Assembly (NCBI GenBank): GCA_030770425.1
Contig: JASJFT010000093.1
Location: 1-64,000 of the forward strand
DNA: 64,000 nucleotides
Reading direction: 5' to 3'
Origin: Darksidea phi
Lineage: Eukaryota; Ascomycota; Dothideomycetes; Pleosporales; Lentitheciaceae
Shown here: one piece after another, positions 1 to 64,000 of the stretch
Position numbering within the stretch: the stretch's first letter is position 1
Layout: every line of letters starts with the position of its first letter
Program-made: the position numbers and the translations under genes
The notes under the pieces: model-generated
What the model saw: the letters and a program-made list of their open reading frames with translations, nothing else
Told to the model about the DNA's origin: nothing
Databases searched by the model: none

Positions 1-269
1 TGTAGATTTTCGATTTTTAGGTGTATTTTGAGGGTGGCCGCTCGCTTAGAATGGCCGCTCGCTACGTAAACATGTTAATCTGATCACGGACATGATATTC
101 CTAAGCCCGTAGTCTTCACAAATGCAACGAAGCCAGCTCCTAGCCAGTACAAATAACCAATTCACCTTTACCGTCAATACACTTTTTCATAAACCTCTTC
201 ATAAACCTTTTCATATCTCATTACAATATTCTACCGACACCCTCGTAACACCTATATCAAATCATCACA

Positions 270-2698
270 TCATCCTTCCGTACGCACAACCCCAACATTA
301 GCGCCAACATCAAACTCGACCCACCTCGCCCTTCCCTCCCTCCTCCCACCCCCACCACTCCTATCAATACCCCCCGGATTCATAACCGTACAACCACAGT
401 ACTTTACCACGAAAGCCGGGGCCTCGCTGTCTGCTATGACGACGCTAGTAGGTAGTGGGTACAAATTTAGTGCGTGGGCGAAGTCCCAGTGGAGTGGACG
501 AATGGACAAGGGGAAGGGCGAGAGATGGGATTGGGAGAGGAGCGTGCGGGTTAGCGAGCGAGCGGTTAGGGTATCTGTGTCGATGGCATCTTGTGGTTCT
601 TGGGGGGCGAGAGTTGTGGGAGGGTCGATATCCATGGTATCTTGTGTTTCGGTGGAAGTAGATAAGGGTGGTGGGGCTGGTGTTGCGTCTGGTAGATCCT
701 CTTCATCGTCGTCGTTATCAGCCGTGGGTTTCGTGAAGCGTATACTCGTTCGCTGTAGACGACCCATCACATCATCTCGTAATATGGCCATCTCCCCCTT
801 AACCCCGAACCACGTCAACCTACTCGGATTACTCGTCCACAACACCTCGCCTTCCTTTCCTCCCTTCTTCCCAACACCTGCTCCCCAAACCTCCTTATTT
901 GCCTCTGCTACCACTCTTCTTACGCGATTCGTAAAGAGTGCTGGGACCTGTTTTCTCGGCAAGGGCGTTGCTGCGCCCGCAGAGAAAGCACTGGGCCATG
1001 CATCGTTGTCGCCCGGGACGAAGATGAGGGATGTGTGTGCGATGAGCTGGGGGAAGTCGGCGAGGACAGAAGCAAGGGCATCAAAATGCTCTTTATATTC
1101 TATGCTGCCGGCGCCGGGCACGCCGGCGAGCGTGGCTTTGGACATGAAATTTCCGGTGAGAACTATTGCGAGGGGATAGGTTGGGGCGGCGTCTGTAACG
1201 TCAGGGGAGTATGTGCGCAGGAGGGTTCGCAGAGCTGAGAGTGTTGAGGGGATATCCAGATGGAGGTCCGATGCGATGACAACGTTGTATCGTTTATCTG
1301 GAGCGAGGAGCTTCGAGGCAATGCGGTTCATGCGCGACCCCGTTGCGCGCTCAGAACCCACACCAAGAAAGTCTGTCCATCCAAACGCAGGGCCGGTTAG
1401 GCTGTTTCTGTCAGTTTCCTTCGTACCGCCGAGGGTTGTAGAGCGACGTTCACAGGGAGGGTGGCCGATGGAGAAACCGATGAACTTGCCGCCTATTGTA
1501 CCGCCGATACCTCCTGTCCCACCTAGAGTGGAGGATGAGCCGGCTGCCGGGTTTGCATAGTCTTCCTCGTAGCTGCCGTCTACAAGGACGATCATGCCTG
1601 GCGCAAAGTATGCACCGTCCTCAGGGATCGGCCGAGCATGTTGAAGGTCTAGTGTTATTGTGCCTGTGAGGTCGGATAGAGTGAGAGCGCCGGTCGGTGA
1701 GACAGTCAGCATGCCCAGAAGAAGATGTGTAGTTCCACTTCGACCTAAGAGGTTCGCGATAGGTGTTAATGTGTTCGTCTGCGAAGTAGCGATGGAGCCT
1801 GTCCGACCCAATGTAGCAGAACGCGCAGCAGAGAAGGTGGGCGTCTGGAACGTCTCGTTGCGGAGGATACGTTGTTGGACTACATGATATCGTTGTCGGA
1901 AGAGATCAGTCTTATGAGAGGGATCTGGGAATAACGAGGGTTTCGAGGTGGATCTACTGAGGTTAGCAGAGAACAGCTCATTCCACTCCGGATGACGTAC
2001 TTGTCAAAGTGCTTCTGGGAGACATTGTACACCAATCTAGGCTGTTCGAATGCGCCTATGATCTTGATCCATTCTCGTGGGTCCTTCAGTGTCTCCTCGT
2101 CCTCATCCTTGTCTTCTACATCCAAACTCGACATACCAAAGCTGTTCTGGCTGTCAATGGCTGGCCTCGTCTCTGGAAAGGACCCATCTTGTGCGCCGAC
2201 ATCCGGTCCGAAGTTGAAGCTGGCCTGTCTGCTCAAATTGGCTCCGTTGACTATCCTTCCTCCACTCATCGACCCCTCCAAAGCCTTGAGGATACTCTTC
2301 AGTGTCTCACCACCCCCCTCTACTATCACCAGTCCACTGCCCTTCTTCCAACTCTTTGCTACCTCTTCCAATACCTTCTCCGCTAATCCTTCCTCTCTCC
2401 ATCCTGAACCGCAGTGCTTCCCGATGAAGCTGGCTAATGCGGAGAGGGCCGAGGAGGTCAAGGTAAGGTTGTGCTTCTTAGTAAATGTTCGGAAGGCTAG
2501 CGGCCGTAGCGTTGCCGGTGGAAGCTCGATGGGTAGGACAGTGGCTCTCACGGCAGGTTTGAGGGCAGGTGGTGCGCGTATGGGAGCTGTTCGGCGAGGG
2601 TTGATGGGATGAACGGGAGTACCGAACGCCGGGGAGGAAGAAGGGATCAGGTTCTGGGATACCGTAGAGGGCTTTTCTGGTCGTCTTGTGGTCGACAT
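270..2698 (-). CDS. DPB2: DNA polymerase epsilon subunit B
   Basis: Non-catalytic second subunit of replicative DNA polymerase epsilon, acting in leading-strand synthesis and CMG helicase assembly in the nucleus. Exons read 2698-2001 and 1953-270, with a 47-nt intron, giving 793 aa. The intron start and the acceptor TAG at 1956-1954 were chosen because they join FDK to STSKPSLFPDPSHKT and RYHVVQQRILRNETF, a stretch characteristic of Dpb2. After it come the OB-fold part (TPIANLLGR, LTVSPTGALTLSDLTGTI, VLVDGSYEEDY) and the inactivated calcineurin-like phosphoesterase fold (LTGNFMSK, IEYKEHFDALASVL, FVPGDNDAWPS, ILRDDVMGRLQRTSIR). An acidic and Pro/Thr-rich insert lies between the last two blocks. 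The start ATG at 2698 gives MSTTRRPEK; longer upstream readings have no ATG support. It shares a 274-bp divergent promoter region with the histone chaperone gene at 2973. Identification is by recognised family motifs, not by an alignment. Confidence 0.93.
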
Positions 2699-2972
2699 GT
2701 TGGTATACAATTTTCGACTTCTTCGCCATACATCTGAGTGTTGATGATGTAAATTGGGAGGTGCTTCCGTCGCGTCCAAACGCGCCCCACGGCCTCGCGT
2801 GCGCACAGACCGCCCAACTTTACGTCCCTCAATTGCGACCGCTGGTAGCCCTCCATTAACAACCTCACTCTTATCCAGCATACCAGTTCTCACCATCCCA
2901 CACATCCTCTAGCGGTCGCATAAGCTTTGCGGTTATATAACAACATATACCACGCCCTATTGTCACACTACC

Positions 2973-4372
2973 ATGGCCGAATCGTCGAATGCGCCTGCTG
3001 CGACCGCCTCTGAACTGCCCAAGACGAAAGAGAGGCTCGAAGAGCTTGTGCAGAAAGCATCGATACAGTACACGCTCAAGGAATACTCTACCGCCGCCGA
3101 TCACTATGCCGACGCCGTCGAAATACAAGCCGAGCTGAATGGCGAGATGGCGCCTGAGAACGCCGAGCTACTGTTTTATTACGGTCGCGCGTTGTACAAG
3201 GTTGCCATCGCGAAGAGCGACGTGCTAGGTGCCAAGGTGGCAAAAGAAGAGAAGAAAAAGCCAAAGGCGCAGAAGGCGACGAAACAAGCCGTCCCGGAGG
3301 GCTCAAATGGAGCTGTGAACGGAGGAAAGGAAGACACCAAGAAGGAAGAGACCGTAGAGTCCAAACCTTTCTTCCAGCTTACCGGCGATGAAAACTGGAC
3401 CGATTCGGAAGATGACGAAGACGGCGAGGGCGGCGACGGGCAGGAAGAGGAAGAGGACGATTTTGCGAATGCATACGAGGTGTTCGACATTGCGCGCGTG
3501 CTGTACAGGAAACAGCTAGAGGCACTTGAAGCCGAAGGCAGCGCAGATAAGGGCAAGGGCGAAGCAAAAATGACACCACAAGTGCGCGCGATCAAAGAGA
3601 AGCTTGCAGACTGTCATGGTTTTCTCGTGGAGATCTCCTTTGAGAATGAGCGCTTCCACGACGCCTTGCCGGACGCATACGCAGCTCTCGCACTACAGGA
3701 AGAGCTCCATCCGCTCGAGCACGAGAATGTGAACGAGGCGCACTACTCGCTATCACTAGCTCTCGAGTTCGCCTCTATGTCGAAGGTTCGTGCGCAGCAG
3801 GCAGGCAGAAGTGCAGATGACCCGGAGGCCGAAGCTGAGGAGAAGGATGAAATCGATTGGGGCATGCGAAACGAGGCGGCGAAACATACACAGCTCGCCA
3901 TCGATAGTCTCGAGGCACGGCTAAAAGTGGAAGAGGCTGCTCTCTCCTCCAACACCCTGACACCAGAGCAAAAAAAGGAGAAGGAGGCCATTATCCCGGA
4001 CAAGAGAAGCATGCTAGAGGACTTGAAGACAAGAGTAAGTCTACATTTCTATCGCTAGAACAAGACGCTAACTAATAACAGCTCACGGACTTAAAAGAGG
4101 ACCCAACAAAGCAGCAGTTCGACAGCATCGACCCGTCCGTTTTCCAAGGGCTTCTAGGAGGTCTCCTTGGCGCAGATGCAGCGACTCAGAAAGCCAAACT
4201 CGCTGAGGCGACCCAATCCGCCAACGACATCTCCGGCCTCGTTAAACCAAGAAGGAAGGAGAAGGCACCCGCTCCAGCGGCGTCTGGCGATGCCGGTAGC
4301 AGCAAGAGGAAGCTTGAGGTGGAGGAAGATGGCATGAATGGGAAGAGGGCAAAGACCGAGGAAATGCAGTAG
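2973..4372 (+). CDS. NASP/Hif1/Sim3-type histone chaperone (SHNi-TPR)
   Basis: Predicted nuclear chaperone of histone H3-H4, of the NASP (animals), Sim3 (fission yeast) and Hif1 (budding yeast) family. Exons 2973-4034 and 4082-4372 are joined over a 47-nt intron with donor GTAAGT and a CTAACTAATAACAG acceptor; product 450 aa. The N-terminal TPR reads ASIQYTLKEYSTAADHYADA, followed by ENAELLFYYGRALYKVA. A lysine-rich linker and a long Glu/Asp run near residues 140-170 interrupt the TPR array, as is usual in this family. The SHNi-TPR block follows, with LADCHGFLVEISFENERFHDA and LHPLEHENVNEAHYSLSLA. The C-terminus (FQGLLGGLLG, ISGLVKPRRKEK) ends in a basic KRKLE...GKRAK stretch that could be a nuclear localisation signal. 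It starts 274 bp from the DPB2 start on the other strand, so the two replication/chromatin genes may share regulation. Confidence 0.9.
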
Positions 4373-5587
4373 TTGGTTTGCTTTGATGACTCCTTTTTTC
4401 TTTACTATGTTTTGATAGTCACCGCTACTACATGTATTACGATACCTTGTCGCCCTCAGAAGCCACGTGCGTACCACGGTGATACCCGAAAGGTGCTTCG
4501 CACAATGATTGACTAGACGATTTCTACTAAACTAGTTAGCCACACTAAAGTTCTAAGCACTTTGCTTCATCTCTGCATGCCTCTCCACATCTCGCAAACG
4601 CGCAACTCCGCCTCTAACCGCGCCTACTACGCCTGTCCTCACCTCACACCTTCCCGATCTCCCAGCACAATCACATCTCATCACCCCTCCTTCCCTACAA
4701 AAGTTCTTCATCATTTCCCAAAAAATGGCGATACCAAACTTCCGAGCACTTGACGTGGTTTTCGCCCCCAACGCACGACCCCTTCGCCACCCTGCAACCA
4801 TCAATTAAGCTTAAATGCGCAGTAATCGATGGCTTTCCTATTACGGTAGGTTTGATTCCTCTCTGTGACGTCTGAAGCCGAGCTAGCTGCATAAGGAATA
4901 GTGGGCGTGTCGGATGATTGGAGGTTGGTTTAATCTTTGCGGCGATGCGATAGGTAGCCTGTATATTTCATTATTTACGATATAGAATATTACGAGAATT
5001 TGGGATAAGTGGTTGTGACATTAACGATAAGGTGCAGAGCGCGCAAAGAGCACGGGAACGCAGATGAGTGCCGGAAGGTTCCAGTCGTTTTCAAAATCAG
5101 AAACGAAGGTATGAAGAGTAGACCTGTGAGTTCATTTAGTTGTTATGTTGGAAGGACTAGTCTGACCGCGGCGTCTCTTGTCCCTCCCCGGACCGAGATG
5201 TTTCGCTTTCCAGGCCATGAGCTTGCGTATGTGAGCCGTACGGGAGATGATCTGCGCTGTTAGTCTTCTTTAACCTCCCTTCTTCGCCAGTATCTTGATC
5301 GTCCTTCGTCTTAGACTCTATAACTACGATCACTGACATTTCCAAAGCGATAACCAAAAGTAATACTGCTCTTTCTGAACTTGTAGTTTTTCAGAGCTCA
5401 TAGTAGATGAAACTTCTCCTAGATTTTGGGTCGACAATGGCTTCTAAGCATTAGTAGCCGCGAGGAAAAGCACTACGCGCCGTGCCAGCTCCATAACGCG
5501 GTTGCAGGGTTAAATAATGCCAATTGCCACACAGAGCAGTTCGCACGGGTCTACTTAGGTCTAATAGAGAGCTAGATAGAGAGATGC
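4373..5587. other. Intergenic, no gene seen
   Basis: Open frames here are short, overlap on both strands and have no recognisable motif. The stretch 4380-4560 is the likely 3' UTR of the histone chaperone gene. Nothing else was recognised. Confidence 0.5.
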
Positions 5588-6006
5588 TTAATAAAAGATG
5601 CGCCTAACATAATTGGCTGTTTTAACTTTATGAGGCAGCTGCTCGGGGTGGCGATGTGGACATTGTTTACCACTGCTATCACAGTACAAAACCATCATCC
5701 CGAAGCTAATTAGTGTTGCCAAAGCGATGGTCGAAAGAAACATCATTCCTCCCAAATAATCATCGTACTTCTTCCTTGACCCCGAGCTGGCAAGAACCTC
5801 ATAGGCATTGTTGACCGCGACGAAAAGTGCTGTGCGTCGCGCAAGCCCTTCTTCGCTCAGACCGCATTTGACAAGTTTTCCGGAAAGGTCGCATAGGAAG
5901 GTGGCAAGAAAGGACTTGCGGATGACGTTATCGGTGCGGTAACGGCTGAGGTTTACTAGTGGGTTTCATGGGGTTCGGCCGTTGGGGTTCTGGTATTGTG
6001 TGGCAT
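5588..6006 (-). pseudogene. Degenerate J-domain (DnaJ-like) membrane protein
   Basis: Read on the minus strand from about 5962 to the stop at 5590-5588, one frame gives NLSRYRTDNVIRKSF, then LSEEGLARRTALFVAVNNAY, EVLASSGSRKKYDDYLG and a hydrophobic segment MMFLSTIALATLISFGMMVL. The order helix I (xxIRKSF), helix III (VNNAYEVL) and helix IV (SRKKYD) is that of a J domain, followed by one membrane segment. The HPD tripeptide expected between helices II and III is absent; CDLSGK stands in its place. The only plausible ATG (6006, MPHNTRTPTAEPHETH) is in another frame and hits a stop before the J-like part, so at least one small indel is needed. I read it as a decayed or neofunctionalised J-protein gene. 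An unseen 5' exon is the alternative. Confidence 0.55.
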
Positions 6007-6408
6007 TGTGATGGTGGACTGTTTACAAGATGAAGCCTAAAAGTGAAGTCTGAATTCTGAATATTACCTCTCATACTAACTCCAACTATGAAATTCACTG
6101 TCGGCACCACAAGAATATGAAGCGGAAGGCTAAAGTTGCCCGAAAAATCTGGCCGGTCCCACCTTTCAGTGAGTTTGAAATTCAGACATGGCTGGTAGGC
6201 ATGCTGAATGGTGGCAGGGAGAGCCGGCTATAAACTTACGTCAATTCGCCTTTGTTTGGATTTGCACACAAACCGACGATTCCTACAGACTTCGACATCT
6301 ATTGACTACTCAGCGAATACTCTATCTGCGAGACTGGGAAAGTAGTAATGACTAATGGTTCGCGAAACCATGTGTAGGTGCTATGTGAAAAATTGAAAAG
6401 GAACCACT

Positions 6409-8526
6409 CTACACTCGCGGGAATGAGACGTCAACAATATTTCGTCGTCCCTTCCTCGCTTGCCCCGGACCGTGCGCTGCTTCGCCACGGTTGTTATCAA
6501 ACGTCTCGCTCGCTGTCAGGGTCGACCCAAGAACGCGCGAGACTCCTGATGTCGTCAATAACACCTTTATGATCCTTTCCGAATGGTTTACATCAGCAAT
6601 TTCCTGCGTTGACCGTCGCAACACTCCGACTAGGGCGGCCAAGTAGTCGTTCGTCGCTTCGTGCTCCAATATCTCAACGCCATGAATGATGATCAGCAGA
6701 AGCGGCGGCTCGCAAAGATCCAGCAGCTCTTTGAAAAGCGACAGAGCAGCATTCCACGTTCGGAGCGTGCCATCCAGCTCCGCGAATCGCTCCTGTGGAG
6801 TAGGCCTAGAACGTGCAGTCCATTGCAGCGGTATATGCCGAATGAGCTGCTTCATCAACGCGTACGTCAGAGATACTAGCCCGATAGTCTCGCGCAGTCT
6901 TCCTTCTGGCGGTGCTTCATGCGTGGTCGAGCAAAAATAGGATATAGACGGGATCCCAGCGGCCTTCGCAGCCAGAACGTAGTTCGAAGCAATCAGCTGG
7001 CTGGACGAGGTTGCACCGAGTGACGCTGGTCCATATAGCGCCATGATGCTGGACTGTGCCTGAGTTGTCCATGACTGCAGCTGCTGGATAGCATCTATCT
7101 CCGCAAAAGTGTCGATTTCGGAGCCTCGAACGAGAATCTGGTCGTAGTCGAAAAACTGATCAAGCATGGTAGATATTTCTTCCACTTGCTCCTTCGTCTG
7201 AATTGTAGTAAGGATCGCTGCAGTACCGACTCCTTGGACGCTTCGTGTAACTATAGAGGCTTCTAAGAGAGAGCTCCCGTCAGGCGACACTGAACGGTTG
7301 CTCCGGGGCGCAGCAATAAATTGCTGCGCCTCCCGATCAAGTATCTGCTTCATTTGGGGTCCTATACCTTTGTCGAACATCGTGCTGAAGTGTTGAGACA
7401 TGTTTTCAAGATATCGTCTTCCGTCTTGTAGTCTCTCGTTCTGTTCTTGGGTTACCCGATGTAATGACTCCCATTGTTGTTCGTTTCTTTTCCAGTTCTC
7501 GCGCTGGTGGAGCTCCTGTATTTCCATCCAGTACCTGAACAGATCACTGATGCTGTCTACCTTCTCCGGTAGCGATACAACAGATTGGGACACGCTCCGT
7601 ATCTCTTGAGCAGTACAGAGCTGCGCTCCGCGCTGGATGGCGTCGGAGATCGATCGAATGGCTTGAACATGTTTACCATACTCCGCCGAAAGGTTCTCGT
7701 TCAAGCTTCCTCTCGCCCGTTTCCATCCTTTTTGGGAGTACCACTTCAAGGGAAAAGTTACAAATGCGAGAATCTTGCAGCACAGTTGGATGCTCAGATC
7801 TTCGAGGTAGGACTCTCGATAAAGCATCAATTTAGCCTGTACGTCGGTGACAATCCGGTCGATCTCCTCGAGAGCCGTCACGAAGTCTTCGCCGATGTGA
7901 ACGTAGTTCACCGAAGCCTGTCATAAGATATTATTCCAAAACAAAGTATGTGACATTGAGCATTTACCTTTGTGATCGTTTCGATTGACCCTGTAATGAT
8001 AGACGTGTACTTGTCTCCTTGCGGCAGGATCTTCAATGCGTTTGAATGATTATTGATGATATCGCAAACTCTGTGAAACCGCTTCTTTGGCTGGTGCATA
8101 AAGCTTTTCTTAGATTTGTCGTCGTGTTGTTGTCTCAAGTCGGCGACGGCTTGAAGGAGCGAGGACCACGAGATCGCGCGATTAGTTCCTTCAGTAATCT
8201 TCGCTTCAGGAAACGCTTTCTGAAATTCTCTCATGGCATCTTCCAGTTCGTTATATCGAGCTTCGAGCTTCTGTGAAGCTAAACGGCTGTGTGAAAAGGG
8301 TTAGCATACGGACTGTGCACATAGTGAAACACATCTACCTTGACATTGCTTCCTGCAAGAGACGTGTCAAAGCATCCTGCCGTTCGACCTCCTCACAAAA
8401 TGCGTTTTCTAGTCTTCTCCGTGAGCCTTCTGGTTCTTCGGGTCCATTTTGGCGCTGTTGGGACCGGAGGCTATCCGAATAGCTGCGCACAAGGCCCTGG
8501 GCAACAAAATCGTTATGGTCAGTCAT
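6409..8526 (-). CDS. DUF7708-like protein with degenerate NTPase domain
   Basis: Fungus-specific large protein; biochemical role unknown. Exons 8526-8339, 8286-7968 and 7917-6409 join in frame into 671 aa; acceptors sit at CACACAG and TATGACAG, and a GCTAAC branch site is visible in the first intron. Residues 1-160 are mainly charged helix. Around residues 150-270 the pattern YTSIITGSIETITK...YVHIGEDFVTALEEIDRI...FVTFPLKWY resembles the DUF7708 domain found at the N-terminus of fungal STAND/NLR-like proteins. A long coiled-coil-like stretch follows (WMEIQELHQRENWKRNEQQW). At about residue 465 a P-loop-like GPASLGATSS lacks the Lys of a Walker A motif, and near 577 LLIIIHGVEIL resembles a Walker B strand. 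The remainder resembles the NTPase part of such proteins, but no WD, ankyrin or TPR repeats are present. It is divergent from the AAA ATPase gene, with 419 bp between the starts. Confidence 0.7.
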
Positions 8527-8945
8527 ATCGAGAGTGGCCGCTATCCATACGCAACACAGCTCACTACTCCGGACATCTGATAATGTGGCTATCTATATGC
8601 ATAGGCAGCCACTATATAGTGTTATAAGGGAAGCGCTGCGGCGTTCTGGCCCCCAACTTTTCCAAGTCAGCCCCGTGTCGGTCAGCTGATGGTGTCTCGG
8701 TATCAGATCTCATTGGTCAGATTACATGCTATCCCTGACTCAATGCTGAGGCTAAGGGGGGCGGGGCAAGGCAGGGGCATAACGAGCTGCATCGGTCTTT
8801 CGTAGAAATATCCCTTAGCTCTCTCACGGAGACTGCTCCCAGTTTTCATCATCCAGCTGTCAATTTTGGCGTCCCTTGTTGCAGTGTCTTGTCAGGGTGA
8901 TCTGAAGCGTTGTGAAGGATCGCACGGTGCGATACGCTCGTCATT
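8527..8945. promoter_or_regulatory. Shared divergent promoter region
   Basis: The 419 bp between the starts of the DUF7708-like and AAA ATPase genes contain no other convincing gene and must hold both promoters. A GC-rich stretch with a GGGGGGCGGGG core lies near 8756. No specific binding site could be assigned. Confidence 0.45.
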
Positions 8946-11561
8946 ATGGGAGCCCAGGACCAGGTCGTCGAACCAGAGACCAATGCGGGTGCAGCGGCAC
9001 CAGAGGACGAAGCTTCTGCTGTACAGGTCGAGCAGCCGTCCGTGGAAGAACCGGCAGAAGAAAACAGCGATGGAGCGCAGGCCTCAGCACCGCCACAAGC
9101 TGCGCCACAAACCCCTTCCCAGCCTCTCGCCGATAAGCCCATTACCGTCGTCAGTACCGTTCCTACTTTGCAGATATCTTGCTGACTTAGTTAAGGCTGA
9201 TGAAAATATTTCACCGAAAGTCAAGTGGAGGGTAGAATACCGCCAACAAGGTGATGATACGCTCTTGTACACACGGGATGTCACCAACACGAGCTCTTCG
9301 GGCACCAAACAGCAACAAAAGCCCCATACTGGGCCTGTCTTCGAGGTCATTGACGTCAACTACACCGCTGAAACGAAAGATACGGACAAAGCCGCCCAGA
9401 CGACTACCGAAGAAGGCGGCTCGCCCTCGCTCAGTTTCGCTGGGCGGCAATTCATCCGAATACATTCTCGATCCGTAATAAACGCATTGCAGTCGGTAGT
9501 GAACTACTACCCAAGACACCCGGTCATAGGTGACCCCATTGACATCTATGAGCCATACCCCATTTTGGTTCACCATCGAGCAGAGCTAGAAGCTTTCCGA
9601 GAGCGATTCAGCCCCGAGGTTCTCCAGAAGGAAGAGACGAAAGACTGCGTTCTGAAGGACACATACGAGCATCTCGGCTATGTTCTCGAGTTTTTGCAGG
9701 ACCGTTTCGGAGATAAGATACGGCTGGAAGAAGAACGATGGGCTCAGCCCGTCCCTAAAGTTTCCTTCGAGCTGCTTTGGTTACTGCTAAAACCTGGCAC
9801 CGACGTGTACTGCGACTCAGATAATTTGGAATCTAGGGAGCCGTTCATCGTTTCGCACGTGTACATCGGTATATACAACAAGGCGGTCTTCGAATACACA
9901 GTGCGAGTGTGGCACCTTAGCGGCGATGAGTACTACGTTCACCCTGAAGAGAGGGTATTCACCATACACCGCTTTGACGGCGAGAGACCCATTCACAAGC
10001 TGGACGTGTTCCCTTGCGAATATCTGGACAATCATGCTGAACGAAAGGCCGCGCTGATTGAACGCGGTAAGCTTTTCTTTCAACTACGCCACAAGAAGTG
10101 CATGTATTTCGACGGCGAGTGCAGCACCTTCCCTCGTCGTACAGTAAGTGAAGTTCAATACCAGCTTTGCGGGTACATTCTAACAGTCACAGTACAAGGG
10201 CTACGTTATGTGCGACCCAGTCCAATATGCAACAGACTACCAAGTAGTTAGGTATGACTATTCAGACATAGTCGATCGAAAGCCATCCGGATCACCGTAC
10301 TGTATATGCAAGCGCTGCTCAAGCATGGAGACGGAAGCAAAGAAAGCAGCCAAATTTGATGGCTACATGCGTATAGATCCCGATAAAGTCAAGTCAATGA
10401 CTGACCATCAGTACTTCATCTGCGCTCGCGACACAACCGCATTCGTCTTTCATATCAGAGAGTGGAGTGGGTTGAGCCTAGAATGTACAAAATTCTTTTT
10501 GGCTGACTTCGTGTAGAACGATTATTTCTTGATGGTTTCCGCGAGCCGCAGTGGGACATGGGACTGATCGACAACCTCGTGTTGAAGCCTCACTACAAGA
10601 ACATGATTCAGAGCCTCTCGAAGAATTTCATGGAGCAGAAGACATCGACACCAGTGAAGAGCCATGACGCCCTGAACGGTTCAGAAAAAGCCGAGGCGTT
10701 CGAATCCTGGTCTGCGGACTTCATCGAGAACAAAGGGAAGGGTTTGATCTTTTTGCTTCATGGTAAGCCTGGAGTTGGGAAAACATATACAGCAGAGTGC
10801 ATTTCCGAACACGTTCGCCGACCACTACTTCCAATCACCTGCGCCGACATCGGTGTTGAGCCTAGTGAAGTCGAAGCAAAGCTTGTACGTTGGTTCAAGA
10901 TCGCTCGCAGTTGGGACGCGGTTATGCTCCTTGATGAAGCCGACATCTACATGGAGTACCGACAGATCCACGATCTGAATAGAAACAACCTAGTAGCTAG
11001 CTTTTTGCGCGCCATTGAATACTACGAAGGCATTCTGTTCCTAACGACCAACCGAGTAGGAACTTTCGACGAAGCTTTCCTATCCCGCATCAACCTTGCA
11101 ATCTATTACCCAGACTTTCAGGATGACGAGCGCGAAAGGATCTGGCATAATTATTTTGAGAAACTTGAACGAGAAGCCGGCGACCGATTCTATGTCCCAG
11201 AGGGTACCAAAGACTACGCCACTGAGTCAGACGCTGTTCGCGACCTGAAGTGGAACGGGAGAGAAATCAGAAATGGTAATTTACAACTACTAAGCATTCG
11301 AGTGTAACAGTACGCATGTGCTAATTTTCTACAGCCTTTCAGATCGCCGTCAGTCTCGCCCAGGCCGAGGGCACCAAGGATAAGAAGGGACGCTTCACGG
11401 TGAAAAGAGACCACATCAAGGTGACGGTTGAGCTCTCCAAAGAGTTCAAGAACTATATGGTCTCACTGCACAAGAAGAACGAGAGTCAGCGTGCGCAGTT
11501 GATGGGATACCGGTACGATGCATTCAATGCCCCACCTGGACCGAAAAAGGAGTTTTACTAG
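8946..11561 (+). CDS. AAA+ ATPase with DUF7025-type N-terminal region
   Basis: Predicted ATP-driven remodelling protein of a fungal family that joins a DUF7025-type region to one AAA domain; substrate unknown. Exons proposed: 8946-9153, 9191-10143, 10193-10466, 10517-11275 and 11335-11561, giving 806 aa with all phases consistent. The first 37-nt intron is the least certain, since YLADLVKADENISPK just upstream of its acceptor also looks coding. The middle region carries LLKPGTDVYCD, YVHPEERVFTIHRFDG and YKGYVMCDPVQY, then CICKRCSS. Walker A GKPGVGKT is at about 562-568 and Walker B VMLLDEAD at 614-621 (Glu 619 intact). The sensor-1 Asn occurs in FLTTNRVGTFDEAFLSRINL, whose last Arg is a candidate Arg finger. 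The C-terminal lid ends with AFQIAVSLAQAEG. It is head to head with the DUF7708-like gene, suggesting co-regulation. Confidence 0.83.
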
Positions 11562-13845
11562 GCGCAGTATCCCACGGCCGACCGAGTATTTGTCGAAAGA
11601 GCTGTCAAGAGATCATTACGCTGATAGAGGCGGATCAGTTGTGGTCTTCGTGATGCACCCCATGTAATGGAGAAACATCAAATTGCTATTGCTTCGCTGA
11701 GACCGCAGCACCTTTCCTTTGCATACCTTCCTAATGAAGTAGGTAGCATAAATCGTCGATTACAGCTCTAATATCGCCTTCTCGTTGAGATGTTTTCTAT
11801 TCCTGACTGTCAGTATTGTGGTGTCTCTGGGCTGCGGATCCATGGAAGGGACCCTTGAGCCCCACGTACCTGCGGACGATCCTTCAACAAGAACGATAGG
11901 TCAATAAACCACAACAGAGGTGCTACAGTTAGAGTACTAAACTAATTTTTATGCTGCTTTGAGCTATAAAATCATTGGGGAGGTGGTAATTGTGATCGTG
12001 ACCGCCGGGAAGGCAAGTATGTCGCAAAGGAGGGTCAATACGACATCCGATAACTACCCACACCTTCTTAGTTGAGAGGCGTAAATTACTCGGGCTTTAG
12101 CAAGGTGCAAGTAGCCGAGTTCCAAAAGTGGTTCTCATCCTGGCTGTCATACATCGGCTCCGTTTAGGGTCGACCAGCGTCTTTCGCCCATGGGACAAAT
12201 GAGAGTCTGGGCTCCGAATGGTAGAACAAATGTGCAAAAATGCTTATGTCTTTCGGAATTGGGAAGTTCTTATGAAAGCTATTGATTGCAGTCCCGGCAT
12301 CGCGGTCTAAGACGACCTATTTTAATCCTCTTTGGATGTCAAGAGCTGATTCGGCGCCCTCTACGTCCATGGCTCGCGAAATCTTTCAAGCACCAAACAT
12401 CACATCCTGGGTTGTAAAGAGCTTGATTTTCTGCTCCGGCAAAGCCCCAGACGTAGAATTACACCCTTGGTTGTTCAGTCATTAGCGTTATGCTCCATCT
12501 CGAGTCCCTCCCATGCCAGACATTCGTCGACATTATCGAATAACCGCGAAGCAGGCTCAAACTGTCCAACAGATAGTGATATCCAGATCTATGAATAGAG
12601 TTCCATTATTGGGGTCTCAAAGTAATTCTTTCTTAGGAAAGTGCTTAACTATGTGTTTCCCGTGGAACTAAAGGGGTTTTCAACAGCCAAAGCAAAACAT
12701 GGATCGGAGCAATTTACATAAAATGGCAGTTTTCGCGAAATCCATTGAATGCAATTCCCGAGGGTTGCAGTTCGACATATTTATTTGTTTTGGATTTCAA
12801 CAGTGGGAGTCTCTTTTGTACGGTCCGCACGAAAGACGGTAGGAGTTTGTACACAGTAGAGGTGCTATACCTACACCTTATACACAATAATAGAGCTGTA
12901 GAGCTGTACACAGTACGACGAGGTGATGTTTCGAACATTGAGGCGACGAGCAATGACATGTGCTGCCGAACCGCAGAGCTTGGTTGGGAGACCAACAGCG
13001 GTAGCGATGAGTTAGCACACCCAGTTCGACATATTGATACTACCTAAGCTTCTACCGAGACATTTCGACCTTACTGTGGACCATTGTGCTTTGAACAATG
13101 ACCGTTTTACCGAATGGCGCAATCCCGAATTCTCTGCATGTATACTGCTTTGAGTAGGCTTAGAAAGCTATCGAGTAGAGTGCCGATATCGCCATATGTC
13201 GGACTCTAGGTTGGAGTACCTAAAAGGTAGCATTTGCTTCCGTGATGATCTATGCTTTCCACTTCGGTGTCGAGAAGATTTGAAGGCCTAGGCACACAGA
13301 CCTGACCGAACGTCATTGAGAAAACTGCAAGGCGGAAATTGTTTAATTGATTAAGGTGATGGCCAACTTCAACGTTCAGCTATCGTCGTGCGCGAAGCGT
13401 CAGGGAATCTAAGCATGACGGTAGACGCTAACCGTTATCACACTAGCGCAATTCGTCTTTGTTACCTTATGCACGGATCCACCACCGCCGACCCCTCTCA
13501 CACTCCGCGTCTCAGCAACCCTATTACCCATCTTAACCGGGCTCAACCCAGCCATTGACGGCATCTGCCTATCTAAGCTTTCTTGACCCGCACCTCGGCT
13601 AACCTCAAAACATCCGATGCCTGTCGCAGGCGTTTATGCCTCCCTCATATCATGCGCAAGCTCTGGGCAGCTTCGCAGCCTGCAGAGGCGAAATGCCTTC
13701 ATGATAGCATGATTCTCCTGCTTTTTGATTTTCTGGGCTGTTTGCGCCTGCTCCATCCTCTTTCTCCACCTTCTTTTTGTTGTGTCGTTGCTTTTGTTTC
13801 CAGATTCCTCGCTGGCGCAGGATGATGTGCCATCGTTGTTGAGCA
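11562..13845. other. Long intergenic stretch, contains one dispersed repeat copy
   Basis: No convincing gene in 2.3 kb. Short open frames (for example at 12282 and 13583) have no motif and overlap others on the opposite strand. A repeat copy shared with 41153-41262 lies at 12784-12893 and is listed separately. Confidence 0.5.
12784..12893 (+). repeat. Dispersed repeat A, copy 1
   Basis: About 110 bp closely resemble 41153-41262 in the same orientation. Shared blocks include GGGAGTCTCTTTTGTA and AGGAGTTTGTACACA, with single-base differences between them and few length changes. The frame through both copies stays open (GSLFC.VRTK..RSLYT.EVLY), which may mean decay from a coding element. No terminal repeats or target duplications were found. 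Confidence 0.7.
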
Positions 13846-14996
13846 ATGATCACGATATCATATTTAATCCGATCTTTTCTTTTTACTGCATTAATATGGA
13901 GCGGTGCGGAGGCACAAATGTTGGGACAGTGGGGCAATCAGCATCGAGTTCGAAGAGTTTTGCCACGACAGAACGGCAATGGGAATAACAACAACAATAA
14001 CAATAACAATAACAATAACAACAACAAAAACAACAACAACAATGGGCCCGATACCAGCGCATTCAACATCGCCAACGGGCGCATATTCACGCCAGGCCTG
14101 GGGATAATTCTAGCTGTGAGTCTCATTATAAAGGGAGCGATGGAAACCTATCTGATTATTTCTAGCCACAACCCTTTACGCCTATGGGTGGAGACTTCCT
14201 TCATATAGCCATTGACGTCTCCGGAGACGGCAAGCTCCCAGTACCCCCGAAGAACATGGACGACCCCCGTACTCAGGTCTTCAACTTCACCATGTTTCTC
14301 ACCAGCAACTCTTTGCAAAAGAACTTCACAATATCCAACATCACAACAACGACTCCTCCATTCGCAGATATCATGAACCAAGAGTTGGGTCAAACGGTCA
14401 AGCATATCAACTTCGAGTGGCCAGACTGTCTTGTCGGTGAAGGTAACGATGAATTCAACGCTACAGCCCGCGGCGACTATAACATCTCAATCCACCAAAA
14501 CTTCCGACTAAACGGCGATGATCGATATAGCATCTTCAACCTTCCAATATCCGTCACAAATGGGATCCAGCAGTTTCCAGGTGCAAAACAGCTCCTGACG
14601 AAACCTCCGCCGGGCCCTCTGAGTGCGAACGGTGGTCGTATGAGCTGCAGTATGATTGAGAATCCGATGATGGATTTCACCACGCTTGTGCAGAGTGTAA
14701 ACAACCCGCCCGGTCAGCCATACCAGGATATTGCTATTGAGACTACCGCAAGAAACGATGGTGGGCAAGTTGGGGGTCCAGGCAGTGCGAATGGTAACGG
14801 AAATGGCAATGGAAACATTGGCAACGGGAATGAAAATGGAGATGGGAATGGGGATGGGAACAATCAGGGCATTGGTCAGGGCCAGGGTAACGCTCAAGGT
14901 CAGGTTGGTGCTGGCTCCATGAGCAAGAGTGCAAGAAATTTGGACGTGGTGTTAGCGGCGGCAGTTGCGGTGCTAGGGATATCGTTGGGCCGGTGA
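13846..14996 (+). CDS. Secreted, probably GPI-anchored Asn-rich protein
   Basis: Exons 13846-14115 and 14166-14996 (donor GTGAGT, acceptor TTTCTAG) give 366 aa. The first 24 residues form a signal peptide (SYLIRSFLFTALIWSGAEAQ, cut likely after AEA). A dibasic RVRRVLPRQ follows, then a poly-Asn run encoded by an AAC/AAT microsatellite. The core, beginning APQPFTPMGGDFLHIAIDVS, carries several N-glycosylation sequons (NFT, NIT, NAT, NIS) and resembles fungal surface proteins of unknown function. The C-terminal third is low-complexity Gly/Asn/Gln repeats (NGNGNGNGN), and the last 20 residues (DVVLAAAVAVLGISLGR) are a hydrophobic tail fitting a GPI signal. Role at the cell wall or plasma membrane is inferred from these features only; no enzymatic motif was recognised. 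Confidence 0.8.
13985..14041 (+). repeat. AAC/AAT trinucleotide microsatellite, coding
   Basis: A run of AAC/AAT/AAA triplets inside the secreted-protein gene encodes nearly uninterrupted asparagine with one lysine. Such tracts change length by slippage, so alleles would differ by whole residues. Confidence 0.85.
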
Positions 14997-15797
14997 GATT
15001 TGTCCGGCCCGGGGAGCGCGGAGTTGAAAGACGTATTGGGACGTCAAGACGCAAGAGGGTGAGATGTTCCCGCTTGTTGCATGAAGAGCAGGAGGCCGAG
15101 CCGACGGGGCTTTCTCCCGATTTCCCATGCTAGCCATGGGGCGAGCCGATGATGAAATCATACGCAAGCAGAACACCGAAGAGACCTAGACCTATGATAC
15201 CACTTGTAGTAATATCCCCTTCCAACATCCCATATCACGTGCATTGCCACGTCACCAAACCTCTTATCTCGAAATATCCGCATACGTTCGCTAGATATCA
15301 TCTGCGTTTCAATTCTACGGAGTTAAAAGGTGGCTGAAGACACAACAAGCTTAATTGGCGCATGGTTGACCCGGTTATCACGAGCGCGTTTCATCCTCCG
15401 ACACCGGGTTCCCATGGTCATACAGTCGTGTTTCAGCTTTTAGTCACCTAGGTTATGGCAATAGGTGCTTGCACTTAGCAGTCACACTATAGTGGCTGTA
15501 CGGAATGTGAATGGTGCGATGGAACGAAATAATTACCGCATTTGGAGGCATGCATATGGCATTGCGCGTCGTGTAGGATATCTGCACAAATGCATTGCCT
15601 GAAAGGATGCGAATTCTTCGTAGGGGTGATGCGCCTAAAAAGTCGGAAGTCGTTACTCGCCCACGATTCGATGCAGCCTCAGCAACAGCCTCAGGAGCAG
15701 AGATGTTCTATTCGTCGGTAAAGATCTAGTCGTCGCTCTTCCATTTCGTCCCCAATCATGCAGACCTCGGCTCATCGTCACAAGCTCGCATTATCTC
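14997..15797. other. Intergenic, no gene seen
   Basis: This 0.8 kb between the convergent 3' ends of the secreted-protein and galactonate dehydratase genes shows no motif-bearing frame. Confidence 0.5.
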
Positions 15798-17037
15798 TCA
15801 CCATTCCCGAACCTCCCCACCAGGGCCAATAAAGCCAGGGCTAATCCAGGCCTTCGCATTTACACTCTCCCGTCTAACCGCCTCCTCATCTACCTCAATA
15901 CCCAATCCCTTCCCAGGCATCAGCTCCACATACCCATTCTGCACGTTCCAAATGTCTTTATCTCTCACATAGCTCATCAGATCTGCGCCTTTGTTGTAAT
16001 GGATCCCTAAACTCATCTCTTGGATAACAAAATTTGACAAAGTGGCATCCACTTGCATGCACGCAGCGAGCGCAATAGGTCCAAGCGGGCAGTGCGGTGC
16101 TAAAGCAACGTCGTAGGCTTCGCACATGGCTGCTATACGTTTGAGTTCAGATATACCACCGCAGTGGGATACGTCCGGCTGGAGGATATCGATGCTGTGA
16201 GATTCGAGGAAGGGGAGAACGTCCCAGCGGCTGTGAAGCCTTTCACCCAGCGCTATGGGGCATGTAGTGAGTTGGGAGAGGGCCTTTATACCACCAATGT
16301 GCTCTGAAAGCAAAGGCTCTTCAATGAAAAGTGGATGATGCGGCTCGAGGGCTTTGGCGAGTTGCTTTGCCATGGGTTTGTGAACACGTCCGTGGAAGTC
16401 CATGCCGGCGTCCATACCCATTGCTTTGACGGTTTTGAGGCGCTCAACGCTGGATTGGAGAGCAGAAGGGGAGTCGAGCCATCCGATATCTTCTGTGGCA
16501 TTCATTTTGACGGCGTTGAAACCTTGGTCTTTGCGAGCTTGCCTATAGAGGATGAAAATCGCTATCTTTGAAAAATGATAATACGTACGCTTGCTTTTCA
16601 ACATCTGAAGGTCGATCGCCACCTATCCACGCGTATACTCTCAGCTTGTCCCTCACTTTCCCGCCCAATAGCTGATATATCGGAACATCCAGCTTCCGTG
16701 CTTTAAGATCCCACAGAGCAATGTCGATACCAGCTAAAGCACTCATGAATACCGGTCCACCGCGGTAGAAGCTAGTCCGCCAGCACATCTGCCATATGTG
16801 CTCGATGTCACTATTGCATTCTTAGCGACGTTGAGCTACGAGACAAAAGGAACTTTCATACTCCGCTTCGAACCCTATGTATCTCTCAATCCACGCGTCT
16901 AGACATCCTTCGACCGCTTGAGTATGTCCCTCTAGAGAAGCTTCTCCCCAGCCAACGTTCCCTGCTTCATCCGTGATCTTGACAAAGAGCCATCTCGGCG
17001 GAACACGAAAGTACTCAATCTTTGCAATCTTACCCAT
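15798..17037 (-). CDS. D-galactonate dehydratase (enolase superfamily)
   Basis: Predicted to dehydrate D-galactonate to 2-keto-3-deoxy-D-galactonate, as bacterial DgoD does. Exons 17037-16862, 16810-16589 and 16542-15798 give 380 aa, close to the 382 aa of E. coli DgoD. It matches the DgoD pattern throughout: [11 protein letters not shown] and GWGEASLEG at the N-terminus, then [30 protein letters not shown], and ending with IHYNKGADL. The active site is complete: KMN at 145-147, metal ligands Asp181, Glu207 and Glu233, general acid/base His183 (MDFHGR) and His283 ([14 protein letters not shown]). It diverges from the aldolase gene at 17504 with 466 bp between starts, a pairing that fits consecutive steps of an oxidative galactose/galactonate route. 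A related sugar-acid dehydratase activity cannot be excluded by sequence alone. Confidence 0.87.
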
Positions 17038-17503
17038 AGTCTAGAATCTAAAGAGGAAGAAGTGACTGAAAGCGCAATGACGTGCTTCAAAGAAGCGCAT
17101 TAAGATATGTTATGGAACGGAGATGTAGTAGCTAGTGAGTGTGGAACAAGCGTGTACTCGCGCCCATTGAAAGAAACCGCAACAGTTCGGCAAACGTGTC
17201 ATTGGTCATCATTCCACGTCCTTTCAATCTAGCAACTCGCGGCGAGTCATCCTCTTCGTTCGACTGGTTCTCTTTGAGGCAACCCGAGGCCGGCGCGCGG
17301 GGTGCCAACTAGAGCTCCACCTTCGGAGCTCTTAGCGTCGGAAAATGGACTAAATACTACCGAGTGAACAAACATTACGCATTGCATATCTCACAATGGG
17401 TCCCGCTCCTATTCATGATGATAGTTGATATTTTCGAAGTCGAAAAAAGAGGTTTAATATTTACACGAACGCGTTCAAAGGAGTGCAACGCACGAGCCGC
17501 AAA
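17038..17503. promoter_or_regulatory. Shared divergent promoter of sugar-acid genes
   Basis: The 466 bp between the dehydratase and aldolase starts contain no other gene and must include both promoters. No specific regulator site was identified. Confidence 0.45.
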
Positions 17504-18539
17504 ATGACCTCACCACCAACCGGCGTCTTCGTTCCCGTCCCAACTTTCTTCAAACCCGCATCTTCGTCTCAGTCTGTTCAACCCGATATCGACGTTGAGA
17601 CCCAGGTCGCGCACAGCATCCATCTTGCTAAGAATGGCGTCCGTGGCCTCGTACTGCTCGGCTCGACCGGCGAAGCTATCCATATGTCGCGCCAGGAACG
17701 TTTCGACATGGTGTCGGGCGTGCGCAAAGGATTGACTGACGCTGGATTCAGAGATTACCCTATAATGGCTGGCGTGCTGATCAACAGTGTGGATGAGGTG
17801 CTGGAATGGTTGGAGGACTTCAAAAAGGCTGGCGCACAATGGGGTCTGGTGCTTGCGCCGGGATACTTCGGAGCTGCGGCGAGCCAGGCGAATATCAGGG
17901 AATGGTATACGATCGTGGCTGATCGGTCGCCGATTCCCATCTTAATGTAAGCACCCAAAGTATGGAGGGTCGTAAGCAAAACTGAACGAGCGTAGATATA
18001 ACTATCCCGGCGTAACGAACAACGTCACAGTCACTCCTGAGACATACCGCATCCTCGCACAACATCCCAACATTGTCGGCTGTAAAATGTCGCACGGCAA
18101 CGTCTCCTATCACGTTCAAGTCTCCCTTGACCCCGAAATCGACCACAAAAAGTTCAGAGTATACAGTGGCTTTGGTCAACAACTAGGGCCTATTGTGCTC
18201 TTCAATGCTGCAGGTGTTATAGACGGACTTGCTGGAATATACCCCAGGACAGTGTCATTGCTCATGAAGCTGGCTGAGCAACGACCTATTACTGAGGAGA
18301 ACCTCAAGAAGATTCAAGAACTACAATATATTGTCAGCTCAGGGGAAGAGTTCATCGGCGCAAGTGGAATCATTGGTATAAAGGAGGCTGTCAAGCGTGT
18401 GCTTGGGTTTGGTACAATGGAGGGAGGAAGGCTTCCACTGAAGGGCAAGCTACCTGAAGGTGAGTGGGAGAAGTGGGGTACGATATTGGGCCGGGTACTG
18501 AAAATGGAGGAGTCGATAGACGCTTCGGAGTTCCAATAA
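17504..18539 (+). CDS. DHDPS/NAL-family aldolase, likely 2-keto-3-deoxy-sugar acid aldolase
   Basis: Class I (Schiff-base) TIM-barrel aldolase of the dihydrodipicolinate synthase/N-acetylneuraminate lyase family. Exons 17504-17946 and 17996-18539 (49-nt intron with GTAAGC donor) give 328 aa. The substrate-binding GSTGE is at 53-57, the family Tyr at 149 (IYNYPGV) and the Schiff-base Lys at 178 (IVGCKMSHGN). The ATG at 17504 was chosen because the frame upstream has only non-ATG starts. Fungal relatives include 4-hydroxy-2-oxoglutarate aldolase-like proteins and the GaaC/LGA1 L-threo-3-deoxy-hexulosonate aldolases. Because it is head to head with a D-galactonate dehydratase, cleavage of 2-keto-3-deoxy-galactonate to pyruvate and glyceraldehyde is the favoured inference. 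The family assignment is firm, the substrate is not. Confidence 0.85.
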
Positions 18540-19128
18540 GGTTGCAATTCGATCATGGGGCATATCATTATTGCACCAATTAGTACCAAAATGTTCCCCG
18601 TCAGAGAGAAATCAAGGTGCAGAGTACAAAAAACCAATGGCCCAACGAGACCTACACCTACACAAACAGCATCTCCGGACATTGTTCCCTTCTGTTGATT
18701 CTACCAGGACAAATACCAGCTGAAGCGCCCAGTTTAGAGTCTCGGTGCTGTCCTCTTAATACCCACCCTGCTTCAGACGCATACTCGTCTGCACGCAATT
18801 CCTGCATACAAGACAACTCTACGGCAATAAACACAGCATGTGACCATAATACGATGAACTGAGGATGACAACCTCGCTGACAGAATCTACCGCTCAGGCA
18901 GTGGTATCAAACGCACAGACGAGAATGTCCTCTCAAAACATCGAGCATGGCATGGCTCGAAGGATTTGTAGGGAAGTTAGTGCGGTGTCGCTTTAGCACA
19001 ATGGGTAAAGGGGCATACAAGAGACCGAGGCGACGAGCAATGCTGATAGTAATCTTGTTTCCTTTGGTTGTTTTGAGGCGCCAGTTGATGGGGAGTGAGA
19101 ATGCGAGGATGAAGAAGTCGAGGAAGAC
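18540..19128. other. Intergenic, no gene seen
   Basis: Only short overlapping frames. The first 60 bp are the likely 3' end of the aldolase transcript. Confidence 0.45.
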
Positions 19129-19838
19129 GTGCAGGAGGCGGGAAGCGATACAGAATTTTTTCAGCTTGATGTATTTCCCGGCGCAGCTGAACTCCATCGC
19201 TATAGCGTGCACCATGATTTGCACAAGTTTGAGTTCAATGGATGTATGATCGTAGTGCCAATTCCAAAGAATAAGCTGATATCGGAGCGATACTCTCAAG
19301 CTACATTTGTGGGAACGGATACCGAGACCGCGGTCTTTGGGGAGCATGTGGATGTTTCGGCTTCAATCTCGTTCCGCCGGCAATCGATTCTGAATGCGTG
19401 GCCCGAGGAAGATAGGGGAGCATTTAACCTGGTTCATCAGCGTTACGAATTCACTTTTATCCCTATTGAAAGATGGCAAGAGGTCGTTAATGACTCGCCG
19501 AGCCGGGTGGATATATCCAGCTTGTCGGTGCGGACCTGATGGGCTCTGAACGTGGGGATGGGCATGAAGGAGTGATAGAAATGCTGAGCTCCATGGGACA
19601 GTTCTTCTAGTAAGGGGATATGGACCTTTCCTCTGGACCAAAGTTGGAGTTGTGGTTGAGAGCTGCAGGGGAACAAGATTTCGAGGTGAAAGTTATGTAC
19701 TTTGGAATGGGCAAGCAGGCGAAGACGAACGAACTTGCTGAAATGTCTTCGTGGAACATTCTGACGTTGATCGACTACTTTTCTCTTGTTTTTAATCGTA
19801 AGGGAAGATCCAATCCTGTGTTCAATTATCGCAGCTAG
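19129..19838 (+). pseudogene. Unrecognised protein remnant in two frames
   Basis: I do not recognise this gene. A 136-codon frame at 19129-19539 contains protein-like text (EFFQLDVFPGAAELHRYSVH, FEFNGCMIVVPIPKN, FEFTFIPIERWQEV-like) without low complexity, but begins without a convincing ATG. A second frame at 19620-19838 (LELWLRAAGEQDFEVKVMYF, NELAEMSSWNILTLIDYF) continues in a different phase, and the gap between them has stops. Together they look like one gene broken by frameshifts, lying beside the P450/MFS wreckage. Two unrelated chance frames remain possible. Confidence 0.3.
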
Positions 19839-20084
19839 CATCCAGTCTGATAGAGTTATCTGGTTTTTGGTACAGCCCTGGGCAGTTTAAGAGACTGGGG
19901 GAAGACGTAAAGAACGAACTGGTGACAACGGGGAATGGTTGGAAATTCTGGGTGAATACAGGATGATGCGCTCAAGCACATGAGATTCGAGGTATGAGGG
20001 TATCCAATGATTATATTTTGGTTTCTGTGAATACATGACTCCGTCAAAATTCATGAAAATGACCAATGGAAAACAAAATCCGAA

Positions 20085-21296
20085 CTACCTCACTCGCGGT
20101 TCCTGCTCTTCACATAAATTTCGAGCTTCTTCTGGGAGAAAAAACCTTTCCATACTTCCATTCGTGGGGTGAGGAGGTAGGGAACCTGCCGGCTTGATAT
20201 CATACTCATATATCAGCCGTCCAAGAATCAATTTCACCACCTTCAGGGCGAAGAACCTGCCTGGGCAGGCTTGCTTGCCGTAGCCGAAAGGGAGATACCT
20301 CTCATCTGGTGCATCTGCTTTCAGCCGTCCAACATCTTTCGGCAAGCCATCCGCGTCGCAGTCGCATGGTCCCGAGCCGACGAACCGAAATGGTAAGAAC
20401 TCACGAGGATTGTTATAGTTGGCGGGGTCGAAGTGAACGGACTGCACTGGAAAAACAATCCTGGTTCCTGGCTTCAGCTGAAAACCATCATCAAAGGTCA
20501 CGGGCTGTTGCGCCAGGCGAAGGGAAACCACTGTTAACCATATTAGTACTTTATAGGCTCTATGAGCTACATACTTACAGGCAGACGGGACATGGATTCG
20601 AAGTACCTCTCTAATGAAGCTATCGGGAAGGTGCAAATGGTTCAGGGTATGCTTGCTATCCCAAGAACCATACTTGGCAAGTACGCCCTTGATCTCTGTC
20701 CGAATGGGATCTATGCGCTCTGGCATCTGTAGCAGCTGCCAAAGCGAATTGTGGACCAAGGCGATGTTCGAGCCCGTGCTCGCGAAGTGAAGATGCAGTA
20801 TGCGAATTGCATGTCGGAATGAATCAACCTCTCTTGGAGTTGCAGGAGGCATCTCCACCACGAGCTAGATGGTGTCGAGGTGTCGTTCGAAGTCTGGATC
20901 GTCCTTCTTTGCCATACGTTCTTCTACGATAGGTATGATGTATTTGTTCATTGCTCGTCGAGTCTGCATGCGGTATGGTATGCTGAAAACCCAGTAAAAT
21001 GACTTCCGAAAGGGACCCAAAGGTATGAAATTCCACAAGGCGCCGAATATGACATGGGACAGGTTAAGAGATTCGATCGCAGCTCGATAATCTGCTCTTC
21101 GGCATAGATCGGGCCCCACCAAGATTCGGTTTGATATGTAGTGTACGAGCTTCGATGACAGATCCATGGCTTTGAACTGTTTTCAGTCCTTGAGTTCGCC
21201 GAGCGCCTTCGCGAATACAAATTTTGCTTCGTCATTGAGAAGAGGGACTGCATCGTCTAAGAACCATAAGCCTCTGGCTCCTGGCTCAACGAAGCA
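20085..21296 (-). pseudogene. Cytochrome P450, 5'-truncated with in-frame stops
   Basis: The C-terminal two thirds of a fungal P450 monooxygenase are readable in one frame: KFVFAKALGELKD, MDLSSKLVHYISNRILVGPD, the I-helix region HFASTGSNIALVH, K-helix ExxR in SFIREVLRIH, the PERF-like region NPREFLPFRF, and the haem loop FGYGKQACPGRFFALKVVK with its Cys ligand. An intron of 48 nt with GTAAGT donor splits VPSA from VSLRLAQQ. Two in-frame stops interrupt the coding text: TGA at 21183-21185 where Trp is expected, and TAG at 20865-20867 where Gln is expected (DTI*LVVEM). Upstream of about 21296 the frame closes, so roughly the first 130-150 residues, including the membrane anchor, are missing. 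Residual similarity suggests a secondary-metabolism P450. It faces the broken MFS gene at 21314. Confidence 0.85.
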
Positions 21297-21313
21297 TTAC
21301 CCTACGTACTGAT

Positions 21314-22272
21314 TTGAGAGTTCAAATGTTTCGACACGACATCTATCTCCATAATAATCGCGATAGGCACATTACCGACCGAGGCCTCCATATTCAAAGC
21401 ATCGCTGAGGGCTTTCGCTTACTCGCTCTTTTCGTCGTTTCAGCCGTTCTCTTCCTTGCATTCATAGGTATCCAAATCGTATTTCCGTCCCAACGCTACT
21501 TCTCCCCAGCACTCCTCCGCAACCGCAACATATTCCTCGCAGCCCTGTACTCTAGCTTCATATCCGGCGGTATGTTCGTCGTAATCAGGTACCTTCCGCT
21601 CTGGTTCCAAGCAGTCAAGAGCGCATCCGCACTCCGCTCTGGCGTTATAATTACCCCCCTCATCGCGTCCTTCGTCGTAATTTCCACGCTATCCGGCGCT
21701 GCAACCCAAGCCATCGGATACTACAATCCAGCCATGTTCCTCGGCGTGATACTCTCCGCCATCGGTTCAGGTCTATTTTGACATTTTCCCCCACCACCAT
21801 TAGGTCCAAATGGATCGGCTACCAAGTAGTCTACGGCCTCGGCGCCGGCGCCGGCATCCCACCACCTATGCTTGTTATCCAAACTGTGCTGTGCGCCTCT
21901 GACGTGCCCCTCGGCGTATCCCTCGTCAACCTCACAAAAATGCTCTGCTCCTCCATCGTCGTCGCCATCGCTCAAAGCGTCTTCGTCAACGAGCTAGAAA
22001 AAGGTGTGCTGACTGCCCTGACTGGCTTCGATAGGTCGCTCCTTGTTAACAGCGGGGCGACGGATCTGAGCAGCATGTACTCGCTTGAGCAGTTGGAGAA
22101 GGTGCTGCCAGCGTATAGCGAGGCCATTACAAAGACCTTTTATATTACCGTGGCATTGAGTGGTGGGGCGCTGGTTTCCCCGTTACCGGTGCAGTGGAGG
22201 TCGATGAAGAAGAAGGTTGATATAAAAATTCTACAATCGGGCCGTTACCCTCGAAACCATGTCAGGACGTAA
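21314..22272 (+). pseudogene. MFS drug/toxin exporter, 5'-truncated and frameshifted
   Basis: Only the C-terminal half of a 14-helix DHA2-type major facilitator is present. The first segment (from about 21405) reads LLALFVVSAVLFLAFIGIQI, then NRNIFLAALYSSFISGGMFV, YLPLWFQAVKSASALRSGV and FLGVILSAIGSGLF, where TGA ends the frame at about 21780. The family text continues in another frame with TFSPTTIRSKWIGYQVVYGL, GAGAGIPPPMLVIQT and SIVVAIAQSVFVNELEKGVL, so an indel lies near 21778. Helices 1-8 with motif A are absent; the sequence before 21400 has no transporter character. The gene therefore cannot make a working pump. It faces the broken P450 gene, with both lesions at the 5' ends. Confidence 0.82.
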
Positions 22273-25162
22273 GTCTCAGGCAACGACTGCAAGCGCCTTT
22301 GGTTTCAACAACCTTCCTGTGTTCCTCTGTATTCGGGACGAATACAATTTTTATGTCACCTTTTTGAGTGATTCGGCGAGTTCGACGACGCCATGGCTGC
22401 TAGTCATTCGATAAAATTCTACTTCCCATAGAACTTTCATTAATAAGACAAGTAAAGCTAGTACTCTAAACTAGTGAAGGGAAAATCTTTAGGCGCATAT
22501 TTTCGCAAGGGCAAGATGGCCACGCTTGGATTATACGCATTCCGATCCAGCTTCCACAAAACTATGGAGAGGACTCATCTCTCCCGTGTCATGGGTCGGG
22601 GGTCATGGTGAATTTGGAAGACGATGGCATCGATGAGTGGGTCGAGAAGGTCTATAAGCCAAGTCATAAGAGCTATCCTGCTCGCGCCATAGTACGAGCA
22701 CCGAGCGGAAGATGTGCATCACATATGCGCCCGGGCATTGTGACCTGCTAGATTAAGTTACGCTGTACAAACCTGAGCCTCTTTAAAGTGCTGAAAACTG
22801 TCGAACGGCTCTGTGCCCCATCGCAGAATGAGCCACCTTAAAATCGTTTCTCTCTCCCTGAAGTTACATAAAGCAAGTCGCAGTCCGGTCGATATCTGAA
22901 AAATAATTCTGCCAACCCAAGAAGGGGTGCGCTGGATCGTAGGAAGGGCTTGAGCGCATCCTCACCATGATCGAGCGCACCAGGGAGCTCCTCGCGCTGG
23001 TCCAGACGCAGATCAAAGCCTTTGACCGAGCACTGTGGGGAACGGCTGCCTGTATTCTTCTCAAGAGATGGACAGGTGAGGGTAAAACGAAATTCCAGGC
23101 AAGAATTGCAGTGGCGCTTGTATTGCCTTCGAAAGAGCTTATGGATCGTGTCTCATTCTAGCGTGATGGTGGATGAACTCATGCCTCGAATCCTCGGAAT
23201 AATCGAGGTCTTTTCGCTTAATTTATTGAGGGGAACTTGTGAGCTTATACTCGGCCTCCATGGAACACTCTCTGAGTAGAGAGTGGGAAGCTGATGTGTA
23301 CCGGTCATGAGAAGGCTGAAAATCGCACGTGGTCGATATAGAAAGTTTTGGATTTCTGGAGTTGCACTCTACCGGTCACGCCAGTTTTTGTCAACGATTC
23401 AATAAAGCTACTAGTACCAAGTTTCGGCCCTACTGCTATCACTGTTCGGCGGTTAATGTTCTCTTCTCCCATATATAAACTACCATGACGAGCACTTACG
23501 GCTACAATCGAAGCCTTGCCGCACTTGCGCATCATCGCCACTCTTCTGCCCTGAACACCGATTTAGACGTAGAAAAGGTACATGACACACAGTCTCTTTC
23601 GTTGCAAAAGCAGTTAATGCAGTCGTCTTAATAATGTACTGCTATGTTCCACAAACACGCCATGCGCAAAAGCTTGTTATCAACTCCGATGCGAAATAGT
23701 AACCTGATAAGGCCCAACATCCGACTCCGTAGCACGATGGACTGTTTCGGTCCAAATTTATGCAAGCGTGTCTATATAAGAACATCGCCGTGCAGAACTG
23801 GACGTCTGTGGTTTATTCATTTCTTCTTTTCACCTTTCTTTTCTTTACTTATTCTTACAGCCGTCCATTGGCTTAAGCGGTGTGGCGCTTCAGCGTACTC
23901 AGAGCTCCTTTTTATCATGTATTCTTACTTCACAAGCCATTCCTATACTTATCATTCGCTTTCATTTCCACATCAATATGCAGACAGCCGAATTGTCCGT
24001 CTTGATAGTTCTTCCGGGCGTACACACCTTTAGCGTGCAAGGGAACAGCAACTTGTTACAGTGAACATCCTTCAACCGCCCTCTCCAATATAATCTTATT
24101 AATCTTCAGAATACGCTCGACGGCCCAGTCGTTGATCTTTCCAATAAGAGTTAAGCGGCGGGAGTCGATAAAGGTAAGGTACTCATAGTCGTCAATAATA
24201 ATGCAGTTTTCACCGATTGAACATGGAGTAACCGCCCAAGACGCAAATGAATGAAGGTCTTTTCTATGATTATTAATCAACGTCTCAGAGATCGGTTTTT
24301 CGGCGGGGTATTCATCGAGGATGTTAGAAGCGGAGTGTTGTACGAGATCTCCCATGTTGACACCAGTAACGATAATCTCGAGGACTTCTATCAAGGCGAA
24401 GCTCCTCAGGCTCGCGCGAGAAAGACCAAGACACGGCAAAGACCAAGAACCTGGCCAGTAAGACAACTACTAAAGCACCAGTTAAACCGACTGGTAGACC
24501 GATCGGAAAGCCGACTGATACAATCAAGTCCACGTAGACAGCTCCCTCCGCAAAACCTACTCCAACCGAGCCTTGCAAGAGGCTCTAGACAGAGCGTGTA
24601 GCAAATATCAAGCACGCCACTCTTACCGAGAAGAGAGAGCAGAGTTTAGTTAAACGCGAGGGTTACAGTAGTAGCAGAGTATATATCGAGAAACAATCGT
24701 CACTAGAGAAAGAAATAGAGGAGAGATGGCTTACTTGATGGATGACTCCTTAGTTTCTCATATGTCAATAGCTAGAGAGGATTTCTCGTTTGTGCTACAT
24801 TTGCATATGAATAGTTTCCAAAGGTCGCTCCGCTCATGAGTTAAAGTCATGGTGATGCGGCCTCCCATGCCGACAAAGCATCACTGCAGTATAGTTTCTT
24901 AGAGAACAACCAATATCCGCAACTCACATGAACAATTATAATGTATGTATATGCCATTAGCCATCTCCAGAGTGTACGTATCTCTGTGTCGGTCCCCCTC
25001 ACTTTTCCGGGCATGGGATGCTAAAGTGGGGCATCGGAATAGCCCCCGACCAATCAGATATTAGCGCATTTCCGGCGCCTTCGGATAATCCATACTCTCC
25101 CACTGAGTTTGCTCTGTTTTTCCACCACTTTCCCACAAAGCAGTTCCGACGTGTTAGACGCT
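22273..25162. other. Long gene-poor stretch with a dispersed repeat copy
   Basis: No convincing gene in 2.9 kb. The 24056-24466 minus-strand frame (IIIDDYEYLTFIDSRRLTLI) and a plus-strand KPTGRPIGKPTDT phrase near 24483 have some protein character but no family I recognise and no intact frame. The part 24600-25000 is AT-richer. Repeat B copy 1 is at 22331-22413. Confidence 0.45.
22331..22413 (+). repeat. Dispersed repeat B, copy 1
   Basis: About 83 bp resemble 47895-47978 in the same orientation, with shared blocks CACCTTTTTG, GCGAGTT.GACGAC and GGCTGCTA.TCATTCGATA separated by scattered substitutions. Similarity may fade on into the next 60 bp. No coding content was recognised. Confidence 0.65.
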
Positions 25163-27869
25163 ATGGCGCAGGCTCCGCCTCCAGCACCCCAGCCGTCAAC
25201 ACAGTGGGTCCAAGTTGCAGGCAATCCGGTGTTTGGTGCAGACTCAGCACCAATCGCAAGCACTGCGACCGATGCAGGTGATTCCGCTGATTCGCGGGAG
25301 AATGCCTTCAGCAGAAGTCCGCCAGCGAAGAGACCAAGGGAGGGTAAGGAGAGGATAAGGGTTAGTAGGGCTTGTGATAGGTGTAAGAAGTAAGAGATTT
25401 GAATAATTCCATAAACTCCACTCATTTCTTTCGCAGCAATCGTGAATATGTGCTGACTTTTTCGCAGGAAGAAGACGAGATGTAGTGGACGTTGTCCGTG
25501 TACATTATGTCTGAAATTCGGACTATCGTGCGAATTCACAGCTTCATATACAAGAGGAAGGTTACCGTCGGTGCCAGTAGACGAAGATATCTTTACTCCG
25601 AACACAAAACCGAGAGTATCTCTACCGGCAATAACGACACTCTCTGAGCCTTCTCCGCTGAGCTCGACCTCACCATCCTTTCCACTCCCGCAGCTAGTTG
25701 GAACACCACGCATGGACCCACTGCTACTTGGAACACCATGCATGGACCCGCCTACCACCGATCTCTTTGCAAGGGAAGATCATCTCAATGTTCCCAATGG
25801 GTCGGGTACCCGCTCTCCACCATCCCGTACCTCCCCTGAGCCTCTACAGACCGATCAACAAGGTCACTACGTCGGCTCTGCCTCCGCTGTTTCCTTCCTC
25901 TTACGTATTCAGAAGCGTATTCATCAACACCAACATCATTCGGTCTCCCACAACTCCTCCATCTTCACTTTCGGTGATGCACCACTCCCGGAATGTGACC
26001 CTAACTTCTTCGTGCTACCGCCCAAGGCAGATGCCCAGAGGCTGGTGGAAAGGTACTTTGACTTTGCAGCTCCAACGCATCGGTTCTTGCACAGGCCTAC
26101 GATCGAGAAGTTGTTGGATGAGTTCTATGAGACGCAGGGGGAAATGCGGAGTAAAGAGGAGGCACCGGCAAAGACGGCAGTGCTTCTAATTGTTTTTGCG
26201 CAGGCGCAAGCTTATATGCCTGAAGGCAACCCGGATCATTATAAAAGGTCCTAGCAGCCATTTCCATCCTTTAAGGCGTCTGCTGAAATCACGTAGTGCA
26301 AAATACTTCTTCGCATCCGAGCATCAACTCTCCAAAGAACGCGGCTCTGTACGCCTCGCTAGCGTGCAAGCCAGATTGGGACAGTGTTTCTACCTCCTAA
26401 CCCAATCGCGCATCAATCATTGTTGGTCGCTCTTCGGCACAATGGCACATCTTGCTTTTGCCATTGGTTTGAACCGAGGCAGGAGATGCGACAACGCATC
26501 GACAGTAGACTATATCGAGCTCGAGAGCAGAAGGAGATTATTCTGGATTGCGTATGTGCTTGACAAGTACCTGGCTGCAGCACTCGGTCGACCGAGGACT
26601 TTCAAAGACGAAGACATTGATCAGGTACGCTTGCAAAAAGTCTACCATTTGAGCAACTGAACCAACTCTAAAACAGGAGCTACCCACTGTCATGAACGAC
26701 AACGACCTCCACTCCAACCACATAGAACCCGCAGCCTCAAGCCCGTATGGAATTTCTCTCATGATGGCCCCTGTCGAACACATCAAGTAAGCTTCCCTCT
26801 CATACTCCCCAACGATTCACAACCTTGGCTCTCCAACCTACCAACTCCTCATCCACCCGCTAATCCCGCACACAGATTATCCCAAATACTCTCCCAAGTG
26901 CTCCACGACCTCTACCCGATCCGACCGCCCAGCATGTCCCAGCGACTCTCCATCTCCCAAAAATACACATCCGACCTCCACGCCTGGCGCAACAACCTAA
27001 CGTGCTTCCTCGACGCCTCAGACCTACCCTCCTCCCTGCTAATCCCCATCTATCAGCGCCAGCGCAACGTCCTTAACCTAGCCTACTATCACGCCATGCT
27101 ACTCGTCCACCGCCCCTTCCTCCTCTCCAACTTCGCCGCCCTCAAAAACTACAACTCCGTCACCACCGCGCCCCGAGAAACCAGCCTCAGCGACCTAGAC
27201 GTAAAGGAAAACGTGCAACAGTGTCTAGACGCCGCCATGGGTATCGTCGCCGTCGTTGACGAAATGAACAGCACGCAGATCTTCCGCGCCTTCTGGTTTA
27301 CGCAGTACTACGCCTTCTGCGCCGTCGTCGTGCTGTACGTGTATCGGATCCAGCAGGGCATCGTGGAGCCGGGGAAGTGCGAGGGATATTTTGCCGCCGG
27401 CCAGCGCTGCCAAGCTGTGCTGAGCTCGATTTCGAAAACCGATTGCTTGAGCAAGCGCTACTGTCTCGTACTCGAGGAACTCAGATTGGAGGCTGCGAGA
27501 CACCAGCACAAACCCTCCTCCACCACCACTACTGCGATGTCTTCTCCGCCAACGAATATTACATCCCCGCTACCCTCAACACTCGCGCATTCCACGACCC
27601 CCCCTTCTTCGGCGCATCTCCATCCCACAGCGCTAACGCCCCAGAGAGATGCTAGCCCCGAGTTCAGCCACCCTTACTACCCCGCGGCTAACAACCCGCT
27701 GACGCCCGATAGCGCATTATTAGACGCGAGCTTCCTGCCCACGAGCAACACCATGGCCGATCTGACCAGCTGGGGAGATTTCGATAGCCTAGTTACGGCG
27801 GGGATCGGCATGTTGGATGGAGGAGGGTTCCAGGAAGATGGGAGTTGGGGGTTTGGAATGGGGTTGTGA
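25163..27869 (+). CDS. Zn2Cys6 fungal-specific transcription factor
   Basis: Nuclear DNA-binding regulator. Exons 25163-25389, 25468-26247, 26297-26624, 26677-26786 and 26876-27869 give 812 aa; intron 1 is 78 nt and the rest 49-89 nt. Intron 1 falls inside the zinc cluster, which reads RACDRCKK then KKTRCSGRCPCTLCLK followed by LSCEF; the spacing of the cysteines fits a Zn2Cys6 binuclear cluster. The middle homology domain starts near residue 290 (LVERYFDFAAPTHRFLHRPT) and includes SLFGTMAHLAFAIGLNRGR and SRRRLFWIAYVLDKYLAAAL, typical of Fungal_trans proteins. The tail is Ser/Thr/Pro-rich, as in activation regions. A tandem 24-bp duplication near 25700-25750 encodes GTPRMDP/GTPCMDP. Target genes are unknown; the nearest neighbours are broken genes and NEDD8, so no pathway link is claimed. 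Confidence 0.88.
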
Positions 27870-28466
27870 AGGATCTGGGTATTGTCTACTGTGGGATTTT
27901 GTCGGGGGCTTGGGATGGGCGAGTAGCTCTCTGACGGTTGATTGGGTTAGAGGTTGGAAGGGGCTTGGTTGAAGCAGCTGGGGGTTTCGGGATGGGTGGA
28001 AACCGTCGGATTCCCGAGAACAACATGGCTGGCTGGTTGTTATGAGACAACGAATGCTGATTACCCCTTTAGACAAGGTTTACTTACTCTACACTCAGGT
28101 TATAGGATCACCTGTAGTGTAAATACACACTCTCATCTCAGAATCGAAAACACACAACACGTACGGCCATCCCGCAACCAAGCCATCCCATGTATAAAAA
28201 GGCCATTCATGTCTCATTCCTACCAATAAAGTAGCTACCCCTATCCATCCCATTCCATCCCAGCCTCCCCGGACGACAGCAACCCGCCCCCTCCCCTTCA
28301 TACACGACTCCCATCAAGCCTCGGGCGCAAAAATCGGGACGTCTTCCAGCGGCCACTCAAGCACGCATTAGCCCAAGCTACAACCGGACAATCATGGTGT
28401 GAGGGACGAAAAACGCCAGGAAAAGGAAAGGAAAGGAAAGGGAAGGAAAGAGAAGGGAGGGGAGGG
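27870..28466. other. Convergent 3' intergenic region with GGAAA tract
   Basis: Lies between the 3' ends of the Zn2Cys6 and NEDD8 genes. A GGAAA/GGGAA microsatellite occupies about 28418-28464, next to the NEDD8 stop. No gene seen. Confidence 0.5.
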
Positions 28467-29051
28467 TCAGAGGCCGCCACGTAGGGCAAGTACCAAGTGG
28501 AGCGTGGCACCGCCTTCGAGCTGGTAGTCAGCTGCGGATTTGTCGTCGGCCCTGCGAGGTACGGAGAAGGGAGGTTAGCTTGTGTACTATGTTTGTGTGC
28601 AGGATTGGGAGAAGGGTGAGGTGTGAGGGAGGATGGAAGGCGTACATCTGTTTCCCGCCATAGATGAGCCGCTGCTGCGCAGGCGGAATGCCTTCTTTCT
28701 CCTCGACGCGCTCCTTTATCCTCGAGACCTTGTTCTGGTGTCAGCCAGCCTAAACACAAAGCACTCCTCTCGCTTCCACCCTTCCCCTTCCGTTCCTCCT
28801 CCCTGCCGCCCCCTCCTCTTCCGCGGCTCCTCCCCAAGCTTCTCCTAGCCCATATGATTATGATGTAAAGCGCGAGGGCGGCGTACCTTGTAGTCGGCCT
28901 CGATATCCAACTCGATCTCCTTGCCGGTGAGGGTACGCACTCTACTCCAGCATTAGCCGCTATCCAGTGCATCCATCCATGACGCATGCACAGATGCAGT
29001 GCGGTTATCGTATGAGGGTAGGTAAGGTAGCATAGCTTACTTGATCTGCAT
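28467..29051 (-). CDS. NEDD8/Rub1 ubiquitin-like modifier
   Basis: Ubiquitin-like protein conjugated to cullins to activate cullin-RING ligases. The gene is split into four tiny exons, 29051-29041 (11 nt), 28941-28887, 28728-28646 and 28551-28467, joining to 77 aa with every phase consistent. The assembled text is [64 protein letters not shown] and [13 protein letters not shown]. Ala72 (LVLALRGG) rather than Arg distinguishes NEDD8 from ubiquitin, and [11 protein letters not shown] is also NEDD8-like. The conjugating Gly75-Gly76 is followed by a single Leu, so a hydrolase must remove only one residue. The third acceptor (CAAG) is unusual; using the CCAG six bases upstream would add Asn-Lys. 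No long open frame exposes the gene because of its short exons. Confidence 0.93.
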
Positions 29052-29700
29052 TGTGCCTGCTTTCCTCTCTCCGTGTCGGCTTATTCGAGGGTGTTCGCGG
29101 TGGTTTCAGGCAAGCGTGTAACTCGCGGCGGGCGGTGGTAAAAGCGTGGAGTGTGTTTGCGTGAGTGGATGCTTGTGCGAGTTGCAGTCAGGCAGAAGCT
29201 GTTTTCGACGGCAGGGCCATAGGCTGCAGTTTGCATATGGTGGGGCTCAAAAACGTGAAGGCGCGATGGCGGGGCAAGTGTGGCGCGGGTGGGGTCTGTG
29301 CTTGTGGCGGCGGGTGTCGGAGTTGTCGGGTCGCGGGCGCTGTGGCGGGGGGAAGCTAGCGCTAGGATGCCTCTTTCGGAGGGCGATGCTTTTGGACGCC
29401 ATTTCTTTTTACTTTTGAATACGAGAGAGAGTTGCTATTTGAGGCTGGCGGTATGGGTAAGTCGTATGATAATTTGTAGGGACATGTGGAGATCTGCGCG
29501 AACACTGCTTGTTCGTGGCAGGTGGGAACACGGTATCCCTGGCTTACTTGAGGGCGGGTACATATACGAGAAGAGGTCTGGAAGTGGCGAGAAACATGAG
29601 TAGTCACCGTGCAAGGTTGAGGGGATGGATCTCATCCGCGCCACGCGAGCTCTCTTCTAACTCGACAGGTCAACGATAGAAAGCTCCCACCCTATCTAAA
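29052..29700. other. Intergenic upstream of NEDD8
   Basis: Contains the NEDD8 promoter region on the minus strand. Plus-strand frames at 29146-29603 overlap one another and show no motif. A sequence resembling a 3' splice site (CTTCTAACTCGACAG) ends at about 29669, just upstream of the small candidate gene. Confidence 0.4.
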
Positions 29701-30064
29701 ATGCCGCCTGATTCCACATCGGGCGGAAGACAAATCCCCGAGGTACTGCCACCCCATAGACAACCAACACGAGCAAACAACGAAACTGACGTAGAACAAG
29801 GATAAACCCATAGAAACGGGAGATGCGCATACCCCTCCCTTACCTGGGCTCACCGAATCCCCGGAGCCAACCCATATCCTTCCAAACGACCGACCCGAAA
29901 CACACCAGACGACCACATCTCATCCGCAAATAGCTTCTCCTCCGACCAACCCAGGCCCGGCAGCACAATCGCCACGCCGCTCCCCGCTATCTAAACTCCA
30001 CCGATACGGGAACGCCACGCCCCGTGTGCTTGACTCCAATCAAGCACCCCGCAACGCCATGTAA
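29701..30064 (+). CDS. Candidate small Pro/Thr-rich protein
   Basis: Not a recognised family. ATG at 29701 (context CTAAAATGCC, A at -3) opens MPPDSTSGGRQIPE; a donor GTACTG at 29743 and an acceptor CTGACGTAG ending at 29794 remove 52 nt and give an open frame of 90 further codons to TAA at 30062-30064, for 103 aa in total. The text is polar and Pro/Thr-rich (HTPPLPGLTESPEP, SPRRSPLSKLHRYGNATPRV), suggesting a disordered, possibly nuclear protein. In favour: consistent phase and no stop in 270 nt. Against: low complexity and no family. The last codons overlap a GTAAGC, so the frame could instead continue into another exon. Confidence 0.35.
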
Positions 30065-31587
30065 GCGCGCTGACCATGCAACCAGTCTAAACGTGAAACA
30101 CTCTCTCCTCTCACCCGCAACATTAAAATAGACGCAACCAAAAATAATGCTTGTTTGGGACGAATCGTTGGGTATTGACTTGATCGGGCAAAGGCGACCC
30201 GAATCCGAGCCCGCCCTCGCCATGTTGTTTGTTTTTTTCTATAGCAGATCCCGCGGACCGCCAGATTGCAAGCCCTATTCGTTTGGATGCACCCGCCAAA
30301 CCCCGAGCTGCCAAATATATATGCACAATGCTGGAGAGAAGAAGTGAGTTCTGACCGAACTAGAACAAGTCAAAACCGACGCCTAAAGAATGCAAATCAT
30401 CGCCTGTTGATGGGATTCGAAAATCGGGTATCTGATGTGAACAAATTGTAACCAAATGGATCGTGAAGATCCGTGACATGCTGACAAAGGAAAGATTGAC
30501 AAAGCCCTGCTCTGATGATGATGACCATGCCGAAGCCCATAGGAGAAAGATCCCTAGTCCCGTCTATATAGGAAGCGAAATACGACAAAGGTGATGTGCT
30601 AGGTAGAAACTGGCGAAGCGGTCAAAGCTAATCCACACATGCGAGGCTGAGGTTGCAAGGCTGACAGCTCGTGTACTTTCGAGGGAACGACGATGGTAGT
30701 GGATGTGCTAGTCACGGCGCTCGGTTTGACGACGTTGCCCCAATCCGGGGACCCGCTCCAGGATACCATTGGAATGCAGATTCCTGTACAGGGCGTGCCG
30801 CATTTTGCAACATAGCACAAGAGAATATTCTAGAGTATTGACCACAGTTGACGTGCATCGTGGTACGGCGCTTGTACGTTGTTGAGCCGAAAATTTGTGC
30901 TTCCAAAGCGAATTGTGCTAATCCAGGTGGGCGTCTAGCCCACACGGAATGCACTTCCGGCATGTTGAATTAGATTGAGTTGACCATGCGTAAGCTGAGA
31001 ACCGTCCTTGTGTTTCATATCCAACAAGGAGCCGAAAACCTGCTCGCTGACGAGAGCACGTCGAGTTGCATGTGACCATGTTTGACCGGAATGAGAACGT
31101 GATAAGGTAGCGAGCAGGCTGCGGAACAGGGCATAGCCAGCCATTCTATGTATACCAGCCAATAATCGAACATGTGCGACCGTACTCTGAATTTATGAAA
31201 CCTGAACTTCGAAGATGCCAAGTTGTGGTCGGAGAATAAAAAGCCCAGGGGAAGGGAATCAGCCGTAATGAGTGAGGTTCGGACCGAGAACTAAGTAACC
31301 CAATCTGTACTTCAAGCAATCTCGCTGCCTCATCGGCTCGCAATTTCCCAAAATTGGAGGTTGGTTGAGGTTGCTGGCCCGTGTGATATAACGGTGGAAA
31401 GTGAATTTGTTGTTGTGGAGCTCATCTCGCTTGAAATGCCTGCAAACTCGCAACACCGACATTTGCGTGGCGTACTTTGAGAAAACGTGCGAACGCTTAC
31501 TCCATCCGTCTACCCGTAATTTGACTTGCGCGGCCTCGCGAGGAGCAAAATCCGAATGTGGTTGCGGTGCTGAAACCTTTTTCCGAT
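30065..31587. other. Intergenic, no gene assigned
   Basis: Short frames on both strands, none with family character. A TTCTATAG acceptor-like site at about 30243 followed by about 100 nt of open sequence could be a further exon of the small candidate gene, but no frame was convincing. Confidence 0.35.
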
Positions 31588-33186
31588 CTACGGCATTCCA
31601 GCTTCCCGTTTCGGAGATGGGGCAGGTCCCTGGTCTGTGGGCTGGTGCGACTCAGATTGCCGTGTTTCAGCTTGAAATGCCATGGAGCTTGCCGAATGTG
31701 CTTGTTCTCCGTGGCGCCCCTCATTTCGTTGCGGCGGTGTTTCGTATGCTAGGTCTTGTTGATGTTGAGGACGCTGGCTATCCGCTCCGTGCAAAGGCTG
31801 ATGAAAACGGTGCTCGCCCATCTCCCCGTATTGCGCACCAGCTTCTGTATGCACATGACTGGAAATTGTACCGCGTCGACTTAGAGAAGCGCCGTGGCCC
31901 TCCCCTCGTGTAGAGGCGTCGGAACGAGCTCGCGCGTGCCCTCTTCGGCCCGGGGTGGAGGCGGAAGACGTTGATATATGCGAGAACGACGGCGAATTGT
32001 ATGATTGAGGCGCCGACGTTGGTGGCGGTGGAGCTGGGTGGCCGCCTTGGGCTTTCCGCTTCTTGGGGGAGCTGGTGTAGTCTGGGTCAGACGCATGAGA
32101 GGCCGCACGCTGACGGGACAGGAACGAAGGCGAGGTTTTGTATTTACCTGAAGGGGTTGCTGGCGGGTTTCCGCTTGATGTCTTCTCCTGCTGTGTCGTA
32201 GGAGGTACCCAATGATGAAAGTAGATAGACGGAGAAGACGACTGTTGATCTTGTTGTTGCGCTGATGGATTTTGTTGAAGTGGCTGCACATTCGTAGGCG
32301 CTGCAGGTTGCTGAACAAATATTTCGTTCGTGGTCAGCCTCGGTAGCTGCGATTGAGGGGGGGGGCGAGGGGCAGAAGTAGGTGCACCAACATGGGCTGC
32401 TTGCGCGGCTCTTGCTCTGGGAGACATGCTCCCACCCGTGTAGGATGTGGCAGAGAAAGCTGCGTGCTGAGATTGAGACGGTAAAGGCTGGCCAGGCAGG
32501 ACTGATGTAGGTGGAAGCACTGAATGTGCTGTCTGCGGTTGAGCTCCAAACGGTCCAGGCGGGGGCTGGCCTATGAGTCTTGGTTCTCGTCGCAGGTCGG
32601 GAGATAGTTGCGACTGTGCCTGTGCCTGTGCCTGTGCCTGTGCTTGCGCCTGCTGCTGAGCCGTCTGCAGTTCCACTTGATAGTGCTGGATCCATTCAGC
32701 GCTGATGTTCGCGAGGCTGCTTCCCCCAATGCCAGCAAAGATGATCGGAACGAGATGTGGAGGCACGCCGCCCTGTATTGAGTCCCGAAGCATGCTCGAT
32801 TCAACCTTGCGCTGTTCGAGCTTGAGTGTTTCCTGTCTAGTCTTCTCTTCTTCCTGCCTTCGCTTCTCCTCTTCAGCTTTAGCCAACAACCAATTCTTCA
32901 TGCCATCTTCAGCGCCTTGCCACTGTGAAGGCGCGGGTGGAAGGCTTCCTAATGAAGGAGTAATTGCGGGACCGCGTCCCGGATCCGGTAGGGTCATCGC
33001 CGACGGAGGAGGGAGCCCTCGGTGAGGCGTGTCCATGGTGGAAGAGGCACTAGCCGGCTGTGAGGGCAAGTGCCCGCCGGAGAGCTTGGTTGAATATCGA
33101 GCGGCCGGAGAGGATGAGTCGGTCGGAGGATAATCATGGGTCTTAAACTTGAATTCCGTTTTGGCTGGTGACAGTGTGAGCAACAT
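31588..33186 (-). CDS. Conserved Gln/Pro/Ser-rich fungal protein, function unknown
   Basis: Single-exon gene of 532 aa. I recognise the N-terminal third as a conserved block in filamentous ascomycetes without an assigned function: TLSPAKTEFKFKTHDYPPTD, then PHRGLPPPSAMTLPDPGRGP, SLPPAPSQWQGAEDGMKNWL, a charged helix LLAKAEEEKRRQEEEKTRQE and GGVPPHLVPIIFAGIGG. The rest is low complexity, including an (Ala-Gln)n run from a CCTGTG/CCTGCG hexamer repeat and a basic SSPKKRKAQ motif that could act as a nuclear localisation signal. The ATG at 33186 is preferred over the internal one at 33036 because the segment between them carries the conserved FKFKTHDYP block. A nuclear regulatory role is a guess from composition. 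More than 4 kb upstream is free of genes, as often seen for regulators. Confidence 0.75.
   Translation of the reverse strand: MLLTLSPAKTEFKFKTHDYPPTDSSSPAARYSTKLSGGHLPSQPASASSTMDTPHRGLPPPSAMTLPDPGRGPAITPSLGSLPPAPSQWQGAEDGMKNWLLAKAEEEKRRQEEEKTRQETLKLEQRKVESSMLRDSIQGGVPPHLVPIIFAGIGGSSLANISAEWIQHYQVELQTAQQQAQAQAQAQAQAQSQLSPDLRREPRLIGQPPPGPFGAQPQTAHSVLPPTSVLPGQPLPSQSQHAAFSATSYTGGSMSPRARAAQAAHVGAPTSAPRPPPQSQLPRLTTNEIFVQQPAAPTNVQPLQQNPSAQQQDQQSSSPSIYFHHWVPPTTQQEKTSSGNPPATPSGKYKTSPSFLSRQRAASHASDPDYTSSPKKRKAQGGHPAPPPPTSAPQSYNSPSFSHISTSSASTPGRRGHARARSDASTRGEGHGASLSRRGTISSHVHTEAGAQYGEMGEHRFHQPLHGADSQRPQHQQDLAYETPPQRNEGRHGEQAHSASSMAFQAETRQSESHQPTDQGPAPSPKREAGMP
32605..32652. repeat. Hexanucleotide CCTGTG coding repeat
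   Basis: Tandem CCTGTG/CCTGCG hexamers inside the Gln-rich gene encode alternating Gln-Ala on the minus strand. Confidence 0.8.
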
Positions 33187-36100
33187 GGAATATGGTGCCA
33201 GTGGCGAGGTTGAAGATGAGGAAAATTCTCAACATTAAATTACAGGTACAGAGACGTGATTCGATGCCAGAAAGGGACGGAGCATTATACATACTTATTC
33301 AGACAGGTTCTCCAGGGAGCAACGTCCACCTATCGCCCAGGGCACAGCGGTTGTTGCCTTCTGGGCCAGGCTTAATGCTTGCCAGGCACGAGAGGCCCAC
33401 TTTGATTTGCGGTTAAAGGCGAAGCTAGAAGGACAAACGGGCTAAAAGCCCAAGCTGGGTGCATCGAAAATCTTAGCCAAGTGGTCGGCTCGAACGGCGG
33501 GCGATCTGCTCTGGCGGGACTATGGACGGTAGGAGGACGAGACCAGGTGGAGCAGGTGGTAACGAATGTACAAGAAAGGAAGAGTGGCCGGCTACAGTTG
33601 GGCCCAGGACATGGATGGCTACTCTAACCAACGACTCCTACGGATGAAAAGAGGGACACGCTGCGCAGCGACCAGGACAAGGTGCGTGGCGTTTAGCGGG
33701 CGGCAAAGGGCGATGAGATCGCAGGGATGTGCATGAGCATCAAAGTCGCCGTCAGCAGACGAGGATGTGGTGCAGTCTTTTTGTAGCTCTGCAATCTGAC
33801 GTGCCCTCATCCGGTTGTGTTTCCCAGTCCGGATTTTTGGCGCTAGGATCGGCCGCACGACTACTTTTGACGTGCGTCTAGCCACGCAGCGACGCTTTCT
33901 TCAATTTTAGTTTGATGATGGAGGAGGCCTTGGGCTGGGCGGCTTGAACGTGACCGCTTCCACTACTCAAACTTGCACACTGAGCTGAACTTGTTTGCCC
34001 TGTAACATGCGGACCGGTTGCTGAACAGTCAGATGTTGCCCAAGTTAACATAGACTGCTCAATCTGCCGCCGACGGGACTACAGCGGCAAAATGCACGAC
34101 GCGCTCTGTCGAGGCTGTCGTGCCCTTTGAGGCACTAGGCTGCCCAACATGCCGTGAACACGAGCTTTGCGAGCAGTCTACCATGTGTTGCCGTTGTCGA
34201 TTGCAGCTTCTGGGCTCGGTCTGTCGCTGCCGACCAGCCCAGTTGGTTACCGTGGCTGGTGGAGGCGAGGCTTGTGGAATTAAAGGCGGGCGACGACAAG
34301 GGCTAGATGCGGCCCAGGACCAGCTGGCAGGGTCAAACGTGCGGGAGGAAGCGAGCGAATTTCGCTGGAAGATTAACGCCCTACCGCACAGACACAATCT
34401 CTGTTCCTTGAGGCCCCGTTGATGGTGCTCGAGGCTGCGTGAAAAAGAAATGAAGGGATGTGGCTACTGTCAGACCTTGGACGTGTGATGTCCCAAAGCA
34501 GCAGTGTGAAATGAAGTTTGCGTGTTGGTGGAGCTCCTCGTGTATCCACGCGAAATTGTGGACAGGAGGACACGCGGTCGTGTCGACCGGTGTCCCTGAA
34601 CGCGTAAGTCAAAAGGAGCCCTCTCCGTCACAGGTGCAGCACCCGAAGAGGCAAAGCTGGTCCCTACCCGGAGGATGCATGGCCGCGGCACAAACACATT
34701 GTCAACCTGTCAGCCTTGAGCATCACCCCATCTATGGATCGGCACGGGCAGGCGAATCGATAAGAGTAGCGATCATCAACTGACATCGGTAGCCCGGCTG
34801 AACGTTACATAGGGCTCTGGAAATCCGCGGCGTAACATTGATCGTCGCACTGCGCTCTGCTCCTCGTGCCGTGGCGCGACAAAGTCAACGAAGCTCCATC
34901 GAGACGTTCGGAGCTCAAGTGGTGCGGATAACAGGTGAGGGGTCATTCGAAAGAGTGGGTTGCGCAATCACCGAGCGCCCGGCACCGGTTGAACGATCGG
35001 CTCAGCAGTTAAATTTCCGTGTCTGCGCTGCCAGCTTTGCCCAATCCACGGCGACATGGGTCTACCTGAAACGTGTGGCGTCCCCAGAGGATCTCTGCGC
35101 GCCGGCCAATCACCCGCACACCACTGGGGCCTTCCTTTGGGCTACAGCTGTGAATGCTTGGGATGGAATGTGGTGTTCAGCGTAGAAAGTTGGCTTGCTA
35201 GCCAAAGTCTTAATACGGGTGCCCAAGCTTGTCTGGGAGACAAAACGGAACCGTTGCCATGTGATGAACGCCTATTTTCGATGCGGGACAGCCGCTTCAC
35301 AGCCGTTGCGAGCGTGGTTTGCTGCCTTTTTGAGGCCGTAACATGACGAAAAGTGGAGTCGTGCCACTGCGCGAACGTGGTAATCTGAATCCATGTAAAC
35401 GGGTATCAAAGGCCAGTGTGGTCGGCGGCAAGTTAGCTCGAGAAGCCACCAAGCTCTTTGCTTTTGGCTCCTGGCCAAACACGATACCGGAGATGAAGCT
35501 ACCGTGGGAGACAAGGCTGACAGAGACAGAAGTGATTGGAGTCCGCTAGTGGACCGCGTAATTTCTTCATATTCAGTACCATATGCGAAAGCTTGCTGGC
35601 TGCTTCGCAACTTGGTGGCCAAGCGCTGCAGCGAGCTGGGCGAGGCTTTGCAATAGACGGCATTGTGGAGATGACCACCGACGGTATGACGGCATTCCTG
35701 CTTTAGGCATCCCAGGCGGGATGCCGGTTGGATTGTCGGCGAATCGTCCGTCGACAAAACGGAACAGACGACATGATCGTATGCACAGTAGTGGTGAGAG
35801 GAGCCGATGGACATGTGCCTGTCTGCCCACATTCGGGGAGAGGTAGCTGAAGTGAGCGCTCGAGATGCAGGGCAAAAAGCACCAACGCGTTCACCCCCGC
35901 TCCAGCCGGGGACTGGTAAAGCGTGGTCGGAGCCGTCCGGTCGATGTTTGAAGCACAGGAAGCGATACGTACTCCGGCTCCACCTTCACCTTGCGGCTCC
36001 AAGTGGCGGGTTCCGGCGTACACTACACCGTTGCCAGATGTCTCTGCATTGGCCTTTCAGCAATCATTCTCTTCATCCAGCAAGCAACCGCCGATCGGCT

Positions 36101-37223
36101 CGCTTCCCCCTGCACGATTGTGGCACCCCATCAGCAACGGAGCTTACGTAGCCGCAGCCGCCAGCATCTCGACCCGCGTATTGTTGGTGTTGTGAAGAAG
36201 TGTGGAGGCAAATCCCATGGCGGGAGGAAAGCCCAGACGACGTTGCCACCCGCGACACACAGCTCATTTCCTAATGCGGCACCCTCCTCCAGACCTCGCT
36301 TCGCGCTTTTTCGCCTCCGTTAAAAAAAAACCCTTCTTTGCTTCCGTCGAGAAGCCAAGTCCGAGGTGGCTGGCCAATGGGCCGCCGCCATGGAGATTGT
36401 CTGGCACACACACACTCGAGCGTGTGTCGGCTCTCTTGCCCACGGTTCTCCGACTTTACAGCCCCAGATGCGTCGCACAAGCAGATCGGCCCCTATGCGG
36501 AGAATAAGAGAGCGGGTACGAGACCGGGTACTGTACGGTAATGTGGCCTGTCGGGACGTGCATCTCGCGTGGCTAATGATAGGCGGGTGGTAGACTAGCG
36601 GCAGCAATGTGGTTGAGTAGTCCTGGTTGTCCCCTACTCAAGTGCTGCTCTGAATGATTACAACTACAAATTAACTAACTTTAATGTGTATGTCCATGAA
36701 CATCATGCCATTCCCAAAAATACAACGAGGAAAGAGGTATCTCGAAAACCGTCATCGAATTCCGCCTTGAAAATGCGCATCAAGTAGAGGAAAATGTCGT
36801 AATGCTGTTGCCCCAAAACCATAAATGCGGGCTAGCAGCCCAATATAATCGACCGAGGCTACTTTCCGAAGGATGCCGATATACGTGTGTGGAAGCGTTG
36901 ACTAAACATGGCCGTCGTGTCCTAATACTAATAGAAAAGTAATCATGACGGCGGATTGGGTGTACACTTGTCGTCCGTAAACAGTATAATCGATCAGTCA
37001 CCGTGAGGAGAAAAACGTGCGAACCACGCTAGGTGCACGCGAGACGGTCAAGCCACTGATCTCAATGATCGACAATTGACCCGCTGACGCTTCCCGGACC
37101 GGTTTGGAAGCGCGAACCGAACATTCCATCGTGATATGGTGCAGATGTGGCTGGGGACTAACGCACACCTCGGGCATGGGTCGGCTGCGTGTACCAAGAC
37201 GGTACAACGCGGTCAGCCGTCTT
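33187..37223. other. Four-kb stretch without recognised genes
   Basis: Lies upstream of the Gln-rich gene and downstream of the TBC gene. Many open frames of 60-190 codons overlap on both strands, reflecting GC-rich sequence with few stops. I found no family motif, splice-consistent exon chain or repeat. A long regulatory region or a non-coding transcript would fit, but neither is shown by the sequence. Confidence 0.45.
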
Positions 37224-39821
37224 TCACCCTGCATTGGCTCGCTTCTTTCGCATCCTGTATTCCGTCTTTGCCACTCTCATCAGAAGGTCCTCGTCTTTGA
37301 TTGGGACCCAGGATGTCAACACCTTCATGGCATTTTCAAAGTCTGAATCCAGCAAGATCTCCCTCGTTGCATCAATTAGCGCCGCGGAAGTCGCATGTAA
37401 CACATCCAAGTCTCCGCTAAATGTCGATGTCGACGAGTTGGACTGAGAAGCGTCGCCCAACAGCATAAAAACGTCCCAAACGCGTAGCTGAGCAGGGAAG
37501 GGTAGCGAATAGTTGAAAAGAGTCAAGTACCACCGCGTACCGTAAGCGGTCGAGGTGATGCTCAGTTCTTCCTGTACAGTCCGGCGTTAGCGAAAGCGCT
37601 GGCAATGTGGCTTCAGTAGGTTCGTCGAGCCGTGACCGTGCAGCTACGTGTCATGGAAACAGGCGAGGAGACGCGTCACATTTCAGATACCAGGGAAAAG
37701 GCCTGGCTTACCAGTTTTTTTGCTACGTCCCCATTGCGGAGCCAATTTGTTTCGAAGTCCCCCAGGGCTTCCATCAAACCAGCGAAACCAGACTCATAAA
37801 GGCGCTCCAGGCCCCGAAGCATCCACAGCCGGACTAGCATGACGAAGGCCCTATCTTCTTCGTAGTAGCAGAGAAGTGTAGCCGCGAGCGCGGCCATGCC
37901 TTGCACGTAACCGGTGTCCGGTAGATACAAGGACATGGCGTGAAGAACCCGGAAGAGGAGCCGCTGGCTAGAGTGGGTCAATATCGAGATAGCTTGATAA
38001 GGCGGGTTGGACTTACCCTCCGCGATATCTCCTTCGGAACATGATGTGCCGGTTGATGGTCCTGGGTACGTCTACATCGATCTGCATGTCGTCTGCAGAG
38101 CTTTCTTCCTGCAGCTCGTAGAAGCTTGCTACCAGGTCTTCGTCGGTAGGACTCTGCTCGTCTTTCTTGGCGCTCGCAGCGAGAAATGCGTACCACGCCG
38201 TTGCTCGCCATCGGTCGGGGATGCCTTTCCAAGTGCGAGAAATGACTTTGGGGTCCTTGACATCGAACTCGAACATCATGCCTCCACTATTCGCACCAGA
38301 TTGTACCACTTTGGCCATTTTCCGCCACTTTTCCTCGCGCTCGATCTCCTTGGCCCTCATTGCCTGCGCGGCTCTTCCTCCCTCCTGCTGTTCGGCGACG
38401 TCGGCGAGTCCCGGCGGGAGTTTGAGCATGTCGCTAGCTTCGTCCAGTAGTCGGCGGTCTTTGTTGTGCGGCAATCTATTTGCAGCCTGCCGTAATGGCT
38501 TCTGGGGAGTACTTCGGGCGGTCCGATTGGAGAAGATAGAGGCTGGCGGCTTGGATGACTTTTGCGACCGACGCCTTTTGGGTGATGCAGGTGCGGGATT
38601 CGCTGAGCGAGAGGAACGCGCTTTCGAGCTGCTACGCCCAAGAGCGCGTCTTCTTGGCTCTTCGGATATCAGCTTCAGCGCTGTAGAGACACGCTGGATT
38701 CGTGGCTCATCCGGCCCATCGATAGCATTGCCATTTGGAGATCCCGTCTTTTTCGGTAGGATGAAGCCGTATCGGTCCACTTCTCCTCCTTCGAGTTCCG
38801 ACCAGTCCTCGATGCCCCCAGCGACCTCGTTCGGCTCCTTTGCAATCGCGGCGCTTTCTCGCCGCGAGCTCATAAGCGAGCTGCTGTCCTCGCGGTTTCG
38901 GTCTACCGTCAGCGTCGAGCCATTGGCGGGGGTACCGGTCAAGCTGCTGTCGACGAAGCTGTTTTGCACGCTTCCGGACTCTTCGTCTACCCTTTCCCAC
39001 TCGGCCGCACTTTCATTCCCGTGCTGGTACATGGACCGCACCTTGCGCGAGAGCATCATCTCGTCTGCCGACAGCACGCGGTTGCTGATGACCCTACCAC
39101 GGGCGGAGAGGCGCGAGGGGGAGCGCGGGGAGAGGCGTGGCGTTGCGGGCGCGGATAGCTCCATTCTCCGTTCGTGAGACTGGCCGTGCTTCTGCTCAAC
39201 TTGACGCGGTGGTGTTTCCGGCGCAGTGGTGCCTTCCGCAACGAATCCCAGTTGTTTATTCATCTTGTTGGCGCGCTTCCCCCCAACGAACATGCTGCCC
39301 CGCTTGGAGAAGGAGACGCGGTTCGGGGAGGTGAGATCGTCGAAGTCGCCCGTGGGGATGATGGTGTCGAGCTGGAACCTGTCGTGCGTGCCGTGCGAGT
39401 CGTGTGCGTCCTGCGCGTCCTGCGCGTCCTGCGCTTCCCTCTGTTGCCGACACGTCGCCTGTGCTTGCTGTGAGGTGCTGCTGCTGCTGCTGCTTGGGCG
39501 CGCGGGGGGAGCATCCTGAACGACGATGGCGGGCAGGCTTGGGGTCTTGCGCAGGCTGGTCGGCGTCGACGGCGCGTTGTGGGTGCTGGTGCTGGCCGTC
39601 GAGGGTAGAGATGCCAAGGCCGAGTCTCTCCGGGCATTGTCTGCGGTGAGCAGCGTCCGCTTCAGCGCTGAGGCTTTGGGTGCTGGCGACGTCCGTGGGC
39701 GCCGCACGCTGCTCAGCCATCCACGGGGTGAGGGCGCCTTCGACTGCTGGCGATGTTCGCTGCTGGTGGGGCGCTCCCCCGTAGCACCGCCGTCCGGGGT
39801 GCTCGCAGCCTCATCGCTCAT
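37224..39821 (-). CDS. TBC-domain Rab GTPase-activating protein
   Basis: Predicted GAP that switches off Rab GTPases in membrane traffic. Exons 39821-38017, 37967-37712 and 37571-37224 give 802 aa. About 500 N-terminal residues are Ser/Pro/Arg-rich and disordered, with an acidic WERVDEESGS patch and a DAQ tripeptide repeat. The TBC domain begins around 540 (FEFDVKDPKVISRTWKGIPD, RWRATAWYAFL). The catalytic Arg finger is Arg587 in IDVDVPRT (IxxDxxR pattern), and the Gln finger is Gln624 in TGYVQGM, so both catalytic residues are intact. The domain continues with LYESGFAGLMEALGDFETNW, TSTAYGTRWYLTLFNY and LRVWDVFMLLG. Exon joins restore FRRRYRGGQRLLFRVLHAMS across the first intron. The Rab substrate cannot be told from sequence. 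Confidence 0.9.
39410..39445. repeat. 9-bp coding tandem repeat (CCTGCGCGT)
   Basis: Three to four tandem 9-mers in the disordered part of the TBC gene encode repeated Asp-Ala-Gln on the minus strand. Confidence 0.75.
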
Positions 39822-40358
39822 GGTGGAGGGGTCGCGCGCTTCTCATCAAAGTCGTGCTCGGAGATGACAACGCAATCGGCTCGTCTAAGGGAAATGAAGG
39901 ATGGCGACGCGACAAGGTGCGACGAGGTGGAATGCGGCAGGGGACGGGCGGGGGAGGCAGTCGGACGACGTCTCAGGCGCAATTGCGCGCAGAGGGAGCG
40001 ATTGAGCGTGGACTTGGAAGGCGACAGCAACCGCGACGGACGGCGCAGACCACAGGACCCTGATGTTTGCGTGGGGAAGCTATACACAAGTAAAAAGGGG
40101 CCTTTTGCCCCCTCGTTGCCTCGATGCGTATCATGTCGGAGATTGGGGTCGTGCTCGCTCAGTCTGATTGGCTCTTGCAACATCGCTGCCGGTTTGGGAC
40201 GTCGCCAAATCACGGGACCGGCCAGTCGCACCCAAAAGAAGTCGTGATGGAATGTCTTCGGCATCGCATCTCATGCCCAAAACGCTCTTCAACTCTCATC
40301 ACCCCCTAGTGCTATCCTTATCGAGCGGGTAATTCCCTGACAGGAACGCGTGGTTCAC

Positions 40359-40458
40359 ACAATGGCCCTAACCGTCACACAACGGCCCTAATCGTCACAC
40401 AACGGCCCTAATCGTCACAAAACGACCCCAACCGTCACACAACGACCCTAACCATCAC
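40359..40458. repeat. Minisatellite, five 20-bp units
   Basis: Five direct tandem units of exactly 20 bp. Units 2 and 3 are identical (ACAACGGCCCTAATCGTCAC); units 1, 4 and 5 differ at two to four positions. Most units contain CCCTAA, the fungal telomere-repeat hexamer on its C-rich strand, once per 20 bp. Confidence 0.92.
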
Positions 40459-41152
40459 ACATCTCAATAAACTTTACAAAGCCAAACACCTTGCTAACGT
40501 CGGGGATTTGGACATAAACGGCTCTGAAAGCATTCCTTTGCGCAAGCTACTATAAGCGAACGGCCCGAAAGTACGTCAGCGACGCAACGCCAACGCGTGC
40601 TTGGTTCCGCGTCGCTGAATTAAGCAAGGCGACCTGCCGAAAGCTTCTCCCTCACAGCATGTACGGCTTTGATGCTTTGAGGAGCATGTGGGACGAGGTC
40701 ACATATATACGTATAGTCGTCAATTTTGGCCTACAATAGGTAAAAGATAGTCTTTGTAGCCAATGTTTCAAATTAAAAACGTGCTTGAATGATTCTTCAA
40801 ACCCAGTTAATTTTTTATAAAAGCCCTCGCTTACCGTAGAGAACTAAGGAGGTTGAAAGAAGTAGTCAACACAACTTTGTCAACTATCACTTTCCTAGTG
40901 ACCCATGATCAGCTTTCTGTTCTCTAACAAGGCAGATGAAGAGTCTGTAGAAAGGACTAGCGCCCGCGAGAAACGGGTCGATAGTTGGGTGAGACGGTGC
41001 ACGCGGCGTAATGTAATGGTGTCGTAGAGAGAGATAGTTACGTTGAAAGTTTAGCCATTGTCCACGCTCAAAACAGGTGCGATTTGGGTACGACATTCAA
41101 GACTGCCAAGCTACAACAAGAAGCATTGTCAAATAATAATGGCTTTGATGAG

Positions 41153-41262
41153 ATTTGTTTGTATTCTCGTAATGGGAGTCTCTTTTGTAAGGTCGGCACG
41201 AAACACAGTAGGAGTTTGTACACAATAGAAGTGCTATATCCACACCTTAGATACGATAATAC
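41153..41262 (+). repeat. Dispersed repeat A, copy 2
   Basis: Counterpart of 12784-12893 in the same orientation. It lies about 120 bp from the 3' end of the intact MFS gene, at the left edge of the prenyltransferase cluster. Confidence 0.7.
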
Positions 41263-41380
41263 CGAGAGACCCATAGCATCTGCGCTAGTTTTAGAACCCG
41301 CATGGGTTAACGCTTTCATCCCCACGTGTTAAAATTTGTAATGGTAGCCATCATTCCAGCCTCAAAAATTGTACCTCTGC

Positions 41381-43166
41381 TCATTCCTTCTCAGTCACCA
41401 CCCCTCTCGCATCATCCAGCCCGTACTTTGACTGCAACTCTGTCCTCAAACGAACTTCCGGAATCAAACAAGCCAGCACAAACCCAAGTCCCGCAAAAGC
41501 GAGGCTGACATGCCATGTAAAAACCAGACTTCCTTGAAAGATCCATATAGCATCCAGCCGTGTACCTAACGGTAACGAGATAAGAAACTCCCTTGACGCT
41601 CGGTCGTAAGCCCTTCCCTCACCAAGTGCACTTCGAAGCAGACCATCGGTCACTCGTTCTAGCATTGAAGCGGCTCGGCTGTTGACTGCCATGATCAGCA
41701 AATGCTCAGACTTAAGAAGAAGGCGAACTGTACTTACAGACGGCCGATGGAATCGCGGCGCCCCACACAAAACCCAAACTTTGAACAAATCCCCACATCG
41801 CGGTCGAAGATGCTGTGTCCTCTTCTAAAAGTCTCGCTTGGATAGCCGGAAGCAATGCAGTGAGAACGAGACCAGCGCCAAAGGCCATTATGATTTGAAA
41901 AACCGCCCACTGTGCTGTCTCAGTGTCAGACTGAAGTAGGGAGAAGCATCCTTGCGCAATGAGCATCAACGCAAAACCTCCGATCTGATTTGGCTTGTAC
42001 CGGCCAAACTTTGCAATTGTGAAACCGCCTAGTATGCCTGCGGGCACCAAGGCAATAGCCATAGGCAGACAGTTGATGCCAGACTGTTTGGGCGTGTTTA
42101 ATCGAACGGCTTGGAAGTATATGGGTATACAGAGGCTCGACCAGTAGAGAAGCAGTCCGTGGAGGAAGGTGACAGCGAATGCAATAAGCGATGTCTTGTT
42201 CTTGAAAAGATGAAGGGGAACTGTTGGGTTGGGGCATATAAGAGAAGATGACTGGAGGTAGATGAACATCGCAACGCCGAGCAGACCGCATAACAATGGC
42301 ACAATGCACCTCCACGAACTCCAGGGATACCGTGCATCAGCCCAACTCAAAGCAATCAACATAGCAACGATCGCAGTAGTCAGAACAGCATTCCCCAGAA
42401 AATCGATTCTGCGAATCTGCGCAGCGAACGTCCCTTCTCGGCCATGCTTCAGTCGGAGGAAACCCAGTACTAGGCCCAGAGCCGCAGCGCCGATGATAAG
42501 CACAAGGTAGAAGATCCAACGCCAGCCGATGGTTTCGGCAAGAGTGCCCCCTAGGATGGGTCCGATGAAGGTTCCGATAGCGAAGGCTCCGTAGATAATC
42601 GCAGTGTACTTTTGTCTGTCTCGCAGAGGGACTAAGTCGCAAATGATCATTCCGGGCAGAATGCTCAACCCCCCACCGCCCATTCCTTGTACTGCGCGGC
42701 CGAAAATCAACATAATAGTCGATTTGGATAATGCGCATACTAGACTTCCAGCTAGAAATGTGGTAATCGCTGCGACGAGAGTAACCCGTCGTCCAAATAT
42801 ATCCGCCACTTGGCCGTATAGTGGTTGCAGCGCTGTCATGGCTAACGTATACGCGTTGATTATCCAGATATAGATGTCCCCGGAGTGTAAATCGTTTACA
42901 ATGGTGGGAAGAGCTGTAAAGACGACTGAAGCGTCAAATGCAGTGAGGAATGAGCAGAAACAGAGGCCGGGGAACACCGCCCAGAATTGCCATGGCTTGT
43001 GGGAATCGGTAACAACTTCATCGGGCAAATTCGAATTGTCTCCATCGGGGACGTCATCGCGCTTCTTGTCGTTATCAGAATTCATGGCGCGTTCAGAGTC
43101 CCGTTGGTAGTTGGAGGAGTCGAGAACGCCGACCTGATCGTATGAATGCGACCGTTCGCCACTCAT
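41381..43166 (-). CDS. MFS exporter of secondary-metabolite type (DHA2, 14 helices)
   Basis: Plasma-membrane proton antiporter predicted to export small molecules; relatives include fungal toxin pumps of the TOXA/gliotoxin-transporter group. Exons 43166-41738 and 41685-41381 (donor GTAAGT, acceptor GGCAG) give 577 aa. After an Asp-rich cytosolic N-terminus come WQFWAVFPGLCFCSFLTAFD, motif A as YGQVADIFGRRVTL, FGRAVQGMGGGGLSILPGMI (motif C-like), GPILGGTLAETIGWRWIFYL and CIPIYFQAVRL. The C-terminal exon supplies VFNSRAASMLERVTDGLL and the last helix. The start at 43166 (MSGERSHSYDQ) was chosen since the upstream frame has only a non-ATG start. It is intact, unlike its neighbours, and is transcribed in the same direction as the methyltransferase and prenyltransferase bodies, so export of their product is the natural inference. 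Confidence 0.9.
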
Positions 43167-43354
43167 GTGGCACAATCGCAAGCGGCACGGTAAAGTGAAG
43201 AAGACAAACTCGGAAAAGTCAATAATTATTTCTTTATTGCGGCGCAGCAGCCAAACGCGTTGCACCTCGCATCGGGTCAGACCAACACGAACCTACATGC
43301 ATACCCGTTAGACAGACTTCTCCGCCCCACCGCTGCAGAAGCTCCTGCAAATCA

Positions 43355-44294
43355 CTAATGCGGTTTCCTCCCAAGTATATACACCATGTCCATAAGAAGC
43401 TTTACGCCTCCCTGGCACTCAAGAATAAGATTCCTGGACATCTCTCTCCAATCGTCTGCGGTGAGCTGATCGCTCGGCATTTTTCCGGCCTCGCACATGG
43501 GGATAATGTCATCCTCGATGAAGTCTCGGTTCGCCATCAGCTGCATCAAAGTCCAAGGCCTGGCCATTCCGTCACTGACTGGTACTCGCTTGAAGTCGAG
43601 TACTTCGAGGCCGTGCTCGCGGAAGATATCGTCCATTCGTCCTACCCAGCGAGTAGTAATGCCCTGGGATATAAGCCACGCCTTTCCGAAAGCTTCCATT
43701 TTATCAGCGTAGTCATGCGACACCGCAGGGTCAGAAGTGTGGGGGCGGACCGCTCCGAGATCCAACTCGTCCCAACAAAGATAACCGCCAGGCCCTGATA
43801 AGTTGTTTTTAGTTTGTCGAGATTCACCACAAGAAGATGTGGGTGAAAAACCTACGGAGAAGAGCCATGAAGTTTCTCAAATGTAGTGAGGGATCTTCAT
43901 TCAGGATGTAGAGGACAATACGCCCAATATGGACAACGTCATAACGCCCAACAAGGTGTTCCGGGATAGCTTTGGTTGCATCCATCTGCGCAAGGCAGAC
44001 GTTGGCGGGAAGCTCATCCTTGGGAGGAAAGTGGGCGGTTGAAATGTCAAAGCCGTCTAGTTGCGCAGATTGCGGGGCATGCCTCGCAATATCGACCAGC
44101 CAGATGCTGATTTGGTTCAGCCTGATTTGTACCGACATCGGTCATAGAAACGTACCCTGTTCCACACGCAATATCCGTTATCTTGAGGTCGGGGCTTTCC
44201 AATGGTATCTTGGGATGAATAAGGAAGCCTGCTTCTGCCGTGCACATCCAATGTTGCAGATAGAGCCTTCTGAAGTCAATGTTATCCTTCCGTA
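43355..44294 (-). pseudogene. SAM-dependent methyltransferase, body without its first exon part
   Basis: Class I methyltransferase of the type common in fungal metabolite clusters, missing its start. Coding text runs 44294-44156, 44106-43856 and 43794-43355 with 49- and 61-nt introns and consistent phases. It begins at RKDNIDFRRLYLQHWMC, then GFLIHPKIPLESPDLKITD with SAM motif I as DIACGTGIWLVDIA across the first intron, GFDISTAHFPPKDELP, YDVVHIGRIVLYI and ALLRPGGYLCWDELDLGAV; it ends in GGVKLLMDMVYILGRKPH. Upstream of 44294 the frame changes abruptly into sequence belonging to the prenyltransferase C-terminus on the other strand. The missing 20 codons with ATG are found at 44886-44946 on the plus strand. 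The gene has no start in its present arrangement, so the body is presumed silent or non-functional. Confidence 0.87.
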
Positions 44295-44549
44295 CAGCTT
44301 ATCACCGAGTTGCAAAGAATGGAAGGTCACAACAACGATGAGGGGTACGCTGATATGCTACGCTGCATCTGCACATATCGGCGGCTAGACGATGATAAGG
44401 GACTGCAAACTTATATCGCAGTATCACCGAAGGGTGGTTCCATGGATATCACAGCGTATGTCACCCCGCAGATATATACGAGGCTTCAGCAGCGGGGTAC
44501 CGGTGAAAAGGCTACGATCGTTGCCGGAAACGGACATGACCAGATGTAA
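44295..44549 (+). pseudogene. Inverted C-terminal fragment of the DMATS prenyltransferase
   Basis: An 84-codon plus-strand frame ending in TAA at 44547-44549 carries the C-terminal part of a DMATS/ABBA prenyltransferase: GYADMLRCICTYRRL, DDDKGLQTYIAVSPKGG and SMDITAYVTPQIY. In the family this block immediately follows the point where the minus-strand prenyltransferase body breaks off at 44947, and the two pieces are in phase with each other. The fragment has no start of its own. It directly abuts the methyltransferase body, whose 5' end is lost at the same base. Confidence 0.88.
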
Positions 44550-44885
44550 GCCGCATCATTCAATATTTCTCACTCGCATATGTTAAAATAACTTAAGAGA
44601 TGGCACAGCAGTTGTTGAACGACCGATTTGCGTGATTTTATTGTACCCTTTAGATATGTCATCCAATCACAAGTAGCGGCTGAAAGCTCTTCGGTTGCCT
44701 CGAAGGGCGTCGGACTCAGAATATATATTGCTGAGGATTTTTAATTCAAGCACAAACTACTGTGGGACACGAATTCCGTGTATATCAGAGCTTGTTTCCG
44801 ATCTCGTAACTCGACGTTATGTTGTTTTGACGACCTTGGATACATCTCTACTCCAATCAATCACTTCGTACTATAAATAGCCGTA

Positions 44886-44946
44886 ATGCCAACCGAACAC
44901 GAGGTTCGCCCTTTTCGGCGGAACATGGATGCTGCAGTCAGGTATG
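44886..44946 (+). pseudogene. Inverted start of the methyltransferase gene
   Basis: ATG at 44886 opens MPTEHEVRPFRRNMDAAVRY followed by one base of the next codon. The residual phase (one base) is exactly what the methyltransferase body, which begins with two bases of a codon at 44294, requires. RRNMDAAVRY is of the form expected just before the body's KDNIDFRRLYLQHW. As it stands the frame runs on into prenyltransferase antisense and is meaningless. Confidence 0.75.
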
Positions 44947-45987
44947 TCCTAACCCCTCGGCAACCTCCAGATCGTTGGTTCCATAGTGTTTGACCGGGAT
45001 ATAGATCCTTGGAAAGGGCGCGACGTGATTGCTGTGAATGTCGAAGTTGTACAGCATACCGGATGTTTGGTGACGCTGCTTAGGTTTTACACCAATTTCT
45101 GGCGCAACAAGACCAATCAAAGTACGAAGCTTGTGGAGAGCGGTTTCCGCCCAAGGGTGCGGGAGTTCACCGTTCATTGTGAGCACAGCCTTGATCTTTT
45201 CTATCGAGGTATACTGGGATCTCAAATAGACCTTCAGTCTTGACTCGCTCGATGCAACACAATCTATCCCTAGCCCCAAAAAGGCCAGTTCCTTCCCCGT
45301 GTCTGTCACTTGAAGGAAGCGATGAAGCTGCTCGACGGTTGGAAATGAAACCCCGTCTTGACTAACATTCGATATGGCGTCATGTACGAAGTTCCAACCG
45401 ATAGAAGGGTCTTCAATGGCCATAGGTGGGGTGAGATATGCGCCGGCGTTTGGTCGGCCACCGTGGAAATCGAAGCGCAGGCCAAGTGAGGTGCGGCGAG
45501 GTAGATGTTTGGCTCGGACTTCGCATGCATGCCCACATGCAGCGAGGAAGTATGAGAAGAGGTCCCAGGGTAGGCGAGGGTATGCACCCTTCAATTTTTG
45601 GACAAGCTCCAAGGTCTCCAATTGGTTGAAGGGATCGGCCGCTGATCCCGCTTGAGAACCGATTGCTTCGATGTTGACACGCACTTTTGGGAAACTGTTG
45701 ATCGATTCCCATGCCCAGCTCAGCTCAAGAGGAGAATGGTCGTCTGTCATAAAACTTTCCCAAGGGCGGATCGCCGGTGCGAAACTCCCGATGCTGGGTC
45801 GGGGGCCAAGATGACCCACAATGAACTGGAGGTAAAAGAACATTATCGCATATTGTCCATGGATATCGTACCCAGCAGCTTGCAGCATTGTTCCAAGGAT
45901 CGGCGCTTTTTTTTCCCACCAAAACACTGAAGCCTCGTCTGAGAAGTCGAACCTTTCTCGGATTACTGCCCAAGGATGAGCGGCCAT
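44947..45987 (-). pseudogene. DMATS-type aromatic prenyltransferase, body lacking C-terminus
   Basis: Prenyltransferase of the tryptophan dimethylallyltransferase (ABBA barrel) family, which moves a prenyl group onto an aromatic, often indole, substrate in fungal secondary metabolism. From ATG 45987 the uninterrupted 347 codons include ASVFWWEKKAPILGTMLQAA, GYDIHGQYAIMFFYLQFI, the conserved SFMTDDHSPLELSWAW, RTSLGLRFDFHGG, the RLKVYLRSQ basic block and MLYNFDIHSNHVAPFPRIYI, IPVKHYGTNDLEVAEGLG. Two foreign codons and a stop follow at 44946-44938. The family is usually about 420-460 aa; the missing 84 residues plus stop lie inverted at 44295-44549. Loss of the last barrel strands should abolish activity. 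Substrate cannot be inferred. Apart from the break there is no stop or frameshift, so the damage looks recent. Confidence 0.92.
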
Positions 45988-46547
45988 GTTCACAATCGAA
46001 GAAAAGACTAGCGAAATTAACGAGAAATTGGCGGACTCCTTGGTTGATGCGATCGATAATTGGTACCCTCTCTTTCTCGTATGCTTCTTATATCTGTGTT
46101 TTTAGTGGTGCACTACCACACTGCAGGACTCTTGAAGCTTGTAAGATCCTTCCGATTCCGGCTTGAAGGAATGAAATAGATTGTGCCGCATGCAACTTCA
46201 CATATCAACCCACATTTGCGGTAGGCTGGGATGTTCCGGACCGTCCAACCGGTTGACATTGCGTCAGTGAGCGCTTTACGCTGTGTAACGCCGAAGTGCA
46301 TCGAGAATGCAGAAGCCAAGACCCACAGCGGTAAGCATGTAAGAGGGTTTGAAGGGGTTTGCATCGGGTTCCGAAACATGCAGTCTACACAAAATTGAGG
46401 TCGGGTGATCTTTCATGCTCAACAAGCATGCATGCGGCGTGGTCCACATAAAACAGGGAAAAGTAGATGAGATTTATACTTGGCTTTGAAGGTCTTTATC
46501 CCTTCACCGTTTACATTCCCTACGACAGATCCTCAGAGTAGAAAGCA

Positions 46548-47721
46548 ATGGCCGACAACGCGTTGATGATCGGTCTTGCGGTATCGGTTCTCTTCATTTT
46601 AGTGTCAACGACAGCACTTAGGCTTTATACCCGGATTTTCATCTTGAAGAAAACAGGTTGGGAGGACTGTACGTATCCGAATTTGCTGCTGCTTCTAGGA
46701 CATACACTAACAAACCATTAGGGTCCGCCTGTTTAGCATTAGTGAGTTTGTTACAACTAGGTCTTCTACCTTTCTCTTATAGGATTTGAAGGTCTTGTTT
46801 ATCAGTACGATGTTAATGATACCGACGTGTATTCGACTGGTCGCTGCGAACCTAACGCAGCATATGCCTTCTCGGGACATAATCGCGCTCTTCAAGGTCA
46901 GTAAATGTTTCGTGGCGCACGACAAGGCAGTTAAGACACTGAATTATAATAGATTAGTCACGCCACCGAGATTCTATACAACCCAACGATGGCCTTCGCT
47001 AAGCTTTCTATTCTACTCCAAATGAAAAGGATATTTATTCCGTTCAAACATACAAGGTCCTGGTATCTCATCGTCTGCTTTACCTGCGTAAACATGGCAT
47101 GGTTCGTTGCAATCGGTCTTGTCTCACTCTTTCAATGTATTCCGGTCCAAAAAAGATGGGATGTGAGCCTGCCTGGTCATTGCCTAGACTACTCAATATG
47201 GGTTTTGGTGGCTGGCATATTCAACATGACCTCAGATTTTATTATGCTGGCTCTGCCCATAGTGTGGATCTGGAGATTACAGATGGATTTGAAAAAAAAG
47301 CTGACCGCTGGAGCTGTATTCGTCGTCGGCGTGCTGTAAGTCCACAAGCTCAACGAATTTCAGTGCAGTATTGATAGAGTGCAGCGCTTGCGTAGCAGGG
47401 GTTGTGCGCTTCGTGTTCAGTTTGAAGCATCTCCGGGGCGGAACGAGATTAGGCCCCTTGTCGTTGCTGCCGGTCGCGGCATGCGCCTTTGGAGAAGTAG
47501 CAGCGGCGATATTTTGCGCGAATATGCCCCTCCTCCCCGCCTTCATAAAACACTTCAGAGAGACTCAAGCGGTACATTATAGCCGAGAAAAGATCTATTT
47601 TCGTGGACCTGGAACGTTGTTGATGTCTATGTCCAAACAGTCCAAGACCACCACGTCTTTGGCGAAAGATGATTTCGATGATATCGGAGCTGCTGATGCG
47701 GCAAGAAGCGCGGGGTCCTGA
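46548..47721 (+). CDS. Rhodopsin-fold (SAT4-type) integral membrane protein
   Basis: Seven-helix membrane protein of the fungal rhodopsin-domain family (formerly annotated integral membrane or PTH11-like). Proposed exons 46548-46668, 46722-46741 (20 nt), 46783-46896, 46953-47335 and 47385-47721 give 324 aa with consistent phases. Key text: ALRLYTRIFILKKTGWEDW in helix 1 and loop, NLTQHMPSRDIIALFKISHA, TEILYNPTMAFAKLSILLQM, the Cys in CVNMAWFVAIGLVSLFQCIP, FNMTSDFIMLALPIVWIWRL, MDLKKKLTAGAVFVVGVLAC and CAFGEVAAAIFCANMPLLPA. The tail is Ser/Lys-rich with DDFDDIGAADAA. The loop after VVRFVFSLK seems a few residues shorter than usual. It lies 560 bp from the prenyltransferase start, divergently, and may or may not belong to that cluster. 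Confidence 0.82.
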
Positions 47722-50456
47722 TCTGTCACATCATAGGCGAATAAGAATGGGTGTTCAGCTGGGAAAGTGAATCGAGGAAAGAGTTTGCGCCCTTCTGAGT
47801 ACAATAGAAACCTAGTGAAAGTAGTGATTTTACTATCTCTTTGGAGTGGGAGAACAGCTAAATGATATTAATTTACTATCTTGCGTTTCAAGGTATTGGG
47901 GACGGAATACCTTTTTGTGGCACCTTTTTGGGTTATTCCGCGAGTTTGACGACTCGACGGCTGCTACTCATTCGATACTCATTTACTCATTCATTTAGTA
48001 TAGTCAAGTCACTGAACCTTAGCAGGCATAGGAAGCAAGTAACTTAGCAGCATCAAAATCACTAGACGAAGACAGTGGCGAACCTTCCGCAACTGACTAA
48101 ATTACTACGTAGAATTATCTGTCGGAGATATCAGGAGGCACTACGCAACAAAACAAGTGTCCCACGGCTATTTCTTTGCATATTGATGACTAATCCCACA
48201 TCAGCTATTAGATGAGAATCCGTCCACCTCCGACCATGCATGATGCTCTTTCTTAACACAGATGAAACTGAACGAAGAACTCTCGCATATCCGCCACTAT
48301 CTAATCTAGACACTCCATACACGCAAAATGACCACCATGATCACACACTGGAGCACTATTAGTATCAATCTCGTCAACATACACAAGGTCCAATCATCTC
48401 TAAAGAACCTCAGATTTATCGTCGTAGACTCGATTCTCTTCTTGGACACCGGGTACCTGTCATGCGGAAAAGCGCTTACGCCCCACGGCGCCCTAATCAG
48501 ATTCTCCTCTTTCCCATTGAACACAGTGTACTTTCCAATATCTCGCATTATTATAATAACACAGCATACTAGACATATTCGATAGCGGCGCGAAGAATTA
48601 CAACAACAGCGCTGCACACACATCGGTCAAGAGGCCATTATTTTCAAGCGTGACGGTCTCGAGGTTAGGGGTCCGCGAGTTCCTCGTACTTTCGCCAACG
48701 AACATCTTGATACCGAAGGGATTGTCATTGAAGCCAATGTTCGATGTTTTGCGGGCGCATACGCATGGAGAGGGCGTAGGACATGTGGCTTTCGTTGCGG
48801 TGCGTGCCCATCCACCAGCCCGCTCGACCCATGGCTGCTTGTTCCTTTTGTTTCAATTTATACCCCTTGGGCGGAGGTCCAGGACACATATTGATGTGGA
48901 CCGCTTCGTAAGTAAGATATCTTCCGCCCCTAAGCTCACGGGCGACCCAGTGGTCCCACTCTCCTGCTCGGGCAACAAAAGAAGAGTACCCGAGTCGCTT
49001 CATCAGTATATTATGTATGTGCGCAGTATCTTGCAGCGTTCAGCCTCGCGGCGGACCTTGCGACAAGCAGAAGCAGGGGAAGGATGGAATTACAAAGGTT
49101 GAATGGGGGGCTTTGTCATCATCCGGATTGAGTAATGGCTTCATCGCATTCTAGAACCTGAAACCTCTCAGCAAGCGTTCCATAGACTCTCAATCTACTC
49201 AACTGGAAGAATGTTCCCAACCAAACATGCACCAGCAAGAACGATATCGCCTTCCCATGCTTTGACTTGTCGTGGATGAAGTGTACCCTCAACCCTTCGA
49301 TTTCGGTCGTGGAGTGACGCCATTCTGATATAATCCTCTGCGAGTCAGCCCAGGAGGAGCCATTTAATAAGTAGTTGTAAAGCTTGTGGATCCGCCTTAG
49401 CTCAGGACCTACACCGATCAATCTCTACCCACTCACCGAAGCCACGCGAATCTCACCTTAATCCCACCCCGTATCAGGCACAGTTGGTTCTTTAGGCAGC
49501 TGGGCATCCCGTAACTTGCGGAACAGACGCTGAACTTCCTCTCCCGGTATCTCTGAGCTGAAAGGTTTGAGTTCGTAGATCTCTTACATCTACATTTACA
49601 AAATTATAAGGCCACGAAGAAAATGCATTGATTAATGTCGGGGGCATGCGCAATAAAGACCTCAAAGTACTTTCGCCGGATGCTGTCTTCAGCGTCATAG
49701 TGATGGCCTACGCGGTACAGCGGATAAGTCCTCCATAGAGTATGCGCGGACGCGGTCCGATGAGTTGCAAAGAGTAGTCTCTGCATATAGTTGACCGACG
49801 TGACGCACTACATCGACACTTCAGCAACCCGCATCTGAAACTAGCATATATTTAGAATAATTCCATACAGATTTTATTTATAGAGTACTAGACGACAGAG
49901 TGTCAACATACCTTAGAGCGACTTCTCTGCAACCTAGAGCATAGCCGAGATTCGTTAAACGGGACGCCCCAGAAAGCGTTTCAGGTATTAGATACCATAT
50001 GTACTGACGGTAATTCCGGTAGAGTAACATTGGTGTGCGGCCGAGATGCTACCTTCTTGCCCTAAGCGCGACTCTCTTCTCTCGCCTATAGCTCGACCGT
50101 GAACAGTGCTCCAAGATTCCAAGCCAATTTTATTAGCTTCCCCGCCGCTTGCCTGGCATACACAAGTCATCGCTCAGCCAGCGACTATGTCCAGACTTAT
50201 GGATGGAGCTGGAGCTTTCCATAGCTATATCGTCTGATTCGCTCCATCTCTGTCTTAATTCGTCTCGTAATATTCGAGTGAATTTTGCTCGTGAGGCGAC
50301 GCTCCTGAAATGGGTTGTCCGCTTCATGCTCGTAGATACAGTGTGATTTCAAGTCCCGGAAACGCCGTTCGTGACATCTTTCCCTCAGAGTCTTATTCTC
50401 ACCTCAAAGGCTATTACACCGATTCCCAATTTCTTGTAGAACAATGCCATCCAACT
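47722..50456. other. Gene-poor region with repeat copy and weak F-box/LRR-like traces
   Basis: No intact gene recognised in 2.7 kb. Minus-strand frames at 49604-49786 (IRRKYFEVFIAHAPDINQ), 49119-49421 (ELRRIHKLYNYLLNGSSWAD) and a phrase near 48640-48720 (NLETVTLENNGLLTD) have the flavour of fungal F-box/LRR proteins but lie in different frames with stops between. Repeat B copy 2 is at 47895-47978. Confidence 0.35.
47895..47978 (+). repeat. Dispersed repeat B, copy 2
   Basis: Counterpart of 22331-22413 in the same orientation, about 170 bp downstream of the rhodopsin-fold gene stop. It marks the right edge of the prenyltransferase region. Confidence 0.65.
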
Positions 50457-51278
50457 TCAGAATTCCTCTATCCGTCCCGTGTTTTCCCTTGCTCCCTCCG
50501 ACTGTGTAGCTACATTTCTAGCTCGGCTGCTCGCAGCCTTCCCCTTTTTCTCCTTCCCGTAGTACACCGCCCGGCAGACTGGACAGCTATACTTGCCATT
50601 TACAAACCAGCTCATTAAACACTTGGTGTGAAACTCATGGCTACAAACATTGAGGCAGAGTATTTCTTCTGTTTTTGGAAGTGATTTGCTAGATACCGAC
50701 GGTGGGCGGACTGCCACATCGTCGACGGGACCGGCTTCGGTGGTGAGTTTGGCGGGTTCCGGTGGAGAGAGGGTATGTAGCTTTGAGAGACATATTGCGC
50801 TAAAGTTGCCATCAGTATTGTTAATGGGAGGACGTGTGGTCAGTGTAGACTTACCACTCTCTCTCAAATATAGACCTAGCATCCATGACATCCTCCTTCT
50901 CCACCACCCCCTCACATTTCGTCTTCTCATCCAAAACCCCGTCCAGACATACAATCTCCGTAACCTCTTTTAATTCTCTCTTCGCGTCCTCTCTCCTCAC
51001 CGCCGGCGATCTCCTCGTGAATAAATGCCTCGCCCTAATCGCCGGGATACCCGTGCTTCTTCTGCGAACGAACAAAACTAAACAGCTATAAAGCAACCGT
51101 CAGAAGATTCGGTCGCACTGTGGACGTAGGAAACCACGTACAGGGGCACGAAGATGAAGAGGACAAACAACGAAATAAGAAAGCTGAGTGCTGTAGTTGA
51201 AAGTGTGACGCGACGGGAGTTTGGATTCGCTTGATGTGCGGCTTCGCGCTGGAAGATTCTTGTAGGTAATGTAGGCAT
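50457..51278 (-). CDS. Single-pass membrane RING-finger protein (putative E3 ligase)
   Basis: Exons 51278-51119, 51077-50855 and 50799-50457 (41- and 55-nt introns) give 241 aa. A transmembrane helix near residues 28-56 (ALSFLISLFVLFIFVPLYVV continuing into SYVHILFVRRR) is completed only when the first intron is removed. The RING begins at the second splice, where the split codon makes the first Cys: CAICLSK at 128-134. It continues after a long, Pro/Ser-rich insert with LCLNVCSHEFHTKCLMSWF and YSCPVCRAVYY, supplying the remaining Cys and His ligands of a RING-H2-like finger. The tail is basic and Ser-rich. A ubiquitin ligase role on an internal membrane is inferred from domain layout. The long first loop is atypical. 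Confidence 0.8.
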
Positions 51279-52242
51279 ATTGACGCGTTCCTGATGCCGG
51301 AAATGCGCTTCTGATGAATGCTTGTCTGGTATCCGATACGGTTTGTATTGCGTATACGATTTGATCGTACAATGAATCCGCGATCCGAATCTTCTGTATT
51401 CCTCTCTGGGGGTTGGCATGTACTTGCGCAACGGTAATATACGGTAGTTATCAAATCTTCTAAATAGTAGACCGCATGGAAAACCACACTTTTAACCATC
51501 TTTCACAAGCACTCAGGGAAACGCAGCCATCATGAGCCCAGCACTTACGCTCTAGCACATGCTCTCCTCCTCTGCGGATCATTCCGGATCCTCATTGGCA
51601 GCCCCGTCCTTTACCCCATCTCCTCCCTAAATGACCAATCCGTAACCAATTTGCGACATCACATGCCCTTCCTAGCCGTACTTACGCTTGGCCGCTTTCT
51701 CGGCGCCACGACCCACACCCTCCGTCACCCCCCAACACCAGCCTTTCAAGACCAATGGAAGCAGTCTGAATGACAAAGATTATTGGTAAGGCTGGGCTGA
51801 TGTAATGAATGATAATGGAGTTGGTTAGTTGGGCGGCTTAGTGGGTTGGCGGCTTGGTGCCAACCCTAGAAGCGAGCGGGGCGGGGTGGGATGATCGATT
51901 CTATGTTCGTAGTAGCGTTATTGCGATTTCTAGGGGCCGTGTGCCAGTTTAGGTTATGGGTGTTGCGTGAATTGCTGTATTGTCAATTTTAGACAATGAC
52001 CGAGTTAATGCCGCGGAAAAGGATGAGGTGGGAACAAAGGATGAAACAACTGGAACTTTTGTTTTCATACCAGTTGCGGCAAAGACAGGAATCCTACAAC
52101 TCCGAACCAAAAAGGTGGTACCAAAAGTAGCCATCGGCATGGCATGGTAGCCATATACAATTCCGACGCTAACTCCAAGTCAAATAAGTTGTTGATGCCC
52201 ACAAATGTGTGGAGACCCTAAAATCTGACACACCTCCTCCAC
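51279..52242. other. Intergenic, no gene seen
   Basis: Short frames without motif. Contains the promoter side of the RING gene and the 3' end region of the ENA ATPase transcript. Confidence 0.45.
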
Positions 52243-55200
52243 TCAAGCCTTCTCATTATCCGATGTGCTGACCGCGGTGCTAAGGTACTTTTCAAACACT
52301 CTCTGCTCAAGATCAATACTTCCCCTGCGCACACCTTTCTTCTGGTCCATCTTCCTGAAGTAAATCCTCTTGGCCCACTTCCACGACTCGATGCCTAAGA
52401 AGAACAGGAAAGTAGCAACGAACACAATAGCCCACTCCCAGCTAATACCGGTATGCTTGAATACAACTCGGTTGATAACAGGGATATAGAGGACGGGAAA
52501 AATGGTGACGAAGCCAGCCATAATGGAATAGAAGAGGAACTTATTGCGCCAAACATCGTGGAACCACTGAGTGAAATATCTCTTAGAGTTGGGCTGCATC
52601 ATGAAAAAGGATCGTCGCATGTCAACCATCTGCCATGCAAGGAATAGCGAGAACCAGGTGAGGGTGGCGAAACAAGTCGCTCGAGCGCGGAAAACGGTGT
52701 CGCAGTCTAGTGAGTAGGAGTCGTTGCAGTTGTGACCAAGATTGCCGTCGCCAAACGCATTAAGAACAAGCGTGAAAGATGCGAGACAGAGGGCGGCGAT
52801 CCAGAGACCATAGACGACCATGTCGCACATGACTTCGAGAGTGAAGACACCACGCTTGAGCTGCAACACAGTTAGCATCAATATGAACATACCTAGATCA
52901 GCAACACTTACACTTTGAGGTGGTCGGCTCAGGATATCAGGCGCGGCAATTTCGAAGCCGAGACCCATATCAGGGACGGAAGATGTGACCATAATGATCC
53001 ACATCACCTCGACCGGAGATAATGGGAAGACTGAGAGATAGGTGGAATCCTTGAATACCAAGCCAATGAGGAGGATACAGGCTTGTGCAATGTTCTGCGC
53101 GAGAAGATGAAGAATAAACTTCTGAATATTGTCGAACATGCGTCGGCCTTCTTCAATAGCGTTTAGGATGGAAGCAAAATTGTCATCGGTCAGAACAATA
53201 TCAGAGGCGTCCTTGGCTACATCCGATCCGGTTCCCATTCCAATGCCCACGTCGGAACGCTTGAGGGAGGGTGAGTCGTTCACACCATCCCCGGTCATGG
53301 CAGTGAAGGCTTTCCGCCTATGCAAAGCGTCGATCATTCGGACTTTTGTCTGTGGCGCACATCGTGCGATGACCAAAGGTAGGAGTGGCAGACTGTCGAT
53401 TTCGTCATCACTCAGTTTATCAAACTGAGAAGCAGTCATGACCTGCAATGGACGTTAGCAGTTATTAAAATTGATAAATGGCGATTCTGTATCTCACCAT
53501 GGCGTCCGCCACGTCCTTGCTCACGGTGGCCATGTTCGAAGGAAGGATTCCCACTTCTTCTGCAATCGCTCGCGCGGTACCCGGGTGGTCACCAGTAAGC
53601 ATATGAACTGTGATACCAGCCTTCTGGCATTGGCGGACCGAGCCGGCGGTCTCGGGCCTTGGGGGGTCGTATAGACCGACGAGGCCTCGGAAAACTAATC
53701 CCTCCTCGATATCCTTCCTGTCAATGTCTTCGCCTTTGGTGATGGTGCCTTCCCAGGACTTGCTGGCCAAAGCTAGAACACGAAGACCGAGAGCCGCTAG
53801 AGATTCCATGTTCTTGAGGATATCGTCCCGGATTGCGTCCGTCATCTCGGTAGGCTCGTCACCTTCGCCGTGGAAGATGGACGCGCATGAGTAAATGACA
53901 CGCTCCACTGCACCTTTCGTAAAAACAAACTTGTTAGATGTTGCGGCTTCCTCGAAGATGACGGACATTTTCTTAACGTCGGAGTCAAAGGGAAATTCGG
54001 CAATCTGTTTCCAGGCAGGTGAATCGCCTTGAGTGTATTTGAGACGGTTCCAGTCGAAGCGGGAAGCGAAGACCTGGATAGCAATTTCAGTAGGATCGCC
54101 ACGGGCATTCCAACCTCCATCTTCGCCGTGACTCTCGTGTACATGCGCCAGGTTGGCCAAAGATGCCACTTTCAGGTACTCTAGAAGATGCGTGTTGTTG
54201 TCAAGTAGCTCCTCATAGGTCGAAGTTTTCTCCTCTTGTTCGAAGTCAATCTTGCTGGGCGGCTTCGCGGTGAAGGCAAGGGAGCCGACGGTGGGGTTGA
54301 CGGGTGAGTCTGTGAGCCCCACTGAGTAGGTGCCCTTCGCAGGGATCCACGCTCTCTTCGCAACCATTTTTCCTTGTGTAAGCGTACCGGTCTTGTCAGA
54401 GCAAATATCCGTCACTCCGCCGAGAGCTTCTAAAGACTTTAGGTTACGAACAATCACATGTCTTTCGACCATGCGCTTTGTTCCAGCGGCCATCGTGATA
54501 GTCAAGACCACAATAAGAGAGGCCGGAATCATACTGAGACCGGTTGCGACTGCATAAATAATGACCTCTTGATCGTTGGCGAAGCTGTTGGCTGCCATGA
54601 CGATAATGGCGCAAAGAACGGCGATACCAAAAAGAAGAACTGCAAGACGCGAGAGCTTCTTTTGTAGAGGTGTGCCGACGTTGACGCCAAGGAAGTGGCC
54701 TACAGCATCTGTCAAGGTCAGACCCCATGCTTGCGCATAGCGATGGGGGCCGGCGGTGCCATCGTCCTTGCGTTTAACTGTACGTCGTCGAGAGCCCTTG
54801 TCTCGTAATGAAACGGCGATACTTCCGATCTCAGTATACATCCCAGTGGCAAAAACAACACCGCGACCGCGACCCTTCGTAACAGTCGAAGAGCTAAAAG
54901 CAACATTGAGGCGATCGCCTGGGCCCGTTTCGTCGTCAAATACCGCTTCGGCGTCTTTTGAAACAGGAAGACTCTCGCCGGTCAAAAGTGCCTCGTCGGT
55001 CTCGAAATTGACTGCTTCGATGAGGCTGGGTGATGTTAGTAACGTTTGACAAGCTCTTTGAGAGTGTCTACCAACCGAACATCCGCTGGGACAGTATCAC
55101 CGGTTTTCATTTCGACCATATCGCCGGGTACGACCTCGATGGTCGGCACAGTGACAGTCTTGCCTTCACGAATTGCTGTGGCAGTGGGCGAGCTCAGGGA

Positions 55201-55646
55201 CCGTAGAGAGTCCATTGTCTTCTCAGCATTGAACTCCTGCATGAAGCCGACAACGACGTTCAATATAACAATAGCAGTTATTACGCCTCCTTCAATCCAT
55301 GACTGAATAGCGAAACTGACAGCCATAGCGATGATCAGAATCAACGTCATGGCATTACTGGAATAATTAGCGGCGGTTCTGAAATTAAGGTCCATGTGTG
55401 GGCTGCGTACGCTACCTGCCGTAGCAGGATCTTGCCTGGCTGTACTCCTCCCCCTTCTCCCAAATCATTGTTACCCCATTGTTCATGGAGCTCCTTCGCT
55501 TTCACCGTTGAGAGCCCATCTTCGGTGTCGCACCCGAGCTCCTCGATGACCTTAGAGTATGGTAGCGCATGTGCGGGTTTCGAGAGAGGCTTGTTAGACT
55601 GTCCGGAAGTATGGCCTTCAAGCGTGGTTTGACTTTTCTTTCCCAT
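52243..55646 (-). CDS. ENA-type P-type (IID) Na+/K+-exporting ATPase
   Basis: Plasma-membrane cation pump that expels Na+ (and K+) under salt or alkaline stress. Exons 55646-55411, 55357-55076, 55025-53498, 53442-52912 and 52860-52243 give 1064 aa, normal for the family. Near the N-terminus is ALPYSKVIEELGCDTEDGLS; the actuator TGES is at 188-191, the phosphorylation loop CSDKTGTLTQGK has its Asp near 382, the nucleotide-binding region includes FTKGAVERVIYSC, and the hinge reads MTGDGVNDSPSLKRSDVGIG. HMLTGDHPGTARAIAEEVG and SFFMMQPNSKRYFTQWFHD are also typical. The second donor appears to be GTTGGT, a weak site chosen to keep DVRLIEAVNFETDE intact. The fourth intron (52911-52861, 51 nt) is open and in frame, but its GTAAGT donor and GCTAAC branch site argue that it is removed. 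Confidence 0.94.
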
Positions 55647-56832
55647 GACGTTGAATGGGAAGTGCGAGCTGAGGCTTGACAAGACAAGCAATCGGGATCT
55701 GGGACATATCGAGCCTTATAAACCGCTGGTACGATGGCTTAGCTATGGCGACAGCCAAGTCTTTGCGATGTCCCACGCCTTGGCCGGCCGGTAAACTATC
55801 TTGGCACTAGAAGACAGTACTGGAGACGCCATTGTTGGCTGTTCGAACAAAGAGCCGAGCCCATCTTACACTGACGAAGCCATGCCAAAAGCCACGGAAA
55901 CGAAGCGTCTCGATTGCATTCCTTCAAGTCGAGCCAATTCCGGATGGAAGCATATGGACTGTTCTACGGTATGTTTCGCGTCTTTACTTTTGACAACGGT
56001 GGGGTGATGAATGCATCTGACGTCGGGAGGGGTGAACACGTTGTGGCGACTTCTGGGCCTGTTGGGCGCGGGGTCTTGGCTCTTCCGCTCTTGGTTGCGC
56101 TAGACCGCGTTGGGGCTGGTGTCCGCCTATCGTCCGAACTTCTCTAAGACCAAGCCCGGATACCGGCAACGAAGGCCGTTGGCATCTCCCACGGCGCGTT
56201 CGACGACCTACACCAACCACTTCCAAATGGAAGATCCGCCGACGCTGATTAGCCATGCCCATATCTCCTTCCTGCCTGCCAAGGAGTCAGGCATACACCA
56301 ACCGTTGGCATTTCCTCATCACACTGCAGCGTGGAGGCGAAGCTTGTTTGCCAGGCGTATCTCTTCTCGCCTACTTGGTGACTTAAGAGTCGGAAGCTGG
56401 GCTTAACCGGTCGCTCACGAGACTAAAAACCGGGGGCCAAGGTCCTCCGCCTTAATTGGAGTGTTGCAAAATCACGCGGCCTCTACGCTCTGATGGGAGT
56501 CCTCACGGGTTTGAGCACATTTACACGTATTCCATCTTTTGGTCAAATACTCTTTGAATTGCAATAATCAACTACTACTTATTAGCTAATTTGAGCAGTC
56601 GTACTAAGTTTCATGACTCCTCGGGCATCTCCTTCGGATTCAAGCCTCGGTCTCATTCGTCTCCGGGGCCTTGTATTCATCCACACTTCATCAAATTTGA
56701 GAAACAACCCGACTTTAATATATACCCTTAAGAATTTTTTTAGTAACTGGCAAAAAAGAAAAGCTGAAGTAGCGCTATAATCGTTGGGGTAATTGCTATA
56801 CCCAATTAGCTTATTAACCTGCATGCTATTCC
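55647..56832. other. Intergenic, ENA promoter side
   Basis: Upstream region of the ENA ATPase; no gene was recognised. The 98-codon plus frame at 56110 is antisense to equally open sequence and has no motif. Confidence 0.45.
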
Positions 56833-57444
56833 TTATTGACCTCCGCGTAAATAAGTCTTCGTCTTTGAGGAACTAATCCGGCCCATGCCATGTAGGCACT
56901 CGCGGGCTTGGTCCTGAATCGCGTGTTCCAGCACAGCAGCAACTTCACCGTCCTCCGCAGTTACACTATCATCTCCGTATTCTGCCATTCGCGTCCGAGC
57001 TATAGTACATATAGAAAATACTGTCCGGGACTCTATCACCCGCAACCGAACATATTCAAGGTTCAAATAAGAGACTGAATCTTTTTCAACCGCGGCATTG
57101 TTAGCATGACCTCGAGAACGATGGTCTCGAGAGTACCGGAGTGTTTGGCAAGGAAAGGGCGGGAGACTGAGTCTGTGAGCAACACATCTGTGAAGTGTGA
57201 AATGACGGAGACTAGACCATGGTGCCAAAGGAAGGAGTTCATTGAAGTTTGCCTCTCTGTTAAAAGACAAGGACGGCACACTCTTGAGGCTACAAAGAAA
57301 GTGGGCTATCCGGCTATAGCCGCCCTGATTATCAGCCGTATTGTCCCCGTTGCACTCCAACGCGTTCAAGGCTGAAGCTATGCACACGATTTTCCACACT
57401 TTGCCACTCCTGACACGCGACTTCAAACGGGTTTTCATTCGCAC
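56833..57444 (-). pseudogene. F-box/LRR-type fungal protein remnant
   Basis: One minus-strand frame (57444-56833) contains LNALECNGDN, ELLPLAPWSSLRHFTLHRCV and, further on, VEKDSVSYLNLEYVRLRVIE. Between these, the repeat-like text LLTDSVSRPFLAKHSGTLET is in a different frame (57281-57063). The pattern LxxLTLxxC followed by ...FLxxHxxTLExxxL is that of leucine-rich fungal F-box proteins. Switching frames mid-repeat implies at least two indels, so I call it a decayed gene. No N-terminal F-box was found. Confidence 0.45.
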
Positions 57445-58316
57445 TCAAGGGTTGAGGCCGGCTCGCAAAATCCATTCCATAACAGCTTCCATGAACCTGA
57501 ACCTATTCTTTGATGGTAAATACCTTCCTACGAGAAAAATAAAATAAACTAGACGAGGCTTTTCCTAGGGTGTCTTCGATACATAGTCGTAGACAGTAGA
57601 GATTTAGTCTGATCTTAATATTGAAACTAATGAGTACTTTATTATTTCAGATCGAGTAAACCGGAAATGCAAGCGCTACAATGGAGGATAATGACCTACA
57701 TGCGCCTAGAAGCTGCTAGACCAGACGAACAAAAAAGCCAGTGAAAGGAGTGCAGATTGGCCTGGCCCGTCGTAGGACTGGGATTTGGCGGGTCCACGAG
57801 TGGAAGTGCGTGGCTATGTGTTGACTGGGGGAGTCTGACTCGGCGGGAGGTATGCTGCAGTTGTGCTTGTGGGTTGAAGGTTGTTTTGCGGATAGTTTAC
57901 ACTGATCTTACTCGAGGAGTAGTGTGGATAGCTGTTCTAAAAGTGGTGGAAAGCCGGCGTGGACTGCATTGCCGTGGATGTGCGTAGTGAGGTATTGTTG
58001 CGTACGCTAGGCGGTGATGACGACGTCATTGTCAGCTCGAAGGCGGGACTGTCGATATAAAGGATATGTTGTGAAAGCGGTTGAGGGGTAGTTTCCATGT
58101 TTGATGACTGATATGAATATTCAAAAAGGTACGGGTCGCATATTGATTATAGCAATACTGTGTGGAAGATACGGGTTTGTGCCATAGTGATGTAGTAGAA
58201 CGCCGCCCAATGCTAATTCTCCCATTTAATGTCATATCAACCCGAACGCCGCTGTCTATCGCATAGCGCATGCATTATAACTCATGACATATCAAAATCA
58301 TGAATGGCAATTAATC
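57445..58316. other. Intergenic, no gene seen
   Basis: AT-richer at 57530-57700; no motif-bearing frame. Includes the 3' flank of the Elongin A gene. Confidence 0.45.
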
Positions 58317-59231
58317 TTACATTTTTGTCCGTTTCGGTTGACGGAGGATACTCGGCTCTTCTCGTCGTCGCTTGCCCCCTGGCGTAGGCCGCTGAGACTG
58401 TGGCCTCGGTGCTGAGAACTGATGGCCGGCGGGCAGACGTGTCCGCTCTGTCTTGTCGGGCGCTGCTTCAGTCGGCCTTGGCATCGGCCTCGATGTAATA
58501 GTGGGTGCTTTCGTAGCGGGGACAGCGTCACTACGTCCGGCAAGCGATGCAGAAGCCCCCTTAGAAAGTAGCATTCGCTTAGGAGCTTCCTGCTGAACCT
58601 GTTCTTGCATCCTGACCATCCTAGCAGGTGCTTGCGTCACCGTTGGTCTCTTCCTCTGAGCTAGAATATGCGCTGGCATCTGTGACGCTTTGGGGCGTGC
58701 CTGTTTCTGGTCGAAGATACCTCGTCGAAGTTTGTCGAAGGCAACTTTACCCGTCTCCTTCGGAGCAGCCGATTTGGCCCACCCGCTTCCTCCTCCGAAA
58801 GCGAAGCCTTTTCGACGGGGACTTGGCTGGTATCCCGTTTGTCCCTCTACAATGGTCGTTTGGTGTCCTTTCCGGTCCTTCTGTATGGCCTGCATTCGCT
58901 GCTTCAACGCCTCGGCTTGCGCTTCCTCCTCCTTCTCTGCATCCCTCTTCAACTTCCGATATACTTTGCTCCAATTCTTCTCATCCCGGGGCTGATGTGG
59001 CTTCTTGTCCCAGTTGGGGATGTCGCGCTTTATAAAGCGTAGCCATATCTCGCCCGTCTCCCCGAGAATTTGTGGGCAGTTCGCCTCCAGCCCGATAAGC
59101 TGGTCGGGGTTCTGCATTTGGCGTAGGACTGGGGCTAGGAAGGCATAAGGAAGGTCGCCTATATCGTCTAGCATGTGGATGTTTTGTATGAGGCGCGCCC
59201 GGGCGAGGTCGTATAGGCTTGCGACAGGCAT
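58317..59231 (-). CDS. Elongin A (RNA polymerase II transcription factor SIII subunit A)
   Basis: Single-exon gene of 304 aa. The first 110 residues match the Elongin A family: ASLYDLARARLIQNIHMLDD, IGDLPYAFLAPVLRQMQNPD, QLIGLEANCPQILGETGEIW, LRFIKRDIPNWDKKPHQPRD and NWSKVYRKLKRD. This region binds Elongin C through a BC-box-like element and links to stalled RNA polymerase II turnover. The remainder is basic and disordered, ending RRREEPSILRQPKRTKM with a likely nuclear localisation signal. The start at 59231 gives MPVASLYDLAR, the usual beginning. It lies divergent to the THO7 gene (486 bp between starts), another transcription-coupled factor. Confidence 0.88.
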   Translation of the reverse strand: MPVASLYDLARARLIQNIHMLDDIGDLPYAFLAPVLRQMQNPDQLIGLEANCPQILGETGEIWLRFIKRDIPNWDKKPHQPRDEKNWSKVYRKLKRDAEKEEEAQAEALKQRMQAIQKDRKGHQTTIVEGQTGYQPSPRRKGFAFGGGSGWAKSAAPKETGKVAFDKLRRGIFDQKQARPKASQMPAHILAQRKRPTVTQAPARMVRMQEQVQQEAPKRMLLSKGASASLAGRSDAVPATKAPTITSRPMPRPTEAAPDKTERTRLPAGHQFSAPRPQSQRPTPGGKRRREEPSILRQPKRTKM

Positions 59232-59717
59232 GGTTGATGATGGGGATTGGGGTTGGACCCGCGGGACTGTCTATATTTGTAAATCCCACGAGGCTACCGC
59301 TATCAAGGAGCATGCGAGAGTAGATGTACTGGGCTCTAGGGTGGATATACTGGTCAAACGGAGGGTGCGGAGAGCGCGACTGCGGTGCGGTGAATATATG
59401 GTCGGGACCCGGGATCGCTGGAGCCTGAACGTGAAGCTTGAGCGGTAGGCGGCGCGGCAAGTGTGTGTTACAGCATGGTGACGAGCTGGCAGCATTAATC
59501 ATTCAAAGTCTAGGGAATGAACGCGACGAGTTTCTTTGAGCGAAGTTAGATCGAGATGCTGAAGTCAACCGTGAAAGCAAGTGACGTTGGCCTGTGGTCG
59601 ACTAGCGCCTGGGCATTTCAGTACTTCGCGACTCCGGCCTCTGGCGATCAACCTCCGCCAGTTGACCGTGCCGTCCACTTGCCTTGATATCTCTTCTAAT
59701 ATAGACCGCCGATCACC

Positions 59718-60825
59718 ATGTCAATCAACCGCTGGGAGCTCGCGAATCCGGCTGATGAAGGTGCGAGGACACCGTCACCGGTCGGAGAACTTGTCATTGA
59801 CATGCATAGATGCCCTCCATAACGTGGCACGCCTCCTCTCGATTGAAGCGCGACCCTTTTTGCGCATGTCCGGCCGCATCACAAAACCAGACACATTCGC
59901 AAACGTACGACCGACGCACCTTCCGTCACCACCGCCAGATGCGTCCGCTGCGGAAGAGGCAGCTGCAGCGCGGGCGGTGGAACGAGAGCAGCAGGCGCAC
60001 AAGATCCACGTCTGGCGCAACGAAATCATGAATGATTTGGAGCTACTGGATTACACAACCCTACGCTTTGAGCTCACATCGGAAAGCAACAATGCTGAAC
60101 GGGCACGATATGCGCAAGAGAAAATCGCCATCACAGAAAAACAGGAACATGTTAGAAAGGAGATCGAGAGGTTGCGGGTCGATCTAGAGGACGCGAAAGA
60201 GACGTTGGCGGTCCGCAAGACGTACGACGAGTTGACCGAGAAGATCACCAACAGCAAGATGCTGAAGCCGCGCGACGAGCAAGCCATTGCGCATGCCAAA
60301 CTGGACGAGGAGATCGCCGAGCTAGAACATGAGGTGCAGACGGCAAAGGACACCTGGAACGAACGTCGCGTGCAGTTCCTCCGCATCGAGGAAGAAGCAA
60401 GAGAAATGCTGCGTATGATCAAGGACGAGAAGGAGGAAGCTGAGCGGAAGGAGGGCATGATGAAGGATCGAGACGATGAAGGCGACTTTAGCTCGGCGAG
60501 GGAAGACGCCAGTCGCGTGGGAACACCACGACCGGACGGAGCTATGACGCCTCTACATTTTAGCCAGAATGTGGAAGGCTCAAGCACGCTCAAGGTTCCG
60601 CAAGACCGTCTTGCGCCTTTATCGAGAGGCGCGAGTTCAGCTGCTTCTCCTGCCCGGTCTGGAATCGTAGAGGACACAGAGATGTCGGAATTGGTTGACG
60701 ATGCAAAGGATGTTCACGCCGACGACTCGTCAGGGCTCGAGGAAGGCGAAGATGTCGAAGAGGGAGAGCACGACGGTGGATCTGAACGTGCAGACGCTTC
60801 TGAGCGGGAGATGGACGAATCATAA
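59718..60825 (+). CDS. THO complex subunit 7
   Basis: Coiled-coil subunit of the THO/TREX complex, which couples transcription with mRNA export. Exons 59718-59760 and 59810-60825 give 352 aa. The short first exon (MSINRWELANPADE) is needed because the family motif DALHNVARLLSIEARPFLRM begins exactly at the splice, the split codon supplying its Asp. Long heptads follow from about residue 80 to 240 (ERARYAQEKIAITEKQEHVR, LAVRKTYDELTEKI, AKLDEEIAELEHEV). The tail is very acidic (SSGLEEGEDVEEGEHDGG). The frame is open further upstream to 59581, but that extension lacks the family N-terminus and overlaps the intron, so it was rejected. Confidence 0.87.
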
Positions 60826-61125
60826 GGGTATCCAGCCGAAAGGGTTCGGATTTTGTCGCAAGTTGGCCTACACCGTATCTCTATGTCTGACGGAACAGCC
60901 GACGTATCGAACCATCTCGTGAACCGTTAGTCCTGATAACCCTTGGGCGGTGATACCCAGGGACTTGTTATTCCCACGTCGGATCCAGGTGAGAGTTGTG
61001 GTTCACATTTGATACCCTACTGGTTTGCATAGCGAGGTGTTTGGGCATGGGCTTGAATATTATTCCGGATTATGTATATGTACACAGGGCCTGAGTATGG
61101 TTCTACATAATCGGGTATCGGTGAC
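60826..61125. other. Convergent 3' intergenic region
   Basis: About 300 bp between the THO7 and tubulin cofactor A stops; no gene seen. Confidence 0.5.
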
Positions 61126-61677
61126 CTATGATATCTCACGAAGGCTTTGCTTGCCCTTAGCAATCGCATCCTTGGCCTTTGTGACATCTTCCGTTGATGC
61201 CTCGCCGCCAGCCTCCTTGTTGCTCTCCTAGCAACGTGTTAGCATACCTGCAAAGCTCTGACATTCGATAGAATAGCTGAGACTCCGAATCGTTCTGTGG
61301 ACGGTTCCTCTGATAGCGCTCGAGGTATCATCCACTGGCAGCTGTTCTTCCGGACGCGGAAACGAGATATGCGGTACTCACGAGTTGTTCCTCTAAGGCC
61401 TGTACAGCCTGGGTAATCTTCTGGCGGACGGTGGGCAGGACGTTCTTGGTCTCCTCCAGTGCTTGGCGCTGAGTGATGTTAGATTGATTCTGACTGGGGG
61501 TATGACGGGTCGTGCCTCTTGCTTCAGGTAGTACTCTGCATTCTCGTCGTCGGTGTTCGACTCCCACTTCTTGATGCGACCCTCTTGCTGCTCCATCTCC
61601 TTGTGGTAGCTCGCTTCCTCTTTGACCAACCTCAAGAGTGACGAGGTGGCGACGCCGAGTTTGGAGGGAGGTGCCAT
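61126..61677 (-). CDS. Tubulin-binding cofactor A
   Basis: Cytosolic chaperone that holds quasi-native beta-tubulin during tubulin folding (TBCA; Rbl2 in yeast, Alp31 in fission yeast). Exons 61677-61507, 61468-61382 and 61227-61126 give 119 aa. Text: MAPPSKLGVATSSLLRLVKE, EASYHKEMEQQEGRIKKWES, ENAEYYLKQE, then RQALEETKNVLPTVRQKITQ, AVQALEEQL and a final exon ESNKEAGGEASTEDVTKAKD with AIAKGKQSLREIS. The protein is all helical, as the family is. The first intron, 38 nt with a CTAAC branch site, is placed so that KQEARP joins RQALEET; a shorter choice would leave only 26 nt. It is divergent from MCM4 with 307 bp between starts. Confidence 0.9.
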
Positions 61678-61984
61678 AGTTTCTGGTGGTAAGCTTAGTT
61701 TGGTCGATGTATCCTTGGTGTCAGACTTCAAGTGGCCTTAGGCTTCGTTATATGTTTTGTTGCTGCCTTGCGCTCGGGTGTTAGAAAATGCCATGATCGC
61801 CCCGCGAGCTTATCGATAACCAACCACGCTAGGATTAATCAGGACCAATTATTAGCTGGCGCGTCGTTTAGCGCCAACGCGTTCTCGCGTACTGTTTTCG
61901 CGTGTCCCTTTCCGCCATCCCACTTTCCCCCGGGCCCTTCAACCATCTACACACTCCATCACTCCTGAAGACGCAATCGTAATC
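61678..61984. promoter_or_regulatory. Shared divergent promoter, TBCA and MCM4
   Basis: The 307 bp between the two starts must hold both promoters. It includes GGCGCGTCGTTTAGCGCCAA and ACGCGTTCTCGCG-like sequence near 61857-61890. ACGCGT-type (MCB) elements are known upstream of yeast replication genes, but the hexamer here is imperfect (ACGCGTT inside CAACGCGTTC), so the link is only suggestive. Confidence 0.4.
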
Positions 61985-64000
61985 ATGTCTTCTCCGGCGC
62001 AGCGTCGCTCGCAGCGCACTTCCGCCTCTGCAACTCCACGAAGGAGCGGACAAGGCGCCAGAAATTCCCAAGTCCCCTCGAGCAGCCCGGGCCCAGCCGA
62101 TCCCGCTGAACAACTACACTCTGAGGCGTCGCGGGCGTCGCAGCGGGTACTTCAGGCTACTCCGCGTAACCAGAGGTTACAGTCCGCGTCGACGCAGTCA
62201 CCGCTGTTCTTTCGTTCTTCTCCCGTCAATGCTTCGGGCTCAGGGGCAGCCGATGCTCCTGAGAGCGACGATGGGGGTGCGACTCCTCGGGCTAGCGGCA
62301 TGACAATTGGAGGTAATGCAAATTACGCCATTAATTATGGCAAAGCTGACGTGAATAGAATCTTCTCCGATCCGCTACGCCTCCAGCTCCAGTCCTGGCC
62401 GCGGTCGCCATGCGCAGAACACCGACATTCGAAGCAGTAGCAGCGCCCTCTTTGTTCGCGGTCCCGACACTGCCGCTCGGAACCGACGTAGCGACATTCA
62501 TTCTGATGTTCTTGGGCCCAGTTCTACGGGTAGGCGCCGCAGGCTGTTTGTGGACGAGAACGGCATGGCTGTTCACGATGCCTCGGATGCGCCCACCTTC
62601 TCCAACTTGAATCCGGATACCTCAGACGCAGATGTCCTAGGCGGCAACTCATCCAGAGTCATTTGGGGTACGAATGTCTCGCTTGTGGACTCCATGAACG
62701 CGATGAAGGACTTCCTCTTCAACTTCCAGAGGAAATATCGCATGATTCAGGATGGAGAGCTGCAAGAAGGCGCTAGCTTGCCAGCGGATGATCCAGCCAT
62801 GACGAAAGAGTACGTGGAGGTGATGAAGGCCATGCTCGAACTGGGGGTTACTCCGCTCAATCTTGACGCTCGCAATCTGAAGGCTTACCCGCCCACGAGG
62901 AAGCTGTGGCATCAGTTGCAGGCTTTCCCTAACGAAATCATCCCGCTCATGGATGTGGCTGTCAAAGATGTCATGATCGAACTGGCCGAGAAGCGCATGG
63001 CCGAATTAAGAGTTCAGCAGTCGCAGGCTCACCGAGCTCCGCAAGGGCGTGGTCGCGATTCAAGCTCTTTGCCACCCATGCTCAGCTCCGATGCTCCGAC
63101 GCCAGGTGCGCCTTCTCCAGCACCCGGGGGCTTAGATATACCAGATCTCATCAAGGAGGTGGACCAGAAGACTTACCGAGTGCGGCCATTTGGACTTGAC
63201 CAAACAATCAACCTGCGCGATCTTAACCCTGGAGACATGGACAAGCTTGTCAGTGTCAAGGGTTTGGTCATCAGAACTACGCCCATCATCCCAGATATGA
63301 AAGATGGTAAGAACAAAAGTCTTGATGTAGTTGCCTTGTTGACATGTCGTAGCATTCTTCCGCTGTTCCGTCTGTAATCATACCGTCAAAGTGGATATTG
63401 ACCGCGGCAAAATCACTGAGCCCACCAGGTGCCCGCGTGCTGTCTGCGAGTCGTCCAACTCAATGCAGATCGTACACAACCGATCTGGTTTCGCGGATAA
63501 GCAAGTCATCAAACTCCAAGAAACACCTGATATGATTCCCGACGGCCAGACGCCACACTCGGTTTCCCTATGCGCCTATGACGAGCTCGTTGATGTTTGC
63601 AAAGCTGGTGATCGTGTTGAAATCACCGGTATCTTTAAGTGTAACCAGGTGCGAATCAACCCACGTCAACGGTCTGTTAAAAACATTTTCAAAACGTACG
63701 TCGATGCCCTCCACATTCAGAAGGTCGATAAGAAGCGCATGGGTATTGATGTCTCTACTATCGAAGAAGAGCTCGCAGAGCATGCGGCCGGCGATATTGA
63801 GGAGACCCGCAAGGTGTCTGAAGAGGAAGAGGCGAAAATAAAGGCAACTGCGGAACGGCCTGACGTTTACGAGCTTCTCTCGCGCTCCTTAGCGCCTAGT
63901 ATCTATGAGATGGACGATCTTAAGAAGGGCATCCTGCTCCAGCTCTTCGGGGGTACAAACAAGTCTTTCGAGAAGGGAGGAAGCCCTAGATACCGAGGTG
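61985..64000 (+). CDS. MCM4: MCM4 replicative helicase subunit (partial, cut by window end)
   Basis: Subunit of the MCM2-7 helicase that unwinds DNA at replication forks. Exons 61985-62312, 62359-63306 and 63353 to beyond 64000. A Ser/Thr/Pro-rich N-terminal tail with SP sites (likely DDK/CDK targets) leads into ESSPIRYASSSSPG, LFVRGP and RRRRLFVDENGMAVHDASD, as in fungal Mcm4. The MCM N-domain reads LDARNLKAYPPTRKLWHQLQ and AFPNEIIPLMDVAVKD. The OB-fold has NPGDMDKLVSVKGLVIRTTP, IIPDMKDAFFRCSVCNHTVK with a CxxC zinc site completed by CPRAVC, and GIFKCNQVRINPRQRSVKNI. The window ends at LFGGTNKSFEKGGSPRYRG, just before the Walker A part of the AAA+ domain, so the ATPase half is not visible. 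About 640 residues are seen. Confidence 0.95.

What the first reader, a model, noticed from the sequence alone, without database searches (positions are those of the whole stretch)
44295..44946. One 652-bp inversion has split two neighbouring biosynthetic genes
Seen in sequence: the DMATS prenyltransferase body (minus, 45987-44947) stops exactly where its family's last 85 codons should begin, and those codons are on the plus strand at 44295-44549. The methyltransferase body (minus) begins without a start at 44294, and a plausible ATG with its first 20 codons is on the plus strand at 44886-44946. A single pair of breakpoints explains both, and each reading frame is preserved across its inferred original junction (347 + 85 codons; 61 + 830 coding nt, both multiples of three). 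Neither gene shows other damage. Inference: one recent inversion knocked out two genes of a metabolite cluster. A shared ACA at the junctions suggests end-joining with microhomology and not repeat-driven flipping.
Basis: partly seen in the sequence, partly recalled or inferred. Interest (0 to 1): 0.93.

Follow-up and report, generated by a model that had tools for sequence, protein, structure and literature searches.

The report
Small inversion splits two fungal genes
In this fungal genome assembly a flip of about 650 bases has cut the ends off two neighbouring metabolite genes at once, a plausible but unconfirmed one-step loss of a small chemical pathway in what looks like a group of fungi already known for frequent inversions.

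Summary
The minus-strand DMATS prenyltransferase reads only up to about residue 340 of relatives; the rest lies on the plus strand at about 44304-44549, in the only orthologue-like copy found in the 51-Mb assembly. The first exon of the neighbouring methyltransferase lies on plus at 44886-44941, its other exons on minus. One inverted segment (about 44304-44949) explains both.

Three details change. The methyltransferase break lies inside intron 1, so '61 + 830 nt, frame preserved' is no evidence. The edges shift by 3-9 nt. The shared ACA is within chance.

All family-invariant residues that the pieces cover survive (DMATS 35 of 35, methyltransferase 18 of 18), which fits a young event but equally an assembly error. 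Relatives keep DMATS, methyltransferase and MFS transporter genes as neighbours, seen in pairs only; the MFS gene here looks intact. As assembled, the DMATS frame lacks the last two of ten strands and the methyltransferase its start and part of its N-terminal helix, so both are probably inactive. Nearest named relatives point to Pleosporales. Without reads or other isolates neither assembly error nor inversion polymorphism can be excluded. It is a tidy new case of a known kind of event.

The parts
44950..45987 (-). DMATS prenyltransferase body (about residues 1-340 of the family)
   Evidence: PF11991 profile positions 3-338 of 357, 254.5 bits; mapping; as assembled the frame runs on for 3 codons to a stop, 349 aa in all
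44304..44549 (+). DMATS 3' piece (about residues 341 to end), now on the opposite strand
   Evidence: 35 of 63 identical to P0006 266-328; 8day_A 364-415; 7 of 7 invariant residues kept. No Pfam match of its own
44550..44885 (.). Intergenic stretch inside the inverted segment
   Evidence: Lies between the DMATS stop and the methyltransferase start; promoter content inferred, not tested
44886..44941 (+). Methyltransferase exon 1, now on the opposite strand from the rest of the gene
   Evidence: Best place in six frames for the N-termini of P0030, P0020, P0019 and P0023
44942..44949 (+). 5' stub of methyltransferase intron 1 with donor GTATGT
   Evidence: Donor at 44942; intron position from relatives
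44267..44303 (-). 3' stub of methyltransferase intron 1, ending in the tandem acceptor CAGAAG
   Evidence: Acceptor ends at 44267; the stretch between it and the break has no counterpart in relatives
44156..44266 (-). Methyltransferase exon 2 (N-terminal helix part and start of the SAM motif); first in-frame Met at 44247
   Evidence: 5 of 5 invariant residues kept
43856..44106 (-). Methyltransferase exon 3
   Evidence: Match to P0019 at 58%; intron 2 is 44107-44155, 49 nt; 6 of 6 invariant residues kept
43355..43794 (-). Methyltransferase exon 4 with stop
   Evidence: Match to P0019 at 57%; intron 3 is 43795-43855, 61 nt; 6 of 6 invariant residues kept
44304..44949 (.). Inverted segment, about 646 bp; each edge uncertain by several bases
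   Evidence: Edges from separate alignments of the pieces
41384..43166 (-). MFS transporter gene next to the pair, two exons, apparently intact
   Evidence: PF07690 3e-46; first exon 323 of 428 identical to P0115, second 43 of 91

Best explanation
A two-break inversion of about 650 bp, with one break in the 3' part of a DMATS-type prenyltransferase gene and the other in the first intron of the methyltransferase gene downstream of it, has separated each gene from one of its ends. The DMATS reading frame now stops three codons past the break and lacks the last two strands of the ten-stranded barrel. The methyltransferase start codon and exon 1 now point the other way, and its other exons have only an internal Met to start from. 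The likely result is loss of both enzymes of a small DMATS-methyltransferase-MFS cluster by one event. Shown: places, strands, a single orthologue-like copy, conserved residues, no perfect repeats at the breaks. Inferred: that the arrangement is in the living fungus, that it arose in one event by end joining, that it is young, and that both enzymes are inactive.
For: Body and tail of DMATS match the same relative up to and from the same residue, on opposite strands. Methyltransferase exon 1 and the other exons lie on opposite strands, with the fitting donor and acceptor ends of one intron. One segment accounts for both. Three other DMATS places in the genome run to profile positions 347-356 in one frame. 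In Paraconiothyrium brasiliense the two genes bear consecutive numbers, SLS60_006300 and SLS60_006301, on contigs of the same length. Intra-chromosomal inversions are frequent in Dothideomycetes (PMC3516569, passages).
Against: No reads and no second isolate: the closest DMATS relatives are 54-56% identical. The P. brasiliense methyltransferase model (P0030, 197 aa) skips the exon 2 part and more, so it may be misannotated or damaged itself, and strand and spacing there were not seen. Ohm et al. report simple repeats near Dothideomycete inversion breaks; none is within 500 bp here at the score used. Perfect retention of conserved residues fits an assembly error as well as a young event.
Confidence: 0.78

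Rival explanations
1. Assembly error: the segment was placed in the wrong orientation, or a chimeric read was used, and both genes are intact in the fungus.
For: No reads were available. All invariant residues that the pieces cover are kept, as expected if the genes are intact. Two weak imperfect inverted repeats flank the segment at a distance: 43963-43999 with 45234-45270 (37 nt, 70%) and 43835-43859 with 45076-45100 (25 nt, 76%).
Against: No repeat sits at the junctions that would mislead an assembler, there is no N in the window, and no second copy of the stretch in the assembly.
Confidence: 0.13
2. Separate events (for example a duplication of the stretch in reverse followed by deletions) gave the same picture.
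For: The pieces cannot show the order of events; a few bases at the joins may have been lost or gained.
Against: The pieces map to residues 1-340 and 341-414 with no lost or doubled part (limits chosen from the alignment), and no leftover copy exists elsewhere in the assembly. One inversion is simpler.
Confidence: 0.04
3. The split genes still work, by joining of separate transcripts or by a shortened methyltransferase starting at the internal Met.
For: All covered invariant residues are kept; the methyltransferase body keeps its SAM motif and an in-frame Met at 44247.
Against: The missing parts are core structure: two barrel strands on the P0004 model and part of the N-terminal helix with invariant Arg19 and Gln23 on the P0019 model. 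I recall no trans-splicing of this kind in ascomycetes.
Confidence: 0.03
4. Site-specific or repeat-driven invertible switch.
For: A short segment flips expression of two genes at once.
Against: No inverted repeats at the breaks; the flanking pairs are 70-76% alike and 200-460 nt away from them. No recombinase was found among the 29 window frames scanned against Pfam, which is part of the window only.
Confidence: 0.01

Closest known systems
Intra-chromosomal inversions of Dothideomycetes, mesosynteny (Ohm et al. 2012, PMC3516569; passages seen)
   Same: Inversion within a chromosome, in what is probably the same class of fungi.
   Different: Those described are mostly large and tied to simple repeats; this one is about 650 bp, cuts two genes, and has no simple repeat within 500 bp at the score used.
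Non-functional variants of secondary-metabolite clusters (Lind et al. 2017, PMC5711037, passages; Tolypocladium inflatum, PMC6367777, passages)
   Same: Loss of cluster genes; both papers mention inversions at clusters, for example one that moves three genes 275 kb away in one A. fumigatus strain.
   Different: In the passages seen, loss is by frameshift, nonsense, deletion, or inversions that move or reorder genes; none describes one inversion with a break in each of two neighbouring enzyme genes.
Dimethylallyltryptophan synthase 1, PDB 8day
   Same: Best solved relative of both DMATS pieces by sequence.
   Different: One intact chain of 419 residues; substrate and product are not transferable from this resemblance.
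Paraconiothyrium brasiliense SLS60_006300 / SLS60_006301
   Same: Relatives of the DMATS and the methyltransferase with consecutive numbers.
   Different: Not seen as DNA; the methyltransferase model is short and skips exon 2.

Membership tests
DMATS-type aromatic prenyltransferase (PF11991) | Sequence match to the family profile | tested here: met
   Body: profile 3-338 of 357, 254.5 bits, cut-off 25. The tail piece alone has no Pfam match but matches relatives.
DMATS-type aromatic prenyltransferase (PF11991) | Complete ten-stranded barrel in one reading frame | tested here: not met
   The frame ends at 349 aa; on the P0004 model the break falls in helix 333-346 and strands 378-386 and 389-396 are lost.
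Class I SAM-dependent methyltransferase | Sequence match to family profiles | tested here: inconclusive
   Exon pieces alone give no Pfam match at E 0.1; the spliced body finds 93 relatives and the closest, P0019, matches Methyltransf_25.
Class I SAM-dependent methyltransferase | Start codon and N-terminal helix in frame with the rest | tested here: not met
   Exon 1 is on the other strand; upstream in-frame codons of the body include TAA and TGA.
Simple two-break inversion | Two junctions that exchange the ends of two sequences, single copy | tested here: met
Simple two-break inversion | Support from reads or several isolates | not testable with these tools
   No reads; closest DMATS relatives 54-56% identical.
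Invertible switch | Inverted repeats at both edges | tested here: not met
   Only imperfect pairs 200-460 nt from the breaks.
DMATS-methyltransferase-MFS cluster | The three genes are neighbours in a relative | tested here: inconclusive
   Seen in pairs only, from names and contig lengths.

The most novel reading that the evidence does not exclude
The inversion is a standing polymorphism that works as a one-step off allele: a single flip of about 650 bp silences both enzymes of a three-gene pathway while leaving every conserved residue and the transporter untouched, so the population holds the cluster in an on and an off orientation.
Probability: 0.07. Interest if true: 0.7.

Novelty: new member of a known kind. 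Interest (0 to 1): 0.42.

Why it matters
If real, it is a clean snapshot of how a metabolite pathway can be lost in one mutation that hits two adjacent genes, and an example of a very small inversion in a class of fungi whose gene order is known to be shaped by larger ones. A gene caller would see only two truncated genes, so such micro-inversions may be overlooked; a screen for gene ends lying on the opposite strand beside their own body would find more. It also warns against predicting a product from such a cluster.

Tried and rejected
Rejected: repeat-driven flipping (the imperfect flanking pairs are told above). Rejected: ACA microhomology as evidence. Rejected: frame preservation at the methyltransferase junction, because the break is intronic. 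No second copy or alternative haplotype was found in the assembly. Rfam: 0 matches at gathering thresholds. Literature: ten searches listed no title or abstract start that reports this locus or one inversion cutting two neighbouring cluster genes; only listings were seen except passages of three papers, so this is weak evidence of absence. DNA of fungal relatives could not be reached, so synteny rests on names and contig lengths in hit tables. For conservation counts I used 16 of 16 DMATS relatives but only 20 of the 93 methyltransferase relatives; short or partial ones such as P0021, P0030 and P0034 were left out. Of 117 window frames of at least 110 codons only some were scanned against Pfam.

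Full report
What was checked. The finding says that one inversion split a DMATS prenyltransferase gene and the neighbouring methyltransferase gene. In all tool calls I kept the pieces apart and aligned each to intact relatives.

Setting. The window is the first 64 kb of contig C471 (171,972 bases) of a 51.35-Mb, 477-contig assembly. Named relatives of the three genes include Paraconiothyrium, Periconia, Massarina, Lophiotrema, Lentithecium and Trematosphaeria. Three were looked up (Paraconiothyrium, Trematosphaeria, Lentithecium): all Pleosporales, suborder Massarineae. Placing the window there is inference. The closest DMATS relatives are 54-56% identical, so no isolate of the same species appears among the hits.

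DMATS. It matches P0006 up to residue 266 with 149 of 267 identities. The plus-strand piece matches P0006 266-328 with 35 of 63 identities, P0003 with 27 of 49, and PDB 8day_A 364-415, where the body ends at 351. Identity is 56% in both parts. The tail alone has no Pfam match. P0006 finds 6 places in the assembly: this body (56%), this tail on the opposite strand (52%), and four at 29-41%. In the family search three other places run to profile positions 347-356 in one frame; five further matches are partial.

Methyltransferase. Exons 2-4 are on minus (matches to P0019 at 44125-44283, 43854-44108 and 43367-43801). In 19 of 20 aligned relatives the invariant Arg19 and Gln23 are joined without an insert; the twentieth, P0020, has 20 extra residues there, which I read as a retained intron. 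The window's exon 1 piece ends with that Arg at a CAG|GTATGT donor (44941|44942), and exon 2 starts at 44266 after the tandem acceptor CAGAAG. Exon 1 is the best place in the window for the N-termini of four relatives, by a wide margin for P0030 (62 against 31) and P0020 (65 against 24), narrowly for P0019 (30 against 25) and P0023 (32 against 30).

Edges. Cut at about 44950 and 44304 the DMATS pieces map to P0004 residues 1-340 and 341-414. I chose these cuts from the alignments, so the exact fit is partly by construction. The segment is then about 44304-44949, 646 bp. Small losses or gains at the joins cannot be excluded.

How the break arose. No repeat sits at the junctions. Two imperfect inverted pairs flank the segment at a distance (37 nt at 70% and 25 nt at 76%, arms about 300-460 nt to the left and 130-290 nt to the right of the edges); the tool warns that short pairs are often chance. 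No tandem repeat of score 50 or more lies within 500 bp, unlike the trend reported for Dothideomycete inversions (PMC3516569, passages). The junction neighbourhoods share 11 trinucleotides against 7.6 on average for random pairs. End joining of two breaks is the simplest reading, by inference.

Age and effect. All 35 residues invariant in 16 DMATS relatives are kept (28 in the body, 7 in the tail), and all 18 of the 20 invariant methyltransferase positions that the pieces cover (1, 5, 6 and 6; 20 of 93 relatives used). This fits a young event and equally an assembly error. The DMATS frame now ends at 349 aa. On the model of P0004 (mean pLDDT 84.3) the break lies in helix 333-346 and the last two of ten strands are lost. 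On the model of P0019 (mean pLDDT 92.1) exon 1 supplies the first part of helix 14-31. Loss of both activities is likely, not shown.

Cluster. Pairs seen in relatives: DMATS-methyltransferase in P. brasiliense (SLS60_006300 and 006301); methyltransferase-MFS in Bathelium mastoideum (M1822_006242 and 006241) and Hymenoscyphus fraxineus (HYFRA_00003745 and 00003744); DMATS-MFS by equal contig length and source (28,451 and 20,281 bases), which is an inference. No relative was seen with all three. P. brasiliense does not appear by name among the 74 MFS hits listed, a list drawn from a capped candidate set. Its methyltransferase model P0030 skips exon 2. The window's MFS gene looks intact. The product is unknown.

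Verdict. Whether it exists in the living fungus is open. It is a neat new instance of a known kind of event.

Noticed in passing
window 40355-40461: Tandem array of a 20-nt unit, 5.3 copies, about 4 kb left of the inverted segment.
   Followed up: no
window 44267-44275: Tandem splice acceptor CAGAAG before methyltransferase exon 2; either site could be used.
   Followed up: partly
G000 C452:188431-189521, C428:75144-75665, C429:142955-143128: Other DMATS matches in the assembly are partial; the second C452 piece has one TGA inside. They may be spliced genes or relics.
   Followed up: no
G000 C459:62646-62937: Two adjacent methyltransferase-like stretches, each with one stop inside, possibly a relic or intron-split gene.
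   Followed up: no
window 52246-55096: P-type cation ATPase in two adjacent open frames, 52246-53454 and 53468-55096; an intron or a frameshift between them.
   Followed up: no
P0030 (SLS60_006301, P. brasiliense): The public gene model of the neighbouring methyltransferase is 197 aa and skips the exon 2 part; likely misannotated, or damaged there too.
   Followed up: partly
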